This document shows, in pieces, positions 1-64,000 of a DNA stretch of 64,000 nucleotides. Source of the stretch: Bradyrhizobium sp. CCBAU 051011 (lineage in GTDB: Bacteria > Pseudomonadota > Alphaproteobacteria > Rhizobiales > Xanthobacteraceae); the NCBI RefSeq assembly GCF_009930815.1, contig NZ_CP022222.1, positions 310,001 through 374,000 on the forward strand, read 5' to 3'. Made by a program: the position numbers and the translations under genes. Position 1 is the first letter of the stretch. The number at the start of each line of letters is the position of its first letter. The notes under the pieces were generated by a model that was not told where the DNA came from, did no database searches, and was given only the letters and a program-made list of their open reading frames with translations.

Positions 1-194
1 GCCCGATGGTGATCGAAGGTGAGCTGGTCGCGAAATCGACTGGCACCGTCTCGGAATTCTCGCTTGACGATCGCGTATTCCACCAGAAGTTCGGTTACGG
101 CCATGTGGTGAAGATCGACGGCAACAAGCTGACGATTGCGTTCGAGAAGGCCGGCGAGAAGAAGGTGGTCGATAGTTTCGTCGAGCGGGTATAG
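1..194 (+). CDS. uvrD: UvrD/PcrA-type DNA helicase, C-terminal fragment (5' end outside window)
   Basis: Only the last ~63 codons are inside the window. The reading frame is open from the left edge and stops at 192-194. The visible peptide contains [18 protein letters not shown] followed by a basic/acidic stretch ending SFVERV. This matches the small beta-barrel/Tudor-like tail of UvrD/PcrA helicases (pattern V.H..FG.G.V), which follows the helicase core and contributes to RNA polymerase and protein contacts in studied members. None of the helicase motifs (Walker A, DExx, motif VI) are visible, so the assignment rests on the tail alone. A helicase of this type unwinds DNA in nucleotide excision and mismatch repair. 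Confidence 0.7.
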
Positions 195-379
195 GGGCAG
201 CTATACTGACTTGCCGCTGCAGGTCGCCGGCATGCCGAAAGCAGCATAATTTTTCCTCGTGCGATTGCATAAGCAGCATCGCGTTCCTATCTCCCGGTTC
301 CCACCCCTCCTCCGCCTCGATCCGGCCGAAGCGCCGCTTCGACGCTGGCCACATTCCGTTTCAGACTGCCATGCTCGCG

Positions 380-1299
<920 letters not shown>

Positions 1300-1303
<4 letters not shown>

Positions 1304-2061
1304 ATTTCCGGGCGATCCAGGCAATCTATCTGTTCGAAATGGCGCGCACCTGGCGCACGCTGCTGCAGAGCATCGTCTCTCCGGTGGTTTCCACCTCGCT
1401 CTATTTCGTGGTGTTCGGCGCCGCGATCGGCTCGCGCATCACCGAGGTCGAGGGCGTCAGCTACGGCACCTTCATCGTCCCCGGGCTGGTGATGCTGTCG
1501 GTGCTGACGCAAAGCATCGCCAACGCCTCGTTCGGAATCTACTTTCCGAAATTTGTCGGCACTATTTATGAAATCCTCTCGGCACCGGTTTCCTATGTCG
1601 AGATCGTGATTGGCTATGTCGGCGCGGCCGCGACCAAATCCATCATCCTCGGCCTGATCATTCTGGCGACCGCCGCGCTGTTCGTGCCGCTGCACATCCA
1701 TCACCCCTGGTGGATGCTGACCTTCCTGGTGCTGACCGCAGTGACCTTCAGCCTGTTCGGCTTCATCATCGGCATCTGGGCCGACGGTTTTGAAAAGCTG
1801 CAGATGATCCCGATGCTGATCGTGACGCCGCTGACATTTCTCGGCGGCAGCTTCTACTCGGTGAACATGCTGCCGTCGGGCTGGCGCACCATCACCCTGC
1901 TCAATCCGGTGGTCTACCTGATCTCGGGCTTCCGCTGGAGCTTTTACGAGATCGCCGACGTCAGTGTGGCCCTGAGCCTCGGCATGACGCTCGGCTTCCT
2001 CGCCATCTGCATGGCGCTGGTGTGGTGGATCTTCAGAACGGGCTACAGGTTGAGGAATTGA
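1300..2061 (+). CDS. ABC-2 type transporter permease
   Basis: Integral membrane partner of the upstream ATPase, 253 aa, with about six hydrophobic segments. The run [18 protein letters not shown] and the following [16 protein letters not shown] are the conserved end-loop and helix of ABC-2 permeases (NodJ/DrrB/YadH group). It starts at an ATG overlapping the ATPase stop by 4 bases, giving a two-gene operon. A palindromic repeat lies only 6 bases after the stop and may act as a 3' mRNA structure. Members of this family export polysaccharides, lipo-oligosaccharides or drugs. No nod genes are visible, so a Nod-factor role is not supported here. Confidence 0.88.
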
Positions 2062-2066
2062 CCGAC

Positions 2067-2147
2067 GTAGCCTGGATGGAGCGAAGCGCAATCCGGGAGG
2101 ACGCCGCGGCACCGTTCCCGGATTTCGCTTCGCTCCATCCGGGCTAC
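2067..2147. repeat. Palindromic intergenic repeat (GTAGCCTGGATGGAGCGAAG type)
   Basis: The left arm begins GTAGCCTGGATGGAGCGAAG and the right arm ends CGCTTCGCTCCATCCGGGCT, so the arms are inverted copies with one mismatch over ~22 bases around a ~35-base centre. A relative lies at 50152-50237. This is a REP-like dispersed element and non-coding. The rest of 2062-2345 shows no convincing gene. Confidence 0.8.
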
Positions 2148-2345
2148 AGGCCTCGGCGCGCGCACTCGCGAAAATGTCAGCACTTCGCGCCCCATTGCGC
2201 CGTCCTGCCGCCTTGCTTGCGCCGTCGGGGGCGTTAACGATTACGGCCGCGGGCCACTGGAACCAGTGCCGGTTTCCGGGCATATTCGATGCTTGGGGAC
2301 GGAGAGCCGGCGTTTTTAGTACAGGGCCCGGAGGCCAAAGGTAAA

Positions 2346-3134
2346 ATGCGTTCCTTCCTCATTGCCGTCACCGCCCTGACGCTGTTCGCCTCGGGCGCCG
2401 TCCAAGCCAAGGTCGCCATCACAGTCGATAAGGACAACCAGCAGATGACCGTCGCCGTCGACGGCGTCGAGCGTTACCGCTGGCCGGTGTCATCGGGCCT
2501 TCCCTCCTACGAGACGCCGAACGGCAGCTTCCGCGCCTTCCGCATGGAGGAGGATCACTACTCCAAGGAATTCGACGAAGCGCCGATGCCACACTCGATC
2601 TTCTTCACGAAGATCGGCCACGCCATCCACGGCACGGATTCGGTCAACCGCCTCGGCTCACCCGCGTCGCATGGCTGCGTGCGGCTGTCGCGCGAGAATG
2701 CCGCCAAGCTCTTTGCGCTGGTCAAGGAGCAAGGCGTGCTCAACACCACAGTGACGCTGTCGGGTTCGTCCCAGGTCGCACTGGCGCGCAATCCGCGGCA
2801 GCGCGGCAATACGGCGGTCGCCCGCCGTGCGCCGCTGCCGCAATATGAACAGCAATACGATTCCGCCGCCGGCGATCCCGTCGTGATCACACCGCAACAG
2901 CAGCGCGTGTCGCCGCAGGCGCGGGCCGACGATGGCTACATCTATCCCGCCGATGGTACTTCGACCGAAGCGCGCTATCCCGCGCCCCCGAGCCGCCGCG
3001 TCTACGACACTCAGGCCTATCAGCAGCAGCCGCAATATTACGACAACCGCGGCTATGCACCGGCGCCGCAGGGCTACTATTACCAGCCGCGGCAACAGTA
3101 CTATCAGCCGCGCGGGCTATTCGGTCAGAACTAG
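2346..3134 (+). CDS. L,D-transpeptidase (YkuD family), secreted
   Basis: Periplasmic peptidoglycan-modifying enzyme, 262 aa. The N-terminus MRSFLIAVTALTLFASGAVQA is a clear signal peptide. The YkuD domain follows, with the catalytic signature HGTDSVNRLGSPASHGCVRL containing the His and the active-site Cys of the SHGCxR motif. The last ~90 residues are a low-complexity Q/Y/P-rich tail (repeated QQ, YY, PQ) outside the catalytic domain. Start: an upstream in-frame ATG at 2289 would add 19 non-signal residues, so ATG 2346, which opens directly into the signal peptide, is preferred. Family members form 3-3 cross-links in peptidoglycan or attach outer-membrane proteins to it. Which reaction applies here is inferred, not seen. 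Confidence 0.9.
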   Translation: MRSFLIAVTALTLFASGAVQAKVAITVDKDNQQMTVAVDGVERYRWPVSSGLPSYETPNGSFRAFRMEEDHYSKEFDEAPMPHSIFFTKIGHAIHGTDSVNRLGSPASHGCVRLSRENAAKLFALVKEQGVLNTTVTLSGSSQVALARNPRQRGNTAVARRAPLPQYEQQYDSAAGDPVVITPQQQRVSPQARADDGYIYPADGTSTEARYPAPPSRRVYDTQAYQQQPQYYDNRGYAPAPQGYYYQPRQQYYQPRGLFGQN

Positions 3135-3178
3135 CCGGATGAAGAGGTGCGGTCGCAGACGGATCTGCGACCGAGGTC

Positions 3179-3637
3179 TCAGCCGTCGGTCGCGCTCGCA
3201 AGCTGCCGGTCGCGTTGCGCGGTCAGCCCCGACTGTTGCCAGGCGTCGTGAGCAATCATCCCTGCTGCCATCGCGACGACGAAAACGATGACCCCGGGCG
3301 ACAATGTCGCGAGGCTCTCCAGCGCCGGTCCCGGGCATAACCCGACCAGGCCCCAGCCGATTCCGAACATCGCAGCGCCCGCCACCAGCGGCAGATCTAA
3401 TCCCGATTTGCCCGGCCGGAAGTATTGTCCGGCAAACCAGGGCCGCGTGCCGCGATCGGCCAGCCGGAAGCCGGGCACCGAGACCGCAAGCGCCGCAACC
3501 ATCACCACGAGCAGGCTCGGATCCCACGCGCCAAAGATATCCAGGAAGCCCAGCACCTTGGTCGGCTGCACCATGCCGGATATCAGGAGGCCCGCACCGA
3601 ACACGAGGCCGCATAACAGGGGAGCAATGATCCACAT
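3179..3637 (-). CDS. YeeE/YedE-type membrane protein, second half (DUF6691)
   Basis: Inner-membrane protein, 152 aa, about four hydrophobic segments. It contains LLISGMVQPTKVLGFLDIFG near the N-terminus and GLVGLCPGPALESLA near residue 110; the short Cys motif GLCPGPA is typical of the C-terminal half of YeeE/YedE (TsuA-like) sulfur-compound transporters. It begins 3 bases after the stop of the partner gene (3641-4066), so the two halves are almost certainly one operon and one complex. In other bacteria the two halves are fused into one protein of about twice this size. Likely substrate class: thiosulfate or another sulfur species (family inference). Confidence 0.85.
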   Translation of the reverse strand: MWIIAPLLCGLVFGAGLLISGMVQPTKVLGFLDIFGAWDPSLLVVMVAALAVSVPGFRLADRGTRPWFAGQYFRPGKSGLDLPLVAGAAMFGIGWGLVGLCPGPALESLATLSPGVIVFVVAMAAGMIAHDAWQQSGLTAQRDRQLASATDG

Positions 3638-3640
3638 GGT

Positions 3641-4066
3641 TCAGCCTCCCAAGACATGATGGGTGATGGCGACGGTAACGATCGCCATCACCATAAAGAT
3701 GGCCGTGGCGGCAACGGACCGCGGCGACAGCCGTGCTACGCCGCAGATGCCGTGACCGGACGTGCAGCCACCGCCGAGTCGCGTGCCGAAGCCGACCAAT
3801 AGCCCCGCCACGACAATGACGATCCAGTTCGACGGCAGCTTCGGCGGCGACATGCCGTAACCAATGAGGCCGGCGATGACAGGCGCCAGAATGAGCCCGG
3901 CGACAAAGGCGATGCGCCAGCCCTTGTCCTCGCCGCGCAAATTCAACAGGCCGCTGAAGATGCCGCTAATGCCGGCGATGCGCCCGGTCGATAGCATCAA
4001 CAGGACCGCGGAAAGTCCGATCAGCGCGCCGCCGATCGCAGCCGACACGGGAGTGAAATTGGCCAT
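3641..4066 (-). CDS. YeeE/YedE-type membrane protein, first half
   Basis: Inner-membrane protein, 141 aa, first gene of a two-gene operon with the DUF6691 half immediately downstream (3-base gap). Conserved YeeE/YedE motif GFGTRLGGGCTSGHGICG is near residue 95-112; its cysteines are thought to relay the sulfur substrate in TsuA-like transporters. About four hydrophobic helices are visible. ATG at 4066 is a good start because the protein enters directly into the conserved N-terminal helix (MANFTPVSAAIGGALIG). No rhodanese or sulfur-regulator gene sits beside it in this window. Confidence 0.87.
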   Translation of the reverse strand: MANFTPVSAAIGGALIGLSAVLLMLSTGRIAGISGIFSGLLNLRGEDKGWRIAFVAGLILAPVIAGLIGYGMSPPKLPSNWIVIVVAGLLVGFGTRLGGGCTSGHGICGVARLSPRSVAATAIFMVMAIVTVAITHHVLGG

Positions 4067-4129
4067 CGTCGCTCCATCGGTTCAGGGCACACCATGATCA
4101 TAGGCGCGCCCTGCCCGGCTGCAAGACGG

Positions 4130-6415
4130 CTATTCCTCGCCCTTTCTGAGCCGACGCCACACCGCGCCCAGCACATTGGAATAATCGTCGGTCCAGACCC
4201 GCTGGTCGTCTTCGGCCTCGGTGAGCGCCCACTGGTCGGAGGATGCGAGCTTGCCGACATCGGTCTCTTCCCGCGCCGAGACCACGACCGAGGTCGAGAA
4301 GATATATTCACTGTCGCGACCGGTATCCTCGCTGTAGACCCAGCTCTTCAGATCGTTGGCATCGGCGATGCCGACGACCACGCTCGACAGTTCCAGATGC
4401 CGATTGGAGACGTGCATCACCACCGCGCCCTGCGGCGCCAGCTTGGACTTGTAGATCTCCATTGCCTCTTCGGTCGCCAGATGAATCGGAATCGCATCCG
4501 ACGAATAGGCGTCGACGATGATCAGATCATAAACGCCGTCGGGCTCGCGCGCGAAGGTCAGCCGCGCATCGCCGATCACGGGTTCGAGATTCGGCTCGCA
4601 GACCTGGATGTAGGTGAAATATTTCGGATCGCGGGCGGTATCGACCATGGTCTGGTCGATCTCGAAGAATTTCCACTCCTCGCCGGGTTCGGACGCGCAG
4701 ACCAGCGTGCCCGAGCCGAGCCCGATCACCGCCACGCGCAACGGCGAGCCCTTGCGCGCGCGGATCGCGGTGATCGCCTGACCGATGCCGCCGTCCTTGT
4801 GGTAGTAGGTGATCGGCTCCGGCTGGCCGGTGACCGGCGTACCATCGTCGTTCTTGAATTTCTCGGCGCCGTGGATCGTGGTGCCATGCATCAGCACGTG
4901 ATACTGGCCGTTCGGCGTCACCACGATCTTGTGGACGCCGAAAAAGCTGCGCACGGTTTCCACCCGCCCGTCGTCGGACGGATAGGCGCGCAACAGCACC
5001 AGCGCGACCACAACGGTTGCAAAAATCTTCCAGCGGTTGGCGTTGAGGCCAAGCGCCAGCAGCGCCGCCAGCACACCGACCGCGCCGATCATCCAGACGC
5101 GATGATCTTCCAGCCAGTTGAATACTTTCCCGGTCGACCATGTCGGCAGAAGCAGCGCCACCGCCAGCGCGGCGAGGAATGGCCAGTACCATTGGCTCCA
5201 GCGCGACAGGCGTTCGTTGCCGGGCGGTCGGCACAGCGCCGCCAACGCCAGCAGGATCGGATACTCCGCGACCCATGAGAAGGTGAACGGCGCAATCAAG
5301 CCGGCGAACAAGCCGCCGACCATGCCACCGAACGACAAAGCAACATAGAAGCCGGTGAGATATTTCGCCGCCGGGCGCGTGCGCGCCAGTTCGCCATGGC
5401 AGGCCATCGCAATGACGAAGAAGCAGAACTGATGCCCGCCGAGTGTCAGCAGCAGATTCTGCTCGCCGCCGAAGGCGAGCAGCACCACGGTGCCGGCGAT
5501 CGCCAGCGGCTGCGCCAGCAGCATCCATTTGTGCGGCAGCAACGGCCGCGACTGGAACACCAGCACCCAGGTCAACAGATAGAGCGATAGCGGCAACACC
5601 CACAGTAGCGGCGCCGCGGCGACGTCGGTGGAAATATGCGCGGTCACCGCAATCAGCAGCCCCGACGGTACGGCGGCGAGGAATATCCAGCGTGCACGCA
5701 GCAGCCAGGATGGCGCCAGCGCGTCGGTGTCATCGGCCGGCATGTTCAGTTCCGCCGCCTTCGCCGGCGAGCGCAGCAGCAACACGCCGCTGGTTGCGAT
5801 CAGCAGGATCAACAGGCCATAACCGCCAGTCCAGATCAGGTTCTGCGTGCGTAGCGTGAACATCGGCTCCAGCAGCACCGGATAGGACAACAGCGCCAGG
5901 AAACTGCCGATATTCGAGGAAGCGTAGAGGAAGTACGGATCGGGACCGTTGGGGTGTCCGGTGCGGACGAACCAGGCCTGCAGCAAGGGGTTGTTGGCCG
6001 CGAGCGCAAAGAACGGCAATCCGATTGACACCGCGAACAGGCCGAGCAGCCAGAGCGCATAGCCTGAAGTCGGCGGATCGCCCCACCCGCTCGCGATCGA
6101 CAGCGGCAGCGTCAGCATCGCAACCGCGAGCAGCACCAGATGGACCGCCACCGGAAGCTTGCGGTTGCGGAGTTGCATCAGGAAATGCGCATAGGCGTAG
6201 CCGCCAAGCAGCAGCGACTGGAAGAACACCATCGCCACCGACCACACCGCAGGCGAGCCCCCGAGCCGCGGCAATACCATCTTGGTGAACAGGGGCTGCA
6301 CCGAAAACAGCAGCAGCGCGCTGACGAAGATCGCGGCGGTGTAGACGACCAGGACCAGCCGGTTCCGACGTTCGGAAGGCAGGTCCGCTGAAACGGACAG
6401 ATCGGAAGAAGTCAT
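4130..6415 (-). CDS. Fused membrane transporter-like / spermidine synthase-like protein
   Basis: Two-part protein of 761 aa. The first ~480 residues are very hydrophobic, with a dozen or more membrane helices including IFVSALLLFSVQPLFTKMVL and PRLGGSPAVWSVAMVFFQ. The last ~250 residues are a soluble spermidine-synthase/SAM-methyltransferase-like fold: a nucleotide-binding loop VAVIGLGSGTLVCA, an acidic strand FFEIDQTMVD and YDLIIVDAYSSDAIPIHL. This architecture is a recognised but functionally obscure family. Start: an in-frame upstream start at 6529 would prepend 38 low-complexity residues; ATG 6415 (MTSSDLSVSADLPSERR) is preferred. True polyamine synthesis is doubtful because the soluble part is fused to a transporter-like domain. 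Confidence 0.85.
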   Translation of the reverse strand: MTSSDLSVSADLPSERRNRLVLVVYTAAIFVSALLLFSVQPLFTKMVLPRLGGSPAVWSVAMVFFQSLLLGGYAYAHFLMQLRNRKLPVAVHLVLLAVAMLTLPLSIASGWGDPPTSGYALWLLGLFAVSIGLPFFALAANNPLLQAWFVRTGHPNGPDPYFLYASSNIGSFLALLSYPVLLEPMFTLRTQNLIWTGGYGLLILLIATSGVLLLRSPAKAAELNMPADDTDALAPSWLLRARWIFLAAVPSGLLIAVTAHISTDVAAAPLLWVLPLSLYLLTWVLVFQSRPLLPHKWMLLAQPLAIAGTVVLLAFGGEQNLLLTLGGHQFCFFVIAMACHGELARTRPAAKYLTGFYVALSFGGMVGGLFAGLIAPFTFSWVAEYPILLALAALCRPPGNERLSRWSQWYWPFLAALAVALLLPTWSTGKVFNWLEDHRVWMIGAVGVLAALLALGLNANRWKIFATVVVALVLLRAYPSDDGRVETVRSFFGVHKIVVTPNGQYHVLMHGTTIHGAEKFKNDDGTPVTGQPEPITYYHKDGGIGQAITAIRARKGSPLRVAVIGLGSGTLVCASEPGEEWKFFEIDQTMVDTARDPKYFTYIQVCEPNLEPVIGDARLTFAREPDGVYDLIIVDAYSSDAIPIHLATEEAMEIYKSKLAPQGAVVMHVSNRHLELSSVVVGIADANDLKSWVYSEDTGRDSEYIFSTSVVVSAREETDVGKLASSDQWALTEAEDDQRVWTDDYSNVLGAVWRRLRKGEE

Positions 6416-6583
6416 CAAAACTCCGGCTGGAAACCGGCGGGCACCGGTGGCGGGATGCCCGGCAGGGCCGCCGGCGGGCCGCAATGGAGCATAGGGCGAC
6501 ACGGCGAGCAATGCGGGATAAGAAAGCACGGATAGGGCGCTTCGCGCCCTTCCCGATCAAACCTTCTTGAAACTGAAGCTAGC

Positions 6584-8185
6584 ATGAACGAGACGGATGT
6601 TGTCATCATTGGGGCGGGGCATAACGGCCTCACCTGCGCGGCCTATCTCGCGATGGCCGGGCTGCGCGTCAAAGTGGTGGAGCGCCGCAAGGCGGTCGGC
6701 GGCGCGGCGGTGACCGAGGAATTCCACCCCGGCTTCCGCAATTCGGTCGCCGCCTATACGGTCAGCTTGCTCAACCCGCAGATATCAGCCGACCTGAAGC
6801 TCGCCGAACACGGCTTGCGCATCGTCGAGCGCCACGCGCAGAATTTTCTGCCCGCGCCCGACGGCAGCTATCTCCTGACCGGTGAAGGCCGCACGCGGGC
6901 CTCAGTTGAAAAACTCAGCAAGCACGATGCCACGCGTATCGACGCCTTCTCGCGCGAACTGGAGGGCATCGCCGACGTGCTGCGGCAATTCGTGCTGCGC
7001 GCGCCGCCGAACCTCGTCGAGGGTTTTGGCATCGGTGCAATCCGCGAAGCGTTCAACGCCATGAGTACCGCCGGCATCCTGCGCAAACTCACGCTCGAAC
7101 AGCAGCGCAGCCTGCTGGACCTGTTTACGCGGTCGGCCGGCGAAATGCTGGACGAGCGTTTCGAGAACGACCTGGTGAAGGCGCTGTTCGGCTTCGACGC
7201 CATCGTCGGTAATTACGCCAGCCCTTACGCCGCCGGCTCCGCGTATGTGATGCTGCACCATGCGTTCGGCGAGGTGAACGGCAAGAAGGGCGTGTGGGGC
7301 CACGCCATCGGCGGCATGGGCGCGATCACGCAGGCGATGGCGCGCGCGGCGCGCGGGGCTGGCGCGGAGATCGAAACCGAGGCCGGCGTGCGCGAGGTGA
7401 TCGTCGAGAGTGGCCGCGCCGCGGGCGTGGTCCTCGACAACGGCGAGACCATTCGCGCGAAATATGTCGTCTCCGGCGTCAATCCGAAATTGCTGTATAC
7501 GCGGCTGGTACCGTCGAACGCGCTGGCGCCGGAATTCCTTGAGCGCATCGGGCGCTGGCGCAACGCATCAGGCACTTTCCGGATGAATGTCGCGCTCAAT
7601 GCCCTGCCTTCCTTCACCGCCCTGCCCGGCTCGGGCGATCACCTCACCGCCGGCATCATCCTCGCGCCGAGCCTTGGCTACATGGATCGCGCCTGGCAGG
7701 ACGCGCGCAGCCACGGCTGGAGCCGCGAGCCTGTCGTGGAAGTGCTGATCCCCTCGACGCTCGACTCGTCGCTCGCGCCGGAGGGCCAGCATGTCGCGAG
7801 CCTGTTCTGCCAGCACGTCGCGCCGGAATTGCCGGACGGGAAATCATGGGACGATCACCGCGAGGAAGTCGCCGACCTCATGATCGCGACGGTGGATAAA
7901 TTCGCACCGGGTTTCGCAGCCAGCGTGATCGGCCGTCAGGTGCTGTCCCCGCTGGATCTGGAGCGGCAATTTGGCCTGCTCGGCGGCGACATCTTTCACG
8001 GGGCGCTGACGCTCAACCAATTGTTCTCGGCGCGACCGATGCTGGGCCATGCCGATTATCGCGGGCCGCTGAAAGGCCTCTACCATTGCGGCTCAGGCGC
8101 GCATCCCGGCGGCGGCGTCACCGGCGCCCCCGGCCACAACGCCGCAAAGGTGATCCTTGGCGATCACCGCGCGCTCTTCGGATAG
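6584..8185 (+). CDS. FAD-dependent oxidoreductase, phytoene desaturase / PYROXD2-like
   Basis: Flavoprotein of 533 aa. The N-terminal FAD dinucleotide-binding motif is DVVIIGAGHNGLTCAAYLA followed by VVERRKAVGGAAVTEE (GxGxxG and the ribose-binding acidic residue). The C-terminus carries GLYHCGSGAHPGGGVTGAPG, the second FAD-contact motif of carotenoid-desaturase-like enzymes. Length and both ends fit the PYROXD2-like branch rather than dedicated phytoene desaturases, and no carotenoid genes are adjacent. The start at 6584 is the only ATG before the FAD motif. It diverges from the transporter/spermidine-synthase fusion gene across a 168-base intergenic region. Confidence 0.88.
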   Translation: MNETDVVIIGAGHNGLTCAAYLAMAGLRVKVVERRKAVGGAAVTEEFHPGFRNSVAAYTVSLLNPQISADLKLAEHGLRIVERHAQNFLPAPDGSYLLTGEGRTRASVEKLSKHDATRIDAFSRELEGIADVLRQFVLRAPPNLVEGFGIGAIREAFNAMSTAGILRKLTLEQQRSLLDLFTRSAGEMLDERFENDLVKALFGFDAIVGNYASPYAAGSAYVMLHHAFGEVNGKKGVWGHAIGGMGAITQAMARAARGAGAEIETEAGVREVIVESGRAAGVVLDNGETIRAKYVVSGVNPKLLYTRLVPSNALAPEFLERIGRWRNASGTFRMNVALNALPSFTALPGSGDHLTAGIILAPSLGYMDRAWQDARSHGWSREPVVEVLIPSTLDSSLAPEGQHVASLFCQHVAPELPDGKSWDDHREEVADLMIATVDKFAPGFAASVIGRQVLSPLDLERQFGLLGGDIFHGALTLNQLFSARPMLGHADYRGPLKGLYHCGSGAHPGGGVTGAPGHNAAKVILGDHRALFG

Positions 8186-8257
8186 GCTGACAAGCACACC
8201 GCGTGGTGAACGAAATCCTAACCCGCCATGGCCGGCTCGTCTCCCGCCCACAAATGG

Positions 8258-8403
8258 TGTGGAACAGGCTGTGGACGGCCGGTGGGTAACGCGCGGGAAA
8301 GCCTGTGGATTGGTTGTCGAAAACCCGCCGTAGCGGCGGTGGAAGGCATCGGTATGGCTACCGGGATAACTGGATCAGCAGGGCCCCGCTCGACTGTGGA
8401 TAA
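8258..8403 (-). promoter_or_regulatory. Cluster of DnaA-box-like sequences
   Basis: Four TGTGGA motifs occur in the same orientation at 8258-8266, 8270-8278, 8304-8312 and 8395-8403. The last reads TGTGGATAA, the exact reverse complement of the DnaA consensus TTATCCACA; the others match the TCCACA core only. They occupy a 306-base gap (8186-8491) that holds no convincing gene. Clustering suggests DnaA binding, but an origin is not claimed: the flanking genes are not those usually beside alphaproteobacterial oriC. Confidence 0.35.
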
Positions 8404-8432
8404 GCGGTGGAAATGACCGGCAATGCCGGCCC

Positions 8433-8473
8433 AAAAATAACGGACCGGGCGCGCGACGCGCCCGGTCCGTTAT
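8433..8473 (-). terminator. Rho-independent terminator of the Flp pilin gene
   Basis: A perfect 17-bp inverted repeat (8437-8453 and 8457-8473) with a 3-base CGA loop and GC-rich core is followed on the minus strand by a run of five T (8437-8433). It begins 18 bases after the pilin stop codon, so it terminates that minus-strand transcript. Confidence 0.88.
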
Positions 8474-8491
8474 GCCCCCGATACTTGGCAA

Positions 8492-8653
8492 TTACTTCAG
8501 CGACGAGCTGATAGTATCGAAGTTGGTGCTGAGCTTGGTGCCGAGACCGTTCACGGCGGTGATGATCGCAATCGCGATACCTGCTGCGATCAGGCCATAC
8601 TCGATGGCCGTGGCTCCCGATTCGTCCTTGAAGAATGACTTAATGATCGACAT
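8492..8653 (-). CDS. Flp/Fap-type pilin
   Basis: A 53-residue protein read on the minus strand. It starts MSIIKSFFKDESGATAIEYG and continues with a hydrophobic helix LIAAGIAIAIITAVNGLG. The G-ATAIEYGLIAAGIA block is the Flp pilin signature: prepilin peptidase cleaves after the Gly, and the Glu five residues later and the Tyr are invariant. Product: subunit of a type IVb (tad/Flp) adhesion pilus, processed at the inner membrane by a TadV/CpaA peptidase. A purine-rich stretch (AGGTCGG) lies upstream of the ATG, and a strong terminator follows the stop. No cpa/tad assembly genes are in the window, so this is an orphan pilin locus. Confidence 0.93.
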   Translation of the reverse strand: MSIIKSFFKDESGATAIEYGLIAAGIAIAIITAVNGLGTKLSTNFDTISSSLK

Positions 8654-8855
8654 TGGCTGGTTCCGACCTGGGTTGATGTTCGTGGAACCGAGGTTCCCCC
8701 TGCAGTTCCTGTCCCGGAACCTACTGGGATGAATCTAAGGCCGCGCTAACGTCGGACCCGCAACTTTTCCGAGTATTACAACGTGAAATTTGCTCAAATT
8801 TGAATGAATCACCCTACCACCAATCGCGCGCTCCTCCTTTCCTCCAGGCTCTTCA

Positions 8856-9746
8856 ATGACTTATCTCGCGCCCACACATCGCGTCAATTTTGCCGTCGGT
8901 GACGAGCATACAGCCAAGGGTGTCGTCGATGTCCTGACCGAAGTTTTTTTTGAAGGCCAGGCCGCAATCGCCGCGTTCGAACGGCCGGATGGGCGATGGG
9001 ACGTCACGGTGCATTTTGCGGAAGCACCCGACCAGGCGCTGATGCGCGAACTCGTGGCCAATGCCGCCGGCGCTGACATCGCCGCGGGCATCGTCTTCGA
9101 CACGGTCGAAGCCAAGGATTGGGTCAAGGCCAGCCTCGAGGACCTCGTTCCCGTGCCCGCCGGCCGCTTCGTCGTCCACGGCCAGCATGACCGCGAGCGG
9201 ATCGCACCCAACAAGCTCGGCATCGAGATCGAGGCGGCGCTGGCGTTCGGTACCGGCCACCACGGCACCACGCGCGGCTGCCTGCTGCTGCTCGATCATG
9301 TCCTGAAAGCCTGGCGCCCACGCCGCGTGCTCGATCTCGGCACCGGCACCGGCGTGCTGGCGATCGCCGCGGCCCGGGCGCTGCATGAAAAGATCCTGGC
9401 CAGCGATATCGATCCGCCATCGGTGCAGGTCGCGCGCGACAATGCGCGGCTGAATGTAGCGGGACATCTGGTGTGCGCGGTCCGCGCCACCGGCTTCTCG
9501 GCGCCGCAATTTGCACAAGCCGCGCCGTTCGATCTGGTGCTGGCGAATATTCTCGCCAATCCGTTGCGGCAACTGGCGGGGCCGATGGCGCGGCATCTGG
9601 CGCCGTCGGCGCTAGTCATCCTCTCAGGGCTGCTGACGCATCAGGCGCCCGCCGTCATCGCCGCCTATCGCGCCCGCGGGCTGGTGCCGGTCCGCCACCT
9701 TCGCATCGAAGGCTGGAGCAGTCTGTTGCTGCGCAAGGTGAACTGA
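8856..9746 (+). CDS. prmA: Ribosomal protein L11 methyltransferase
   Basis: SAM-dependent methyltransferase of 296 aa that methylates ribosomal protein L11. Residues 131-139 read FGTGHHGTT, the PrmA-specific substrate/SAM loop. Residues 158-170 read VLDLGTGTGVLAI, SAM motif I. Further on, LVLANILANPLRQL is the NIL variant of the NPPY-type motif that is characteristic of PrmA. Length is normal for the family. The N-terminal ~100 residues form the L11-recognition domain. It is transcribed away from the Flp pilin gene, with a ~200-base divergent intergenic region. Confidence 0.94.
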   Translation: MTYLAPTHRVNFAVGDEHTAKGVVDVLTEVFFEGQAAIAAFERPDGRWDVTVHFAEAPDQALMRELVANAAGADIAAGIVFDTVEAKDWVKASLEDLVPVPAGRFVVHGQHDRERIAPNKLGIEIEAALAFGTGHHGTTRGCLLLLDHVLKAWRPRRVLDLGTGTGVLAIAAARALHEKILASDIDPPSVQVARDNARLNVAGHLVCAVRATGFSAPQFAQAAPFDLVLANILANPLRQLAGPMARHLAPSALVILSGLLTHQAPAVIAAYRARGLVPVRHLRIEGWSSLLLRKVN

Positions 9747-9750
9747 AACT

Positions 9751-9942
9751 CTATTCGGACGGTCTGTTCCGATTGCGGGCGATGACGCCCTTCTCTCTCT
9801 GCAACGACCGCTTGACGCGCGCCTCCGCGAACCGGTCGAGGATCTGAACGATGACGCCGCGCTGTTTCTTGTTAGCGACCGGCGGCGCCGGACCGCGATC
9901 GACCGGCGGTGGCGTAATCTTCTCGAACATGAAAGCAGGCAT
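9751..9942 (-). CDS. Small basic hypothetical protein (63 aa)
   Basis: Small ORF convergent with prmA, only 4 bases from its stop. It encodes 63 residues starting MPAFMFEKITPPPVDRGPAP; the second half is rich in Arg and Lys (RFAEARVKRSLQREKG), consistent with nucleic-acid binding but with no recognised domain. Support for being real: a good Shine-Dalgarno (AAGAGGGG) 6-7 bases before the ATG and a tight, convergent placement. A longer in-frame extension upstream exists but runs antisense through the peptidase gene and has no coding character. Function unknown. Confidence 0.55.
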   Translation of the reverse strand: MPAFMFEKITPPPVDRGPAPPVANKKQRGVIVQILDRFAEARVKRSLQREKGVIARNRNRPSE

Positions 9943-10131
9943 GGTGTATCCCCTCTTCGTTGAGTTGAAACACTCCTGGAGCCTCCCGGTATTCTTGAGC
10001 CGAACGGCCTGGGGCGTAAAACCATTCGTCCGACTAACGCGGACGGATATAGTGAAGCACGGAATATGCCAAATTGTGGCGAACTCCGCCCGATTGCGGA
10101 CGTCTCCGCCCAACTCTAAAGTGACCCGGCG

Positions 10132-11967
10132 ATGTTCGAAGCCCATTTCCAGACATTCGAAGAACCCGAAGGCGGCGTGGCGCTCGCCGCACGTCTTGGC
10201 ACCTTTCGCGAGGAACTGGCACAGCGGAAGCTGACCGGATTCGTGATTCCACGGGCAGATCAGCAGCAAAACGAGTATGTCGCGGCCTCCGAGGAGCGGC
10301 TGGCCTGGCTCACCGGCTTCACCGGCTCGGCCGGCATGGCGATCGTCCTGACGCGCGAGGCCGCTGTTTTCGTCGATGGCCGCTATACGCTGCAGGCCGC
10401 CAAACAGGTCGACCGCAAGGCCTGGCACATCGAGCCGCTGGCCGATCCGCCGCCGGAACACTGGCTGTCCCGGCACCTTGCGGCCGGCGACCGCCTCGGT
10501 TTTGACCCGTGGCTGCACACTTCGGCGGCAGCGGAGCGTCTGGCCGCCGCCTGCGCCAAGGCCGGCGCGGAGCTGATCGCGGTCGAGAGCAACCCGCTGG
10601 ACCAGATCTGGACCGAGCGCCCGGCCCCGCCGCGCGGCCCCGTCGCCATTCATGGCGTGCAGTTTTCCGGCGAGATCGAGGCCGAGAAGCTCAAGCGCAT
10701 CCGGCTCGAGATCAACAAGCTCGGCGTCGATGCGCTGGTGCTGTCGGATAGCCACGCGGTGGCCTGGACCTTCAACATCCGCGGCGCCGACGTCTCGCAC
10801 ACGCCGCTACCTCTGTCCTACGCGCTGGTGCCGAAGGACGGCCGCCCCACCGTCTTCATCGATCACCGCAAGCTTTCCAACGTGACGCGCGACCATCTCG
10901 AACAATCCGCCGACGTCAGCGAGCCCGACGCGCTGGTGCCAATGCTGACCGAGCTCGCGCGCGGTGGCACCGCAATCGCGCTCGACAGCGCTACCGCAGC
11001 CGACGCGCTGAGCCGCCTGATCGCGGCCGCCGGGGGAAAACCGGTGCGCGGCAACGATCCGGTCAGCCTGTTGAAGGCGGTGAAGAACATCACCGAAATC
11101 GAGGGCACGCGGACCGCGCATCAGCGCGATGCGGTGGCGCTGACGCGCTTCCTCGCCTGGATCGACCGCGAGGCCCCCTCCGGCGCGCTGACCGAGATCG
11201 ACACCGTCGAGGCGCTGGAAACTTTTCGCCGCCAGACCTGCGCGCTGAAGGACGTCTCGTTTCCCACTATCGCCGGCACCGGGCCGAACGGCGCCATCGT
11301 GCATTATCGCGTCACCCGCAAGAGCAACCGGCGGATTTCGCCCGGCGATCTGCTGCTGATCGATTCCGGCGCGCAGTATGAAGACGGCACCACCGACGTC
11401 ACCCGCACCATCGCGATCGGCAATCCTACCGACGAAATGCGCGACCGCTTCACGCGCGTGCTGCGCGGCCACATCGCAATCGCGCGCGCGGTGTTTCCCG
11501 ACGGCACCACCGGCGCGCAGCTCGACAGCTTTGCGCGGCAATTTCTGTGGCAGGCCGGCCTCGATTTCGAGCACGGCACCGGGCACGGCGTCGGTAGCTA
11601 TCTCTCGGTGCATGAAGGCCCGGCGCGGATTTCAAAACTCGGCACCACGCCGCTGAAACGCGGCATGATCCTCTCCAACGAGCCCGGCTATTACAAGACC
11701 GACGCCTATGGCATCCGGATCGAGAACCTCGAACTCGTCATCGGCACCGACGTGCCGGGCGCCGAGAAGCCGGTGAACGCCTTCGAGACGCTGACGCTGG
11801 CGCCGATCGATCGCCGCCTGATCGACGTCAACATGCTGAGCGCAACAGAACTGAAGTGGCTCAACGACTACCACGAGCGCGTCAACCGCGCGGTGCGTCC
11901 CCATCTCGACGACAACGCCACCAAGCTGTGGCTGGATGAAGCCACCGCGGCGCTGCTGCCGCTTTGA
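10132..11967 (+). CDS. pepP: Xaa-Pro aminopeptidase (M24B, aminopeptidase P)
   Basis: Metallopeptidase of 611 aa removing N-terminal residues preceding proline. This is the long three-domain form: two creatinase-like N-terminal domains, then the pita-bread catalytic domain. The metal ligands are all present: two Asp in LLIDSGAQYEDGTTDVTRTI, the His in FEHGTGHGVGSYL, a Glu in ILSNEPGYY and a Glu in IRIENLELV. Length matches cytosolic eukaryote-like aminopeptidase P rather than the ~440-residue E. coli PepP. A C-terminal extension (LNDYHERVNRAVRPHL) follows the catalytic domain, as in that long form. No signal peptide is seen, so it is cytoplasmic. Confidence 0.9.
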   Translation: MFEAHFQTFEEPEGGVALAARLGTFREELAQRKLTGFVIPRADQQQNEYVAASEERLAWLTGFTGSAGMAIVLTREAAVFVDGRYTLQAAKQVDRKAWHIEPLADPPPEHWLSRHLAAGDRLGFDPWLHTSAAAERLAAACAKAGAELIAVESNPLDQIWTERPAPPRGPVAIHGVQFSGEIEAEKLKRIRLEINKLGVDALVLSDSHAVAWTFNIRGADVSHTPLPLSYALVPKDGRPTVFIDHRKLSNVTRDHLEQSADVSEPDALVPMLTELARGGTAIALDSATAADALSRLIAAAGGKPVRGNDPVSLLKAVKNITEIEGTRTAHQRDAVALTRFLAWIDREAPSGALTEIDTVEALETFRRQTCALKDVSFPTIAGTGPNGAIVHYRVTRKSNRRISPGDLLLIDSGAQYEDGTTDVTRTIAIGNPTDEMRDRFTRVLRGHIAIARAVFPDGTTGAQLDSFARQFLWQAGLDFEHGTGHGVGSYLSVHEGPARISKLGTTPLKRGMILSNEPGYYKTDAYGIRIENLELVIGTDVPGAEKPVNAFETLTLAPIDRRLIDVNMLSATELKWLNDYHERVNRAVRPHLDDNATKLWLDEATAALLPL

Positions 11968-11990
11968 GCAAGTGTTGCCTAATGCCCGGC

Positions 11991-12092
11991 CGTCGTCCCC
12001 CGCGAAGGCGGGGGACCCAGTACGCCGCGGCCTATCGATTGAATCGCTGACGTTTCTGGAATACTGGGTCACCCGCCTCCGCGGGTGACGAC
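11991..12092. repeat. ~100-bp dispersed repeat, CGTCGTCCCCCGCGAAGGCG type
   Basis: Left end CGTCGTCCCCCGCGAAGGCG and right end CCGCGGGTGACGAC are imperfect inverted copies. The interior carries CAGTACGCCGCGGC and CTGGAATACTGGGTC. A full second copy with the same interior landmarks is at 31782-31881. The element lies 23 bases after the pepP stop. The surrounding 11968-12197 holds no gene. Confidence 0.85.
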
Positions 12093-12197
12093 AGCGGAGT
12101 GTGCTGTCCGAAATCGGCATGGCCGCATGCCGAAACGTCCCTATTCCCGCTGGGCCATCTGGGTAAAAGTCAGTTCAACCAACAGGATCTGAACTGA

Positions 12198-13475
12198 ATG
12201 CACGGCGTTATGGGCAAGCCGCCCGGCGCGGCGGCGAATGCCGTTGCGACCTCGAAAATCACGCTGCTGATGCTGGTCGCGATGACCGGCGTCGCGCCGA
12301 TCTCGCTTTACATGCTGGTGCCGGCGTTGCCCGTGCTGGCGACCACATTCGGCGGCGATATCTCGGTGGCGCAGATGACGGTGTCGCTCTACATGGTCGG
12401 CATCGCCTGCTCGCAGCTCATCATGGGACCGCTGTCGGACAAATTGGGCCGCCGCCCGGTGCTGCTCGCCGGCCTTGCCCTGATGGTGGTGGCCAGCATC
12501 GGCTGTTCGCTGGCGCAGACGCTGCCACAACTGATTGTCGCGCGCTTCCTGCAGGCGCTGGGCGGCGCCACCGGCATGGTGGTGAGCCGCGCCATCATCC
12601 GCGACCTCTACAGCCGCGACCGCATCAGCTCCATGATCAGTCTCGTCATTGCCGTCATGATGATGGCGCAGATGCTGAGCGCACTCGTCGGCGGTTTGCT
12701 GGAAACCGCGTTCGGCTGGCGCGCGATCTTCTATTTCATCACGGCGGCTTCGCTCAGCGTCGCGGTGCTGATCGCCATGGCGCTGCCCGAAACGCGCCGC
12801 GTCCGCAGCCAGAGCAGCAGTTTTCGTGGCGATATCAGCAGCCTGATCCGCAACCGCGCTTTCATCGGCTATGTGCTGTGCCAGGTGCTGGCGTCGCAGA
12901 TCATTTTCATGTTCGCCGGCGGCGGACCCTACATCGTGGTGACACAGATGGGCCGCACCACGGCCGAATACGGCGCCTGGTTTGCGACGACGGGTTTCGC
13001 CTATCTGATCGGCAATGTGTTCTGCGTCCGCTTCGCGCCGCGCCAGCCGCTGGAGCGGCTGATCTGGTTCGGGCTGGCGCTGCAATTCGCCGGCGCCCTC
13101 TTGAACCTTGTCTTCAGCCTCACTGGCACCAATCAGGCGCCGCTCTGGCTGTTCGGTACCCAGATGATCGTGATGGTCGCCAATGCCTTCGTGATGAACA
13201 ACGCCGCGGCCGGTGCCATCAGCGTCCGCCCCGAAGCCGCTGGCACCGCCTCCGGCGCCATGGGCTTTCTGCAGCAAGGCGTCGGCGCGCTGGTCTCGCA
13301 ATTCGGCGCCTACCTCGGCGGCCACTCTACCACCACGTTGCCACTGACCGCCGCAATCTTCGCACTCTCGATCGCCTGCGCCTCGGCGATGTTCTTTCTC
13401 GTGCCGCGGCGAAACGTCGTAGTCAGTGAGGAACTGAAGGAGAAGGCGGAGGAGGAAGAACAGGGGATGTTATGA
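12198..13475 (+). CDS. MFS multidrug transporter, Bcr/CflA family
   Basis: Inner-membrane drug:proton antiporter, 425 aa, with twelve predicted helices. The MFS signature loop between helices 2 and 3 is GPLSDKLGRRPVLLAG, and the drug-antiporter motif C region reads LQALGGATGMVVSRAIIRDLY, typical of Bcr/CflA. The C-terminus is a charged tail (EELKEKAEEEEQGML). ATG 12198 follows a 100-bp repeat and a short leader. There is no adjacent regulator. Exported compounds cannot be predicted; family members export bicyclomycin, chloramphenicol or sulfonamides. Confidence 0.9.
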   Translation: MHGVMGKPPGAAANAVATSKITLLMLVAMTGVAPISLYMLVPALPVLATTFGGDISVAQMTVSLYMVGIACSQLIMGPLSDKLGRRPVLLAGLALMVVASIGCSLAQTLPQLIVARFLQALGGATGMVVSRAIIRDLYSRDRISSMISLVIAVMMMAQMLSALVGGLLETAFGWRAIFYFITAASLSVAVLIAMALPETRRVRSQSSSFRGDISSLIRNRAFIGYVLCQVLASQIIFMFAGGGPYIVVTQMGRTTAEYGAWFATTGFAYLIGNVFCVRFAPRQPLERLIWFGLALQFAGALLNLVFSLTGTNQAPLWLFGTQMIVMVANAFVMNNAAAGAISVRPEAAGTASGAMGFLQQGVGALVSQFGAYLGGHSTTTLPLTAAIFALSIACASAMFFLVPRRNVVVSEELKEKAEEEEQGML

Positions 13476-13497
13476 GGAGCGCGAAAATTGCCGGCAC

Positions 13498-13670
13498 CGT
13501 CATTGCGTGCGCAGCGAAGCAATCCATAGCGCCGCTTTGGGGTAGATCGATTGCTTCGTCGCTTCGCTGACGAACCTGTCCTGCCTCACGACGCAATTGC
13601 CAGCCAAACAAATCAATCCCATTACTTTCTTACGCCGCAATGGGATTGCTTCGCTTCGCCCGCAATGAGG
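13498..13670. repeat. Degenerate palindromic repeat (CGTCATTGCGxGCGxAGCGAAGCAATCCAT family)
   Basis: Left arm CGTCATTGCGTGCGCAGCGA and right arm CTTCGCCCGCAATGAGG are diverged inverted copies, with an internal GAAGCAATCCAT / GGGATTGCTTCG pair. The same family, better preserved, is at 14352-14469, so the WG-repeat gene between them is bracketed by two copies. Non-coding. Confidence 0.65.
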
Positions 13671-13692
13671 ACTGCAACGACGAGCGTACATC

Positions 13693-14298
13693 ATGCCTGA
13701 TTTTCTCAAGATCGCTGCGCTGGGCGCCCTCCTCGTACTCTCATCCAGGCCGGTCATGGCGATTGACCGGGGCACGGTTACGCCGGCGGTCTTCGACTGC
13801 TGGGAGCCCGAGCGCATTTTCAAGCAATGCGCGGCAACCGGCCCCGACGGGCGGCCGCGCCTGAAGCGGGCCTTTTTGGCTCGACTTCGATATGACCGCG
13901 ATGGGTTGGCTTCCGTCTTGCTAATGGATGGGACCGACAAGCAAAAAAGCCAATGGTATTACGTTCGACGCGGCGTCATCCCGGTGCCGGTCAAAGTGAT
14001 GGATAACGGGCCGGACTATTTCGAGGACGGTCTCGCGCGATCGCCGGTCGGCGGCAAGATTGGATACATCGACCGCAAACTCAATCTCGTGATCCCGGCG
14101 ACGTATGATGGCGCCTATCCATTCAAGGATGGAGTTGCCGTTGTCTGCACGGCTTGCACGCTTGTCTTTGACAGCACCGTCACTGAAGGCGAGCGTAGCT
14201 GGTACGAGGGCGGACAATGGGGACGCATTGACCGCAGGGGACGCGTGGTCTCACCCTTCCGGCCGTGGGAGAAAGGCAAGCGCTTCGATTTCGACTGA
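13693..14298 (+). CDS. WG-repeat-containing secreted protein
   Basis: Exported protein of 201 aa. The first ~23 residues (MPDFLKIAALGALLVLSSRP) form a signal peptide ending VMA. Two WG (KWG) beta repeats are visible in the second half: GGKIGYIDRKLNLVIPATYD with YPFKDGVAVV, and QWGRIDRRGRVVSPF. WG repeats form beta-rich modules of unknown binding function. Base composition is less GC3-biased than the neighbours, and the gene is flanked on both sides by copies of one palindromic repeat family, suggesting accessory DNA. Function unknown. Confidence 0.75.
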   Translation: MPDFLKIAALGALLVLSSRPVMAIDRGTVTPAVFDCWEPERIFKQCAATGPDGRPRLKRAFLARLRYDRDGLASVLLMDGTDKQKSQWYYVRRGVIPVPVKVMDNGPDYFEDGLARSPVGGKIGYIDRKLNLVIPATYDGAYPFKDGVAVVCTACTLVFDSTVTEGERSWYEGGQWGRIDRRGRVVSPFRPWEKGKRFDFD

Positions 14299-14351
14299 CG
14301 GGTGAACTCTTGTGATTTTATCCGAAAGCCACTGCTCGCAGCTCTCCCTCC

Positions 14352-14469
14352 CGTCATTGCGAGCGGAGCGAAGCAATCCATCGTGCCACACGCTGAGAAT
14401 GGATCGCTTCGTCGCGGAGCCTGTCATCGGGCGCGCATTCGCGCGACCCGTTGGCTCCTCGCAATGACG
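14352..14469. repeat. Palindromic repeat (CGTCATTGCGAGCGGAGCGA family)
   Basis: Starts CGTCATTGCGAGCGGAGCGA, followed by AGCAATCCATCG; ends CTCGCAATGACGG, the inverted copy of the left end. An inner hairpin GGGCGCGCATTCGCGCGACC lies near 14429. It ends just before the ligA stop and may serve as a 3' mRNA structure. Confidence 0.8.
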
Positions 14470-14482
14470 GCGAGAGAACCGC

Positions 14483-18320
<3,838 letters not shown>

Positions 18321-18333
18321 GCGAAGTTATTTC

Positions 18334-19233
18334 CTAGCCGAGACCCATCTTCTTGAAGGCCCTGGAAATATAGGAACCCTTGTTCTCGCTCGGCTCGAGA
18401 CCGCCGGACTTTACAAGATTATAGGCGTCCTTGTACCAGCGGCTGTCAGGAAAATTGTGCCCAAGTACGGCCGCTGCCGTCTGCGCCTCGCCGACGATGC
18501 CGATCGACATATAGGCCTCGGTCAAGCGCGCCAGCGCTTCCTCGACATGCCGCGTGGTCTGGTAGCGGGTGACCACGGTCTTGAAGCGGTTGATGGCGGC
18601 GGTGTAGTCACGCCGTTCCATGTAATAGCGGCCGACGTCCATTTCTTTGCCGGCGAGCTGGTCGCGCGCGCCTTCGAGCTTGGCCTTGGCGGAATTGGAG
18701 TATTCCGAGGTCGGATATTTGCGAATCACCTCTTCCAGCGCCGCGATCGCCTTTTCGGTGCGGGCCTGGTCGCGGGAGATGTCCGGGATCTGGTCGTAAT
18801 GCGAGGCCGCGATCAGGTATTGCGCATAGGCCGCATCGGGGCTGCCGGGATGCAGCGTGACGTAACGGGTCGCAGCGCCAATGCAGCTATCGTAGTCGCC
18901 CTGATTGTAGAAGGAATAGGCCGACATCAGCAGCGATTTGCGCGCCCAGTCCGAATAAGGGTGCTGACGGTCGACTTCCTCGAATTTCTTCGAGGCCGCC
19001 TTGTTATCCTTGCGCTGGTTCATCAGGTACAAGCCCTCATTGTAGAGCTTGTCTGCGGGCTCCTCGTTGAAGGTGTCGTCCTTCTGGGTGAACTTGTCCC
19101 ACAGCGCGCCGGTGCCGCAGCCGCTCAAGGGAATCGCGAGCGCAATCAGGCCCGCTGCCAGCCGCAACGACCGTCCGAGGCTGGAAAGCCTGAGTGAATT
19201 GCTGGGTTCAAGCGTCATACGCTGTGCCGACAT
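18334..19233 (-). CDS. bamD: Outer membrane protein assembly factor BamD (lipoprotein)
   Basis: Lipoprotein of the BAM complex that inserts beta-barrel proteins in the outer membrane, 299 aa from this start. The lipobox LAIPLSGC places the lipidated Cys at residue 39. TPR-like repeats follow (KLYNEGLYLMNQRKDNKAA, YSDWARKSLLMSAYSFYNQG), as in the YfiO/ComL family. Start choice: an ORF start at 19326 and other ATGs precede it, but ATG 19233 has an AGGTCA element ~10 bases upstream and gives a normal signal sequence; ATG 19218 is an alternative without a visible ribosome site. It lies downstream of lpxC and 13 bases upstream of recN. Confidence 0.93.
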   Translation of the reverse strand: MSAQRMTLEPSNSLRLSSLGRSLRLAAGLIALAIPLSGCGTGALWDKFTQKDDTFNEEPADKLYNEGLYLMNQRKDNKAASKKFEEVDRQHPYSDWARKSLLMSAYSFYNQGDYDSCIGAATRYVTLHPGSPDAAYAQYLIAASHYDQIPDISRDQARTEKAIAALEEVIRKYPTSEYSNSAKAKLEGARDQLAGKEMDVGRYYMERRDYTAAINRFKTVVTRYQTTRHVEEALARLTEAYMSIGIVGEAQTAAAVLGHNFPDSRWYKDAYNLVKSGGLEPSENKGSYISRAFKKMGLG

Positions 19234-19555
19234 GGAATCTGTGACCTGACGCCCTGTGATGCGACTGATGAATGAGCCCGCCCGTCCGTGAACCGTCGTC
19301 ATGGACGTCATATTCCCCGTGCCCATTCCCCGAACTCAATGCGTTTGGTGCCCAATTCTTCAAGGCCCGTGGCGCACTTCGTGCAGCCGCTGGCCTCTCT
19401 AGCCGAAAAATGGTTCTCGACCAACCGAATACGCAGCCAATTCGCCCGGATTAAGGCGGCTCGCCTGCCTCGTTACCAATTGTGGTTATTACGGAAAATG
19501 CGCCCATGCGGCGCAAAACGGCTCAGAAATTCAAAGATATTACAAAGACGGAGAT

Positions 19556-20515
19556 TCAGGAAACGTCCGGGCCGTAGGCCGGGGCGATCATGCCGCCCAC
19601 CATGCCCGCGCCTGCCTCGACATGGCTACGGGGACGGCGTGCCGGCTCAGCATCGACCACCCGCCAGGCGCTGCGATCGGCCAGCAGGGCCGTCAGCACG
19701 GCGTGGTTCAGCTTGTGGCCGCCGCGCACCGAGCGATAGGCGCCGAGGAGCGGCAGACCGGCCAGGGTAAGATCGCCGACCGCGTCCAGCACCTTGTGAC
19801 GGGCGCATTCGTCGCTGAAGCGGAAGCCTTCGGGGTTGAGCAGGCGGGTATCGTCGAACACCACCGTATTCTCAAAGGAAGCGCCGAGCGCAAAGCCGGC
19901 ACTCCAGAGCCGCGCCTGGTCGTTCATGCAGCCGAAGGTCCGGGCGCGGGAAATCTCGCGGCGGAAGCTTTCGGGGCTGAGATCGATCGAATAATTCTGG
20001 CGGCCGATCACGGGGTTGGCGAAGTCGATCTCGACCTCGACACGGAACCCGTTGGCATGCGGGCGTAGCTCGCCAAAGCTGTCGCCGATCGCGACCTGGA
20101 CCGGCTTCAGCACCTGAATGAAGCGGCGGGAGGCCGACTGGGTGACGATGCCGGCCTGATCGATGGCGGCAACGAAGGCAGCCGAGCTGCCGTCCATGAT
20201 CGGAACTTCGGGGCCGTCGACTTCGATGATGGCGTTATCGACTCCCATGCCGCGCAAGGCAGCGAGGACATGTTCGGCGGTGGAAACCAGCGGGCCCTCG
20301 CGGTCGCCGAGAACGGTGGCAAAATCGGTGGCGGTAACGGATTCCGCGATCGCGGGAACTTCGCGGTCAGCCTCATCGAGGCCGGTGCGGACAAAAATAA
20401 AACCCGCATCCACGGGAGCAGGTCCAAGCGTCAGGCTGACAGGTAAACCGGAATGAACGCCAACGCCCGTTACGGTGGCTTGCGCACGAAGCGTCGTTTG
20501 GCGGCTGAATTTCAT
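19556..20515 (-). CDS. lpxC: UDP-3-O-acyl-N-acetylglucosamine deacetylase
   Basis: Committed zinc-dependent step of lipid A synthesis, 319 aa. The zinc ligands are visible: H82 in VSTAEHVLAAL, and H240 and D244 in ECARHKVLDAVGD. The catalytic H267 is in RGGHKLNHAV. The N-terminus QTTLRAQATVTGVGVHSG is the classic LpxC opening. Its location after ftsZ matches the dcw order in many Gram-negatives, but a 340-base gap with a strong terminator separates it from ftsZ, so it probably has its own promoter. The 230 bases between lpxC and bamD (19327-19555) show no gene. Confidence 0.97.
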   Translation of the reverse strand: MKFSRQTTLRAQATVTGVGVHSGLPVSLTLGPAPVDAGFIFVRTGLDEADREVPAIAESVTATDFATVLGDREGPLVSTAEHVLAALRGMGVDNAIIEVDGPEVPIMDGSSAAFVAAIDQAGIVTQSASRRFIQVLKPVQVAIGDSFGELRPHANGFRVEVEIDFANPVIGRQNYSIDLSPESFRREISRARTFGCMNDQARLWSAGFALGASFENTVVFDDTRLLNPEGFRFSDECARHKVLDAVGDLTLAGLPLLGAYRSVRGGHKLNHAVLTALLADRSAWRVVDAEPARRPRSHVEAGAGMVGGMIAPAYGPDVS

Positions 20516-20800
20516 CGATAACTGCCCACTACCCGACTTAACCTAAAGACAGGAACCGCGCGCTAGCGCCGATTCGCGTTCTAGGCATCCCCAAGTCACG
20601 GCAGACCATAATCATTTCCCAAAGGTCGCCAACTCACGCTTCTTTACGGATTGTTACCCTATCTCTGCCGCATTCACGCCAAGGGTTAACCAAATTCCGG
20701 CACGGCCGCCTCCGGTTCCAACTGTGACATTTGAGCACTAAAAGCATAATTAATTCTTTAAAATCAGCTGGTTAGAGAAACACCCACCGTTCCAAAGAGA
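20516..20800. other. AT-richer intergenic region between ftsZ and lpxC
   Basis: Non-coding stretch of lower GC than its surroundings, with TA-rich segments (AAGCATAATTAATTCTTTAA near 20740) suited to a minus-strand lpxC promoter. No ORF with coding character and no RNA gene recognised. Confidence 0.5.
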
Positions 20801-20829
20801 AAGGCCCCGGCGAGGTCAGCCGGGGCCTT
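20792..20829 (-). terminator. Rho-independent terminator after ftsZ
   Basis: A perfect 10-bp GC-rich stem, AAGGCCCCGG (20801-20810) with CCGGGGCCTT (20820-20829), has a 9-base loop and is followed on the minus strand by a T-rich run (TTTCTCTTT, 20802-20792). It lies 27 bases past the ftsZ stop and ends the ftsQ-ftsA-ftsZ transcript. Confidence 0.88.
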
Positions 20830-20855
20830 GCGAGTCGCCTCAATTGTTACAAAGC

Positions 20856-22664
20856 TCAGTTGGCCTGCCTTCGCAGGAAGGCCGGGATATCAAGATGGTC
20901 GTCTCCCTGTGGCGCCGAGGCAACAGGTGCGGGGCGGCCATGAACGTCCAGCCCCTGCGGCGCCGGCCGTTTTGCGTACTCGGATACCGGGTCGTGATTC
21001 GCCATTTGCTGGGCGACGGTGCGCTGCGGCTTGCGCTCGGGGAGCGGCGGCAGCGGCGCCATTGCCGGGCCGGAGGCACGCGCCGCGATCGGCGGCTCGT
21101 TCTCCTCGTCGCGGCGGCCGAGGCCGACATTGGCCAGCCGCTGCAACAGCGACAGCTTGGACTTCTGCGGATGCTCTTCCTCTGCCTCGCCGCGGGCCTG
21201 CCGGATTTCGGCCTGCGCCGGCATCGGGAGATCCTCGAACTTCGGCATCCGCGGCGTGCGGACCGGCGGACGTTCGGCGGCCTGCGGGATGAAGGTTTCG
21301 GGCGCCGACGGCTCGGGCTCGACGCGAGCGGCTTCCTTGTGGTCCGGGAACAGCGACGGCTTCTGCGCAATCGGGCGAACCGTGACATCGCCATAGGAGG
21401 CCGGCTGGATCGGCGCAGCGGCGGCAGGTTCCGGCGCGACCGCCGCGGCGATCGCGGCGAGCGCCGCGCGCTCGACATTGCCGCGCGGGGCCGGCGCAGC
21501 GCCCGGTGCGGGAGCCGGAGCGATCATCTGCGGCGCAGCCGTCGGCTCGAGCTTCTGGGCGCGCTCGGCCAGACGCGCATTATCGGCGCGCAGGCGAGCG
21601 GTCAGTTCGGCCAACCGGTTGTCCGGCGAAGCCGGGGTAGCGGCGGCCGGGGCAGCGCCAGCAGCGGCAGCAGGGGTGCTCGCGTTGCGCGCGATCTGCG
21701 ACTGGTCGATGCCGGTCGCGACCACGGACACGCGGATGATGCCGTCGAGCGATTCGTCGAAGGTGGCGCCGACGATGATGTTGGCGTCCTGGTCGACTTC
21801 CTCGCGAATCCGGGTGGCGGCTTCGTCGACCTCGAACAGGGTCAGGTCCTTGCCGCCGGTGATCGAGATCAAGAGGCCGCGCGCACCCTTCATTGATGAA
21901 TCGTCGATCAGCGGGTTGGCGATCGCAGCTTCCGCCGCGGTCAGCGCACGCTTCTCGCCGGTCGCCTCGCCGGTGCCCATCATCGCCTTGCCCATCTCAC
22001 GCATCACGGCGCGGACGTCGGCGAAGTCGAGGTTGATCAGGCCTTCTTTCACCATCAGGTCGGTGATGCAGGCGACGCCGGAATAGAGCACCTGGTCGGC
22101 CATCGCGAAGGCGTCGGCGAAGGTGGTCTTTTCGTTGGCGACCCGGAACAGGTTCTGGTTCGGGATGATCAGCAGCGTGTCGACCACCTTGTGCAGTTCG
22201 GCAATGCCGGACTCGGCGGTGCGCATGCGGCGCTGGCCTTCGAAGTGGAACGGTTTGGTGACGACGCCGACGGTGAGGATGCCCATGTCGCGCGCGGTCT
22301 TGGCAATCACAGGCGCTGCGCCGGTGCCGGTGCCGCCGCCCATGCCGGCGGTGACGAACACCATGTTGGCGCCCGAGAGGTGGTCGCGCAGCTCGTCGAT
22401 GACTTCCTGCGCCGCCGCCGCGCCGACATCAGGCTGGGACCCCGCGCCGAGGCCCTGCGTCACCTGGGTGCCCATCTGCACGATGCGCTGGGCCTTCGAC
22501 ATCGTCAGCGCCTGCGCGTCGGTGTTGGCGACGACGAAATCGACGCCCTGCAACCCGGCAGTAATCATGTTATTGACGGCATTGCCGCCTGCTCCACCGA
22601 CGCCGAAGACGGTAATCCGCGGTTTCAGCTCGCTGATGTCAGGGGGGGTCAGATTGAGTGCCAT
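20856..22664 (-). CDS. ftsZ: Cell division GTPase FtsZ
   Basis: Tubulin-like GTPase that forms the Z ring at mid-cell. The nucleotide-binding loop is at the N-terminus ([18 protein letters not shown]) and the tubulin signature GGGTGTG is at residues 109-115. The T7 catalytic loop reads [13 protein letters not shown]. The core ends near residue 320. It is 602 aa, much longer than E. coli FtsZ (383), because of a ~260-residue Ala/Pro/Arg-rich linker typical of Rhizobiales. The extreme C-terminus [15 protein letters not shown] is the conserved peptide that binds FtsA and other partners. It is preceded by ftsA (88-base gap) and followed by a terminator. Confidence 0.98.
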
Positions 22665-22752
22665 GGTTGCCTCTCCTACGACGCGCGCGTTGGTTCGCCC
22701 CGGCCGACGGCCGCGGGATTTGGTGAAAATCGTTTGGTCATTGGACCGGTCA

Positions 22753-24072
22753 TCAGAAGCCCTCGCGAAGCCATCGTCCGACCTTTCCGAAATAGCCGTC
22801 AGTCCCTGTCCTGAGCTGCCGCGTATGCCGCGGTTCGACGTGTTCCAGATGAGCGTATTGCGGATAGACTAGGAGGCCTGCGGGCACCGCGAACGAGGCG
22901 CTCTTGGCCTCGTTGGGCAGCCGGCCGAAGCCGAGCGGACGGCCGATGCGGACCGGCCGGTTGAGAATGCGGGCGGCGAGTTCCACGGTGCCGGTGAGCT
23001 GGGAGGCGCCGCCGCTCAACACAACCCGCGCCCTCGGCTCTGCCGCAAAGGGGGAATCCGCGAGCCGGTCCCGGACCATTTCAAAAATCTCCTCCGCGCG
23101 ATGCCGGACGATGTTGGCAATCGTGGCGCGCGAGACGATCTGCGGCGCATCGTGTTCCTCGCCCGCAGTCGGTACAGACATCAGCTCGCGCGCATCGGAC
23201 CCGCCGGTCAGCACGGTGCCATATAACGTCTTGATTCGCTCGGCATCCGCAATGCATGCGCCGACGCCGCGTGCAAGATCCATCGTGACGTGCTGGCCGC
23301 CGAGCGCAAAACCGCTCGCATGGACGAACCGGCCGCCGGAATAGGTCGCGATCGTGGTCGAACCTGCGCCCATTTCGACCACGGCGGCGCCGAGATCCGC
23401 CTCGTCGTCGGTCAGCACCGACAGGCCTGCGACATAAGGACTCGCCGCCATGGCCTCGACGTTCAGATGGCAGCGCTCGACCACCAGCATCAGATTGCGG
23501 GCAACGGTGGCATCCACCGTCACCACCTGCATGTCGACGCCGAATTGCCGGGCCACCATGCCGCGGGGGTCCCGGATGCCCTTGACGCCGTCGAGCGCAT
23601 AGCCGACGGGGAGCGCGTGAAGCACCGTGCGCCCCTCGCCGGTGGCGTGGCGCATGCCGGTGGAAGTCACGCGGGTGACGTCGTCGGAGGTGACCGCGCC
23701 GCCCCTGATATCGGCGGCAGCCTCAACAAGCTGGCCCTGCAACCGGCCGCCGGAAACCGACAGCAATACCGACTCGACGCGGACCTTGGCCATGCGTTCG
23801 GCCAGCGCCACCGCCTGGCGCACCGCCTGCTCGCATTCGGCGAGATCGATCACCGCGCCGGCCTTGACGCCGCGCGACTGGATCTGGCTGTAGCCGATCA
23901 ATTCCACCGCATGGCTGCGGCCGCGCAGCGCCTCGCTCGGCGGCGACGGCTTCAGCCGCGCGATCATGCAGGCGATCTTGCTGGTGCCGATATCGAGCGA
24001 GGCCACCAGCGCCGTGCGCTTGTGGTCGACGGGCCGCGTCTTCGGGGTCTGGTTGCGATCGAGGCCGGTCAT
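22753..24072 (-). CDS. ftsA: Cell division protein FtsA
   Basis: Actin-like ATPase that tethers FtsZ to the membrane, 439 aa. Phosphate-1 motif [16 protein letters not shown] is near residue 30, the SHS2-domain region includes [13 protein letters not shown], and the adenosine-binding motif is [12 protein letters not shown]. The C-terminus [13 protein letters not shown] is the amphipathic membrane-targeting helix. Its ATG overlaps the ftsQ stop by 4 bases (ATGA), giving translational coupling. The N-terminal extension of ~28 residues before the actin fold is typical of related alphaproteobacteria. Confidence 0.97.
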
Positions 24073-25064
24073 GCTGAATCACCGGGCTTTTTCTTGGTCT
24101 TCTTGTCCTTGAACAGCTCTTCGCGGGCCTTCGCCGCGTCTTCCGACAATTGCACCGTGAGCCTATCAGGCAGGCGCATGTCGACGGCAACGATGTCGCG
24201 CGAGAACAGCCGGTCTTCCTTGTCGAGCTTGCTGAGCATGGCCAGCGCGTTGCCGACGTCGTTTTCCGGCAGGCGGATGTCGAGGCCGTCCTTCAGCCGC
24301 AAATTCCAGCGCCGCTCGCCGACGAGGATCGCGGCCTTGGTGACCGCGCGAACCTGCGGGTATCGGTCGAGCAGCGCGAGGAAATCGCGGGCCTTGAGGT
24401 CGGCGCCCTTTCCCACCACCAGCGGCAGCGTCACGAAGCGGCGCGACACATAGGGCTCCAGCACGGCGCCGTCGTCGGAGATCACGGACAGCCGGCCACC
24501 CTGCTGCCACAGCGCGAACGCCGTGCGCTCGACGAGGTCGATCTGCAACTGGCCGGGATAGAGCTTCAGAATGGTCGCATCAGCGATCCACGGATTGGCC
24601 TTGAGCTTGTCGCGCAGGGTAGCAGCATCGAGGAACAGCAGCGAGGAGCGGCCATTGACGCCGCCGATCGCGAGCACCTCGTCCTGGCTCAATTGCCTGC
24701 GGCCATTGATGATGACTTCGGTAATGCGGAAGCCGGCCGAATTGGCCAGCGCATTGCGCGTGTCGCTGAGCGCGGTCGTGAATGCGTCGAGGTGACCACC
24801 CTTGACGATGCCAAAGCCGGCGCTGCCGAGCAGCATCAGGACGGTCAAGGCGACGCCGAGGCGATTCGGAAGGTAGCGCTCGACCAGACGGACCATGCGA
24901 TTCGATGGCTCGCGATCAATCACAGGTTTGGCCGAGGTCCGGGCACGGGCGCGACGGCCCAGCCACTCGCGCAGCAGCACGACCGCTCCAATAGCGGCTG
25001 CTTTCAGGTCAGCCTGGGGCCCCACCGATCTCACCGACCGCGTGAGGCGTCCTGCACCATCCAT
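24069..25064 (-). CDS. ftsQ: Cell division protein FtsQ
   Basis: Bitopic divisome protein linking FtsL/FtsB to late division proteins, 331 aa from the chosen start. A basic cytoplasmic N-terminus is followed by one membrane helix (LGVALTVLMLLGSAGFGIV), a POTRA domain (ITEVIINGRRQLSQDEVLA) and the FtsQ domain (YPQVRAVTKAAIL). The C-terminal tail is Lys-rich ([10 protein letters not shown]). Start: an in-frame start at 25208 would add 48 low-complexity residues; ATG 25064 (MDGAGRLTRSVRS) is preferred because it matches the usual start in the genus. The stop overlaps the ftsA start. Confidence 0.94.
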   Translation of the reverse strand: MDGAGRLTRSVRSVGPQADLKAAAIGAVVLLREWLGRRARARTSAKPVIDREPSNRMVRLVERYLPNRLGVALTVLMLLGSAGFGIVKGGHLDAFTTALSDTRNALANSAGFRITEVIINGRRQLSQDEVLAIGGVNGRSSLLFLDAATLRDKLKANPWIADATILKLYPGQLQIDLVERTAFALWQQGGRLSVISDDGAVLEPYVSRRFVTLPLVVGKGADLKARDFLALLDRYPQVRAVTKAAILVGERRWNLRLKDGLDIRLPENDVGNALAMLSKLDKEDRLFSRDIVAVDMRLPDRLTVQLSEDAAKAREELFKDKKTKKKPGDSA

Positions 25065-25377
25065 TGCACGAGCCTGTCCAAGTGTTGTTCCCGCAAGCGT
25101 TTTTGCGGGTCTTCGCGAGTCTTGGCTCAGATGACGTCTCGGCCGTGCCGGACTTAAGTGCTGACCTGAAGTCGGAACAGCGCACACCCCGGCAGCCAAG
25201 CGCCACATGCGCCGCCAGCGTTAACCTTCGGACTTACTGGTAAACAAAGTGTAAAAACGCGGGGGTGCGGGTGCGTTTTGATACGTCTTTTGAGTAGTTT
25301 GCCGCTCAACTGTTAGGATTTTGAAACAATTTTAGTGGTCGAGCCCCCGGTTCCCCGTTAACTCCCGGCCGGGACAG
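25065..25377. promoter_or_regulatory. ddl-ftsQ intergenic region, probable ftsQAZ promoter
   Basis: A 313-base gap with AT-rich segments (for example TTTTGAAACAATTTTAG near 25319) in an otherwise GC-rich cluster. A weak stem AAAACGC / GCGTTTT (25254-25260, 25273-25279) could be part of a ddl terminator. No gene recognised. A promoter for ftsQ is inferred from position and composition; no exact -35/-10 is claimed. Confidence 0.4.
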
Positions 25378-26370
25378 TCAAGTCCGGCCGCGGGCGCGCC
25401 GTTCGGCCAAGGCAATCTGATCGCGCAAAAAATCCGGAAATTCGATCCCCTGGACCTTGAGCGCCTTCGGGTAGAGCGAGGCCGCGGTCAGGCCCGGCAA
25501 GGTGTTGGTTTCCAGATAGACCAGCCCCCTCTCCGAGACGATGAAGTCGGTTCGGGAATAGCCGGTGCAAGACAGCGCCTTGTGCGCGCGGAGCGCCTGA
25601 TCCTGCAGTTGCGCCGTGATTTCAGGCGAGAAGCGCCCCGGGCAGATCTCCTGAGTCGATTTCAGCAGATATTTCGCCGTGTAATCGAAGGCGCCCTCCT
25701 CCGGGACAATCTCGATCGGCGGAAGCGACATTGTTGTCCCATCCGATTGCTCCAGCACGCCGCAGGTCGCTTCCACGCCCGCGATGTACGCCTCGATCAG
25801 ATATTCCTCGGTCTTGGCGGCGTTGCGGACCGCGACGAGATCCTGCTTGGCGTTGACGAAGATCAGGCCATAGCTCGAACCGTCGCGCGCCGGCTTTGCG
25901 ATCAGCCTGCCGTAATCGGCAAACGCCGCGTCAAGGTTTTCCAGGGCGACGCCGTCCGGCGTTGCAACCCCCGCAATCGCCACAAACCGTTTCGCCGCGG
26001 TCTTGTCGAAGGCGAGGTTCGACGACGCCGAACCGGAGCCGGTGAAGGGAATGCCGCGGATTTCGCACATCGCCTGCAGCTCGCCGTTCTCGGCCCGGCC
26101 GCCGTGCAGGCCGAGTACCAACACTCGATCCTCGGCCTTGGCCTTGTCCAGCGCCGCCTCGAGCGCGATGCCGCGGTTGGCCGGCTTGAACTCATCCTCG
26201 AAGGGACGCGAATGCTCTAGCAACGCCTTCGAATCGACCTCATGAACGGTATCCGCCACATGCCAGAACCAGAGATCGGCTTCCGGCAAGGCGCGGTGCA
26301 GCGCCTGCGCGCTCGCCACCGAAACCAGTCGCTCTTTATTGGTGCCGCCGAAGAGAATGGTTGTCCGCAT
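25378..26370 (-). CDS. ddl: D-alanine--D-alanine ligase (divergent Ddl)
   Basis: ATP-grasp enzyme making the D-Ala-D-Ala dipeptide for peptidoglycan, 330 aa. The N-terminal motif reads ILFGGTNKERLVSVAS where the classical family has GGxSxEREVSL. The ATP-grasp elements include FTGSGSASSNLAFDK and KPARDGSSYGL, and the C-terminal substrate/metal motif is VYLETNTLPGLTAASLYPKA, close to the canonical NTxPGMTxxS. Position between murB and ftsQ is the normal dcw place for ddl. The divergence of the N-terminal motif means another D-Ala or depsipeptide ligase activity cannot be excluded from sequence alone. Confidence 0.85.
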   Translation of the reverse strand: MRTTILFGGTNKERLVSVASAQALHRALPEADLWFWHVADTVHEVDSKALLEHSRPFEDEFKPANRGIALEAALDKAKAEDRVLVLGLHGGRAENGELQAMCEIRGIPFTGSGSASSNLAFDKTAAKRFVAIAGVATPDGVALENLDAAFADYGRLIAKPARDGSSYGLIFVNAKQDLVAVRNAAKTEEYLIEAYIAGVEATCGVLEQSDGTTMSLPPIEIVPEEGAFDYTAKYLLKSTQEICPGRFSPEITAQLQDQALRAHKALSCTGYSRTDFIVSERGLVYLETNTLPGLTAASLYPKALKVQGIEFPDFLRDQIALAERRARGRT

Positions 26371-26385
26371 CAGCCTCTACCTGTC

Positions 26386-26483
26386 CGTCATTCCGGGGCG
26401 ATGCGAAGCATCGAACCCGGAATCTCTTTCCGTAATACTGTGTCGAGATTCCGGGTTCGCGCTGCGCGCGCCCCGGAATGACG
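26386..26483. repeat. Palindromic repeat (CGTCATTCCGGGGCGATGCG family) between murB and ddl
   Basis: Left arm CGTCATTCCGGGGCGATGCG and right arm CGCGCCCCGGAATGACG are inverted copies. The centre has GGAATCTC/GAGATTCC. Related copies are at 35690-35770 and 51049-51152. It fills the murB-ddl gap and ends 1 base before the murB stop. Confidence 0.85.
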
Positions 26484-26484
26484 A

Positions 26485-27405
26485 CTATGCGGGAATCCCG
26501 ATCCGCTTGATTTCCCAATGTAGCTCTATGCCCGAATTCGCTTTAACCCGCTCGCGCACGGTTTCGCCCAAGGTTTCAATATCATGGCCGGTGGCGTTGC
26601 CGGTGTTGATGAGGAAATTGCAGTGCATTTCCGACACCTGCGCCCCGCCGACGCGCAAGCCCCGGCAGCCGGCGGCGTCGATCAGTTTCCAGGCGCTGTT
26701 GCCGGGCGGATTCTTGAAGGTCGAGCCGCCGGTCTTTTCGCGAATCGGCTGAGCGGTTTCGCGGTGATTCTGCACCTCGTTCATCCGCGCGCGAATGGTT
26801 TCAGCGTCGGTGATCTGCCCGCGAAGACGCGCGGAGGTAAAAATGACCGAAGTGTCGACACCGCTGTTGCGATAGACGAACTTCATGTCGGCATTGGAGA
26901 AGACATGCCTGGTGCCGTCGCGGCCGATGCCGACAGCATCGAGCAGCACGTCCTTGGTCTCGCTGCCATTGGCTCCAGCATTCATCCGCAGCGCGCCGCC
27001 GATCGTGCCGGGAATGCCGAAGAAGAATTCCATGCCGCCGATCGTGGCAGCCGCCGCCGTTTCCGCCACGCGCTTGTCGAGCGCGGCCGTGCCGGCGCTG
27101 ACGACGTCGCCCTCGGCTCTGGTCTCGCCGAACGCCCGTGGCGACAGGCGGATCACCACACCTTCCATGCCGCCGTCGCGCACGATCAGGTTGGAGCCGA
27201 CGCCGACGACATAGACCGGCAACTCCTTCGGAAGCAGCTTCAAGAAGTAGGCGAGATCGTCTTCATCCGCCGGCGTAAACAGCACCTGCGCCGGCCCGCC
27301 GACGCGAAACCAGGTCAACTCCGCCAACGACTGGTTTGCGAGCAACCGCCCGCGCAGTTGCGGCATTGCGGCTTTCAGATCATGCGTGATGTCGGGAAAG
27401 GTCAT
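26485..27405 (-). CDS. murB: UDP-N-acetylenolpyruvoylglucosamine reductase
   Basis: FAD- and NADPH-dependent reductase giving UDP-MurNAc, 306 aa. FAD-binding region: [20 protein letters not shown] and [14 protein letters not shown]. The type I MurB pattern continues with [20 protein letters not shown]; catalytic Ser is in GGSTFKNP and the C-terminal Glu in [14 protein letters not shown]. Length is normal. It is separated from murC by 412 bases containing the GIY-YIG element, an unusually loose junction for this gene pair. Confidence 0.97.
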
Positions 27406-27420
27406 GCGAACTCTCTCAAC

Positions 27421-27457
27421 TCGTCATGGCCGGGCTTGTCCCGGCCATCCACGTCTT
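27421..27457 (+). repeat. Left 37-bp inverted repeat of the GIY-YIG element
   Basis: Starts TCGTCATGGCCGGGCTTGTC and ends CACGTCTT. It matches the reverse complement of 27761-27797 at all 37 positions. An ATG inside it (27426) is in frame with the nuclease ORF, so a 15-residue N-terminal extension encoded by the repeat (MAGLVPAIHV...) is possible. Confidence 0.92.
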
Positions 27458-27470
27458 GCAGACTATCCGC

Positions 27471-27761
27471 ATGGCAGGCGGCTATGTTTACATTCTGACG
27501 AACCGACCGAACGGCATCCTGTACGTTGGGGTGACAAGCGATCTTGTCCGCCGGATATTCGAACATCGCTCGGGATTCGTCGACGGCTTCACCAAGCGAT
27601 ATGGTTTGAAACGATTGGTCTATTTCGAGCAATTCGACGACATCCGAGACGCCATCCAGCGCGAACACAACATCAAGCATTGGCCCCGGGCCTGGAAAGT
27701 TCGGAAGATCGTCGCCATGAATCCGGATTGGAACGACCTTTTCGATACCATCGCGACCTAA
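27471..27761 (+). CDS. Small GIY-YIG nuclease (UPF0213-like)
   Basis: Single-domain GIY-YIG endonuclease, 96 aa. The paired motif is YVYILTNRPNGILYVGVTSD (Y5-V-Y7 and Y18-V-G20). The conserved Arg follows in DLVRRIFEH with His 32, and the catalytic Glu is E65 in AIQREHNIKHW; the tail NPDWNDLF is typical of the family. It is encoded opposite to the dcw genes and sits exactly between two 37-bp inverted repeats. Start: ATG 27471 gives the usual family N-terminus; ATG 27426 within the left repeat would add 15 residues. Small proteins of this family are common in Bradyrhizobium-like genomes; their physiological role is not established. Confidence 0.88.
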   Translation: MAGGYVYILTNRPNGILYVGVTSDLVRRIFEHRSGFVDGFTKRYGLKRLVYFEQFDDIRDAIQREHNIKHWPRAWKVRKIVAMNPDWNDLFDTIAT

Positions 27762-27797
27762 AGACGTGGATGGCCGGGACAAGCCCGGCCATGACGA
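27761..27797 (-). repeat. Right 37-bp inverted repeat of the GIY-YIG element
   Basis: Begins AAGACGTGGATGGCCGGGAC on the plus strand and is the exact inverted copy of 27421-27457. Its first base is the last base of the nuclease stop codon. It ends 20 bases from the murC stop codon. Confidence 0.92.
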
Positions 27798-27817
27798 AAC
27801 TGAGAGCGATGAGCCCA

Positions 27818-29221
27818 TCACCCCAACGCCTTCAGTTCGCCGGGCAGTGCGTAGGCCCATTGCGTGATGTTGCCGGCGCCGAGGCACACGACGAGGTCGC
27901 CAGAGCCTGCGAGGCCGTGAACGATTTTTGCCAGCTCCGCCGAACCCGGTAGCGGGATCACCTCGCGATGGCCGTGGGCGCGCAGGCCGGTGACGAAATG
28001 GTCGCGGTCGATACCTTCGATCGGCGCCTCGCCGGCCGGATAGACCTCGGCGACGATAACCGCATTGGCATCGTTGAAGCAGGTGCAGAACTCCTCGAAC
28101 AGCGACTGCAGCCGGGTGTAGCGATGCGGCTGCACCACGGCGACGACCTTGCCGTTGGTGGATTCACGTGCCGCTTTAAGAACAGCCGCGATCTCGACGG
28201 GGTGATGGCCGTAATCGTCGATTACGGTAACGCCGTTCCACTCGCCGGTCCGGGTGAAGCGCCGCTTGACGCCGCCAAAACCTGCGATCGCCTTGCGGAT
28301 CGCGTCGTCGGACATGCCGAGTTCATGCGCCACCGCGATCGCCGCCGTCGCGTTCGAGGCGTTGTGGCGCCCCGGCATCGGCAGCATGAGATCCGCGATC
28401 TCACGCGTGGCGTCGGTCTTGCGGTTGCGGAACACGACCTTGAATGTCGACCCGCCGCCGTTCGGCGTCAGGTCAACCAGCCGCACGTCGGCCTGCGGGT
28501 TCTCGCCATAGGTGATGATGCGGCGGTCCTCGATCTTGCCGACCAGGCTCTGCACCACGGGATGATCGGTGCACATGACCGCAAAGCCGTAGAACGGTAC
28601 GTTCTCGACGAAATTACGGAACGCCTCCTGGATCGCCTCGAATGTCTTGAAGTGATCGAGATGCTCGGGGTCGATGTTGGTGACGATCACGACATCGGAC
28701 GGCAGTTTCAGGAACGTGCCGTCGCTCTCGTCCGCCTCGACCACCATCCAGTCGCCCGCCCCGAGCCGCGCATTGGAGCCGTAGGCGTTGATGATGCCGC
28801 CGTTGATGACGGTCGGATCGAGACCGCCGGCATCGAGCAGGGTCGCGACCATCGTGGTCGTCGTGGTCTTGCCGTGGGTGCCGGCGATGGCGACGCAGCT
28901 TTTCAGCCGCATCAGTTCTGCCAGCATTTCGGCGCGGCGCACCACCGGAATGCGCTGGGCGCGCGCCGCCATCAATTCGGGATTGTCGCGCTTGATCGCG
29001 GTCGAGACCACGACGACGTCGGCGCCGTCGACATTCTCTGGCCTGTGGCCGACCGAGACCTTGACGCCCTTCTCCCGCAGCCGGGCGACATTGCCGCTCT
29101 CGGAGGCGTCCGAACCCTGCACGATGTAGCCGAGATTGACCAGCACCTCGGCGATGCCGCTCATGCCGATGCCGCCGATCCCGACGAAGTGAATGGGTCC
29201 GATCTCGCGCGGCAGTCTCAT
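27818..29221 (-). CDS. murC: UDP-N-acetylmuramate--L-alanine ligase
   Basis: Adds L-Ala to UDP-MurNAc, 467 aa. N-terminal Rossmann-like motif [21 protein letters not shown]-binding P-loop GTHGKTT at residues 114-120, the MurC-specific version. Central domain motif [17 protein letters not shown] and C-terminal [16 protein letters not shown]. Start: an in-frame start at 29287 adds 22 unlikely residues (MLDHPFLC...); ATG 29221, beginning [17 protein letters not shown], is preferred. Downstream of murG; followed by the GIY-YIG insertion before murB. Confidence 0.97.
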
Positions 29222-29379
29222 GAAGTGTTCCCTGTCGTCATCATCCGCCTTGTGCGCAATTGCACACAGGAACGGATGATCCAGCATTCCGCGAGGCCGA
29301 GGATCAAATCAGGCGCCGCGGAGTAATGGATGCCCCGCTTTCGAAGGCGCTGACAAGGGGCTATTTTGCGGACAACCGC

Positions 29380-30480
29380 CTAGATTCCGGCGGTTTTCAT
29401 CACCAGATCGGCCAGCCGTTCGGCAGCGTCGAGCCTGCCGACCTGGCGGGTGGATTCAGCCATTGCGGTCAGCCGGGCGGGCTCGGCGGCAAAGGCGGAG
29501 ATTTCGGCCGCGAGCCGATCGGGCGTGAATTCGCCTTGCGGGATCCGCAAGGCGCCCTCCACCTTGGCCAGCACGCCGGCATTGGCGAACTGGTCCTGGT
29601 CGATCGCACCGGGCAGCGGCACCAGAATCGAGGGCCGGCCGATCGCGGCGAGTTCCGCCACGGTGCCGGCGCCGGAACGCGAGACCACGAGATGGCTGGA
29701 CGCCAGCCGCGCCGGCAGGTCTGTGAAGAACGGCGCGAGTTCAGCCTTGATCTTGAGCCGGTCATAGATCGCGCGCACCCGCGCCATGTCTTCCTCGCGC
29801 ACCTGCTGGGTCAGGACCAAGCGGCTCCACAGCACCGGCTCGAGCCGTTCGACGGCTGGCGGCACGATGTCGCTCATCACCCGCGCGCCCTGGCTGCCGC
29901 CGATCACCAGAAGACGCAGCGGCCCGTTCGGTTCGGGCGACGCGAACGGCTCCGCGGCTGCGGCAAGGATCGCAGGGCGCATCGGTGTGCCGACAGTCGT
30001 GGCCTTTCCCGCGAGCGAGGGATCGCGATCGAGCACGCCCGGCAGCGAGGTCGCGATCGCGTTGACGCGGCCGGCGAGAAAGCGGTTGGCCCGGCCGAGC
30101 ACGGCATTGGCATCGTGAATGATGGCGGGTACGCCAAGCAGCCGTGCCGCGATCAAGGGCGGCAGCGTCGGATAGCCGCCGAAGCCGACCACGGCCGCGG
30201 GCTTTAGCCGCCTCACCAGGTTGATTGCGACGCCCGTTCCATAGCCGAGCGTGATGACGGTGCGCGCCAGCGACACGGGATTGCGGCCGCGCACGGTCTC
30301 GCTCGGCACCACGTCGATATTGTCGCGGGTAAAGAGCCCGCTGTAGCGCAGCGCGCGGGCATCGGTGGCGAGCCGCACGCGCAGGCCACGTTTGATCAGT
30401 TCGACGCCGAGCGCTTCGGCCGGAAACAGATGGCCGCCGGTACCCCCGGCGGCCAGCAGAATGAGAGGCGCATTGTCCAT
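29380..30480 (-). CDS. murG: Lipid II synthase MurG (UDP-GlcNAc transferase)
   Basis: Membrane-associated glycosyltransferase converting lipid I to lipid II, 366 aa. The N-terminal glycine-rich loop LLAAGGTGGHLFPAEALG is the lipid-I/phosphate-binding G loop 1. Second G loop VVGFGGYPTLPPLIAARL; third LLVIGGSQGARVMSDIVP. The UDP-GlcNAc site includes VSRSGAGTVAELAAIGRPSI followed by LVPLPGAIDQDQFANA. Normal length. Between ftsW (38-base gap) and murC (158-base gap), the usual dcw order. Confidence 0.98.
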   Translation of the reverse strand: MDNAPLILLAAGGTGGHLFPAEALGVELIKRGLRVRLATDARALRYSGLFTRDNIDVVPSETVRGRNPVSLARTVITLGYGTGVAINLVRRLKPAAVVGFGGYPTLPPLIAARLLGVPAIIHDANAVLGRANRFLAGRVNAIATSLPGVLDRDPSLAGKATTVGTPMRPAILAAAAEPFASPEPNGPLRLLVIGGSQGARVMSDIVPPAVERLEPVLWSRLVLTQQVREEDMARVRAIYDRLKIKAELAPFFTDLPARLASSHLVVSRSGAGTVAELAAIGRPSILVPLPGAIDQDQFANAGVLAKVEGALRIPQGEFTPDRLAAEISAFAAEPARLTAMAESTRQVGRLDAAERLADLVMKTAGI

Positions 30481-30518
30481 GGCTTCAAATAGCTGACGCC
30501 GCGGCGCTAGTCACGCCC

Positions 30519-31670
30519 TCAGGCGTATCCGCGCGCCACGCCGGCGGCGTTCATCGATTCCACCTCGGTGCGCGGACGCTGCCGCGTCAGCGCCAGCATC
30601 ATGCCGACGCCATAGGCCAGCGAGATGATCGACGAGCCGCCATAGGAGATGAAGGGCAGCGTCATGCCCTTGGCCGGGATCAGTTGCAGGTTCACCGCCA
30701 TGTTGATCGCCGCCTGCACGCCGAACAGGATCGCGAGCCCCGAGGCCGCAAAGCGCGCGAACATGTCCTCGCTGGCATAGGCGCGCGTCAGCGTGCGGAT
30801 CACGACGAAGGCAAACAACGCAACCAGCGCCAGGCAGAGGATGATGCCGAATTCTTCCGCGGCCACCGCGAACACGAAGTCGGTGTGGCTGTCCGGCAGG
30901 CTGCGCTTGGCGATACCTTCGCCGGGCCCGAGCCCGAACCAGCCGCCGTTCCAGAACGCTTCCATCGCCATGTCGACCTGGAAGGTGTCGCCGGAGGCCG
31001 GATTCATGAAACGCTTGATGCGGCCCGCGACGTGCGGAACCAGCAGATAGGCGCTGAACAATCCGGCGGCGGCCGCGCCGGCAAGGCCGGCCACCCAGAT
31101 CATCCGCATGCCTGCGATAAAGAACAGCGCGCCCCACACCATCAGGATCAGTATGGTCTGGCCGAAATCCGGCTCCATCACCAATAGCGCCACCAGCATC
31201 AACAGCAGCGCCATCGCCATCGAGGTCGCCGGCATTTCCGGCCGCTTGGTCGATTCCGCAAACAGCCACGCCGCCATCACGACGAAGGCAGGCTTGGCGG
31301 ATTCGGACGCCTGGATGTTGACGCCGAGCAGCGTGATCCAGCGCCGCGATCCCTTCACCTCGGCGCCGAAGACCAGCGTCGCGACGATCAGGATAACGCT
31401 CACCACGAACACCAGTAGCGCCAACCGGCGGATCTGCTTCGACGACAGGAACGACACCCCGACCAGCACTAGCAGAGACGGCACCAGGAACAGCATGTGC
31501 CGGCTGAAGAAGTGGAAGGGATCGAGCCCGATCCGGGTCGCCACCGGCGGGCTCGCCGCCAGCGACAGGATCACGCCACCCAGCATCAGCGCCATGATCG
31601 CGCCGAGCAGCAGCTTATCCACGGTCCACCACCAGTCCGAAAACGGGGTGCGTTGGTCACGGTGGAGCAT
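30519..31670 (-). CDS. ftsW: Peptidoglycan glycosyltransferase FtsW
   Basis: Septal SEDS-family polymerase, 383 aa, about ten membrane helices. Family signatures: the extracellular stretch TLLGVNIQASESAKPAFVVM, FWNGGWFGLGPGEGIAKRSL with LPDSHTDFVFAVAAEEFG, and GMTLPFISYGGSSIISL near the C-terminus. Works with FtsI encoded upstream in the cluster. Start: TTG 31682 is also in frame (TTGGGGACGCCCATG), but ATG 31670 with that GGGGA as ribosome site is more likely. Immediately upstream lies an accessory, repeat-rich interval that separates it from murD. Confidence 0.97.
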   Translation of the reverse strand: MLHRDQRTPFSDWWWTVDKLLLGAIMALMLGGVILSLAASPPVATRIGLDPFHFFSRHMLFLVPSLLVLVGVSFLSSKQIRRLALLVFVVSVILIVATLVFGAEVKGSRRWITLLGVNIQASESAKPAFVVMAAWLFAESTKRPEMPATSMAMALLLMLVALLVMEPDFGQTILILMVWGALFFIAGMRMIWVAGLAGAAAAGLFSAYLLVPHVAGRIKRFMNPASGDTFQVDMAMEAFWNGGWFGLGPGEGIAKRSLPDSHTDFVFAVAAEEFGIILCLALVALFAFVVIRTLTRAYASEDMFARFAASGLAILFGVQAAINMAVNLQLIPAKGMTLPFISYGGSSIISLAYGVGMMLALTRQRPRTEVESMNAAGVARGYA

Positions 31671-31781
31671 GGGCGTCCCCAAATGGCAGAGGTATGCCCA
31701 TTGGTGGAGCAGGATGGTTTATGGGGGGTTAATGGGATGGGTAACTTTTTAGATAGAACTCGGTCGCGTCCAACTAAAAGT

Positions 31782-31881
31782 CGTCATACCCGCGAAGGCG
31801 GGTATCCAGTACGCCGCGGCTTCTCCGTTCGATTACCGGCGTCTCTGGAATACTGGGTCATCCGCTTTCGCGGGTGACGAC
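31782..31881. repeat. ~100-bp dispersed repeat, second copy
   Basis: Shares with 11991-12092 the arms CCCGCGAAGGCGGG... and GCGGGTGACGAC-like ends, and the interior landmarks CAGTACGCCGCGGC and CTGGAATACTGGGTC. It is part of a 303-base gene-free stretch (31671-31973) between the DUF5107 gene and ftsW. Confidence 0.85.
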
Positions 31882-31885
31882 AGTT

Positions 31886-31968
31886 CGTAGGATGGGTGGA
31901 GCGAAGCGATACCCATCAATTGCGTTGGCGAAAGATGATGGGTTTCGCTGCGCTCTACCCATCCTACG
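31886..31968. repeat. Palindromic repeat (CGTAGGATGGGTGGAGCGAA family)
   Basis: Left CGTAGGATGGGTGGAGCGAA, right GCTGCGCTCTACCCATCCTA, with an inner GATACCCATCAA / GATGGGTTTCG pair. It is adjacent to the ~100-bp repeat. Related copies are at 33442-33519 and 33776-33850, so the DUF5107 gene is bracketed by two copies. Confidence 0.85.
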
Positions 31969-31973
31969 GTCAA

Positions 31974-33422
31974 TTACTTTACTCTCGTCTCCGCCGCGAT
32001 CAGCTCTTTGCCTTCCGCGGTCCTGATCGTGAGCTTCACCTGTTCACCGCTGCCGCTGGCCGGGATCGTCGCGGAAATGCGATTTCCGTTCTTCGGGTCG
32101 GCTTTCACGGCGTCGTCGAACAATATTGCATCGCCGCGTTTCAACGTTACGCGCAACGGCGTTGCCGGTTCGATACTGAAGAACTGAAGATGCACGCCCG
32201 CTGCCGCGGCTGACAAATTGATCAGGATATTCTCGTTCGCATGTGTCACGTTGCTCATGCCGACGGTCGGGCTGTAGGTTTCAGGAATTGACACTTCGCC
32301 CCGTGCCGGAAGCCTGGCGCGATGGAAAAACTGGTCCGACACGCCCGCCCACAATTCGACGTAAGGCCGCGCTTCGCTCGGATCCTTGCGGACGTCGGTT
32401 TCGTTCGCGAACGACGAAAATCCCCACGTCCACATCTTTAGGCCCGGCGTGACCGTATTGTCCGCGATCCGGATGATCCCCTCTTCATTGTCGTGATTGA
32501 TCACACCCCAGAAATTCCCGCCCTGCATATCGGGCGCCGCGTACGCGATGCCCATGGTCGGCCAGTTCTTGAAGTGGCGCAGCTTTTCGAAACGGCTCCT
32601 GCCCGTGCCTGCGCTCTCATCGCCGCGGGACAGATTGGCCGACCAGGCGGGCGTGGTGTAGGCCTCGATCGGCGCGATGATTTCGGCGTCGCCGGTTGTC
32701 TTGGGATTCTTCGGGTCCGATCCTGGTGCGAGCGTCGTGCAGGTCCAGTACTCGTACTCGACCGCCTTATCGTGCGGATTCTTCAACACTACCCGCGCAT
32801 CGAGCGCGGCGCGATCAGCTTTCAGCGTGACGTAGTAAGTCGCTTCGATACCTGTCGCCCCCTTCAGGAAACGCCCTGGCGCGGCGGAATACGCGAAATC
32901 ATCTTTGAGCGACATCGACACCGTCACTTCGCTGGCGCTCGCCTTTACGACCTTGAAATCCCACGGCTTCAGCCACGCCTTGCCATGCTCGGCATCGGGG
33001 AACGTCGGGAAGATGCCGCCATACACCATCAGCCAGTCGTAATAAAAATTGCCGGCGTTCATCCCGTAGGGCACACCAACCTCCGTGCGATAAAGTTGTT
33101 CGTGGCCGGTCGGCTTGTAGATGATGGAAAGAATGCGGCCGCCAAATTCCGGGACGAGCGTTACCTTCAGATAACGGTTCTCGAGCACGTGGGTCTTGAA
33201 CGTGCGATCGACGATGGTCTGCTTGTCGAGCGACCCGTCGACGAATCCGTTCTCCGCGGAGGTCGCGTACTTGACGGTGCTCCACGTGATCGTCGACTCG
33301 CTGAGAGACACGCCGTCGGGCACCGGCGAAGCCGCATCTGCGACGAGGTGAAGCGCAAAGGTCGTTGAAATAAAAGCAAACGCAAAGGCAGCAAGGTTGC
33401 GTGAGGGAACATGAACTGCCAT
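31974..33422 (-). CDS. Secreted DUF5107-type protein
   Basis: Exported protein of 482 aa. The start MAVHVPSRNLAAFAFAFIST leads into a signal peptide ending near ADAASP. The next ~280 residues carry the DUF5107 / aldose-epimerase-like hallmarks: VLENRYLKVTLVPEFGGRIL and YDWLMVYGGIFPTFPDAEHG. The C-terminal ~150 residues look like beta-sandwich domains (VKLTIRTAEGKELIAAETRV). DUF5107 proteins are related to galactose mutarotase and occur with carbohydrate-active enzymes; the substrate is unknown. Start: an in-frame start at 33551 lies within repeat sequence; ATG 33422 opens on the signal peptide. It sits inside the dcw cluster between two copies of one palindromic repeat family, so it is probably acquired. 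Confidence 0.75.
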   Translation of the reverse strand: MAVHVPSRNLAAFAFAFISTTFALHLVADAASPVPDGVSLSESTITWSTVKYATSAENGFVDGSLDKQTIVDRTFKTHVLENRYLKVTLVPEFGGRILSIIYKPTGHEQLYRTEVGVPYGMNAGNFYYDWLMVYGGIFPTFPDAEHGKAWLKPWDFKVVKASASEVTVSMSLKDDFAYSAAPGRFLKGATGIEATYYVTLKADRAALDARVVLKNPHDKAVEYEYWTCTTLAPGSDPKNPKTTGDAEIIAPIEAYTTPAWSANLSRGDESAGTGRSRFEKLRHFKNWPTMGIAYAAPDMQGGNFWGVINHDNEEGIIRIADNTVTPGLKMWTWGFSSFANETDVRKDPSEARPYVELWAGVSDQFFHRARLPARGEVSIPETYSPTVGMSNVTHANENILINLSAAAAGVHLQFFSIEPATPLRVTLKRGDAILFDDAVKADPKNGNRISATIPASGSGEQVKLTIRTAEGKELIAAETRVK

Positions 33423-33441
33423 TTGCGACGCCCTCGAACGA

Positions 33442-33519
33442 GTAGGATGAATAGAGCGAAGCGAACCCATCAATCTGGTACCGCAGCGATGGGTTTCGCT
33501 GCGCTCTACCCATCCTACG
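33442..33519. repeat. Palindromic repeat (GTAGGATGAATAGAGCGAAG family)
   Basis: Left GTAGGATGAATAGAGCGAAG, right GCTGCGCTCTACCCATCCTA. Same family as 31886-31968, immediately upstream of the DUF5107 gene. Confidence 0.82.
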
Positions 33520-33531
33520 CCATCGGCATCC

Positions 33532-33744
33532 TCACGCCACCGGCTTGACACCCGGCAGCGCTGCTTGCGCGTTCTGCAACGCCTCGATCAGTTGTCCCAA
33601 TTCTTGCCTGCCAAAAAAGACTTCAATATCGCCGTTTTGTCTGAGAGACAGTGCAAGTCCGACGATCTCACCTTCGACGCGGACCAAAGCGAAAGCTTCA
33701 TCTCCGCTATCGCGGTCTGTAAAGGGGATCATGGCAACCTGCAT
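33532..33744 (-). CDS. Small hypothetical protein with murD-like 3' end (70 aa)
   Basis: A 70-residue protein beginning MQVAMIPFTDRDSGDEAFAL, rich in Glu/Gln, with no recognised domain. A Shine-Dalgarno (AAGAGGG) lies ~9 bases before the ATG. An earlier in-frame start at 33846 runs through a palindromic repeat and is rejected. Its last residues, ALPGVKPVA, and the underlying DNA closely copy the end of MurD (ALPGVKPVV), 750 bases away. It lies in the accessory interval between ftsW and murD. Function unknown. Confidence 0.55.
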   Translation of the reverse strand: MQVAMIPFTDRDSGDEAFALVRVEGEIVGLALSLRQNGDIEVFFGRQELGQLIEALQNAQAALPGVKPVA

Positions 33745-33775
33745 CGGAATTGCCCTCTTTCCGGTCCTAGCCTTG

Positions 33776-33850
33776 GAGGATGGGTTTCGCTTCGCGATAC
33801 CCATCCTCCGATTACTAAGGGAACCGATGGGTTTCGTCGCGCTCAATTAC
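33776..33850. repeat. Diverged copy of the GATGGGTTTCGCTTCG repeat
   Basis: Contains GATGGGTTTCGCTTCGCGAT with ACCCATCCTCC, then a second GATGGGTTTCGTCGCGCTCA. Boundaries are approximate. It separates the two small hypothetical genes. Confidence 0.6.
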
Positions 33851-33897
33851 GGTTCGGAATACCGGGGCGCCCGCCTTCGCTGAACGGTGATCGGCTC

Positions 33898-34281
33898 TCA
33901 CACCGGCTTGATGTCCGGAAGTGGTGGGCCGAGAAGTGGGCTCCGATCCATGTATTCGCCGTCGTCTTCCTGGGCGAGCAGGATTCCTGCAACGATAAAC
34001 CCTCGCCACCCGATTCCCCGCAGGGCGTAAACCTTATTCCCAGGCTCGATCATCTCAATCGGGTTGCTGCGAAACTCGCGCAGGTACTCTCGATCTTCCT
34101 CCACGATTTCGAAGCCTTCGAACCAAGAGCGGATCTCCATAGCGCGCACGTCCCGGACCAGCACATCGATGCGTGTGTGATGCTCGTTCGTCTTCCCGCT
34201 TCTAAGCAATAGGAGTCCGTGACTTGCTTCGTAGCTAAATATGGAAAATTTTCTGTCCGATTTGAATGATGAGATTGCCAT
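33898..34281 (-). CDS. Hypothetical protein translationally coupled to murD (127 aa)
   Basis: A 127-residue protein, [20 protein letters not shown] at the N-terminus and PLLGPPLPDIKPV at the C-terminus; no domain recognised. The middle contains an acidic stretch IVEEDREYLREFRSNP. Its ATG (34281) overlaps the murD stop (TGATG), and a GTG at 34284 is also in frame, so it should be translated from the murD message. Codon use is less GC3-rich than murD and MurD-family genomes usually do not carry it here, both pointing to acquisition. The DNA of its last ~20 bases again resembles the murD 3' end. Possible immunity- or DUF-type accessory protein, but no function is claimed. Confidence 0.6.
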   Translation of the reverse strand: MAISSFKSDRKFSIFSYEASHGLLLLRSGKTNEHHTRIDVLVRDVRAMEIRSWFEGFEIVEEDREYLREFRSNPIEMIEPGNKVYALRGIGWRGFIVAGILLAQEDDGEYMDRSPLLGPPLPDIKPV

Positions 34282-35681
34282 CACACCACCGGCTTCACGC
34301 CTGGCAGCGCCGTGACGAGATCGCGGAACGCGGCGCCGCGGATTTCGAAATTACGGTACTGGTCGAACGAGGCACAGGCGGGCGACAGCAGCACCACGGG
34401 ATCGGCAATCCCCGACGCCTCCGCATCGCGCGCGGCGCTGGCCACCGCAACATCGAGCGTTTCCGAAATCTCGTGCGGCACGCGTTCGCCCAGCGTTCCC
34501 GCAAACTCCTGCGCGGCCTCGCCGATCAGATAGGCTTTGCGGATGCGCGGAAAGTATTCGGTGAGGCCGGTGATACCGCCCTGCTTCGGCTTGCCGCCGG
34601 CGATCCAGTAAATATCGGCGAAGGAAGACAGCGCGTGCGCGGCGGCATCGGCATTGGTGCCCTTGGAGTCGTTGACGAACAGCACGTTGCCGCGGCGGCC
34701 GACCTGCTCCATGCGATGCGCCAGACCCGGAAAGCTGCGCAGGCCGTTTTGCAGCGTATCGGTCGAGATACCCATTGCGAGCGCGCAGGCCGCGGCGCAG
34801 GCCGCGTTCTGCGCGTTGTGCAGGCCGCGCAGCGAACCGATACCGCCCAGCCTTGCGACCTCGCGGCGCGCACCGCCGGACGCCTGCACGATGGTTTCGC
34901 GCTCGACGTAGACGCCGTCGGGCAGCGGGTTCTTCACTGATATCCGCGCCACGCGCTTGCCAGACTGATCGAGGCGATCGGCGATGTTGCGGCACCAGCC
35001 GTCATCGACGCCCACGATCGAGGTGCCCTGCGGCTGCACGCCGGCGACGAGCCGCGCCTTCACGGCAGCGTAGTGCTCCAGCGTGCCGTGGCGGTCGATA
35101 TGGTCTTCGCTGACATTGAGGAGAATGCCGACGGACGGATCGAGCGAGGGCGCGAGGTCGATCTGATACGACGACATCTCGACCACATGCACGCGCCCCA
35201 TCCGCGGCGGCTCCAGCGACAGGATCGCGGTGCCGATATTGCCGCCCATCTGGGTGTCGTAGCCTGCCACCTTCATCAGATGCGCGATCAGCGCGGTCGT
35301 GGTCGACTTGCCGTTAGTGCCGGTGATGGCGACGAACGGCGCGTCCGGCGCATGACGGCGGCGCTCGCGGCAAAACAGTTCGATGTCGCCGATCACCTCG
35401 CAGCCGGCCTGCCGCGCCATCAGCACGGACCAATGCGGCGCCGGATGCGTGAGCGGCGCGCCGGGCGTCAGGATCAGCGCGGAAAAGTTCGACCACGACA
35501 CCGTGCGCAGATCGGCCGTGGTGAAACCGGCCTGCGCCGCCTTGGCGACGTTGTCGGCACTGTCGTCGCCCGCGATCACCTCCGCGCCGCCGGCCTTCAG
35601 CGCGTGGCAGCTCGCAAGGCCGGAACCGCCGAGACCGAAGACGGCGACCGTCTTGCCTGCGAATGACGTGACGGGGATCAT
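34281..35681 (-). CDS. murD: UDP-N-acetylmuramoylalanine--D-glutamate ligase
   Basis: Adds D-Glu to UDP-MurNAc-L-Ala, 466 aa. N-terminal domain opens [21 protein letters not shown]-loop GTNGKSTTT is at residues 121-129. Further Mur ligase motifs: [20 protein letters not shown] and [21 protein letters not shown]-terminal [19 protein letters not shown] is the MurD-typical end. GTG 35690 is in frame three codons earlier; ATG 35681 is preferred. The terminal codons (ALPGVKPVV) are echoed at the 3' ends of the two downstream small genes. Confidence 0.97.
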
Positions 35682-35689
35682 GCGGCACA

Positions 35690-35770
35690 CGTCATTCCGG
35701 GGCGATGCGCCAGCATCGAACCCGGAATCTCGAGATTCCGGATTGCCGCTTCGCGGCCTCCGGAATGACG
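35690..35770. repeat. Palindromic repeat between mraY and murD
   Basis: Left CGTCATTCCGGGGCGATGCG, right GCGGCCTCCGGAATGACG, with an inner AATCTCGAGATT palindrome. Same family as 26386-26483. It occupies most of the mraY-murD gap. Confidence 0.85.
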
Positions 35771-35796
35771 GTTGATAGAAAAACTCCCCAAGAACA

Positions 35797-36903
35797 TCAC
35801 CGCAGCTTCAGCGTGGAAAGGCCGGCGAGCGCCAGCATCACCGAGATGATCCAGAACCGGATCACGATCTGCGGCTCGGTCCAGCCCTTCTGCTCGAAAT
35901 GATGATGCAGCGGCGCCATCCGGAACACGCGTTTTCCCGTCAGCTTGAACGAGGTCACCTGCACGATCACCGAGACCGCTTCCAGCACGAACAGGCCGCC
36001 GATCACGGCGAGCACGATCTCGTGCTTCACCGCCACCGCGGTCGCCCCCAGCATGCCGCCGAGCGCGAGCGAGCCGGTATCGCCCATGAAGATCGAGGCC
36101 GGCGGCGCGTTGAACCAGAGGAAGCCGAGACCGGCGCCGAGCACCGCGCCGCACAGCACTGCAAGCTCGCCGGTGCCGGCGACATATCGGATCTGCAGAT
36201 AATCCGAAAACACCGCGTTGCCGGTCAGATAGGAGATCATGCCGAAGCTGGCGGCGGCGATCATGACCGGCACGATGGCAAGCCCATCGAGACCGTCGGT
36301 CAGGTTCACCGCATTGCCGGCGCCGACGATGACGAAGGCACCGAAGATCACGAAGAACCAGCCGAAATTAATCACGACGTCCTTCAGGAAGGGAATCGCG
36401 AGCGACGTCGATGTCACATCGCGGCCGAGCCGCACCAGCGCGTAGCAGGCCACAAGCGCAATCACCGCCTCGATCAAAAGCCGCAGCTTGCCGGCGAAGC
36501 CGCTGTGGCTCTGCTTGGTCACCTTCAGATAGTCGTCGTAGAAGCCGACGAAGCCGAAGCCGAGCGTCACCGCCAGCACGATCCAGACATAGGGGTTGAG
36601 CGGGTTGGCCCACAGCAACGTCGAGACGACAAGGCCGGAAAGGATCATCAGCCCGCCCATTGTCGGCGTACCCTTCTTGGAGATCAGGTGGGATGCCGGG
36701 CCGTCGGTGCGGATCGGCTGGCCCTTGCCTTGCCGGAGTCGCAGATGATCAATGATCCAGGGCCCGAACAGGAACACGAACAGTGCGCCCGTCACCATCG
36801 CCCCGCCGGTACGGAAAGTGATGTAGCGAAATACGTTCAGCGCGCCGCGGAAGATGCCAAAACCGGGAACGGTGTTGGAAAGCTCGATCAGCCAGTAAAA
36901 CAT
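35797..36903 (-). CDS. mraY: Phospho-N-acetylmuramoyl-pentapeptide transferase
   Basis: Polytopic membrane enzyme making lipid I from UDP-MurNAc-pentapeptide and undecaprenyl phosphate, 368 aa, about ten helices. Signature motifs: [36 protein letters not shown] (aspartate-rich), [18 protein letters not shown], and [20 protein letters not shown] near the C-terminus; final [18 protein letters not shown] is the conserved HHH loop. Normal length. Located between murF and murD as expected. Confidence 0.98.
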
Positions 36904-36951
36904 TCAGGTAGGCCCTATCACGCGGCTTGGTTGCGCCGTCTTTGGAGGGAA

Positions 36952-36983
36952 GCGCTCCGGGAACGTCTTCGTTCCGGGAGCGC
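36952..36983. repeat. Hairpin between murF and mraY
   Basis: Stem arms 36952-36965 (GCGCTCCGGGAACG) and 36970-36983 (CGTTCCGGGAGCGC) pair over 14 bases with one mismatch, loop TCTT. It is in a 182-base gap and could be a dispersed palindrome or an mRNA-processing structure. No T-run follows on the minus strand, so it is not a classical terminator. Confidence 0.65.
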
Positions 36984-37085
36984 CTTGATAATCGTTTTCA
37001 TCCTCAAACCAAGCAAATCCTGGTCATGCATGGGGTATTGACGAATCGCCTCTCGTGGAAGCAACGGCAGCCGGGTGCGGCCAGT

Positions 37086-38468
37086 CTACGCCTTTGCCTG
37101 CAAGGCGGCCAGCAGGCGGGGCACAAACTTGTTCACCCAGAACATCTTTTTGCTGCCCTTGACCACCACCACGTCCCCGTCCCGCAGCAATGCGGCGATT
37201 TGTTGGGGATCGAGCGTGGCCGGATCTTCATGCCAGCCGAGCGCCCGCTCCGCCGGGACGAGATCATATAAATGACGCATCAAGGGACCGACGCAGTAGA
37301 TGCCGTCGATATCAGGCAGGTCTGCCGCGAGCTTCACGTGATAGGCGGGCGCATCAGCACCCAATTCCAGCATGTCGCCGAGAATAGCGATGCGCCGGCC
37401 AGATTTCACCGGCCGCGCCTTCAGGCTGCCGAGCGCGGCCACCATGCTGGCGGGGTTGCCGTTGAAACTGTCGTCGATCACGATGACACCATTGGCCGAC
37501 TGTTCCACGCCGCGGCCGGTCATGATGCCGACATGACCGAGTTCTTTCGCCAGCGCCGCCGGATCGAGCCCGGCCGCATGGATCGACGCCAGCGCGGCGA
37601 GCGCATTCTGCAGGCGGTGCGGCGCGCCGGGCGTCAGGCCGAATTCGATCGGCTTGCCGTTGACCTGAACGGCAACGTTCCAGCTCTCGCCCTCGGGCGT
37701 GTGCTTCAGTTCCCGCACCTCGGAGGCTTCGCCGAAGCGAACGACCTTGCCGTTCCATTCCGGCGCCGCGACATCATCAGGCAACACCAGCACGCCGTCC
37801 TTGGGCAGGCCCTGCGCGATGCTCACCTTCTCGCGCCGGATCGCTTCCAGGCTGCCGAGCTTTTCCAGATGCACCGGCTGCACGTTCACCACCAGCGCCA
37901 CCGTCGGCTTTGTCAGTTCGCTCAGCCGCGCGATCTCGCCGGTCTGGTTCATGCCCATCTCGACGACCCACACGCTCGCGCTTGGGCTGGCATTGCACAG
38001 CGTCAGCGGCACGCCCCAGAAATTGTTGAAGCTGCTCGGGCTCGCGTAGGCATTCGGATAGGCGGCGAGGAATTCCTTGGTGCTGGTCTTGCCGGCGCTG
38101 CCGGTCAGGCCGATCACCGGACCGTTGAAGCGCGCCCGCGCCGCGCGCGCGAGCGTCCAAAGCCCGTCAATCAGCGTATCCTTCACGACCAGTTGAGGAA
38201 CGCTCACGCCGGCAATTCGATGCGGAACGATCATTGCCACCGCGCCGGCCGCCTCCGCCTTGTCGGCAAACTCCCAGCCATCGCGCGCGCTGGCGAAACT
38301 GGAGATGAAACCGCCGCTTGGCGTGCCGCTCAGCGCCACGAACAGGCTGCCCGATTTCACCAGGCGGCTGTCCTGCGTGACGAAATCAATCGGCGTGCCG
38401 GGGAATTCACCTGACAGCCCCAGCGCGCGCGCAACTTCGGCAACCGTCCACAATGGCGTAGCGCTCAT
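37086..38468 (-). CDS. murF: UDP-N-acetylmuramoyl-tripeptide--D-alanyl-D-alanine ligase
   Basis: Final cytoplasmic Mur ligase, adding D-Ala-D-Ala, 460 aa. P-loop GSAGKTS is at residues 123-129; the following ligase motifs are VVEMGMNQTGEIARLSELTK and VIDDSFNGNPASMVAALGSL, and the C-terminal VVVKGSKKMFWVNKFVP is MurF-like. Its ATG overlaps the murE stop by 4 bases (ATGA), so the two ligases are coupled. Normal length. Confidence 0.97.
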   Translation of the reverse strand: MSATPLWTVAEVARALGLSGEFPGTPIDFVTQDSRLVKSGSLFVALSGTPSGGFISSFASARDGWEFADKAEAAGAVAMIVPHRIAGVSVPQLVVKDTLIDGLWTLARAARARFNGPVIGLTGSAGKTSTKEFLAAYPNAYASPSSFNNFWGVPLTLCNASPSASVWVVEMGMNQTGEIARLSELTKPTVALVVNVQPVHLEKLGSLEAIRREKVSIAQGLPKDGVLVLPDDVAAPEWNGKVVRFGEASEVRELKHTPEGESWNVAVQVNGKPIEFGLTPGAPHRLQNALAALASIHAAGLDPAALAKELGHVGIMTGRGVEQSANGVIVIDDSFNGNPASMVAALGSLKARPVKSGRRIAILGDMLELGADAPAYHVKLAADLPDIDGIYCVGPLMRHLYDLVPAERALGWHEDPATLDPQQIAALLRDGDVVVVKGSKKMFWVNKFVPRLLAALQAKA

Positions 38469-39922
38469 ACCACCCTCGCTGCGAGCGCGGTCGCCACCGC
38501 CTCATGATCACTGAACGGCAAGACCCTGTCGCCGACGATCTGCCCGGTCTCGTGGCCCTTGCCGGCGATCAACAGCGCATCGCCGGGCTGCAGTGCCGCG
38601 ATCCCTGCCCTGATCGCCTCGGTGCGATCGCCGATATCGGTTGCGCCCTTCGCTTCGGCCAGAATGGCGGCGCGGATCGCAGCCGGATTTTCGCTGCGCG
38701 GATTGTCGTCGGTGACGATGACGTGATCGGCATTCTCGGCCGCGATCGCGCCCATGATCGGGCGTTTTCCCGCGTCGCGGTCGCCGCCGGCGCCGAAGAT
38801 GACGATCAGCTTGCGTTTCGCATAAGGCCGCAGCGCCTGCAGCGACTTCGCCAATGCATCCGGCTTGTGCGCGTAATCGACGAAAATCGGCGCGCCGTTG
38901 TATTCGCCGACCCGCTCCAGCCGCCCCTTGGCGCCTTCGAGATGTTCGAGCGTTGCGAACACCTCGGCCGGATCGCTGCCGGTTCCGATTGCGAGCCCCG
39001 CTGCAACCAGCGCATTCTCGATCTGGAATTCGCCGACCAGTGGCAGCTTGATCGTGTAATTGCGCCCGCGATGCTCGAGCGCGAGGTTCTGCGCAAATCC
39101 TTCGACGGTGACACCGACAAGGCGGATACCTTCGCCGTCACCATCGGTATTGCCGCCGACGGCAATGATACGCAAGCCCCGCGCCTGCGCCGCATCGATC
39201 ACTTGCGGCGAGCAATCATGATCGGCCGAAATCACGGCCGCGCCACCAGGCGCGATCAGATCGCGGAACAGCCGCAGCTTGGCAGCGAGGTAATGCGCCT
39301 CATCCGGATGGTAGTCCATGTGGTCGCGCGACAGATTGGTAAAACCGCCGGCGGCGATGCGGACGCCATCGAGTCTGAACTGGTCGAGCCCGTGCGAGGA
39401 TGCCTCGAAGGCGAGATGCGTGACGCCGTCGCCCGTGATCTCGTCGAGCTGCTTGTGAAGCGCGATCGGGTCCGGCGTCGTCAGCGAGCCGTAGACCGTG
39501 CGTTTTGGCGATACCAGACCGATGGTGCCTATGCTGGCGGAAGCGTGGCCGAGCCGTTCCCAGATCTGCCGCGTGAACGCCGCCACCGAAGTCTTGCCGC
39601 TGGTGCCGGTCACCGCCGCAATCGTCGCAGGCTGACGCGAATAGAATCTCGCCGCCGCCAGCGCCAGCGCGCGGCGCGGATTTGGCGTGACGAGGAACGG
39701 CACGCGCCGGTCTGACGAGGCACGGTCAGCCGCTACCGCCACCGCGCCTGCGGCGATTGCCGAATCGATGAAGCGCGAGCCGTCGGTCTTGCTGCCGGCG
39801 AGCGCAAAGAACAGGTCGCCCGGCTTCACCGCGCGGCTGTCGAAGCTGAGGCCCTTCACATCGACAGCTTCCGCCTGCGGCTCGATCGCCGCGTCATCGC
39901 TGAAGAGATCGCGAAGTTTCAT
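38465..39922 (-). CDS. murE: UDP-MurNAc-L-Ala-D-Glu--meso-diaminopimelate ligase
   Basis: Third Mur ligase, 485 aa. P-loop GTSGKTS at residues 106-112; [17 protein letters not shown] and [20 protein letters not shown] are the family motifs. [14 protein letters not shown] contains the DNPR motif that marks meso-diaminopimelate rather than lysine specificity. Start: an in-frame ORF start at 40030 runs through the palindrome at 39998-40048; ATG 39922 ([10 protein letters not shown]) is the normal family start. Stop overlaps the murF start. Confidence 0.97.
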
Positions 39923-39997
39923 GGTGTTCCAGTCCGGCCCGGCGCAGCACTGCTGCCAGGATAATGATCCGAATCGGATCTTATCCTCTCTATTTTG

Positions 39998-40048
39998 GGA
40001 GCATGATCTTGTCGGAAAACTGGTTTCCACTTTTCCGGATCATGCTCC
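39998..40048. repeat. Palindromic repeat GGAGCATGATC...GATCATGCTCC
   Basis: Outer arms 39998-40008 and 40038-40048 are perfect 11-bp inverted copies. Inside, TCGGAAAACTGG and CCACTTTTCCGGA form a second imperfect pair around TTT. This fits a widespread Rhizobiales intergenic palindrome. It sits in the 135-base gap between ftsI and murE. Confidence 0.88.
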
Positions 40049-40057
40049 TGATACGCC

Positions 40058-41812
40058 TTACTGGGTTGTCCTCGATGCCGCAAGAATAAGGCGGTCGGAC
40101 GGCGGCAGATCGAACCGCGGTTCGATGCCCAGAAGCGGTCCGATGCGGGCAATCACCTTGCCGCCGGTTGGCACCGCGTTCCAGCCCGAGGTGATGAAGC
40201 CATGGGTTTCCGGCAGCGCCTTCGGCTCGTCCAGCATCACCAGGAGCTGATACTGCGGATTGTCAGCCGGGATGATCGCGGTGAAGGAGTTGAGCACCTG
40301 CTTCTTGGAATAGCGGCCGTTGACCACCTTTTCCGAGGTGCCGGTCTTGCCGCCGATATAGTAGCCCTTGACGTCGGCCTTCTTGGCGGTTCCGATCTCG
40401 GCATTCAGCCGCATCAGATAGCGCATCTTGTCGGAAGTTTCGGTTCGCAGCACCTTCTTGGCCATCGCCCTCGCCTCCTCTTCCGACCGCTTGAGGAAGG
40501 TCGGAGGGATCAAAAGACCGCCATTGATACAGGCATTGATGCCCATCACTGCCTGCAGCGGCGCCACCGCGATGCCGTGACCGAACGAAGCCGTGATGGT
40601 GTTGAGTTCGCTCCAGCGCTTCGGCACGATCGGGGACGCGCTTTCCGGCAGCTCGGTGCGCAGACGGTCCATCTGGCCGAGCTTCTTCAGGAACGCCTTG
40701 TGCGCTTCCACGCCCTGCGCCAGCGCGATCTTGGCCGCGCCGACGTTGGAGGAGAAGGTGAACACTTCCGCCAGCGTGATGTTGCGGCCGACCGGATGGG
40801 TGTCGTGAATGGTGAACTTGCCGAACTTCAACGCCCCGCGCCCGTCATATAGCGTGTTGAGGTTGGCCTTGCCGGAATCCAGCGCCATCGCCAGCGTCAA
40901 CGCCTTGAAGGTCGAGCCCATTTCGAACACGCCCGTGGTCAGGCGGTTGATGCGCTCAGGGTCGTGCGCCTCCTTCGGGTTGTTCGGATCGAAATCCGGC
41001 AGCGACACCAGGGCCACGATCTCGCCGGTCCTGACATTGGAGACGAGGCCGGAAGCCGCCTTGGCCTTGTACTTCTCCTTCGCCTTCAGCAATTCATCGC
41101 GTAGCGCGTGCTCGACGCGCAAGTCGATCGACAGTTCCACCGGCTTCTGCAGCCGATCGGTGGCAAAGCCGGCGCGGTGCAGATCGGCCAGACCGTTATT
41201 ATCCAGCCACTTCTCCATTCCGGCGATGCCCGCGTTGTCGATGTTGACGAGGCCGATCAGATGGGCAACGGCCGCGCCGGTCGGGTAGACGCGCTTGTTC
41301 TCACGCAGGAAACCGATGCCGGGAATGCCGAGCTTGTGGATGTCATGCTGCTGCTTCGGCGAGATCTCGCGCTTCAGCCAGACAAAACCCTTGCGCGACG
41401 AGAGGCGCGCACGCGCCTCTGCGGTATCGAGGTCCGGCAGCGCCGCGGTCAACAGCTCGATCGCCTCGTCCTTGTCGATGATGCGCCGGGGCTCGCCGAA
41501 CAGGCTCGGCGCCTTGACGTCGGTCGCCAGCACCTCGCCGTTGCGATCGACGATGTCGGGCCGCGCGGTCGCAATCGCGTCCTGCGAGGCGGTGCGGCGC
41601 GCGCCATGGCTGTCGGCGCCGACTGCGAACATCACCAGACGTCCGGCCAGCACCGCATAGACCGCGGCGAACAGCAGGATCGCAAGGCCGACACGCGCCC
41701 GCGCCTTGGCGGCGCGATCGACATTGCGCCCGTAAAGCAGGCTGCGGATCAAGCGCTGACGCCACGGTTCCGCAGGCTTTCTCGTCGTATGGGTCAACGC
41801 CCGGCCGGTCAT
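40058..41812 (-). CDS. ftsI: Septal peptidoglycan transpeptidase FtsI (PBP3)
   Basis: Class B penicillin-binding protein of the divisome, 584 aa. One N-terminal membrane helix ([20 protein letters not shown]). Transpeptidase motifs: SxxK at S300-K303 ([11 protein letters not shown]), SxN at 354-356 ([10 protein letters not shown]) and KTG at 489-491 ([10 protein letters not shown]). N-terminal non-catalytic dimerisation domain [16 protein letters not shown]. Its start overlaps the ftsL stop by 4 bases. It partners FtsW encoded further down the cluster. Confidence 0.97.
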
Positions 41813-42201
41813 TGCTGATCTCCCGCTGCCGGAACGGAGCCGGTCGTGGGCGGCGCCTCGGCGGCAGCCTCGATGGTGTTGATCATGGCGCCGATCGGAT
41901 CGGGCGCGCCGGGCCGCGCAAATGCCGGTGGCCGTTCCGGTAAATTCTTTAGCTGGTCATATTGCGTGGCGACCAGCGGCTTCAGCCCGAGATGGCGCTC
42001 GGCCAGTCCCTGCAGCCGCAGCGGCGCATCGAGCTTGGCCCATTCCGCGCGCAGCGCCGCGATGGCGTCGCGCTGCTCGCGAATTTCGGCGTTCAGCCGC
42101 AGCACGCGCTCGACGCGCGAGGTCGATTCCATCTTGATCCGGTAGACATAGGCGGCCGCGAACACCAGAACGCCGATGACGAGGAAGTGGATGATCCGCA
42201 T
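41809..42201 (-). CDS. ftsL: Cell division protein FtsL
   Basis: Small bitopic divisome protein, 130 aa. A short N-terminus is followed by a membrane helix (IIHFLVIGVLVFAAAYVYRI), then a heptad-like coiled coil (VLRLNAEIREQRDAIAALRA) and a Pro/Ala-rich tail. Sequence identity within the FtsL family is low, so the call rests on topology, size and the position between rsmH (3-base gap) and ftsI (4-base overlap), the invariant place of ftsL. Confidence 0.88.
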   Translation of the reverse strand: MRIIHFLVIGVLVFAAAYVYRIKMESTSRVERVLRLNAEIREQRDAIAALRAEWAKLDAPLRLQGLAERHLGLKPLVATQYDQLKNLPERPPAFARPGAPDPIGAMINTIEAAAEAPPTTGSVPAAGDQQ

Positions 42202-42204
42202 CGG

Positions 42205-43200
42205 TCAGCCTCCCCTCATCACGTCGGCGAGAACAGGCCATGCGGGCAAGCGATCCGCCGCATGCGCGGGAGCTGTGGTGCGCTCGGCCGCGCGCAGCTT
42301 GGCGGAACGCGCGCGCGGATTGGCAGCCACTTCGGCGTCCGTTGGCGTGACCGGGCGCTTGGTCAGGATCTGAAAGCTCGGCGCGGCCTGCGCCACTTCG
42401 GGCAGATGGCGCGAGCCACCGCCGGTCTTGCCGCGCGCGTTGAAGAAATCCTTGACGATGCGGTCTTCCAGCGAATGAAACGACACCACCACCAGCCGCC
42501 CGCCGGGCTTCAGCACCCGTTCGGCCGCCGAAAGCGCCAGATGCAACTCGTCGAGCTCGGCGTTGACGAAGATCCGTAAGCCCTGGAACGTGCGCGTCGC
42601 CGGATGAATCTCGTTCGGCTTGGAGCGCACTACCTTGCCCACGATATCGGCGAGCGCTTGCGTGGTCGTGATCGGCGCTTCCTTGCGCGCCGCCACGATC
42701 GCCCGCGCCACAGCGCGGGAATGCCGTTCCTCGCCGAAGATATAGATGATGTTGGCAAGATCGGCCTCGGAGGCCTTCGCCACCACGTCGGCGGCGGTCG
42801 GGCCGTCACGGCCCATCCGCATGTCGAGCGGGCCGCCGAGCCGGAACGAGAAGCCGCGCTCGGCCTGATCGAGTTGCATCGAGGAAACACCGACGTCCAT
42901 CACGACGCCGTCCACCGTGGCGATGCCCTGGCTTGCGCAGACTTCCGCCAGGTTAGAGAACCGGTCCTCGACCAGGGTCAGCCGTCCCTCGGACTGTTCG
43001 ACCAGATCGAACCCGCCGGCAACCGCTGACCGGTCGCGGTCGATGCCGATGACCCGTGTTCCCGCCACGGTGAGGATGGCGCGGCTGTAGCCGCCGGCCC
43101 CGAAGGTGGCGTCGACATAGACACCGCCGTCCCTGGGATTGAGCATCGCGACCGCCTCGCGGCCGAGCACGGAGATATGGCGTGGCGCAGCCTCGCTCAT
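42205..43200 (-). CDS. rsmH: 16S rRNA m4C1402 methyltransferase RsmH (MraW)
   Basis: SAM-dependent methyltransferase of 16S rRNA, 331 aa. SAM motif [17 protein letters not shown] lies at residues 28-44; [20 protein letters not shown] and [20 protein letters not shown] are the family signatures, and [18 protein letters not shown] is the NPPY-like region. Start: an in-frame start at 43443 would add 81 residues of no family similarity; ATG 43200 ([13 protein letters not shown]) is chosen. First gene of the dcw cluster here. Confidence 0.96.
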
Positions 43201-43745
43201 GCGCCATCCTCTGGCGTTTTCCAGTCTGCGATATGAAAACTGGACGCGAACCGGCCCATTGCGCCTCGAATCTCTGCGCTTCGCCGGGCTTTTCCGACCA
43301 AAAGGCCGCGCCCTCGCGCGACTGCCGCTTCTCACCTGGCCTCGCGCCCGCTCATTTCCAAACGGAATTTGCTGGGTTGCCATGGCATTTCGAGCGTGAA
43401 ACGGGGCCTCGGCCGTCCCCAACCCGGTTCGGCTCTTCACCACTTAGTAACGGCACTTAGCGTTAAGAAAGCGTTGATGATCCCCGACGGGTTTTGCTGG
43501 TATTCTAGACGCTGAAAAATGGTGATGCGCCTTGCACACACCTGGTCAAAATGCGAGGTGGAACTCAGCCGGCAATTGCGCCGCGTCTAACGTAAATGAA
43601 CAGTAAATGATATTGCCGTTTGAACACGATGTTGCCGCTCTGTCGCCCCGTTTGGGTTTAAAAAATGACTACTGGTTCGTTCGCATCTGCTGGTATTGAT
43701 TCGAGGCGTCAACGCGCCCTTCCCGTGCCCAGGGCCAACGCCGAC
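43201..43745. promoter_or_regulatory. Divergent region upstream of rsmH and the amidase gene; no mraZ
   Basis: A 545-base interval expected to hold the dcw promoter. No MraZ-like ORF (about 145 residues) is present in any frame. A near-match to the CtrA site, TTAA-N7-TTGA, lies at 43463-43477. Lower-GC sequence near 43440-43680 is compatible with promoters in both directions. An in-frame upstream start for the amidase at 43665 falls in this low-GC3 part. Confidence 0.4.
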
Positions 43746-44531
43746 ATGAAGACCTTTACCCCCGATTCCTCGATCGCCTCCGACGTCATCCCCTCGCCGA
43801 ACCATGGCGACCGCAACAACGGCCGCCTCGCCGACATGATCCTGCTGCACTACACCGGCATGCCGGATGTGGAAGGCGCGATTGCCCAGCTCTGCACCCC
43901 CGGAACCGACGTATCGGCACATTACATCGTGCTGGAAGACGGCCGCATCGTGCAGTCTGTGCCGGAAGCCAAGCGCGCCTGGCATGCCGGCGTCTCCTCC
44001 TGGGCCGGCGAGGAAGACATCAATTCCTGCTCGATCGGGATCGAGATCATCAACCGCGGCCACGACTGGGGCTATCCGGATTTCCCGTCGCGCCAGATCG
44101 CCGCCGTGATCGCGCTGTGCCGCGGCATCATCCTCCGCCGCAAGATCGCTGCGCATCGCGTGCTCGCGCATTCCGACGTTGCTCCCGCGCGCAAGAAGGA
44201 CCCCGGCGAAAAATTCCCGTGGCACTTGCTGGCCAATTCCGGCGTCGGCCATTGGGTGCAGCCGGCGCCGATCGTGCGCGGTGAAACGCTCAAGCTCGGC
44301 TTGATCAGCGACGACGTCGCCAACATGCAGGCGGCGCTGGCCAAATACGGCTACAACGTCCCGACCCATGGCAAGTTCGACGGTCCGACCATGGAAGTGG
44401 TCACCGCCTTCCAGCGCCACTTCCGCCCCGCCCGCGTCGACGGCATCGCCGATCACTCGACCATGAGCACGCTGCACGCGCTGCTGGCGAGCCTGCCGGC
44501 GGATGCGACGACGGTGGCTGCGGCGAAGTAG
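43746..44531 (+). CDS. N-acetylmuramoyl-L-alanine amidase (Amidase_2, AmpD/AmiD type)
   Basis: Peptidoglycan amidase, 261 aa. Zinc-binding residues occur in MILLHYTGMP (first His) and RVLAHSDVAPARKKDPGEKF (second His and catalytic Lys region). Substrate loop AWHAGVSSWAGEEDINSCSI is characteristic. A C-terminal peptidoglycan-binding domain follows (NMQAALAKYGYNVPTHGKFD). No clear signal peptide from this start, so it may be cytoplasmic AmpD-like recycling enzyme; the C-terminal wall-binding domain instead resembles AmiD. Start: 43665 is in frame but its first ~20 codons lack the usual GC3 bias, so ATG 43746 is preferred. Confidence 0.9.
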   Translation: MKTFTPDSSIASDVIPSPNHGDRNNGRLADMILLHYTGMPDVEGAIAQLCTPGTDVSAHYIVLEDGRIVQSVPEAKRAWHAGVSSWAGEEDINSCSIGIEIINRGHDWGYPDFPSRQIAAVIALCRGIILRRKIAAHRVLAHSDVAPARKKDPGEKFPWHLLANSGVGHWVQPAPIVRGETLKLGLISDDVANMQAALAKYGYNVPTHGKFDGPTMEVVTAFQRHFRPARVDGIADHSTMSTLHALLASLPADATTVAAAK

Positions 44532-44556
44532 TTAGCTCCTCCGATCTTAGACCTCT

Positions 44557-44591
44557 CGTCATGGCCGGGCTTGTCCCGGCCATCGACGTCC
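44557..44591 (+). repeat. Solitary copy of the GIY-YIG-element end hairpin
   Basis: Matches 27421-27455 over 35 bases with one difference (CCATCGACGTC for CCATCCACGTC). It contains the same ATGGCCGGG-CTTGT-CCCGGCCAT hairpin, but no nuclease ORF is adjacent. It lies in a 376-base gap (44532-44907) with no convincing gene. Confidence 0.85.
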
Positions 44592-44827
44592 CCGCGCTGG
44601 CGCTGCTTGGGGTGCGGGACAAGGCGAGGGCCGCTGTGCAGGCCGGACTTGCGCTCGATCGGTGCTTCACCATCAGCAGGTTCCGCGCCAATACACCGAG
44701 CGATGATCCGACCTTCCTCGTCAAACGCGAGCGCGTTTACGAGAGTATGCGCATCGCCGGGGTGCCGGAAGGATAGCTGTTCGCAGCTTGGTGGACGAGA
44801 GGCTGCAGCCTTAAGGCGGCGACGGTG

Positions 44828-44842
44828 TTAACCATCCGTTAA
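44828..44842 (+). promoter_or_regulatory. CtrA binding site (TTAA-N7-TTAA)
   Basis: TTAACCATCCGTTAA matches the full CtrA recognition sequence exactly. It lies 66 bases before the start codon of the coiled-coil protein gene. A GT-rich tract (44866-44889) lies between the site and the start codon. In Caulobacter and relatives CtrA controls cell-cycle genes from such sites. Confidence 0.55.
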
Positions 44843-44907
44843 CCATAGCTTTTCATGATGCTGCTCGTGTGTCTGTGTGTGCGTGTGTTCGCGACGGGGT
44901 TTGAATT

Positions 44908-45390
44908 ATGGCGCAGCGTAATTCCAGAGCGTCAACTGAAGAGGACGAGAACGTCCTGAGCTTTCCCCCAGCGTCGGCACCCGACAAGGGAGCAACAGCC
45001 CTCGATATGGTTTATCAAGCGGCCGCTGTCTTCCGCAGTATGGAAGCGCATGCTCGCGAGACCGAAGCCCACGCCCAATCGCTTTGCAGCAGCGCCTTGG
45101 AAAGATTGCAGCTTGCCGAAATGCGAGCTGAGGCCGCCGAGCGGGCGCAACGTGAACTCATCATCACCGCCGAACATAAGCTGCAATATGCGTGCAAAGC
45201 ACTAGAACAGGCCCGGTCGTGTATTGAAGCCCAAAAGGATAAGCTGACGGCTGTAGAACTTCGTGCCGAAGTGGCTGAAGCCGAAGCGCGACAAGCCAAG
45301 GAAGCGCTCGCGCTTGTTGAAGAGGCCATTCGCAAGCGTCTGCTTTGCGCAAACCCAGATGTCGATGGCAGGTTGACAGCAGTAGCTTGA
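44908..45390 (+). CDS. Coiled-coil hypothetical protein with CtrA-type promoter site
   Basis: Soluble 160-residue protein with a disordered, acidic N-terminus (STEEDENVLSFPPASAP) and then ~105 residues of nearly continuous alpha-helix with Ala/Glu/Arg heptads (MEAHARETEAHAQSL, AEMRAEAAERAQREL, VELRAEVAEAEARQAKEALA), i.e. a long coiled coil. No catalytic domain. A GGGG ribosome site precedes the ATG. The upstream exact CtrA box suggests cell-cycle-controlled expression. Codon GC3 is lower than neighbours. Function unknown; a structural or polarity role is possible but not shown. Confidence 0.75.
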   Translation: MAQRNSRASTEEDENVLSFPPASAPDKGATALDMVYQAAAVFRSMEAHARETEAHAQSLCSSALERLQLAEMRAEAAERAQRELIITAEHKLQYACKALEQARSCIEAQKDKLTAVELRAEVAEAEARQAKEALALVEEAIRKRLLCANPDVDGRLTAVA

Positions 45391-45427
45391 TACATTGCGA
45401 CCGTCTTTGGCTCAAGCCGAAGAGGAA

Positions 45428-45461
45428 GACGGGGATGCCCGGGACAAGCCCGGGAATGACG
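45428..45461. repeat. Diverged hairpin repeat (GATGCCCGGGACAAGCCCGG)
   Basis: Hairpin with a CCCGGGACAAGCCCGGG core, a relative of the GIY-YIG-element end, running GACGGGGATGCCCGGGACAA to CCCGGGAATGACG. It sits in the 72-base convergent gap between the coiled-coil gene and the sigma-factor gene. Confidence 0.75.
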
Positions 45462-45462
45462 G

Positions 45463-46725
45463 TTACGAATCCAGCTCCGCAATCCGCCGCGCATAGTACC
45501 GCCGCAACGGCTCGAGCTGCGTTGCCGCCGTCGCCGCCAGATAGGCTTCGCGCGCCGCGTCGTGCCGATGCAGCCGGCGCAGCAAATCGGCGCGTACGGC
45601 CGGCAGCAATTCATAGCCTTTCAGCCCGCCCCGCGCGTCCAGCGCATCGACCAGATCGAGCGCCCTCGCCGGCCCGTCGACCATCGCGATGGCCGCGGCG
45701 TGGTTGAGTTCGATCACCGGCGACGGGCTGATCCGCAGCAGCACTTCATAGAGACCGGCGATCTGTGGCCAGTCGGTATCTTCATAACTGGTCGCACGCG
45801 CATGCAGCGCAGCGATCGCCGCCTGCACCGCGTAAGGCTGCGGCCGCCCCGGCATCCGCAACGCGTCTTCAACCAGCACCAAGCCCTCGGCGATCTGGCG
45901 TTGGTCCCACAGGCTGCGGTCCTGCTCTTCCAGCAGCACGATGTCACCGCCGGCGGTCTGGCGTCCGGCGCGGCGCGCATCGTGCAACAGCATCAGGGCC
46001 AGCAACCCTTTGGTCTCGCCACGGCTCGGCATCAGCGCATCGAGCAACCGCGCCAGCCGGATCGCCTCGCGCGCCAGATCCGGCCGCATCAGCTCCGCTC
46101 CGGAGGTTGCTGCGTAGCCTTCGCTGAAGACGAGATAGATCACGGCGAGCACGCCGCGCAGGCGTGGCTCCAGCGCTTCGCGTTCCGGAACCTCGTAAGG
46201 GATGCCGGCGAGACGGATCTTCTGCTTGGCGCGCAGCAGGCGCTGCGCCATCGCTTCCTCGCTTGCGAGAAACGCGCGCGCGACCTCGGCCGTGGTGAGG
46301 CCACACACCGTTTTGAGCGTCAGTGCGACCTGCACTTCGGCGGCAAAGGACGGATGGCAGCAGGTAAAGATCAGCCGGAGCACGTCGTCGTCGAACCCGC
46401 CGTCGGATGGCTCGTACGCGTACGGCCCTGACGCATTGAGCAACAAATCATGCGTCAATTCCTGCTGCTTGCCGCGGAACGCAATGTTGCGCCTGACACG
46501 ATCGACCGCCTTGTTCCGGCCGACATTGACCAGCCAAGCGCGCGGATTGGACGGCACGCCGGCGGAAGGCCAACGTTCGAGCGCTGCCGCAAACGCATCC
46601 TGCAAGGCATCCTCAGCCAGATCGAAATCGCCGACGAGGCGGATCAGCGTGGACAGCGCCCGCCCCGCCTCGTCGCGGAATATTTTCTCGATCTCGCGTG
46701 GTGTCATGCCATCGCTGGATGTCAA
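45463..46725 (-). CDS. ECF42-type RNA polymerase sigma factor
   Basis: Alternative sigma factor of 420 aa. The N-terminal ~170 residues have sigma2 ([37 protein letters not shown]) and sigma4 ([20 protein letters not shown]) regions. The C-terminal ~240 residues form the DUF6596/TPR-like extension ([22 protein letters not shown] block, then [18 protein letters not shown]). This extension plus an adjacent DGPF/YCII gene defines the ECF42 group, which works without a classical anti-sigma factor. Its start overlaps the YCII gene stop by 4 bases, so both are translated together. Confidence 0.92.
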
Positions 46726-47072
46726 TCATAGGCCATGATCGGCCTGACCTCGATCGAACCAACCTTGGCGGTGGGAATCCTGGCGGCAATGCCCAGCGCG
46801 GTATCGAGATCCTTGGCCTCGACCAGATAATAGCCGCCGAGCTGCTCGCGCGTCTCTGCAAACGGACCGTCCGTGGTCAACATCTTGCCGTCGCGAACGC
46901 GCACGGTGGTAGCCGTCGCTGTCATTTGCAGGGCGTCGCCGGCCTTGAAGTTGCCGCTCTGGATGATGGATTGGGTGAATGCGCGGTATTCCGCCGTCAT
47001 CTTCTGGAGCTCGGAAGCGTCCATCTTTGCCTGCTCGGCTTCGTTTCGATAGATCAACAACAGATACTGCAT
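46722..47072 (-). CDS. YCII/DGPF-domain protein, partner of the ECF42 sigma factor
   Basis: Small soluble protein, 116 aa, of the YCII-related (DGPF) family. The start [16 protein letters not shown], the family-naming motif [20 protein letters not shown] and the end [15 protein letters not shown] are all present. Start: an in-frame start at 47216 would add 48 residues of no similarity, so ATG 47072 is chosen. The stop overlaps the start of the sigma-factor gene. DGPF proteins are the usual genomic neighbours and targets of ECF42 factors; biochemical role not settled. Confidence 0.93.
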
Positions 47073-47216
47073 TTTGAAACTCCTTCTGACCGGCTGGATC
47101 GCCGACACCCAGTCGAATGAACTTCCCGCAAAACGACATCGTCGCGGAAATTTATTTTTGGCGGTAGGCCGCCCCCAAGGAGGGACATCGGAAACATGAA
47201 CAATGCCAGCGGACAT

Positions 47217-47648
47217 TCAAGACTTCCCGCCGGCCTCCGCAAGCTTACGCCTCAGCTCCCTGACTTCCTCAAACCGATTCGTCACGTCGCGCATGACAGC
47301 CACGGTGCCCGCGACCTCCTGCGACGAGTCCCGCAGCAACACGATCGTGAATTCGACTGAGATGCGGCGTCCATCGCTGGTCAGCGCAGGCACCGACAGC
47401 ATGTCGCCCTGGCCGTAACGGCTCGTTCCCGTTTCCATCGTGTGACGAAAGCCAGCCCAGTGCCGCGCGCGCAAATTCTCGGGGATAATAAGGTCGAGCG
47501 ATTGGCCGATGGTCTCGCCGGCCGAAAATCCGAAGATCCGTTCGGCGCCGGGATTCCAGAACGTGATGTGGCCCTCACGATCGGTCGCGATGATCGCGTC
47601 GGAGGAGCTATGCAGCAGGGCTTCGCCAAGACCGGCAGGAATATTCAT
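47217..47648 (-). CDS. Stand-alone PAS-domain protein
   Basis: A 143-residue protein consisting of essentially one PAS domain: LLHSSSDAIIATDREGHITF, then NPGAERIFGFSAGETIGQSL, and the PAC part GRRISVEFTIVLLRDSSQEV. A short coiled end (FEEVRELRRKLAEAGG) follows. No kinase, cyclase or methyl-accepting domain is attached, so it must signal through a partner, or it is a truncated sensor. The C-terminal helix resembles the signalling linker that joins PAS domains to kinases. Start at ATG 47648. Confidence 0.85.
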   Translation of the reverse strand: MNIPAGLGEALLHSSSDAIIATDREGHITFWNPGAERIFGFSAGETIGQSLDLIIPENLRARHWAGFRHTMETGTSRYGQGDMLSVPALTSDGRRISVEFTIVLLRDSSQEVAGTVAVMRDVTNRFEEVRELRRKLAEAGGKS

Positions 47649-47781
47649 CGGGCGTCACCCCCTAGCCTATGCTCACCGGCATCAAATGCCGCCGTGCAGC
47701 GTCTGTCAAAATCGTGCACATGGAACCCAATTAACCATCGCGGTCGCTTGACGCGGCGCGCCGGAGTCCCCATTCGTAAGC

Positions 47782-48204
47782 CGTCAGTCGGCCGGACGGC
47801 CGCTCCCGCTATGGTCGAAAGGCTGCGGGGGAGGAAAGTCCGGGCTCCATCGACATACGGTGCCGGATAACGTCCGGCGGGGGCAACCCCAGGGAAAGTG
47901 CCACAGAGAACGAACCGCTTCCCCACCCGAAAGGGCGGGGGCAGCAAGGGTGAAAAGGTGCGGTAAGAGCGCACCGCGTATCCGGCAACGGAAACGGCAT
48001 GGCAAACCACACCGGGAGCAAAACCGAATAGGGACGGCAACGCGGTAAGTTCGCCGCAAGGCGATAACACCGCAGGGTGATGTCAGGCCCGCCGTCCGGG
48101 TAGGTTGCTCGAGGCCATGTGCAAGCATGGTCCCAGAGGAATGGCCGTCACGTACCATTCGCAAGAATGGTGCCCTACAGAACCCGGCTTACAGGCTGGC
48201 TGAT
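47782..48204 (+). ncRNA. rnpB: RNase P RNA (class A, alphaproteobacterial)
   Basis: Catalytic RNA that matures tRNA 5' ends. Conserved region I is GAGGAAAGTCCGGGCTCC at 47831-47848. Further conserved parts: CCACAGAGAACGAACCGC near 47901, AGGGTGAAAAGGTGCGGTAAGAGC-like P10-P11 block near 47947 and CAGAGGAATGGCCGTC near 48133; the 3' end has ACAGAACCCGGCTTACAG at 48177-48194. The ends pair as P1 (TCAGTCGGC at 47784 with GCTGGCTGA at 48195). About 420 nt, normal for class A. The small ORFs overlapping it are spurious. A stem-loop terminator follows. Confidence 0.97.
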
Positions 48205-48215
48205 ATCTGATGAAT

Positions 48216-48246
48216 GAGGGGCTCGGCGAAACACGCCGGGCCCCTC
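48216..48246 (+). terminator. Stem-loop after rnpB
   Basis: GAGGGGCTCGGCG (48216-48228) pairs with CGCCGGGCCCCTC (48234-48246) around AAACA with a small mismatch. Only a weak T-rich tail follows (GCCATT). It lies 12 bases beyond the RNA 3' end, the expected place for its terminator. Confidence 0.7.
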
Positions 48247-48268
48247 GCCATTCGCGCACGCAACGACC

Positions 48269-48997
48269 TCAATCGCGCCCCGCCTCGCCGATCGCCTGCG
48301 CCAGCCGCGCCGGATTGCTGAAGAACATTTCATGGCTGCCGTCGCATTCGACCAGGCGGAACAGCCCCAGCCGCTCCGACAATCGCGGATGCCATGGCAT
48401 GCCGTGCGGCAAGGCGATGTCCTGCCGGCAATTGACGTAGGATTTGCCGACCGGCAATTCCGCCAGCGGGCGCTTCAGCGCGATCCTGTCGGTGAAGGTC
48501 TTGTAGGGATGCAGGTTCAGTTTGGCATAGGCGGATTTTGCCAGTTCGAGGTCGGCATCGTTGATGAAGGCATCGCGCCAGATTTCGAACGGCAGCATCA
48601 CAGCGCCGTTGTTGGCGGCGGCCACCGCATCGAACAGGCCGACATAATGCGGCGGCACCATGTCGTTGAGGCATTCCCCGTCCAAGGGCACGAAGGCGTT
48701 GACGTAGACGAGCCGCTTGACTCTGTCCGTCAGGCGGTCGGCGACACCCGAGATTACCATCCCGCCATAGGAGTGGCCGACCAGGCGGATGTCGCGCAGA
48801 TTGTTCGCCTCGATGTAGGCGACGATCGATGAGATCGCCTGCTCGAGGCCAGTCTTCTCGCGATCGTCGTCCCTGTTGTTGCCGGCCACCGTCGGGCAAT
48901 GCACGACATGGCCGCTCTTTCGCAGATGTCCGGCCACCGCTTCCATTTCCGCGCCGGTGTGCCACGCGCCGTGAACCAGTACATAAGTGTCTGCCAT
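48269..48997 (-). CDS. Alpha/beta hydrolase (first of a pair)
   Basis: Esterase-like alpha/beta hydrolase, 242 aa. MADTYVLVHGAWHTGAEMEA carries the oxyanion-hole HGAW, the nucleophile elbow is LVGHSYGGMVISG (GHSYGG, Ser nucleophile), and the catalytic His is in VECDGSHEMFFSNP. The type resembles the MenH/salicylate-esterase-like hydrolases. Start: ATG 48997; the in-frame start at 49096 adds 33 residues without similarity. A homologous gene lies at 50242-50958 on the other side of an AraC-type regulator, transcribed in the same direction. Confidence 0.9.
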   Translation of the reverse strand: MADTYVLVHGAWHTGAEMEAVAGHLRKSGHVVHCPTVAGNNRDDDREKTGLEQAISSIVAYIEANNLRDIRLVGHSYGGMVISGVADRLTDRVKRLVYVNAFVPLDGECLNDMVPPHYVGLFDAVAAANNGAVMLPFEIWRDAFINDADLELAKSAYAKLNLHPYKTFTDRIALKRPLAELPVGKSYVNCRQDIALPHGMPWHPRLSERLGLFRLVECDGSHEMFFSNPARLAQAIGEAGRD

Positions 48998-49115
48998 TGC
49001 CGTCTCCCCTCGATTTCGACAAATCGAACCTTGATAGAGATGGCGTCTCGTCCCCGATGGCCGAATTCGGCCACCGTTGTCGCCTGATTGCGCCAAGGGA
49101 TGCTACAATAATGCG

Positions 49116-50081
49116 TCAGCGCTGCCGCCGGAATGCGCCCGGGGTCATGCCGAGAAACTTTCGGCACTGACGGATGAAGTGGGATGGATCTGATAGCCCA
49201 ACCCGCAGCCCGATACCGCCGACGCTGATGCGATCGAACCGCGGCTCGCTCAGCATCCTGCGCGCCGCCGCCATCCGGCAATCATTGAGCAGTCCGCTGA
49301 ACGTCAGGCCCGCTTTGTTGAGGCAGCGGTGCAAGGTCCGCTCCGAGACACGCAAATCCTCAGCGACCACCACAGCCGTCAGCCCCGGTTCGGCGTAGCG
49401 CAGCCTTATGACACGGCCGATCTGGTCCAGGAGTCTTGCCGCATCACGCTGCTCGGCGGGTGTAGCCGGAATCTCGCTGCTGAACCCAAGCGCCAGCAGC
49501 GCGCCGAGCTGGTCGGTCAACACCCGCGCCGGCAGCGGCCGGTCCGTGGCGAGCTGCGGAGTCAATTGGCAGGCAAATGCGCTGAGCGCCGCACCCCAGC
49601 CGGCGCGACCGTCGATGCGCTGCCCAATGCGCCGCTCCGGATCTGATATCCACGATTCGACCCAATGGATCGGCAGCTCCAGCGACAGCGTGTCCGCGTT
49701 CACCGGAAAGTTGAATTCATAGCAGCGCCGGGAATCCAGCAGGACGAGATCCATCGGCCGCATCCGCGACGCGTGACCGTTCTGCATGACCGTCCAGTCG
49801 TTGTCGGTCTTGCACAGCAGGTAATAGTAGTTGGCAGTGCTGCGGGCGACGCTGGCTTTCCGACGGTAGACGTGCTGCGCCGAGCCTTGCACGTGGTTGA
49901 TGCCGATCGTGTCGAGTTGCCCGCGCTGAACGGAGCAGTCGAAGCCTGATCGAACCTGCGTCGTGATATCCATTTCGAGAAAACATTCGCAGACGGCGCC
50001 GATCCAATAATCCAGGCGCCGTTCCGGCTCGACCAGACCGGTCGACCACCTCTCGATGACTGCCGTCGTTCTGGCCGCCAT
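49116..50081 (-). CDS. AraC-family transcriptional regulator
   Basis: DNA-binding regulator of 321 aa. The N-terminal ~190 residues are an AraC-binding-like sensing domain (MRPMDLVLLDSRRCYEFNFP). The C-terminal two-HTH domain includes AVVVAEDLRVSERTLHRCLN and ISVGGIGLRVGLSDPSHFIR ending in QCRKFLGMTPGAFRRQ, the AraC/XylS signature. It lies 118 bases upstream of one alpha/beta hydrolase and 160 bases downstream of its paralogue, so it is the likely controller of one or both. Effector unknown. Confidence 0.92.
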   Translation of the reverse strand: MAARTTAVIERWSTGLVEPERRLDYWIGAVCECFLEMDITTQVRSGFDCSVQRGQLDTIGINHVQGSAQHVYRRKASVARSTANYYYLLCKTDNDWTVMQNGHASRMRPMDLVLLDSRRCYEFNFPVNADTLSLELPIHWVESWISDPERRIGQRIDGRAGWGAALSAFACQLTPQLATDRPLPARVLTDQLGALLALGFSSEIPATPAEQRDAARLLDQIGRVIRLRYAEPGLTAVVVAEDLRVSERTLHRCLNKAGLTFSGLLNDCRMAAARRMLSEPRFDRISVGGIGLRVGLSDPSHFIRQCRKFLGMTPGAFRRQR

Positions 50082-50151
50082 GGCCTTGCCCTCCGCGGAG
50101 GCCTACCTTGTTGAGCGGATGGTGGAGAGTCAATCCTCGCAGAGGTGTCTC

Positions 50152-50237
50152 GTAGCCCGGATGAAGCGCAGCGCAATCCGGGATTCTCGGGCCGTGGCGC
50201 GCAGACCCCGGGTTGCGCTGCGCTCCACCCGGGCTAC
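50152..50237. repeat. Palindromic repeat (GTAGCCCGGATGAAGCGCAG family)
   Basis: Left GTAGCCCGGATGAAGCGCAG, right GCGCTCCACCCGGGCTAC; a relative of 2067-2147. It lies between the AraC gene start and the upstream hydrolase stop. Confidence 0.85.
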
Positions 50238-50241
50238 GGGA

Positions 50242-50958
50242 CTACCCCGCAATCTTCTGCAGCAACGCCATCAGCGCTTCCGGCGCGGTGACATTCGGCG
50301 AATGGCTGGTGTCGATCTCGTAATAGCTCCAGGCCGCATCCCCCTTCGTCATTTTGGCGAACGGCCCGAACGTGTCGGCCGGCGTGATGCGGGTCGCGTA
50401 GATATAGCTGCGCGGCAAGGTCAGCGGCCCGCCCTGCAGCTTGAATTTTGTTTCAAAGCATTTGATCGGCATGTCGACGCGGCGTGCGCTGAGCCATTCG
50501 ACGTCGGCGGGCGCAGTATCCGGCGGCGTCGGGTTCGGCGGCACGCGCCAGCCGTCGCCGCTCGTTGCGAGCTCCTGCATCCGCGCCCGCGCCGCCTCGT
50601 TCAGGTCGAGCAGCGATTGCCCGCCTTCGGGCACGAAGGCGTCGATATAGATGAGCTGCCTGACCTTGTCGCGGGCGCGGTCGGCGACACCGGTCGCGAC
50701 CATGCCGCCATAGCTGTGGCCGATCAGCACGATGTCGCGCAGGTCTTCATACCTGTTGCCGGCAAGCATGTCCTCGATATGCGAATTGAGATCGATCGCC
50801 GGACTAGCCAGATGCGCGCGCTCGCCAAGGCCGGTGTAGCTCGGCGTGATCAGGCGATGCCCGGCGGCCTGCATCAGCGGATGCATCTTCTTCCAGGCCC
50901 AGCCCGCGGACCATGCGCCGTGACAGACGAGGAAGGTTTTCGAGGGAGTTGCGCTCAT
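50242..50958 (-). CDS. Alpha/beta hydrolase (second of a pair)
   Basis: Hydrolase of 238 aa, paralogue of the 48269-48997 product. HGAWSAGWAWKKMHPL supplies the oxyanion hole, LIGHSYGGMVATGVADR the Ser nucleophile elbow, and YEIDTSHSPNVTAPEALMAL the catalytic His. Start: ATG 50958 gives MSATPSKTFLVCHGAW; the in-frame ORF start at 51177 runs through the repeat at 51049-51152. Substrate unknown; the pair probably arose by duplication with the AraC regulator between them. Confidence 0.9.
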   Translation of the reverse strand: MSATPSKTFLVCHGAWSAGWAWKKMHPLMQAAGHRLITPSYTGLGERAHLASPAIDLNSHIEDMLAGNRYEDLRDIVLIGHSYGGMVATGVADRARDKVRQLIYIDAFVPEGGQSLLDLNEAARARMQELATSGDGWRVPPNPTPPDTAPADVEWLSARRVDMPIKCFETKFKLQGGPLTLPRSYIYATRITPADTFGPFAKMTKGDAAWSYYEIDTSHSPNVTAPEALMALLQKIAG

Positions 50959-51048
50959 CGGACCGTTTCCACCGGGTTGTTGTTGAAGGCTTCGATTGCG
51001 ATAGTACCTGCTAGCTTCGTCGTGTAAACGTCGCTGCAAAATCGTCAC

Positions 51049-51152
51049 TGTCATTCCGGGGCGCATCGAAGATGCGAACTGGGATGTGCGGTTGCACATC
51101 AGAGAATCTCGAGATTCCGGGTCTGGTCCTTCGGACCATCCCCGGAATGACG
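51049..51152. repeat. Palindromic repeat (TGTCATTCCGGGGCGCATCG family)
   Basis: Left GTCATTCCGGGGCGCATCGA and right ATCCCCGGAATGACGGG are inverted copies; interior GAATCTCGAGATTCC palindrome. Same family as 26386-26483 and 35690-35770. It lies between the divergently placed hydrolase and TSUP genes. Confidence 0.82.
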
Positions 51153-51167
51153 GGAGGAAAGAGAAGA

Positions 51168-51911
51168 GTGGACGCATCCACCTACGCCATCTTGTTGGCC
51201 GGCGCGCTCGCCGGCGGTTTCGTTTCGGGTCTCTCCGGCTTTGGCACCGCGCTGATGGCGCTGGGGATCTGGCTCTATATCGTGCCGCCGGCCATTGCCG
51301 TGCCGTTGGTCCTGATCTGTTCGGTTACGTCCCAGATATCGACGCTGCCGTCGATGTGGAAAGTTCTCGACTTCAAACTGGCCTGGCCCTTCGTGGCCGG
51401 CGGTCTCGTGGGCATGCCGATCGGGGTGCTGCTGGTCGAGCGCGCCGACCCGCAACACTTCAAGCTGAGCGTCGGTGTGATGCTGCTGGTATTTCCCACC
51501 GCACTCTATTTCATCCGCAAGCCGATGGCGTTTCGCTTCGGCGGCCGCATAGCCGACGTCTGCGTCGGATTTGCCGGCGGCATTCTCGGCGGCCTTGCCG
51601 GCCTATCGGGCCCGCTGCCGACCCTGTGGGCCAGCATCCGCGGCTGGACCAAGGATCAGCGCCGTGGCGTTTTTCAAATATTCAACGGCAGCGTGCTCGG
51701 CGCCGCGCTCATCCTGCAGATCGCCAGCGGTTTCGTGAAATTGGATGTGCTTTGGCTGGCCATGCTGGCCTTGCCGGGTACCCTGATCGGCGCCCAACTC
51801 GGCATGCGAACCTACCACGCGCTGAACGATCGTAATTTCTACGATGTCGTGCTGGCGTTGCTGTTTATGTCAGGCGTCGTATTGGTATGGAGCAGCATTG
51901 CTCCGAGGTAA
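51168..51911 (+). CDS. TSUP-family membrane transporter (TauE/SafE)
   Basis: Inner-membrane protein of 247 aa with about eight helices and the two repeated halves of the family: LAGALAGGFVSGLSGFGTAL in the first and FAGGILGGLAGLSGPLPTLW in the second. TSUP members move sulfonates, sulfite or other small organic anions. Start: GTG 51168 is chosen because the in-frame ATG at 51147 lies within the palindromic repeat and its codons are atypical. A GGAGGAAAG purine run upstream could serve as the ribosome site. The next gene follows after ~70 bases in the same direction. Confidence 0.85.
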   Translation: MDASTYAILLAGALAGGFVSGLSGFGTALMALGIWLYIVPPAIAVPLVLICSVTSQISTLPSMWKVLDFKLAWPFVAGGLVGMPIGVLLVERADPQHFKLSVGVMLLVFPTALYFIRKPMAFRFGGRIADVCVGFAGGILGGLAGLSGPLPTLWASIRGWTKDQRRGVFQIFNGSVLGAALILQIASGFVKLDVLWLAMLALPGTLIGAQLGMRTYHALNDRNFYDVVLALLFMSGVVLVWSSIAPR

Positions 51912-51984
51912 GCGGCGCATGGCCGCCATGTGCTCCGAGTAGATTGCTGTACGCTCACCGGCAAAGCGGCTAACCAATCGCGTC

Positions 51985-52920
51985 ATGAGCTCCCCTGCTT
52001 CGCGCGAGCGTCTCGGCCTGGTGCTGGGCTTCATCGGCATGGCGATCTTCGGCGGCACGCTGCCGGCGACGCGGATCGCCGTTGCGGAAATTGATCCGAT
52101 TGCACTGACCTCGCTGCGCACCGCGATCGCCGGGCTGTGCTCGCTGGTGCTCCTCCTGGCATTGCGTCGTCCCTTGCCACCCCGTGCGCTGTGGGGGCAA
52201 CTGGTCATTGCGATGCTATGCGTCGCCGTCCTGTTTCCACTCCTGATGTCGCTCGGGATGCAGACAGTCGACGCTTCGCATGGCGGAGTGGTGCTCGGGA
52301 TTTTGCCGATCGCCACCGCGCTCGTCGCCGTCGCCATCACCCACGAACGGCCGAGGCCGCTGTTCTGGATCGCTTCCCTCGCGGGCGCCGCGCTGGTGAT
52401 CGCGTTTTCGCTGCGCGAAGGCGGCGGCGCATTCTCGACCGGAGATCTGCTGCTGTTCGCCGCCGTGGCCGTCTCCGCCATCGGCTATGCGTTCTCCGGT
52501 CGGCTCACGTCGCACATGCCGGGCTGGGAAGTCATAAGCTGGATTCTCGTGATCGGCCTGCCGCTCTCGATCCCCGCCGCAGCGCTGACCCTGCCGCATG
52601 ATGTCGGCCAGATTGCCCTGAAGCCCTGGCTTGGCTTGCTCTATGTCGCGCTGTTCTCGCAATGGATCGGGTTCTTTGCGTGGAACGCCGGCCTCGCAAT
52701 GGGCGGCATCGCGCGGGTGTCGCAGATCCAGTTGCTGCAGCCCTTCGTCACCTTTGCGCTGGCCGCGTTCTTCAACGACGAAACCATCACGCTGCAGATC
52801 CTGCTGTTTGCCGCCGCCGTGGTGGTGACGGTCGCGATCTCGACGCGCACGCGCGGCGGGGCCGCCACGCCCGCACCGCCGCAGCGAGACCGCGAGCCGC
52901 CTCAGCTCGTGGCGTCCTGA
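51985..52920 (+). CDS. EamA/DMT-family transporter
   Basis: Ten-helix drug/metabolite transporter, 311 aa, with two EamA halves: LGLVLGFIGMAIFGGTLPAT at the start of the first and DLLLFAAVAVSAIGYAFSGR at the start of the second. The internal conserved WNAGLAMGGIARVSQIQLLQ is typical of the second half. The C-terminus ends in a Pro/Arg-rich cytoplasmic tail. Its 3' end overlaps the convergent hypothetical gene by 19 bases. Substrate cannot be predicted. Confidence 0.9.
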   Translation: MSSPASRERLGLVLGFIGMAIFGGTLPATRIAVAEIDPIALTSLRTAIAGLCSLVLLLALRRPLPPRALWGQLVIAMLCVAVLFPLLMSLGMQTVDASHGGVVLGILPIATALVAVAITHERPRPLFWIASLAGAALVIAFSLREGGGAFSTGDLLLFAAVAVSAIGYAFSGRLTSHMPGWEVISWILVIGLPLSIPAAALTLPHDVGQIALKPWLGLLYVALFSQWIGFFAWNAGLAMGGIARVSQIQLLQPFVTFALAAFFNDETITLQILLFAAAVVVTVAISTRTRGGAATPAPPQRDREPPQLVAS

Positions 52921-53300
52921 TCCCTGAGCACCGGATGATCTGCCATCAGTTCGGCGCGGCTTTTCTCTGAATGGATAGCCCGAAGCAGCACGCGCGCGGT
53001 CTTCAGATGCTCGACCTTCACGCATAGCCGGATGATCTGGCCGAGCGAGGCGTCACGCATGGCGTCATCGGAGATTTTCGTGGCGATTTCGAGCGTGCAT
53101 TTGATCGCTGCCTGATATCGCGCGGCATCGACGGCCCGATCCTTCTCGGCATGGCGGCCACCGGCCGCCATTTTTTCCGCGATGGCCCCGGCCACAGCGC
53201 AGATGTCGCGGATCCTGTGCGCCGCGGCGATATCGTCCAGCGGCTCGTCGCCGGCAACTTCCCAGATGTCCGGCTGCGGATCTTTTCGAAACCAGCCCAT
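52902..53300 (-). CDS. Hypothetical protein (132 aa)
   Basis: Soluble alpha-helical protein, MGWFRKDPQPDIWEVAGDEP at the N-terminus, with helices such as AVAGAIAEKMAAGGRHAEKD and DASLGQIIRLCVKVEHLKTA. No recognised domain. A GAGAGGG ribosome site precedes ATG 53300; a start at 53354 would add residues across the hairpin. It is transcribed downstream of the ABC transporter (65-base gap with a hairpin) and its 3' end overlaps the convergent EamA gene. Function unknown. Confidence 0.6.
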   Translation of the reverse strand: MGWFRKDPQPDIWEVAGDEPLDDIAAAHRIRDICAVAGAIAEKMAAGGRHAEKDRAVDAARYQAAIKCTLEIATKISDDAMRDASLGQIIRLCVKVEHLKTARVLLRAIHSEKSRAELMADHPVLRDQDATS

Positions 53301-53313
53301 CGCACGAGCCCTC

Positions 53314-53342
53314 TCGATGCCGGAAATATATTCCGGCATCGA
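53314..53342. repeat. Perfect hairpin between the ABC transporter and a hypothetical gene
   Basis: Arms TCGATGCCGGAA (53314-53325) and TTCCGGCATCGA (53331-53342), loop ATATA. It is 14 bases upstream of the hypothetical gene start and 24 bases downstream of the ABC transporter stop. It may be a terminator-like or mRNA-stability element; no T-run follows, so read-through is likely. Confidence 0.7.
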
Positions 53343-53365
53343 GCGGCTCCGCAACAGCGGGCCTC

Positions 53366-55168
53366 CTACTCGGCCGCCGTGATGCGGCCGAACTCGGTGG
53401 CCTGCAGCTCGAACAGGCCGCGATAGATGCCGCCGGGGCGCGTCGTCAGCACGGCATGGGTGCCCTGCTCGACGATCTCGCCGCGGTCGAACACCAGGAT
53501 GCGGTCGAGGCTGCGCACCGTCGACAGCCGGTGCGCAATCACGATCGAGGTGCGGCCCTTCATCAGCCGCTCCATCGCCTGCTGGATCAAGCCTTCCGAT
53601 TCCGAATCGAGGCTCGAGGTCGCCTCGTCCAGGATCAGGACCGGCGCGTCCGCCAGGAACGCGCGCGCCAGCGCGACGCGCTGCCGCTCGCCGCCCGACA
53701 GCTTGACCCCGCGCTCGCCGACCAGCGTGCCGTAGCCTTTCGGCAGCCGCAGGATGAACTCATGCGCATTGGCGAGCCGCGCCGCCTGCTCGATCGCCGC
53801 CATGCTGGCGCCCGGCCTGCCATAGGCGATGTTCTCGGCCAGCGTGCGGTGAAACAGGATCGGCTCCTGCTGCACGATCGCGATCTGGCTGCGCAGCGAA
53901 TGCTGCGTCGCCAGCGCGATGTCCTGACCGTCGATCAGGATCTTGCCGCCGCTGACGTCGTAGAGCCGCTGCACCAGCTTGACGAAGGTGGTCTTGCCGG
54001 AGCCGGAGCGGCCGACCAGACCGACCCGCTCGCCCGCGCGAATCTCCACCGACAGGCCGTCATACAGCGGTGCGCGATGGCCGCCGTAATGGAACGTCAC
54101 GTCGTCGAACACGATGCGGCCGCCCTGGATGTCGATCGGCTTCGCATCCGGCGCATCGGCAATGCCGATCGGCTCGTCATGGATCGCAACCAGCTCCTCC
54201 ATGTCGTTGACCGAACGTTGCAGATTGTTGATGTGCATGCCGACGTCCCGCAGGTAAGCGTGAATGATATAGTAGCTGGTCAGCACATAGGTGACGTCGC
54301 CCGGCGTGGCGCGGCCGGCAATCCACAGCAGGATCGCCCCGCCGATCACGGAGGCGCGGAAGCACAGCAGCACCGCGAGCTGCGCCGTGCTCGTGTAGTT
54401 GTAGCGATACCATGTCCTGCGCACGCGCGTGCGCCACCGGCTGACGACGCCGGCCAGCCGCGCGTCCTCGCGCGCTTCCGCGCCGAAGGATTTTACCACC
54501 GCATTGCAGGTCAGGGCGTCTGCCAGCGTGCCGCCAACCTTGGTGTCCCAGGCGTTGGAGACGCGCGCGGCTGGCGCGATATAGTTCACCGAGAAAGCCA
54601 TCGTCATCGAGACATAGATCACGGTGCCGACCGCAATCACCGCGCCGAGCACCGGCCAGTGCAACCCAAGCAGGATCATCGAGCCGACCAGCACCAATAG
54701 CGAAGGCATCAGCGCCATCAAGATGGTGTCGTTCAACAGATCGAGCGCCCACATGCCGCGCGTGATCTTGCGCACGGTCGAACCGGCAAACGAGTTGGCG
54801 TGCCAGTCGGTCGAGAAGCGCTGCACGCGCGCGAAAGCGTCGCGCGACACGTCCGACATCGTCTTCAGCGTGAACGGCACGATCGCCTGCAGACCGGTCA
54901 GCCGCAGGATCATCGACATAAGGCCCAGCGCGACGATACCGCCGAATGCGACGAACGCAGCATGCCGCGCCGCCGGATCGGAGGTGCCCAGCGTCAGCGC
55001 ATCGACCAGACGGCCGGAGAAGATCGGCATGAACAGGTCGGCCGCGGTCGCGCCGAGCAGTCCGCCGGAGACCACGGCGGCGCGGCCGGGCTGCTGCAGC
55101 CAGTGGCGGAACACGAACGGAATCACCACACGTATAGCGGCGGGACGCTTGTCTTGATGAACGGTCAT
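53366..55168 (-). CDS. ABC transporter, fused permease and ATPase (MsbA/exporter type)
   Basis: Half-size exporter of 600 aa: an N-terminal six-helix domain and a C-terminal ATPase. Walker A VGRSGSGKTTFVKLVQRLYD, signature VKLSGGERQRVALARAFLAD, Walker B LILDEATSSLDSESEGLIQQ, and switch His in VIAHRLSTVRSLD. Homodimer expected. Start: ATG 55168 (MTVHQDKRP); a start 9 codons earlier (55195) is possible. Upstream there is a ~230-base leader with a possible 23-codon ORF. Substrate unknown; sequence fits lipid or drug exporters. Confidence 0.92.
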   Translation of the reverse strand: MTVHQDKRPAAIRVVIPFVFRHWLQQPGRAAVVSGGLLGATAADLFMPIFSGRLVDALTLGTSDPAARHAAFVAFGGIVALGLMSMILRLTGLQAIVPFTLKTMSDVSRDAFARVQRFSTDWHANSFAGSTVRKITRGMWALDLLNDTILMALMPSLLVLVGSMILLGLHWPVLGAVIAVGTVIYVSMTMAFSVNYIAPAARVSNAWDTKVGGTLADALTCNAVVKSFGAEAREDARLAGVVSRWRTRVRRTWYRYNYTSTAQLAVLLCFRASVIGGAILLWIAGRATPGDVTYVLTSYYIIHAYLRDVGMHINNLQRSVNDMEELVAIHDEPIGIADAPDAKPIDIQGGRIVFDDVTFHYGGHRAPLYDGLSVEIRAGERVGLVGRSGSGKTTFVKLVQRLYDVSGGKILIDGQDIALATQHSLRSQIAIVQQEPILFHRTLAENIAYGRPGASMAAIEQAARLANAHEFILRLPKGYGTLVGERGVKLSGGERQRVALARAFLADAPVLILDEATSSLDSESEGLIQQAMERLMKGRTSIVIAHRLSTVRSLDRILVFDRGEIVEQGTHAVLTTRPGGIYRGLFELQATEFGRITAAE

Positions 55169-55329
55169 GGCGTCATCCGGCTGCGCGCAAGGCACACGCC
55201 GGCTCCATCTGAAATGACGGCGCGACGGCCAGAGGCCAGACGCATGCGTCGTTGAAAACTGTCGTTAAGTCGTTGGGAAGCCTGGAAAGATCGGGCGTCA
55301 GTCCCGATCAGGGCCGGCGGAGATCGCGC

Positions 55330-55401
55330 TCAGCAACGCGACCGAAAAACCAGCACGGGCATCGGACGCGAGGACGCGATCTGCGAATACATCGAAATCA
55401 T
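55330..55401 (-). CDS. Possible 23-codon leader peptide upstream of the ABC transporter
   Basis: Small ORF MISMYSQIASSRPMPVLVFR then SRC and stop. A strong GGGGAGA ribosome site lies ~6 bases before the ATG. It lies 161 bases upstream of the ABC transporter start on the same strand, in a 334-base region (55169-55502) without any other gene. This could be a leader or uORF, or chance; no conservation check was possible. Confidence 0.3.
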   Translation of the reverse strand: MISMYSQIASSRPMPVLVFRSRC

Positions 55402-55502
55402 GCAAATCTCCCCGGTGCGAGCGACAATGCCGCTGCTTATAAATGCATCACGGGTGATTTGCAACATGACAAGCGCGTGATCGCGCGTGGTTGCATCTTC
55501 GC

Positions 55503-57086
55503 TCAATGCGCGTCGCCGCCGATCACCGTGGCGGAAGGCTTCTTGAGCGTGAGCACGAGCAGGCTCAGGCCGAAATAGAACACGGTGAGCATGAAGAAGG
55601 CGTCGCCATAGCCCATGACCACGGCCTGGCGGTGCACGATCTGCGACAATTGCTTCATCGCCATCAGCGCGGCATCGCCCATGCCCTGCAGGCGCTGGGT
55701 GAACATGTTGAGCGTCTCGACCGCGGTGGCATTGCCCCAGGTGACGCGGTCGTGCAGGCGGGCGATGTGCAGGTCGGTACGCTCGTTCAGCACCTGGTTG
55801 ATGACGGCCAGGCCCACCGCCCCGCCGAGGTTGCGCGTCAGGTTGAAGAGGCCGGAAGCGTTCTTCACCCGCTCCGGCGCCAGCGTGCCGAGCGCGATCG
55901 TATTGGTCGGCACCATCGCCAGCATGATGCCGGCGCCGCGCAAAATCTGCGGCAGCAGCAATTCGTAGAAATCATATTCCTTGGTGATCCAGGTCATCTG
56001 GTAGGAGCCGAGCGCGAACAGCACCAGGCCGATCGCGATCAGATAGCGCATGTCGTACTTCGCCATCAGCCGCCCGACGATCGGCGCGGTGAGGAACATG
56101 GCGACGCCGGAGACGAACATGGTCTCGCCGATCATCAGCGGGCTGTAGCCGCGCACTTCGGCGAGATAGCGCGGATACATGTAGGTGAGGCCGTAAAGCC
56201 CGATTCCGACGCAGAACGAGATCAGGCAGCCGACGCCGAAATTGCGGTCGGTGAAGGTCCTGATATCGACGATCGGCTCGCGCGCGGTCAGCACGCGCCA
56301 GAAAAAGGCGATGGCCGAGACCGCGCAGATCGCCGCACACACCGCCACCGAGGTGTCTTCCAGCCATTGCGACTGCGGCCCCTCCTCCAGCACATATTCG
56401 AGCGTGCCGAGGAAGCCCGCCATGAACAACAGGCCCCACCAGTCGAAATGATCGAGCAGCGCAAAATTGGGCCGGTCGAAATCGCACAGCATCCACACGC
56501 CGATGGTGATTCCGATGCCGGGAACGATGTTGATGAAGAAAAGCCAGTGCCACGACATCATGTCGGTAATTATTCCGCCGACCGTCGGTCCGATGGTCGG
56601 CGCCAGCGTGGCGACCAGCCCGATGATCGGGCCGACGATGTGAAACTTGGAGCGCGGAAACACCGTGTAGGCGGATGCAAACACGGTGGGGATCATGCCT
56701 GCGCCCAAAAATCCCTGGATCGCGCGCCACAGGATCATCTGCTCGATGGTCGAGGCGAAGCCGCAGAAGAAGCTTGCGACGGTGAAGCCGGAAGCGGAAA
56801 TCGCAAACAACAGACGCGTGCCGAAGGCGCGCGACAGGAAGCCGGAGAGCGGGATCGCGATCACCTCGGCGATCAAATACGAGGTCTGCACCCACGATAC
56901 TTCGCTGGAGCTGGCGGAAAGCCCCGCCTGAATCTGCTGCAGCGACGCCGAGACGATCTGGATGTCCAGGATCGACATGAACATCCCGAACACCATGATG
57001 AGAAACGCGAACAGCCGCCGCGGCGGGACATGGTCATCGGCCGCGGCGTTTATCATCGAAGGCGATGCGGTGCTGGCGTCAGCCAT
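55503..57086 (-). CDS. EmrB/QacA-type MFS multidrug efflux pump (DHA2)
   Basis: Inner-membrane pump of 527 aa, fourteen-helix DHA2 subfamily. LDIQIVSASLQQIQAGLSAS is the DHA2 helix-1 motif, WVQTSYLIAEVIAIPLSGFL motif A region, and GAGMIPTVFASAYTVFPRSK motif C-like (antiporter). Partner is the membrane-fusion protein encoded 49 bases upstream in the same transcript. The TetR gene divergent from the pair probably controls it. Start: ATG 57086; TTG 57092 is also in frame. Confidence 0.93.
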   Translation of the reverse strand: MADASTASPSMINAAADDHVPPRRLFAFLIMVFGMFMSILDIQIVSASLQQIQAGLSASSSEVSWVQTSYLIAEVIAIPLSGFLSRAFGTRLLFAISASGFTVASFFCGFASTIEQMILWRAIQGFLGAGMIPTVFASAYTVFPRSKFHIVGPIIGLVATLAPTIGPTVGGIITDMMSWHWLFFINIVPGIGITIGVWMLCDFDRPNFALLDHFDWWGLLFMAGFLGTLEYVLEEGPQSQWLEDTSVAVCAAICAVSAIAFFWRVLTAREPIVDIRTFTDRNFGVGCLISFCVGIGLYGLTYMYPRYLAEVRGYSPLMIGETMFVSGVAMFLTAPIVGRLMAKYDMRYLIAIGLVLFALGSYQMTWITKEYDFYELLLPQILRGAGIMLAMVPTNTIALGTLAPERVKNASGLFNLTRNLGGAVGLAVINQVLNERTDLHIARLHDRVTWGNATAVETLNMFTQRLQGMGDAALMAMKQLSQIVHRQAVVMGYGDAFFMLTVFYFGLSLLVLTLKKPSATVIGGDAH

Positions 57087-57135
57087 GGTCAACTCGGAAT
57101 ACGCCGGGCGCTTCGCCCAGGGCTTTTAAGAAGAA

Positions 57136-58419
57136 TTAGTTCGGTTGAACCGTCCCGGGCGCGTCGAGGTCCGCTTCGCTGTCGGCGTCGGGCGCGCCCT
57201 CGCGGGTGTCGACGGTGGTGTAGACCGACATGCCGGCGCGCAGCAGGTTCTGCCTGGCGACCTCCTTCGGCACGCGAATGCGAACCGGCAGCCGCTGCAC
57301 GATCTTGGTGAAATTCCCGGTGGCATTGTCCGGCGGCAGCAGCGTGAACACCGATCCCGCAGCGGGCGAAATGCTGTCGACGACGCCGGCGAACTTGCGA
57401 TGACCATAGGCGTCGACCGAGATCTTCACCGGCTGGCCGGGACGGATGCGCTTGAGCTGGGTTTCCTTGTAGTTGGCGTCGATGAAGACGTCATTGAGCG
57501 GCACGATATTGGCGAGCCGCTGCCCGGCCTGGATGAAATCGCCGGCATTGACCAAACGATTGGAAAAAGTGCCGTCGACAGGCGCGCGCACCGCGGTGAA
57601 GGCAAGGTCGCGCTCGGCCTTGGCAAGCTGGGTCTGCAATTCCGCAAGCTGCGCGCGGGCCTCGGCCTGCTGCGCTTTCGTCACCTCGACATTGTCGCGT
57701 GCGGCGTCATGGGCCGCCTGCGCCGACCTCACCGCAGCGACGCCCTGATCGCGGCTGGCTTCTGAGACCTCGAAAGCGGCGCGCGAGGCAAACCCCTTGG
57801 TGCTCAGCGTCTGCTGGCGATCGAAGTCGAGACCGGCCCGCTTCATCGCGGCTTCCGCGGAAGCGAGCTGCGCCTTGGTCTGCTCAACGGCGCTTTCGAG
57901 CGCGGTGACCTGACGGCCGATGCGGTCGATGACGGCCTCTTGCGTTGCGATCTTGCTGCGCGCGGCTTCCACCGCGATGCGATAGTCGCCGTCGTCGATC
58001 CTGAAAATCACGTCGCCGGCGCGAACCAGCGAATTGTCGCGCGGCAGGATCGCCGCGACATGGCCTGAGACTCGGGCGCCGAGCGTGGTGTTGTTGGCGC
58101 GAACATAGGCATCGTCGGTCGAGACATAGAAGCGGCCGACGAGAACGTAGTAGACGCCGTAACCGGCGGCCGCGAGCGCGAGCAAGCCGAGCACGCCCAT
58201 CATGACGAACTTGCGCTTGCCTGGTTTCGCCGGTGCCGCGGCGGCGCCGGCGGGCGACTCAACCGGCTGTTCCGTTACCGGCGCGCCGGGCGCATCCGCA
58301 GAGCGGCGCCTTGCCTCTTCCGCAGCAAGGCGCAGCTGAGCCGCGACGTCGGCTTCATCCTCCGCCGTTTCAGGTCCGGTGCGAACAACGCGCGCGGCCT
58401 GATCTCTCGCTCCGGCCAT
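57136..58419 (-). CDS. EmrA/HlyD-type periplasmic adaptor
   Basis: Membrane-fusion protein of 427 aa that links the MFS pump to an outer-membrane channel. A cytoplasmic N-terminus (VRTGPETAEDEADVAAQLRL) precedes one membrane helix (FVMMGVLGLLALAAAGYGVY). Barrel-sandwich parts: GHVAAILPRDNSLVRAGDV and APVDGTFSNRLVNAGDF; between them a long coiled-coil hairpin with ATQEAVIDRIGRQVTALES. Ends in acidic tail. Starts GTG/ATG at 58422/58419; ATG 58419 preferred. Upstream operator palindrome lies 74 bases before the start. Confidence 0.93.
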   Translation of the reverse strand: MAGARDQAARVVRTGPETAEDEADVAAQLRLAAEEARRRSADAPGAPVTEQPVESPAGAAAAPAKPGKRKFVMMGVLGLLALAAAGYGVYYVLVGRFYVSTDDAYVRANNTTLGARVSGHVAAILPRDNSLVRAGDVIFRIDDGDYRIAVEAARSKIATQEAVIDRIGRQVTALESAVEQTKAQLASAEAAMKRAGLDFDRQQTLSTKGFASRAAFEVSEASRDQGVAAVRSAQAAHDAARDNVEVTKAQQAEARAQLAELQTQLAKAERDLAFTAVRAPVDGTFSNRLVNAGDFIQAGQRLANIVPLNDVFIDANYKETQLKRIRPGQPVKISVDAYGHRKFAGVVDSISPAAGSVFTLLPPDNATGNFTKIVQRLPVRIRVPKEVARQNLLRAGMSVYTTVDTREGAPDADSEADLDAPGTVQPN

Positions 58420-58492
58420 CACCGAGCCTCCCCATAAGAACGCGCAGCACCAGCGAAGCTTCGCGCCGGCACCATCGGGACAAAATGTAGCC

Positions 58493-58513
58493 TTGACCGA
58501 ACGGTTCGGTCAA
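58493..58513. promoter_or_regulatory. Palindromic operator between emrA-type gene and tetR-type gene
   Basis: TTGACCGAACGGTTCGGTCA followed by A: perfect 10-bp inverted repeat with a single central base. It also contains TTGACC, a good -35 hexamer for the TetR gene with TAACCA 17 bases later. Position between divergent genes and symmetry fit a TetR-family operator controlling both promoters. Confidence 0.75.
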
Positions 58514-58598
58514 CATAACCATTCAGGAGTAGACCATAAAGCGAAGGCATCTGCCGGCCTGCATCACGGGTTGAATTCTTTCGCGAGAAGATAAACCA

Positions 58599-59240
58599 AT
58601 GGTTGCACCCACATCAAACTCCATTCACCCCTTGGGCGAGGAGGATAGCGCCAAGCGCCGCCAGATTTTGGATGGCGCGCGAAAGGTGTTCATGGATCTG
58701 GGCTTTGATGGGGCGAGCATGAACGAGATCGCCCGCGCTGCCGGGGTTTCCAAGGGCACGCTTTACGTCTACTTCGCCGACAAGAGCCGGCTGTTCGAAG
58801 CCATCCTCGAGGACGAAGCGCTCGAAAAGGGCAAGATCGCCTACAATCTCGACCCCAAACGCGATGTCGAGACCACCCTGCGGGAATTCGGCCAGACCTA
58901 TATCGGTTCGATATGCCGCCCGGGCGGCGGATCGTCGATCCGCACAGTCATGGCGATCGCCGAGCGGATGCCGGATGTGGGGCGCCAGTTCTACGCGAAC
59001 GTGCTGGCGAAGACGATCAACCGTCTCGCCGATTATCTGCAGGCGCATGTCCGGCCGAACGATCTGGCGATCGACGACTGCCAGCTTGCCGCCGCGCAGT
59101 TCCTGCAGATGTGCCAGGCGACGCTGTTTCTGCCGTTCGTGTTCCAAGCCGAGCCCGCGCCATCGGCGGAGCGCATCGCGCGCGTCGTCGACAGCGCGAC
59201 GCGGATGTTTTTGGCGACGTATCGGGCGAAGCGGGCGTAA
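58599..59240 (+). CDS. TetR-family regulator of the adjacent efflux pump
   Basis: Repressor-type regulator of 213 aa. HTH region GASMNEIARAAGVSKGTLYV followed by YFADKSRLFEAILEDEA is the TetR DNA-binding domain (residues ~35-75). The C-terminal domain includes TetR_C-like helices with SICRPGGGSSIRTVMAIAER. Divergent from the EmrAB-type pair, with the palindromic operator between them. It most likely represses the pump and itself until a drug or metabolite binds. Ligand unknown. Confidence 0.93.
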   Translation: MVAPTSNSIHPLGEEDSAKRRQILDGARKVFMDLGFDGASMNEIARAAGVSKGTLYVYFADKSRLFEAILEDEALEKGKIAYNLDPKRDVETTLREFGQTYIGSICRPGGGSSIRTVMAIAERMPDVGRQFYANVLAKTINRLADYLQAHVRPNDLAIDDCQLAAAQFLQMCQATLFLPFVFQAEPAPSAERIARVVDSATRMFLATYRAKRA

Positions 59241-59270
59241 GCCGCCCGCCCCTTCCTGACGCCAGCTAGT

Positions 59271-59514
59271 TTAGAACCTGTACGTTGCGCTACCCAGCAC
59301 GGTGCGACCGATCCCGAAGAAGCAGTCGCCACGGGCGAGGCACGTAGTGACATGGCGCTTGTCGGCAAGAGTTGCTGGCGTTGACCTGAAAGCGCCACGG
59401 CCCGGTTTTCGTAGCGAATCATGGCGTCGAACAGCGTGTAATCAGGCGTGCGGATTTTGTCGGCGCCGTCCCAGGACTCGCCGATGTAGCGCACGCCGCC
59501 GCCGACGGTCACGC
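59271..59514 (-). pseudogene. TonB-dependent siderophore receptor, 3' remnant, frameshifted
   Basis: Only the end of the gene remains. Minus-strand translation gives VTVGGGVRYIGESWDGADKI and TPDYTLFDAMIRYEN in one frame, then a frameshift, and in another frame DKRHVTTCLARGDCFFGIGR and TVLGSATYRF then stop at 59271-59273. These are the penultimate and terminal strands of a FhuA/FoxA-like beta barrel, including the C-terminal Phe. No plug domain or upstream part is found; sequence changes abruptly at ~59515 into another gene remnant. Confidence 0.75.
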
Positions 59515-59625
59515 CCCGACGTCGTTCGCTTCCTGACGACCAACCTCAACGAAGAGAAGGCCGCCAATACCAAGCTCAACACGGTCGCGCTTCGCAAAGG
59601 CGTCAACAAGAAAGCCCTGGCCTAG
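59515..59625 (+). pseudogene. YciE/DUF892 ferritin-like gene, 3' remnant
   Basis: Plus-strand codons from ~59515 give VVRFLTTNLNEEKAANTKLN then TVALRKGVNKKALA and stop at 59623-59625. This resembles the C-terminal helix of YciE-type (DUF892) ferritin-like stress proteins, which has an LxxxLxEEKxADxKL pattern ending in an xNxxA tail. About 37 of ~165 residues are present and there is no start of its own. It abuts the TonB receptor remnant head to head. Confidence 0.5.
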
Positions 59626-59675
59626 GAACCAAAGTTCGGATCGACAGTTGTCTTGGCCCCCGGGAGGGCAGGATT

Positions 59676-59762
59676 ATGTCTGTTAAGAGCGCACTTTTCT
59701 GGCTGACTGGCGTGCCGCTATCGATCATTCTCCTGCTCGCACTTTTCCTGCATCCCGGCTGA
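59676..59762 (+). CDS. 28-residue single-pass membrane peptide
   Basis: MSVKSALFWLTGVPLSIILL followed by LALFLHPG: a short Lys-containing N-terminus and one hydrophobic helix covering most of the peptide. A strong GGGAGG ribosome site lies ~11 bases before the ATG. It follows the YciE remnant by 50 bases on the same strand and could originally have been its operon neighbour; small membrane peptides are common next to stress genes in rhizobia. Function unknown. Confidence 0.55.
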   Translation: MSVKSALFWLTGVPLSIILLLALFLHPG

Positions 59763-59812
59763 CGCGCTCGCTCACGAACGCGTCGCACCGGAATTTCCAG
59801 GACGGCGCCATA

Positions 59813-59828
59813 TGCCCGTTAACGGGCA
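59813..59828. repeat. 16-bp perfect palindrome TGCCCGTTAACGGGCA
   Basis: Self-complementary sequence between the 28-residue peptide gene and the enolase-family gene stop (13 bases away). It may mark the end of the minus-strand transcript or be a protein-binding site; there is no loop, so a stable hairpin is unlikely. Confidence 0.45.
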
Positions 59829-59841
59829 AACGGCCCTCACG

Positions 59842-60975
59842 TCACCTCACCGCAAATCGCATCAGCGCGTCGCGGTCGATCTCGATGCCGAGCCCGGCCC
59901 CATCCGGTACGGCAACGAGGCCGCCCGAATGTTCGATCGGCCGGGTGAGGATCGCCTGGCGAATCGGGTGCTCGGTGCGGTCGAATTCCAGGATCGGCTC
60001 GAGCGGCGCCAGCGACCGCGGCGTGTGCGACGGCAGGACGGCAAGGAGCTGCAGCGATGCGGCGATCGCAACCCCCGTCCCCCAGCCGTGCGGGTTGTAC
60101 CTGATACCGAACGCCTCGGCCATGTCGGCAATCTTCTTGCATTCGGAAAGCCCGCCCGCCGCGCAGGTATCGGGCTGGATGATGTCCATCGCGCGTGACA
60201 CCAGCACATCGCGGAAGCCGAACCGCGTGAATTCGCATTCGCCGCCGGCGACCGGAATCGAGATCGCGGCTTTCACCTCGCGGTACCCTGCGAGATCCTC
60301 CGGCGGCACCGGCTCCTCGAACCATCCGATGTCATAGCGCTCGATCATCCGGCCGAGACGGATCGCAGCCGTCGCATCATAGGCATGGTTGGCGTCGACC
60401 ATCAGCGCAATGCCGGGCCCGATCGCCTCCCGCACGGCGCGCGTCACCGCGGCATCTTCCTCCACGCCGAAGCCGACTTTCAGCTTCACCGCCTTGAATC
60501 CTTCGGCGACGTAGCCCGCCGCCTCATCCGGCAGATAGCGCAGCGGATCGCCGGATTTGCGCCGGTAGAGTCCCGTCGCATAGGCCTGCACCTGGCTTCG
60601 GCTCGCACCTCCGAGCAATTGGTGGACGGGAACGCCGAAAAATTTTCCCTTGATATCCCAGAGCGCGATATCGATTCCGCTCAGCGCCTCGATGACCACG
60701 CCTTTCTGGCCGTGGTCGCGCAGCGCGGAATAGACTTTTCGCCACAGAAAATCGGTTCGCAGCGGATCCTCGCCGACCAATAGCGGCGTCACGCTTTCGA
60801 CCGCCGCTGCGGTGATCCGCGCCGGCCCGTAGCATTCGCCCCAGCCGGTCAGGCCGTCACTGGTCTCGACTTCGACTACCATTGCGGCGCGCGTGTCATA
60901 CCAGGCGCGGGAGTAGGCAAAGGGCTGCGAGAGGGCCGCTTCAAGGACGCGGGCGCGAACGCTCCTGATTTTCAT
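59842..60975 (-). CDS. Mandelate racemase / muconate lactonizing enzyme family protein
   Basis: Enolase-superfamily enzyme, 377 aa. The capping domain starts MKIRSVRARVLEAALSQPFA. Barrel motifs: KAVKLKVGFGVEED (KxK acid/base lysines), ALMVDANHAYDA (metal Asp), WFEEPVPPEDL (metal Glu), AGGECEFTRFGF (metal Glu) and RYNPHGWGTGVAI (His of the His-Asp dyad). Both Lys and His bases are present, which places it in the mandelate-racemase subgroup, typically sugar-acid dehydratases or epimerases. Start: ATG 60975, with an in-frame start at 61116 rejected as it adds 47 unrelated residues. Substrate unknown. Confidence 0.92.
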   Translation of the reverse strand: MKIRSVRARVLEAALSQPFAYSRAWYDTRAAMVVEVETSDGLTGWGECYGPARITAAAVESVTPLLVGEDPLRTDFLWRKVYSALRDHGQKGVVIEALSGIDIALWDIKGKFFGVPVHQLLGGASRSQVQAYATGLYRRKSGDPLRYLPDEAAGYVAEGFKAVKLKVGFGVEEDAAVTRAVREAIGPGIALMVDANHAYDATAAIRLGRMIERYDIGWFEEPVPPEDLAGYREVKAAISIPVAGGECEFTRFGFRDVLVSRAMDIIQPDTCAAGGLSECKKIADMAEAFGIRYNPHGWGTGVAIAASLQLLAVLPSHTPRSLAPLEPILEFDRTEHPIRQAILTRPIEHSGGLVAVPDGAGLGIEIDRDALMRFAVR

Positions 60976-61184
60976 GACCTGGCTCTCCCTCGCGGGATTT
61001 TGGATGCAGCCCGCTTGAACGCAACGATAGGCGGATCGGCCGAGGACGAAAACCCCCGGTGACGCAACGGTCTCGCTTCCACATATGCGCCGGCGGGATC
61101 GCGACAGCGCCAGCACCCGGCGCTTGTTGTCTCGCCGGTCAGGGTGCAGACTTCTGCGTCCCCGATGCCGGTGCCGGAAACGAA

Positions 61185-61538
61185 GTGACCCGTCTCGCTT
61201 TCATGCTCGCGCTGCTTTTCACCGCGCCCTGGGAGGAAGCGGAGATCATTGACGTCAAGGACCGCGGCCCGGTCGATCTTGCGCCATTCACCTGTCAGGA
61301 CGTCACCCGCAGCAGTGTCATCAGCCGAGTGTGCTACGATACCGAGAGCCGGCGCATGCTTATCCAGCGCCACGCGGCCTACCACCAATATTGCGATGTG
61401 CCGAAGGACACGATTGATGCGCTGCTGAATGCGCCATCGATGGGTCAGTACTTCAATGCCAACATCAAGGCGGCCGCCGGCCACGACGGCAACGTGCCGT
61501 ACGACTGCCGGATACACAAAGCGCCGTCATATCAGTGA
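61185..61538 (+). CDS. KTSC-domain-like hypothetical protein
   Basis: A 117-residue protein. After a short hydrophobic N-terminus (LAFMLALLFTAPW), residues from SSVISRVCYDTESRRMLI onward fit the KTSC domain: aromatic/charged pairs, a YCDVPKDTIDALLNAPSMG stretch and YFNANIKAAAGHDG. KTSC domains are small and of unknown function, often near nucleic-acid enzymes. Start is uncertain: GTG 61185 with GGAAA upstream is preferred; ATG 61059 and ATG 61203 are alternatives. A signal peptide is possible. The gap 60976-61184 has no other feature. Confidence 0.65.
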   Translation: MTRLAFMLALLFTAPWEEAEIIDVKDRGPVDLAPFTCQDVTRSSVISRVCYDTESRRMLIQRHAAYHQYCDVPKDTIDALLNAPSMGQYFNANIKAAAGHDGNVPYDCRIHKAPSYQ

Positions 61539-61597
61539 GATCGCATCCTCGCGCCGGCGTGATTTGACATTTCGTCTTCTTTTGTCAAGTTCGTCAA

Positions 61598-62254
61598 ATG
61601 GGCCCGCGTACCCGCATTCTCGACGCCGCGATGCTGGTGTTCCGCCGGCACGGCTTCCGCCGTTCGTCGATCGAGCAGGCGGCGGAGGCCGCCGGCCTGA
61701 CGCGGCAGGCGCTCTACCACCACTTCAAATCCAAGGAAGCCCTGTTCCGCGCCGTCATCGAGCGGCTGCATGAGGACGCGCTCGCCGCCGAGATCGCGGC
61801 GGCCAGCGCTGCGGAAAAAGCCGGCGGCAGCCTTGCCGACATTCTCGTCGCGTCCGTCACCGCCAAGCTGGGGCAACTCGCCGCTTCGCTCGACGGCTCG
61901 CCCCATGTCGAAGAACTCTTTTCCGAACATCTCGTCCAGGCGCGCGACCTCTACCAGAAATACACGGCAGCCTATGCGGAGCAGCTTGCGGCGACGATTG
62001 TGCGCGTCTGCCGCAAGCAGGATCTCACCCTCAGCCCCGGCATGACGCCGCGCGATCTGGCGCGCTGTGTCGAGATGGCGGTCAACGGCACCAAGGCCGC
62101 CTACCCGGCGCTGCAGCCGGCCGGCGCCCTCCTGAAGGATCTCGAAATCATGCTGCGCACGCTGATCGCCGGCGCCCTCAGCCCGACGAAACCGCGCACG
62201 GCTCAACCAAAGCCAGCGAAGAAATCCGCCCGCAAACCTGGAGATCGCAAATGA
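61598..62254 (+). CDS. TetR-family regulator, coupled to a molybdenum hydroxylase gene
   Basis: Transcriptional regulator of 218 aa. HTH: RSSIEQAAEAAGLTRQALYH then HFKSKEALFRAVIERL (residues ~22-60). The tail is Lys/Pro-rich (KPAKKSARKPGDRK). Its stop overlaps the start of the oxidoreductase gene by 4 bases (ATGA), so regulator and enzyme are translated from one message, an unusual arrangement that suggests autoregulation of the enzyme operon. Ligand likely the enzyme's substrate (inference). Confidence 0.92.
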   Translation: MGPRTRILDAAMLVFRRHGFRRSSIEQAAEAAGLTRQALYHHFKSKEALFRAVIERLHEDALAAEIAAASAAEKAGGSLADILVASVTAKLGQLAASLDGSPHVEELFSEHLVQARDLYQKYTAAYAEQLAATIVRVCRKQDLTLSPGMTPRDLARCVEMAVNGTKAAYPALQPAGALLKDLEIMLRTLIAGALSPTKPRTAQPKPAKKSARKPGDRK

Positions 62255-64000
62255 GCACCATGACGATCAACGGCAAGCTCGCTTCCCTTCCCGACGATCC
62301 AGATGCGCTGCTGGTCGATGTCGTGCGCGACGCGCTCGACCTCACCGGCACCAAGCTCGTCTGCGGTGCCGGCGTCTGCGGCGCCTGCACGGTGCTGGTG
62401 GACGGTGAGCCCGCCGTGAGCTGCCTGATGCCGGCTCGATCAGCCGCGGATCGGAACGTGACCACGGTCGAGGGCATCGGCGCAGCAAAATTGCATCCGG
62501 TGCAGAAGGCCTTCATGGCACACGACGCCCTGCAATGCGGCTTCTGCACGCCGGGCTTCATCGTCGAGGCTGCTTCGTTTCACGATTCCTGGCGCGCGGC
62601 GAAGGGAACGGCGGTGCCCTCGCGCGAGGAAATCGGCGCGGCGCTATCGGGCCATCTTTGCCGCTGCGGCGCCTATGACGGCATCTTTCGTGCGGTGGCC
62701 GACGCCTGTGCCGGCCGCTTCGACGGCAACGACATCCTGCCGCCGCGCATGGAGGCACGCGACAAGGTCACGGGATCGGCGAAGTATACCGTCGACATCC
62801 AGCATGATGGCCAGCTCGAAGGCGTGATCCTGCGCTCGCCATTCGCACATGCGCGGATTGGCGAACTCGATCTCGCGCCCGCGCGCGCGATGCCGGGCGT
62901 CAGCGCCGCGATCCCGCTGCTCGGCGACGATCGCATCGTTCGCTATGTCGGCGAACCCATCGCAGCCGTCGCTGCCATCGATCGCAAGACGGCGCTCGCC
63001 GCCATCGCCGCGATCAAGGTCGTCAGCGAGCGCCTGCCCTCCACGATCGGACTCGATGAAGCGCGCAGGGCCGACGCGCCCGTCGTATTCGAAAAATCCG
63101 CGCGCAAGAAGGCCGGCAACGTCTCCGAAGGAGGCGGTGCGCCCGCCTCATGGAAAGGCAATGTCCGCGGACCGTCGGCGGCCTTCTCGAAGAAGCCGAG
63201 AAAGGTACGAAGCTGGGTCGACGGTGCGCGCGCGGCGAACAATCCATTGCTGGTGGAAGGCACCTTCCGCACCGGCACGCAACAGCATGCCTGCCTGGAG
63301 CCGCATGCGGCGGTGGCGCGCTTCGACGGCGACCGGCTCACCGTGCATGTGTCGACGCAGGCGGTGTTTCACGTGATGGAGCTGATCGCCAAGCGTTACA
63401 AGCTCGACCACGACAAGGTGCGCGTGATTGCCGACCATGTCGGCGGCGGCTTTGGTTCAAAGGCTGCGCTGGGCGTGGAAACGACCACCGCGATCGAACT
63501 GGCGCGCGAGGCCAGGGCGCCGGTGCGCGTCGCCTATGACCGGCACGAAGAGCTTTCGGTCACCGGCTATCGGCCGGCGACGGAAATGAAGATCGCGCTG
63601 CTGCCGTCCGAGCAGGGCGAATTGAAAGCGTTGTCGTTCACCGCGCATGCCGACACCGGCGCCGCGACCAATTCGACCATCGCCGCCCTCGCCCGCCTGA
63701 TCTATCCGGCGGAAGCAAAAGAGCTCGCCGATTTCGACGTCATCAGCAATTTGCCGGCCGGCGCTCCCTTCCGCGGTCCTGGCGGCCCGCCGATGGCGTT
63801 TGCGCTGGAACAGGCAATCGACGAAGCGGCACTACGCATGAACGTCGATCCGATCGCGCTGCGCAAGCGCTGGGATCCCGATCCCAACCGCCAGCGACTC
63901 TATGATTGGGCCTCAAGCCTGGAGGTCTGGCGCAACCGCAAACCGCTCGCCGCGCAAAGCGGTCGTCATCGTCGCGGTGTCGGCGTCGCCACCGGTTACT
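62251..64000 (+). CDS. Fused [2Fe-2S]/molybdopterin hydroxylase, xanthine dehydrogenase family (3' end outside window)
   Basis: Open reading frame from ATG 62251 to the window edge, 583 codons visible. The N-terminal ~150 residues are the small iron-sulfur subunit type: C38, C43, C46 and C58 for one cluster and C96, C99, C137 and C139 for the second (ALQCGFCTPGF, GHLCRCGAYDG). After a short linker (RMEARDKVTGSAKYTVDIQH) the molybdopterin large-subunit domain begins, with the pterin-contact motif DHVGGGFGSKAALG near residue 395 and FRGPGGPPMAFALEQAIDEA near 510. In most relatives these are separate polypeptides; no FAD domain lies between them. Substrate (purine, aldehyde, aromatic acid) is undetermined. 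Confidence 0.9.
   Translation, partial: MSTMTINGKLASLPDDPDALLVDVVRDALDLTGTKLVCGAGVCGACTVLVDGEPAVSCLMPARSAADRNVTTVEGIGAAKLHPVQKAFMAHDALQCGFCTPGFIVEAASFHDSWRAAKGTAVPSREEIGAALSGHLCRCGAYDGIFRAVADACAGRFDGNDILPPRMEARDKVTGSAKYTVDIQHDGQLEGVILRSPFAHARIGELDLAPARAMPGVSAAIPLLGDDRIVRYVGEPIAAVAAIDRKTALAAIAAIKVVSERLPSTIGLDEARRADAPVVFEKSARKKAGNVSEGGGAPASWKGNVRGPSAAFSKKPRKVRSWVDGARAANNPLLVEGTFRTGTQQHACLEPHAAVARFDGDRLTVHVSTQAVFHVMELIAKRYKLDHDKVRVIADHVGGGFGSKAALGVETTTAIELAREARAPVRVAYDRHEELSVTGYRPATEMKIALLPSEQGELKALSFTAHADTGAATNSTIAALARLIYPAEAKELADFDVISNLPAGAPFRGPGGPPMAFALEQAIDEAALRMNVDPIALRKRWDPDPNRQRLYDWASSLEVWRNRKPLAAQSGRHRRGVGVATGY

Follow-up and report, generated by a model that had tools for sequence, protein, structure and literature searches.

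The window, by which is meant the whole stretch of 64,000 nucleotides analysed here, is part of the 9.1-Mb genome of Bradyrhizobium sp. CCBAU 051011, which is assembled in a single contig, and it holds, between two genes that are presumably murB and murC (names taken from the original prediction and from the sequence), a compact unit in which a small GIY-YIG nuclease gene is framed by two inverted REPs (Table 1). The arms of the unit, 37 nt each, are 100% complementary and leave 303 nt between them; the gene begins with an ATG at 27471 and its stop codon (27759-27761) meets the start of the right end, so that base 27761 is common to both. An alternative in-frame ATG at 27426, within the left end, would give a product of 111 aa. 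The gene lies between murB and murC and outside any reading frame, and the unit is separated from murC by 20 bp and from murB by 15 bp. The original prediction had claimed perfect 37-bp inverted ends, a 9-bp palindrome in each, the overlap of the stop codon with the right end, the enclosed GIY-YIG gene, and near-identical solitary ends elsewhere in the window; all of this is borne out, the palindrome being a 9-bp stem with a 5-nt loop in each end and one of the two solitary ends being a stem variant.

Table 1. Features of the nuclease unit, its flanking genes and the solitary REPs of the same kind (positions in the window)
Feature	Position	Strand	Basis
Left REP end, fitting the CGTC-3 type	27421..27457	+	sequence, arm comparison, fold
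Left REP end, tag CGTC	27422-27425
Left REP end, stem	27426-27434 / 27440-27448
Left REP end, loop CTTGT	27435-27439
Left REP end, tail CCACG, then TCTT	27449-27453 (tail)
GIY-YIG nuclease gene, 96 aa + stop	27471..27761	+	ORF, Pfam, alignment
Right REP end, exact inverted copy of left end	27761..27797	-	sequence, arm comparison
Solitary REP, same type as unit ends, 97% to them	44556..44590	+
Solitary REP, stem variant, 89% to unit ends	45426..45461	-
murB (presumed), host gene flanking the unit	26485..27405	-
murC (presumed), host gene flanking the unit	27818..29287	-

The 96-residue protein has a sole Pfam match at E 0.001, to PF01541 (GIY-YIG), which reaches 51.5 bits against a cut-off of 22.6 and spans residues 4-76. 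In an alignment of 21 family members, of which it forms the first row, 18 columns are invariant and it has all 18 residues, among them Y18, G20, R28, H32, E65 and N84, which we take to be catalytic. Its AlphaFold model has a mean pLDDT of 92.1, and a sequence profile search of the PDB returned the UPF0213 proteins 1zg2 (7e-10) and 1ywl (4e-6). The nuclease gene is under strong purifying selection: in seven of nine gene pairs dN/dS lies between 0.013 and 0.092, the two pairs set aside being L001-L196 (0.55, a gapless comparison though L196 is shorter) and L001-L041, in which dS is undefined. A known defence system was considered and rejected, as PADLOC gave no match for the protein at E 0.01. 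In the databases the family goes under the names “GIY-YIG nuclease family protein,” “excinuclease ABC subunit C” or “hypothetical protein.”

Each end of the unit consists of a CGTC tag, a 9-bp stem beginning with AT, a CTTGT loop and a CCACG tail, and the left end, folded as single-stranded DNA, reaches -13.2 kcal/mol (z -6.2), a value equalled by none of 200 shuffles. In a 2013 survey (Di Nocera 2013, PMC3733652), REPs with the CGTC tag are divided into families CGTC-1 to CGTC-4, of which CGTC-1 in Neisseria is dRS3; they occur in five phyla, mostly in alphaproteobacteria and including the neisserial dRS3, a dedicated transposase is apparently missing, and the question of what moves them is left open. 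The ends in the window share with these REPs the tag, the 9-bp stem starting with AT, the 5-nt loop, the CCA tail and the occurrence as dimers, and they fit the CGTC-3 family, an assignment made from the survey's written description of that family (PMC3733652). The difference is that the survey describes CGTC REPs without an associated transposase (PMC3733652), whereas here a nuclease gene lies inside pairs of several such types.

The 30-bp core of the end has 81 copies genome-wide at up to 3 mismatches, and the reversed control has none. All 18 neighboring REP pairs among these copies (within 400 bp of one another) share the orientation of the unit; they comprise the unit itself and 17 gene-less pairs (REPINs), whose members are 52–72 bp apart, start to start. 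Over 58 distinct ends with a CTTG[TA] loop, 98.9% of the stem cells are paired, with letter shuffles reaching at most 83.9% and two of the nine pairs being fixed by the very pattern that picked the ends; in other words, the stems vary by compensation while the loop and the tags stay constant. The solitary REPs have no replichore bias (26 vs 19, with the origin assumed near dnaN) and so give no hint of a lagging-strand mechanism. A RAYT encoded in the same genome was also considered and rejected, as PF01797, the model of the Y1/RAYT transposases, has no match in it, in a search that was positive in five of 14 control genomes. Other repeats accompany the unit in the window: those that start with CGTAG (2067-2147, 31886-31968, 33488-33519, 33779-33810 and 50147-50242) look like GTAG-type REPs, despite no Y1/RAYT transposase having been found in the genome; two repeats 81% alike (12011-12094 and 31800-31883), of the form ATCCAGTA(C) .. 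TCTGGAATACTGGGTCA(C/T)CCGC, resemble clade-D REPs arranged as pairs without a gene; and those at 13500-13525, 13643-13668 and 14354-14379, of the form TCATTGCG..GAAGCAATCC, are like the ends of another nuclease unit (L093).

The nuclease family has matches in 120 of the 149 genomes from the bacterial family, with as many as 12 per genome, a count to which fragments of broken genes contribute. At E 1e-8 it is also matched in 163 of 398 genomes from the phylum, with the weaker hits there possibly coming from other subfamilies. Flanking inverted repeats with a score of at least 20 are found at 130 of 199 relatives (127 sites) vs 8 of 1034 shifted windows, an enrichment of the kind that the original prediction had proposed to look for. 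It holds in both parts of the sample, namely the 119 family loci (78/119 vs 4/586 shifted windows), which were taken by match rank together with five multi-copy genomes, independently of their flanks, and in whose table the span of a frameshifted copy matched as two pieces (L003) was set by hand, and the named loci (52/80 vs 4/448); counting one locus per insertion site, 84 of 127 reach the same score. When the flanks were swapped between genomes in ten rounds, 285 of 1964 scored at least 20, a control that is high because REP types are common to many genomes. Of 13 loci from the other subfamily of small GIY-YIG proteins in these genomes, none scores as much as 15; the 13 are those used from 30 fetched, since several of the 17 omitted (all at or below 32 bits) belong to the REP-framed family itself.

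At the remaining 69 of the 199, no flanking pair reaches 20. Among the named loci, pairs at or above 20 extend to Bacteroidota (Hanstruepera, Arenibacter and a Lacinutrix MAG), a Parcubacteria MAG, a deltaproteobacterial MAG and Sphingomonas, and no such pair was found at, for example, the Caulobacter segnis, Kangiella and Dongia loci and several of Sphingomonas. A plasmid collection gave 35 matching records, and of the ten loci read from it, without shifted windows, seven score at least 20; in one of the seven, on a Rhizobium CIAT894 plasmid, the arms are long and are REP only in part, in another, on a Sinorhizobium C101 plasmid, one arm is 301 bp off, and the plasmid loci of Planktothrix, Spirosoma and R. 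tumorigenes stay below 20. In a Neisseria gonorrhoeae record filed among the plasmids, the relative lies within a 3.3-kb stretch holding 16 dRS3-type palindromes, with matched arms 198 and 237 bp from the gene, and within such an array enclosure alone says little.

The units have a transposon-like trait, in that they occupy many sites and have sharp boundaries at the CGTC tag. The 199 family loci represent 127 distinct sites, and among six pairs of units at unrelated sites the tag boundary is clean in three and consistent in two, the L058/L104 pair giving no clear boundary. Two copies in one genome (G069), 88% identical in DNA and at unrelated sites, can be aligned from the tag inward only, and the same is true of the clade-A units L001, at murC-murB, and L043 and L046, at another place. 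At 66 clade-A ends, picked by a pattern running from GTCAT to ATCCACG, conservation beyond the pattern covers only the preceding C and the four following bases, and then falls. Target duplication was not seen by eye at murC-murB or at the other units inspected, and no clean empty site was found; many REP-like elements make no target duplication.

The enzyme and its repeat are also matched by lineage. Between genomes, protein similarity predicts REP similarity (Spearman 0.57 over 77 loci, these being the ones of the 119 that score at least 18 and have the pair near the gene), and the likeness of nearest neighbors at the same loci was equalled in none of 2000 within-genome permutations. On a tree of 137 proteins (of the 199, those with a typed REP, 75 or more residues and a sequence uninterrupted by stops) the REP class changes 20 times, the within-genome shuffles (1000) giving a mean of 38.9 and a minimum of 29 and the free shuffles a mean of 76.7; the six classes were drawn up after the ends had been seen, and the tree has few columns, with 71 of its 134 inner branches weak. 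As a rule a nuclease lineage has a REP dialect of its own, which applies even to paralogs within one genome: the class differs between copies in 14 of 15 genomes with at least two typed copies, and in the genome of the window a second relative, frameshifted and located at dnaN-recF, has around it a perfect pair, 32 bp long, that belongs to another REP type. Within a unit, left and right end agree in class in 90 of the 93 cases where both were typed, and the orientation is predominantly tag-outward, as in the nearest CTTG-loop REP upstream of the gene in 97 of 103 cases and downstream in 88 of 106.

REP number follows the same pairing in a looser way. Where a clade-A-like gene is present (36 genomes), copies matching the clade-A REP pattern have a median of 21.5; the median is 6 in the 70 genomes with other members and 0 in the 43 with no or weak family match, the p of 8e-9 for the first group against the last being optimistic because the genomes are related. 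The number of REPs does not depend strictly on the gene, as seven of the 43 genomes without a close gene have at least ten REPs of the window's type (86 in G129, 62 in G145); four of the 36 genomes with a close gene have three or fewer.

These data bear on the simplest alternative, namely that REPs gather passively in intergenic gaps, for example at terminators, and come by chance to surround a small resident gene. REPs are indeed abundant in many of these genomes, and both the few shifted windows and the more numerous swapped flanks that reach a score of 20 can be counted in its favor; it is nevertheless very improbable as the explanation of the units, given the absence of framing in the other GIY-YIG subfamily, dialects that are lineage-specific within genomes and so contradict it in the within-genome permutations, a mostly fixed orientation, and homology that ends at the tag. 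Chance insertion of REPs was accordingly rejected on the shifted windows, the swapped flanks, the other subfamily and the within-genome permutations. Nor do solitary ends lack enrichment near GIY-YIG genes, a lack that the original prediction had set down as counting against it.

At murC-murB the gene is found in 17 of the 199 loci, across several genera and with that of the window included, and the murB of these loci is 60–100% identical to the window's; the unit is therefore old at this junction, and its recent entry there, which the original prediction had suggested in writing that the unit “has entered” the junction, does not stand and is ruled out as an explanation. Thirteen of the 17 have ends scoring at least 20 (L039, L042, L045 and L048 do not), and the named relatives with a unit at this locus include Bradyrhizobium (L185, L196). 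Each survey of a junction within the genus took 30 of 40 genomes and left 29 readable, L275 (murC-murB) and L322 (dnaN-recF) having been dropped as they had no readable partner. The 29 murC-murB junctions comprise two with the unit, 14 tight and gene-less, five with REP remnants and eight with other repeats or spacer. Close relatives that all carry the nuclease with diverged ends, the other outcome that would have spoken for a resident gene, are thus not what is seen, as 13 of the 17 keep their ends and 27 of the 29 junctions are without the unit. Probably the unit has been lost often from murC-murB, and independent gain there may also have occurred. In the tight junctions (L266-L270, L274, L277-L281, L286, L289 and L293, compared against L265) 2-5 bp separate the murC stop from the murB start, and what sets them apart from the filled junctions goes beyond the unit itself; a clean empty site with target duplication was sought among the murC-murB junctions of the genus and not found. 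The murB start is GTG in 12 of these 14, and GCC and CCG in L286 and L289; beside the unit, which places two hairpins between a pair of essential genes, it is ATG. At L276 and L282 there are a lone REP and a hybrid palindrome that seems to combine two REP halves, remains that deletion of the unit between its ends would be expected to leave.

The dnaN-recF junction gives a similar picture among its 29 readable cases. The gene is present in six, one of them the frameshifted copy of the window's genome, a REP pair alone in four (one with an insert), and none of these forms in four; 14 have a longer insert, with a DUF559 gene in all four inserts read. Gene-less and internally deleted derivatives occur here: one junction, L321, holds a unit that has lost an inner part, and L297, L317 and L319 are bare REPINs.

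Such a history raises the possibility, which we regard as real if rather doubtful, that the nuclease is now a domesticated host enzyme, a former mover with a host role such as resolving REP hairpins in replication or repair, the REPs persisting as its binding sites. RAYTs are seen likewise as domesticated, and the old stay at murC-murB, the low dN/dS in seven of nine pairs and the residues invariant over 21 rows would all agree with this; set against it are the up to 12 matches per genome (some of them pieces), the spread of 199 loci over 127 distinct sites, the 88% identical pair at two unrelated sites of one genome, and junctions of the genus that lack the unit or hold decayed forms of it.

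The reading that we prefer, and consider probable, is that the unit is a nuclease-bearing CGTC-REP element, composed of a REP, the GIY-YIG gene and an inverted REP, in which the encoded nuclease would be dedicated to the REP type that frames it and the cutting of the hairpin would lead to copying. Most likely the nuclease would recognize the REP hairpin, as a single strand or a cruciform, through the CGTC tag, the loop and the tail, and would cut at or beside the tag, after which host repair or replication would copy the unit, or the gene-less REPIN, to new places. GIY-YIG enzymes hydrolyse DNA without a covalent intermediate, unlike HUH transposases, and so rejoining would need host enzymes. 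What is strongly supported is the central idea of the original prediction, that nuclease and repeats are partners as in REP/RAYT systems but with a nuclease of another fold: enrichment, lineage-specific ends, a mostly fixed orientation, tag boundaries and gene-less derivatives all bear it out. Recognition, cutting and mobilization of the hairpins by the GIY-YIG protein are what we infer from this pattern, and the match between nuclease lineages and their own versions of the repeat makes the protein a strong candidate for the enzyme, so far missing, behind the spread of CGTC REPs.

The likeness of the two ends of a unit admits a further explanation, in which the nuclease cuts sites that are diverged or lack REPs, and the unit or its REPs are then introduced by gene conversion, which keeps the ends alike. 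Tail identity is 0.692 between the two ends of one unit and 0.446 against the ends of others (64 loci whose two ends both belong to the CTTG[TA] type; 0 of 5000 shuffles), and GIY-YIG is a classic homing fold; homing-like spread nonetheless seems unlikely, with units at many unrelated sites, stems whose compensation points to structure over a fixed target sequence, and a protein of 96 aa in which one domain match over residues 4-76 leaves little room for a separate DNA-binding domain.

Compared with known systems, the nuclease-bearing CGTC-REP element is closest in plan to REP-RAYT (TnpA-REP and REPINs, for example in Pseudomonas and E. coli). In both, inverted REPs enclose a nuclease gene, inverted pairs of REPs whose ends match those around the gene are dispersed, the vertical stay is long, and enzyme lineages are paired with repeat types. 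It differs in its domain (GIY-YIG here, HUH/Y1 or PF01797 there), in its tag (CGTC here, GTAG there) and in that no Y1 transposase was found in the genome of the window. In Pseudomonas, REP transposition has been followed by population sequencing (as cited in PMC3733652). With the GIY-YIG homing endonucleases and UPF0213 (PDB 1zg2, 1ywl) the protein has in common the GIY-YIG domain and, with UPF0213, a single-domain form, but its gene is framed by its own dispersed hairpins, and a separate DNA-binding domain is not evident. MITEs and their autonomous partners also have gene-less copies with the same ends and, as here, an internally deleted unit; here, however, each end is itself a self-complementary hairpin, and target duplication was not observed. 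A search of PMC by title and the start of the abstract, which covers few subscription papers and not bioRxiv, found no paper on the pairing of GIY-YIG with REPs among the matches listed; none of those listed joins GIY-YIG and dRS3, and a term search of the main text of the 2025 RepRanger paper did not find “GIY-YIG.” With a lineage-matched nuclease in the same unit, the question of what moves CGTC REPs becomes directly testable, and if the preferred reading is true, this would suggest that REP-like elements evolved repeatedly, around nucleases that are not related, and a large family known only by generic names would have a role.

A broader proposal is that the GIY-YIG family supplies the missing mobilizers of CGTC REPs in several phyla, the neisserial dRS3 included, and is one case of a wider class of small nucleases unrelated to one another (the HUH RAYTs, GIY-YIG, and DUF559 with CCCTCTCCCC palindromes), each member spreading and keeping its own dispersed hairpins; for this we see the chances as evenly balanced. 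DUF559 (PF04480) genes, whose products we take to be nucleases, lie between inverted repeats of the CCCTCTCCCC..GGGGAGAGGG type, framed like the GIY-YIG genes, at L295, L298, L308 and L316 (dnaN-recF of relatives) and at L355-L384. The flanks of the 30 DUF559 loci reach a score of 15 or more in 27 cases and of 20 or more in 21, compared with 0 of 170 shifted windows, and DUF559 has a weak match, below the cut-off, to a restriction-endonuclease model. A PMC literature search for DUF559 with palindromes or inverted repeats gave nothing on such framing; in the plasmid collection DUF559 is represented by 27 records.
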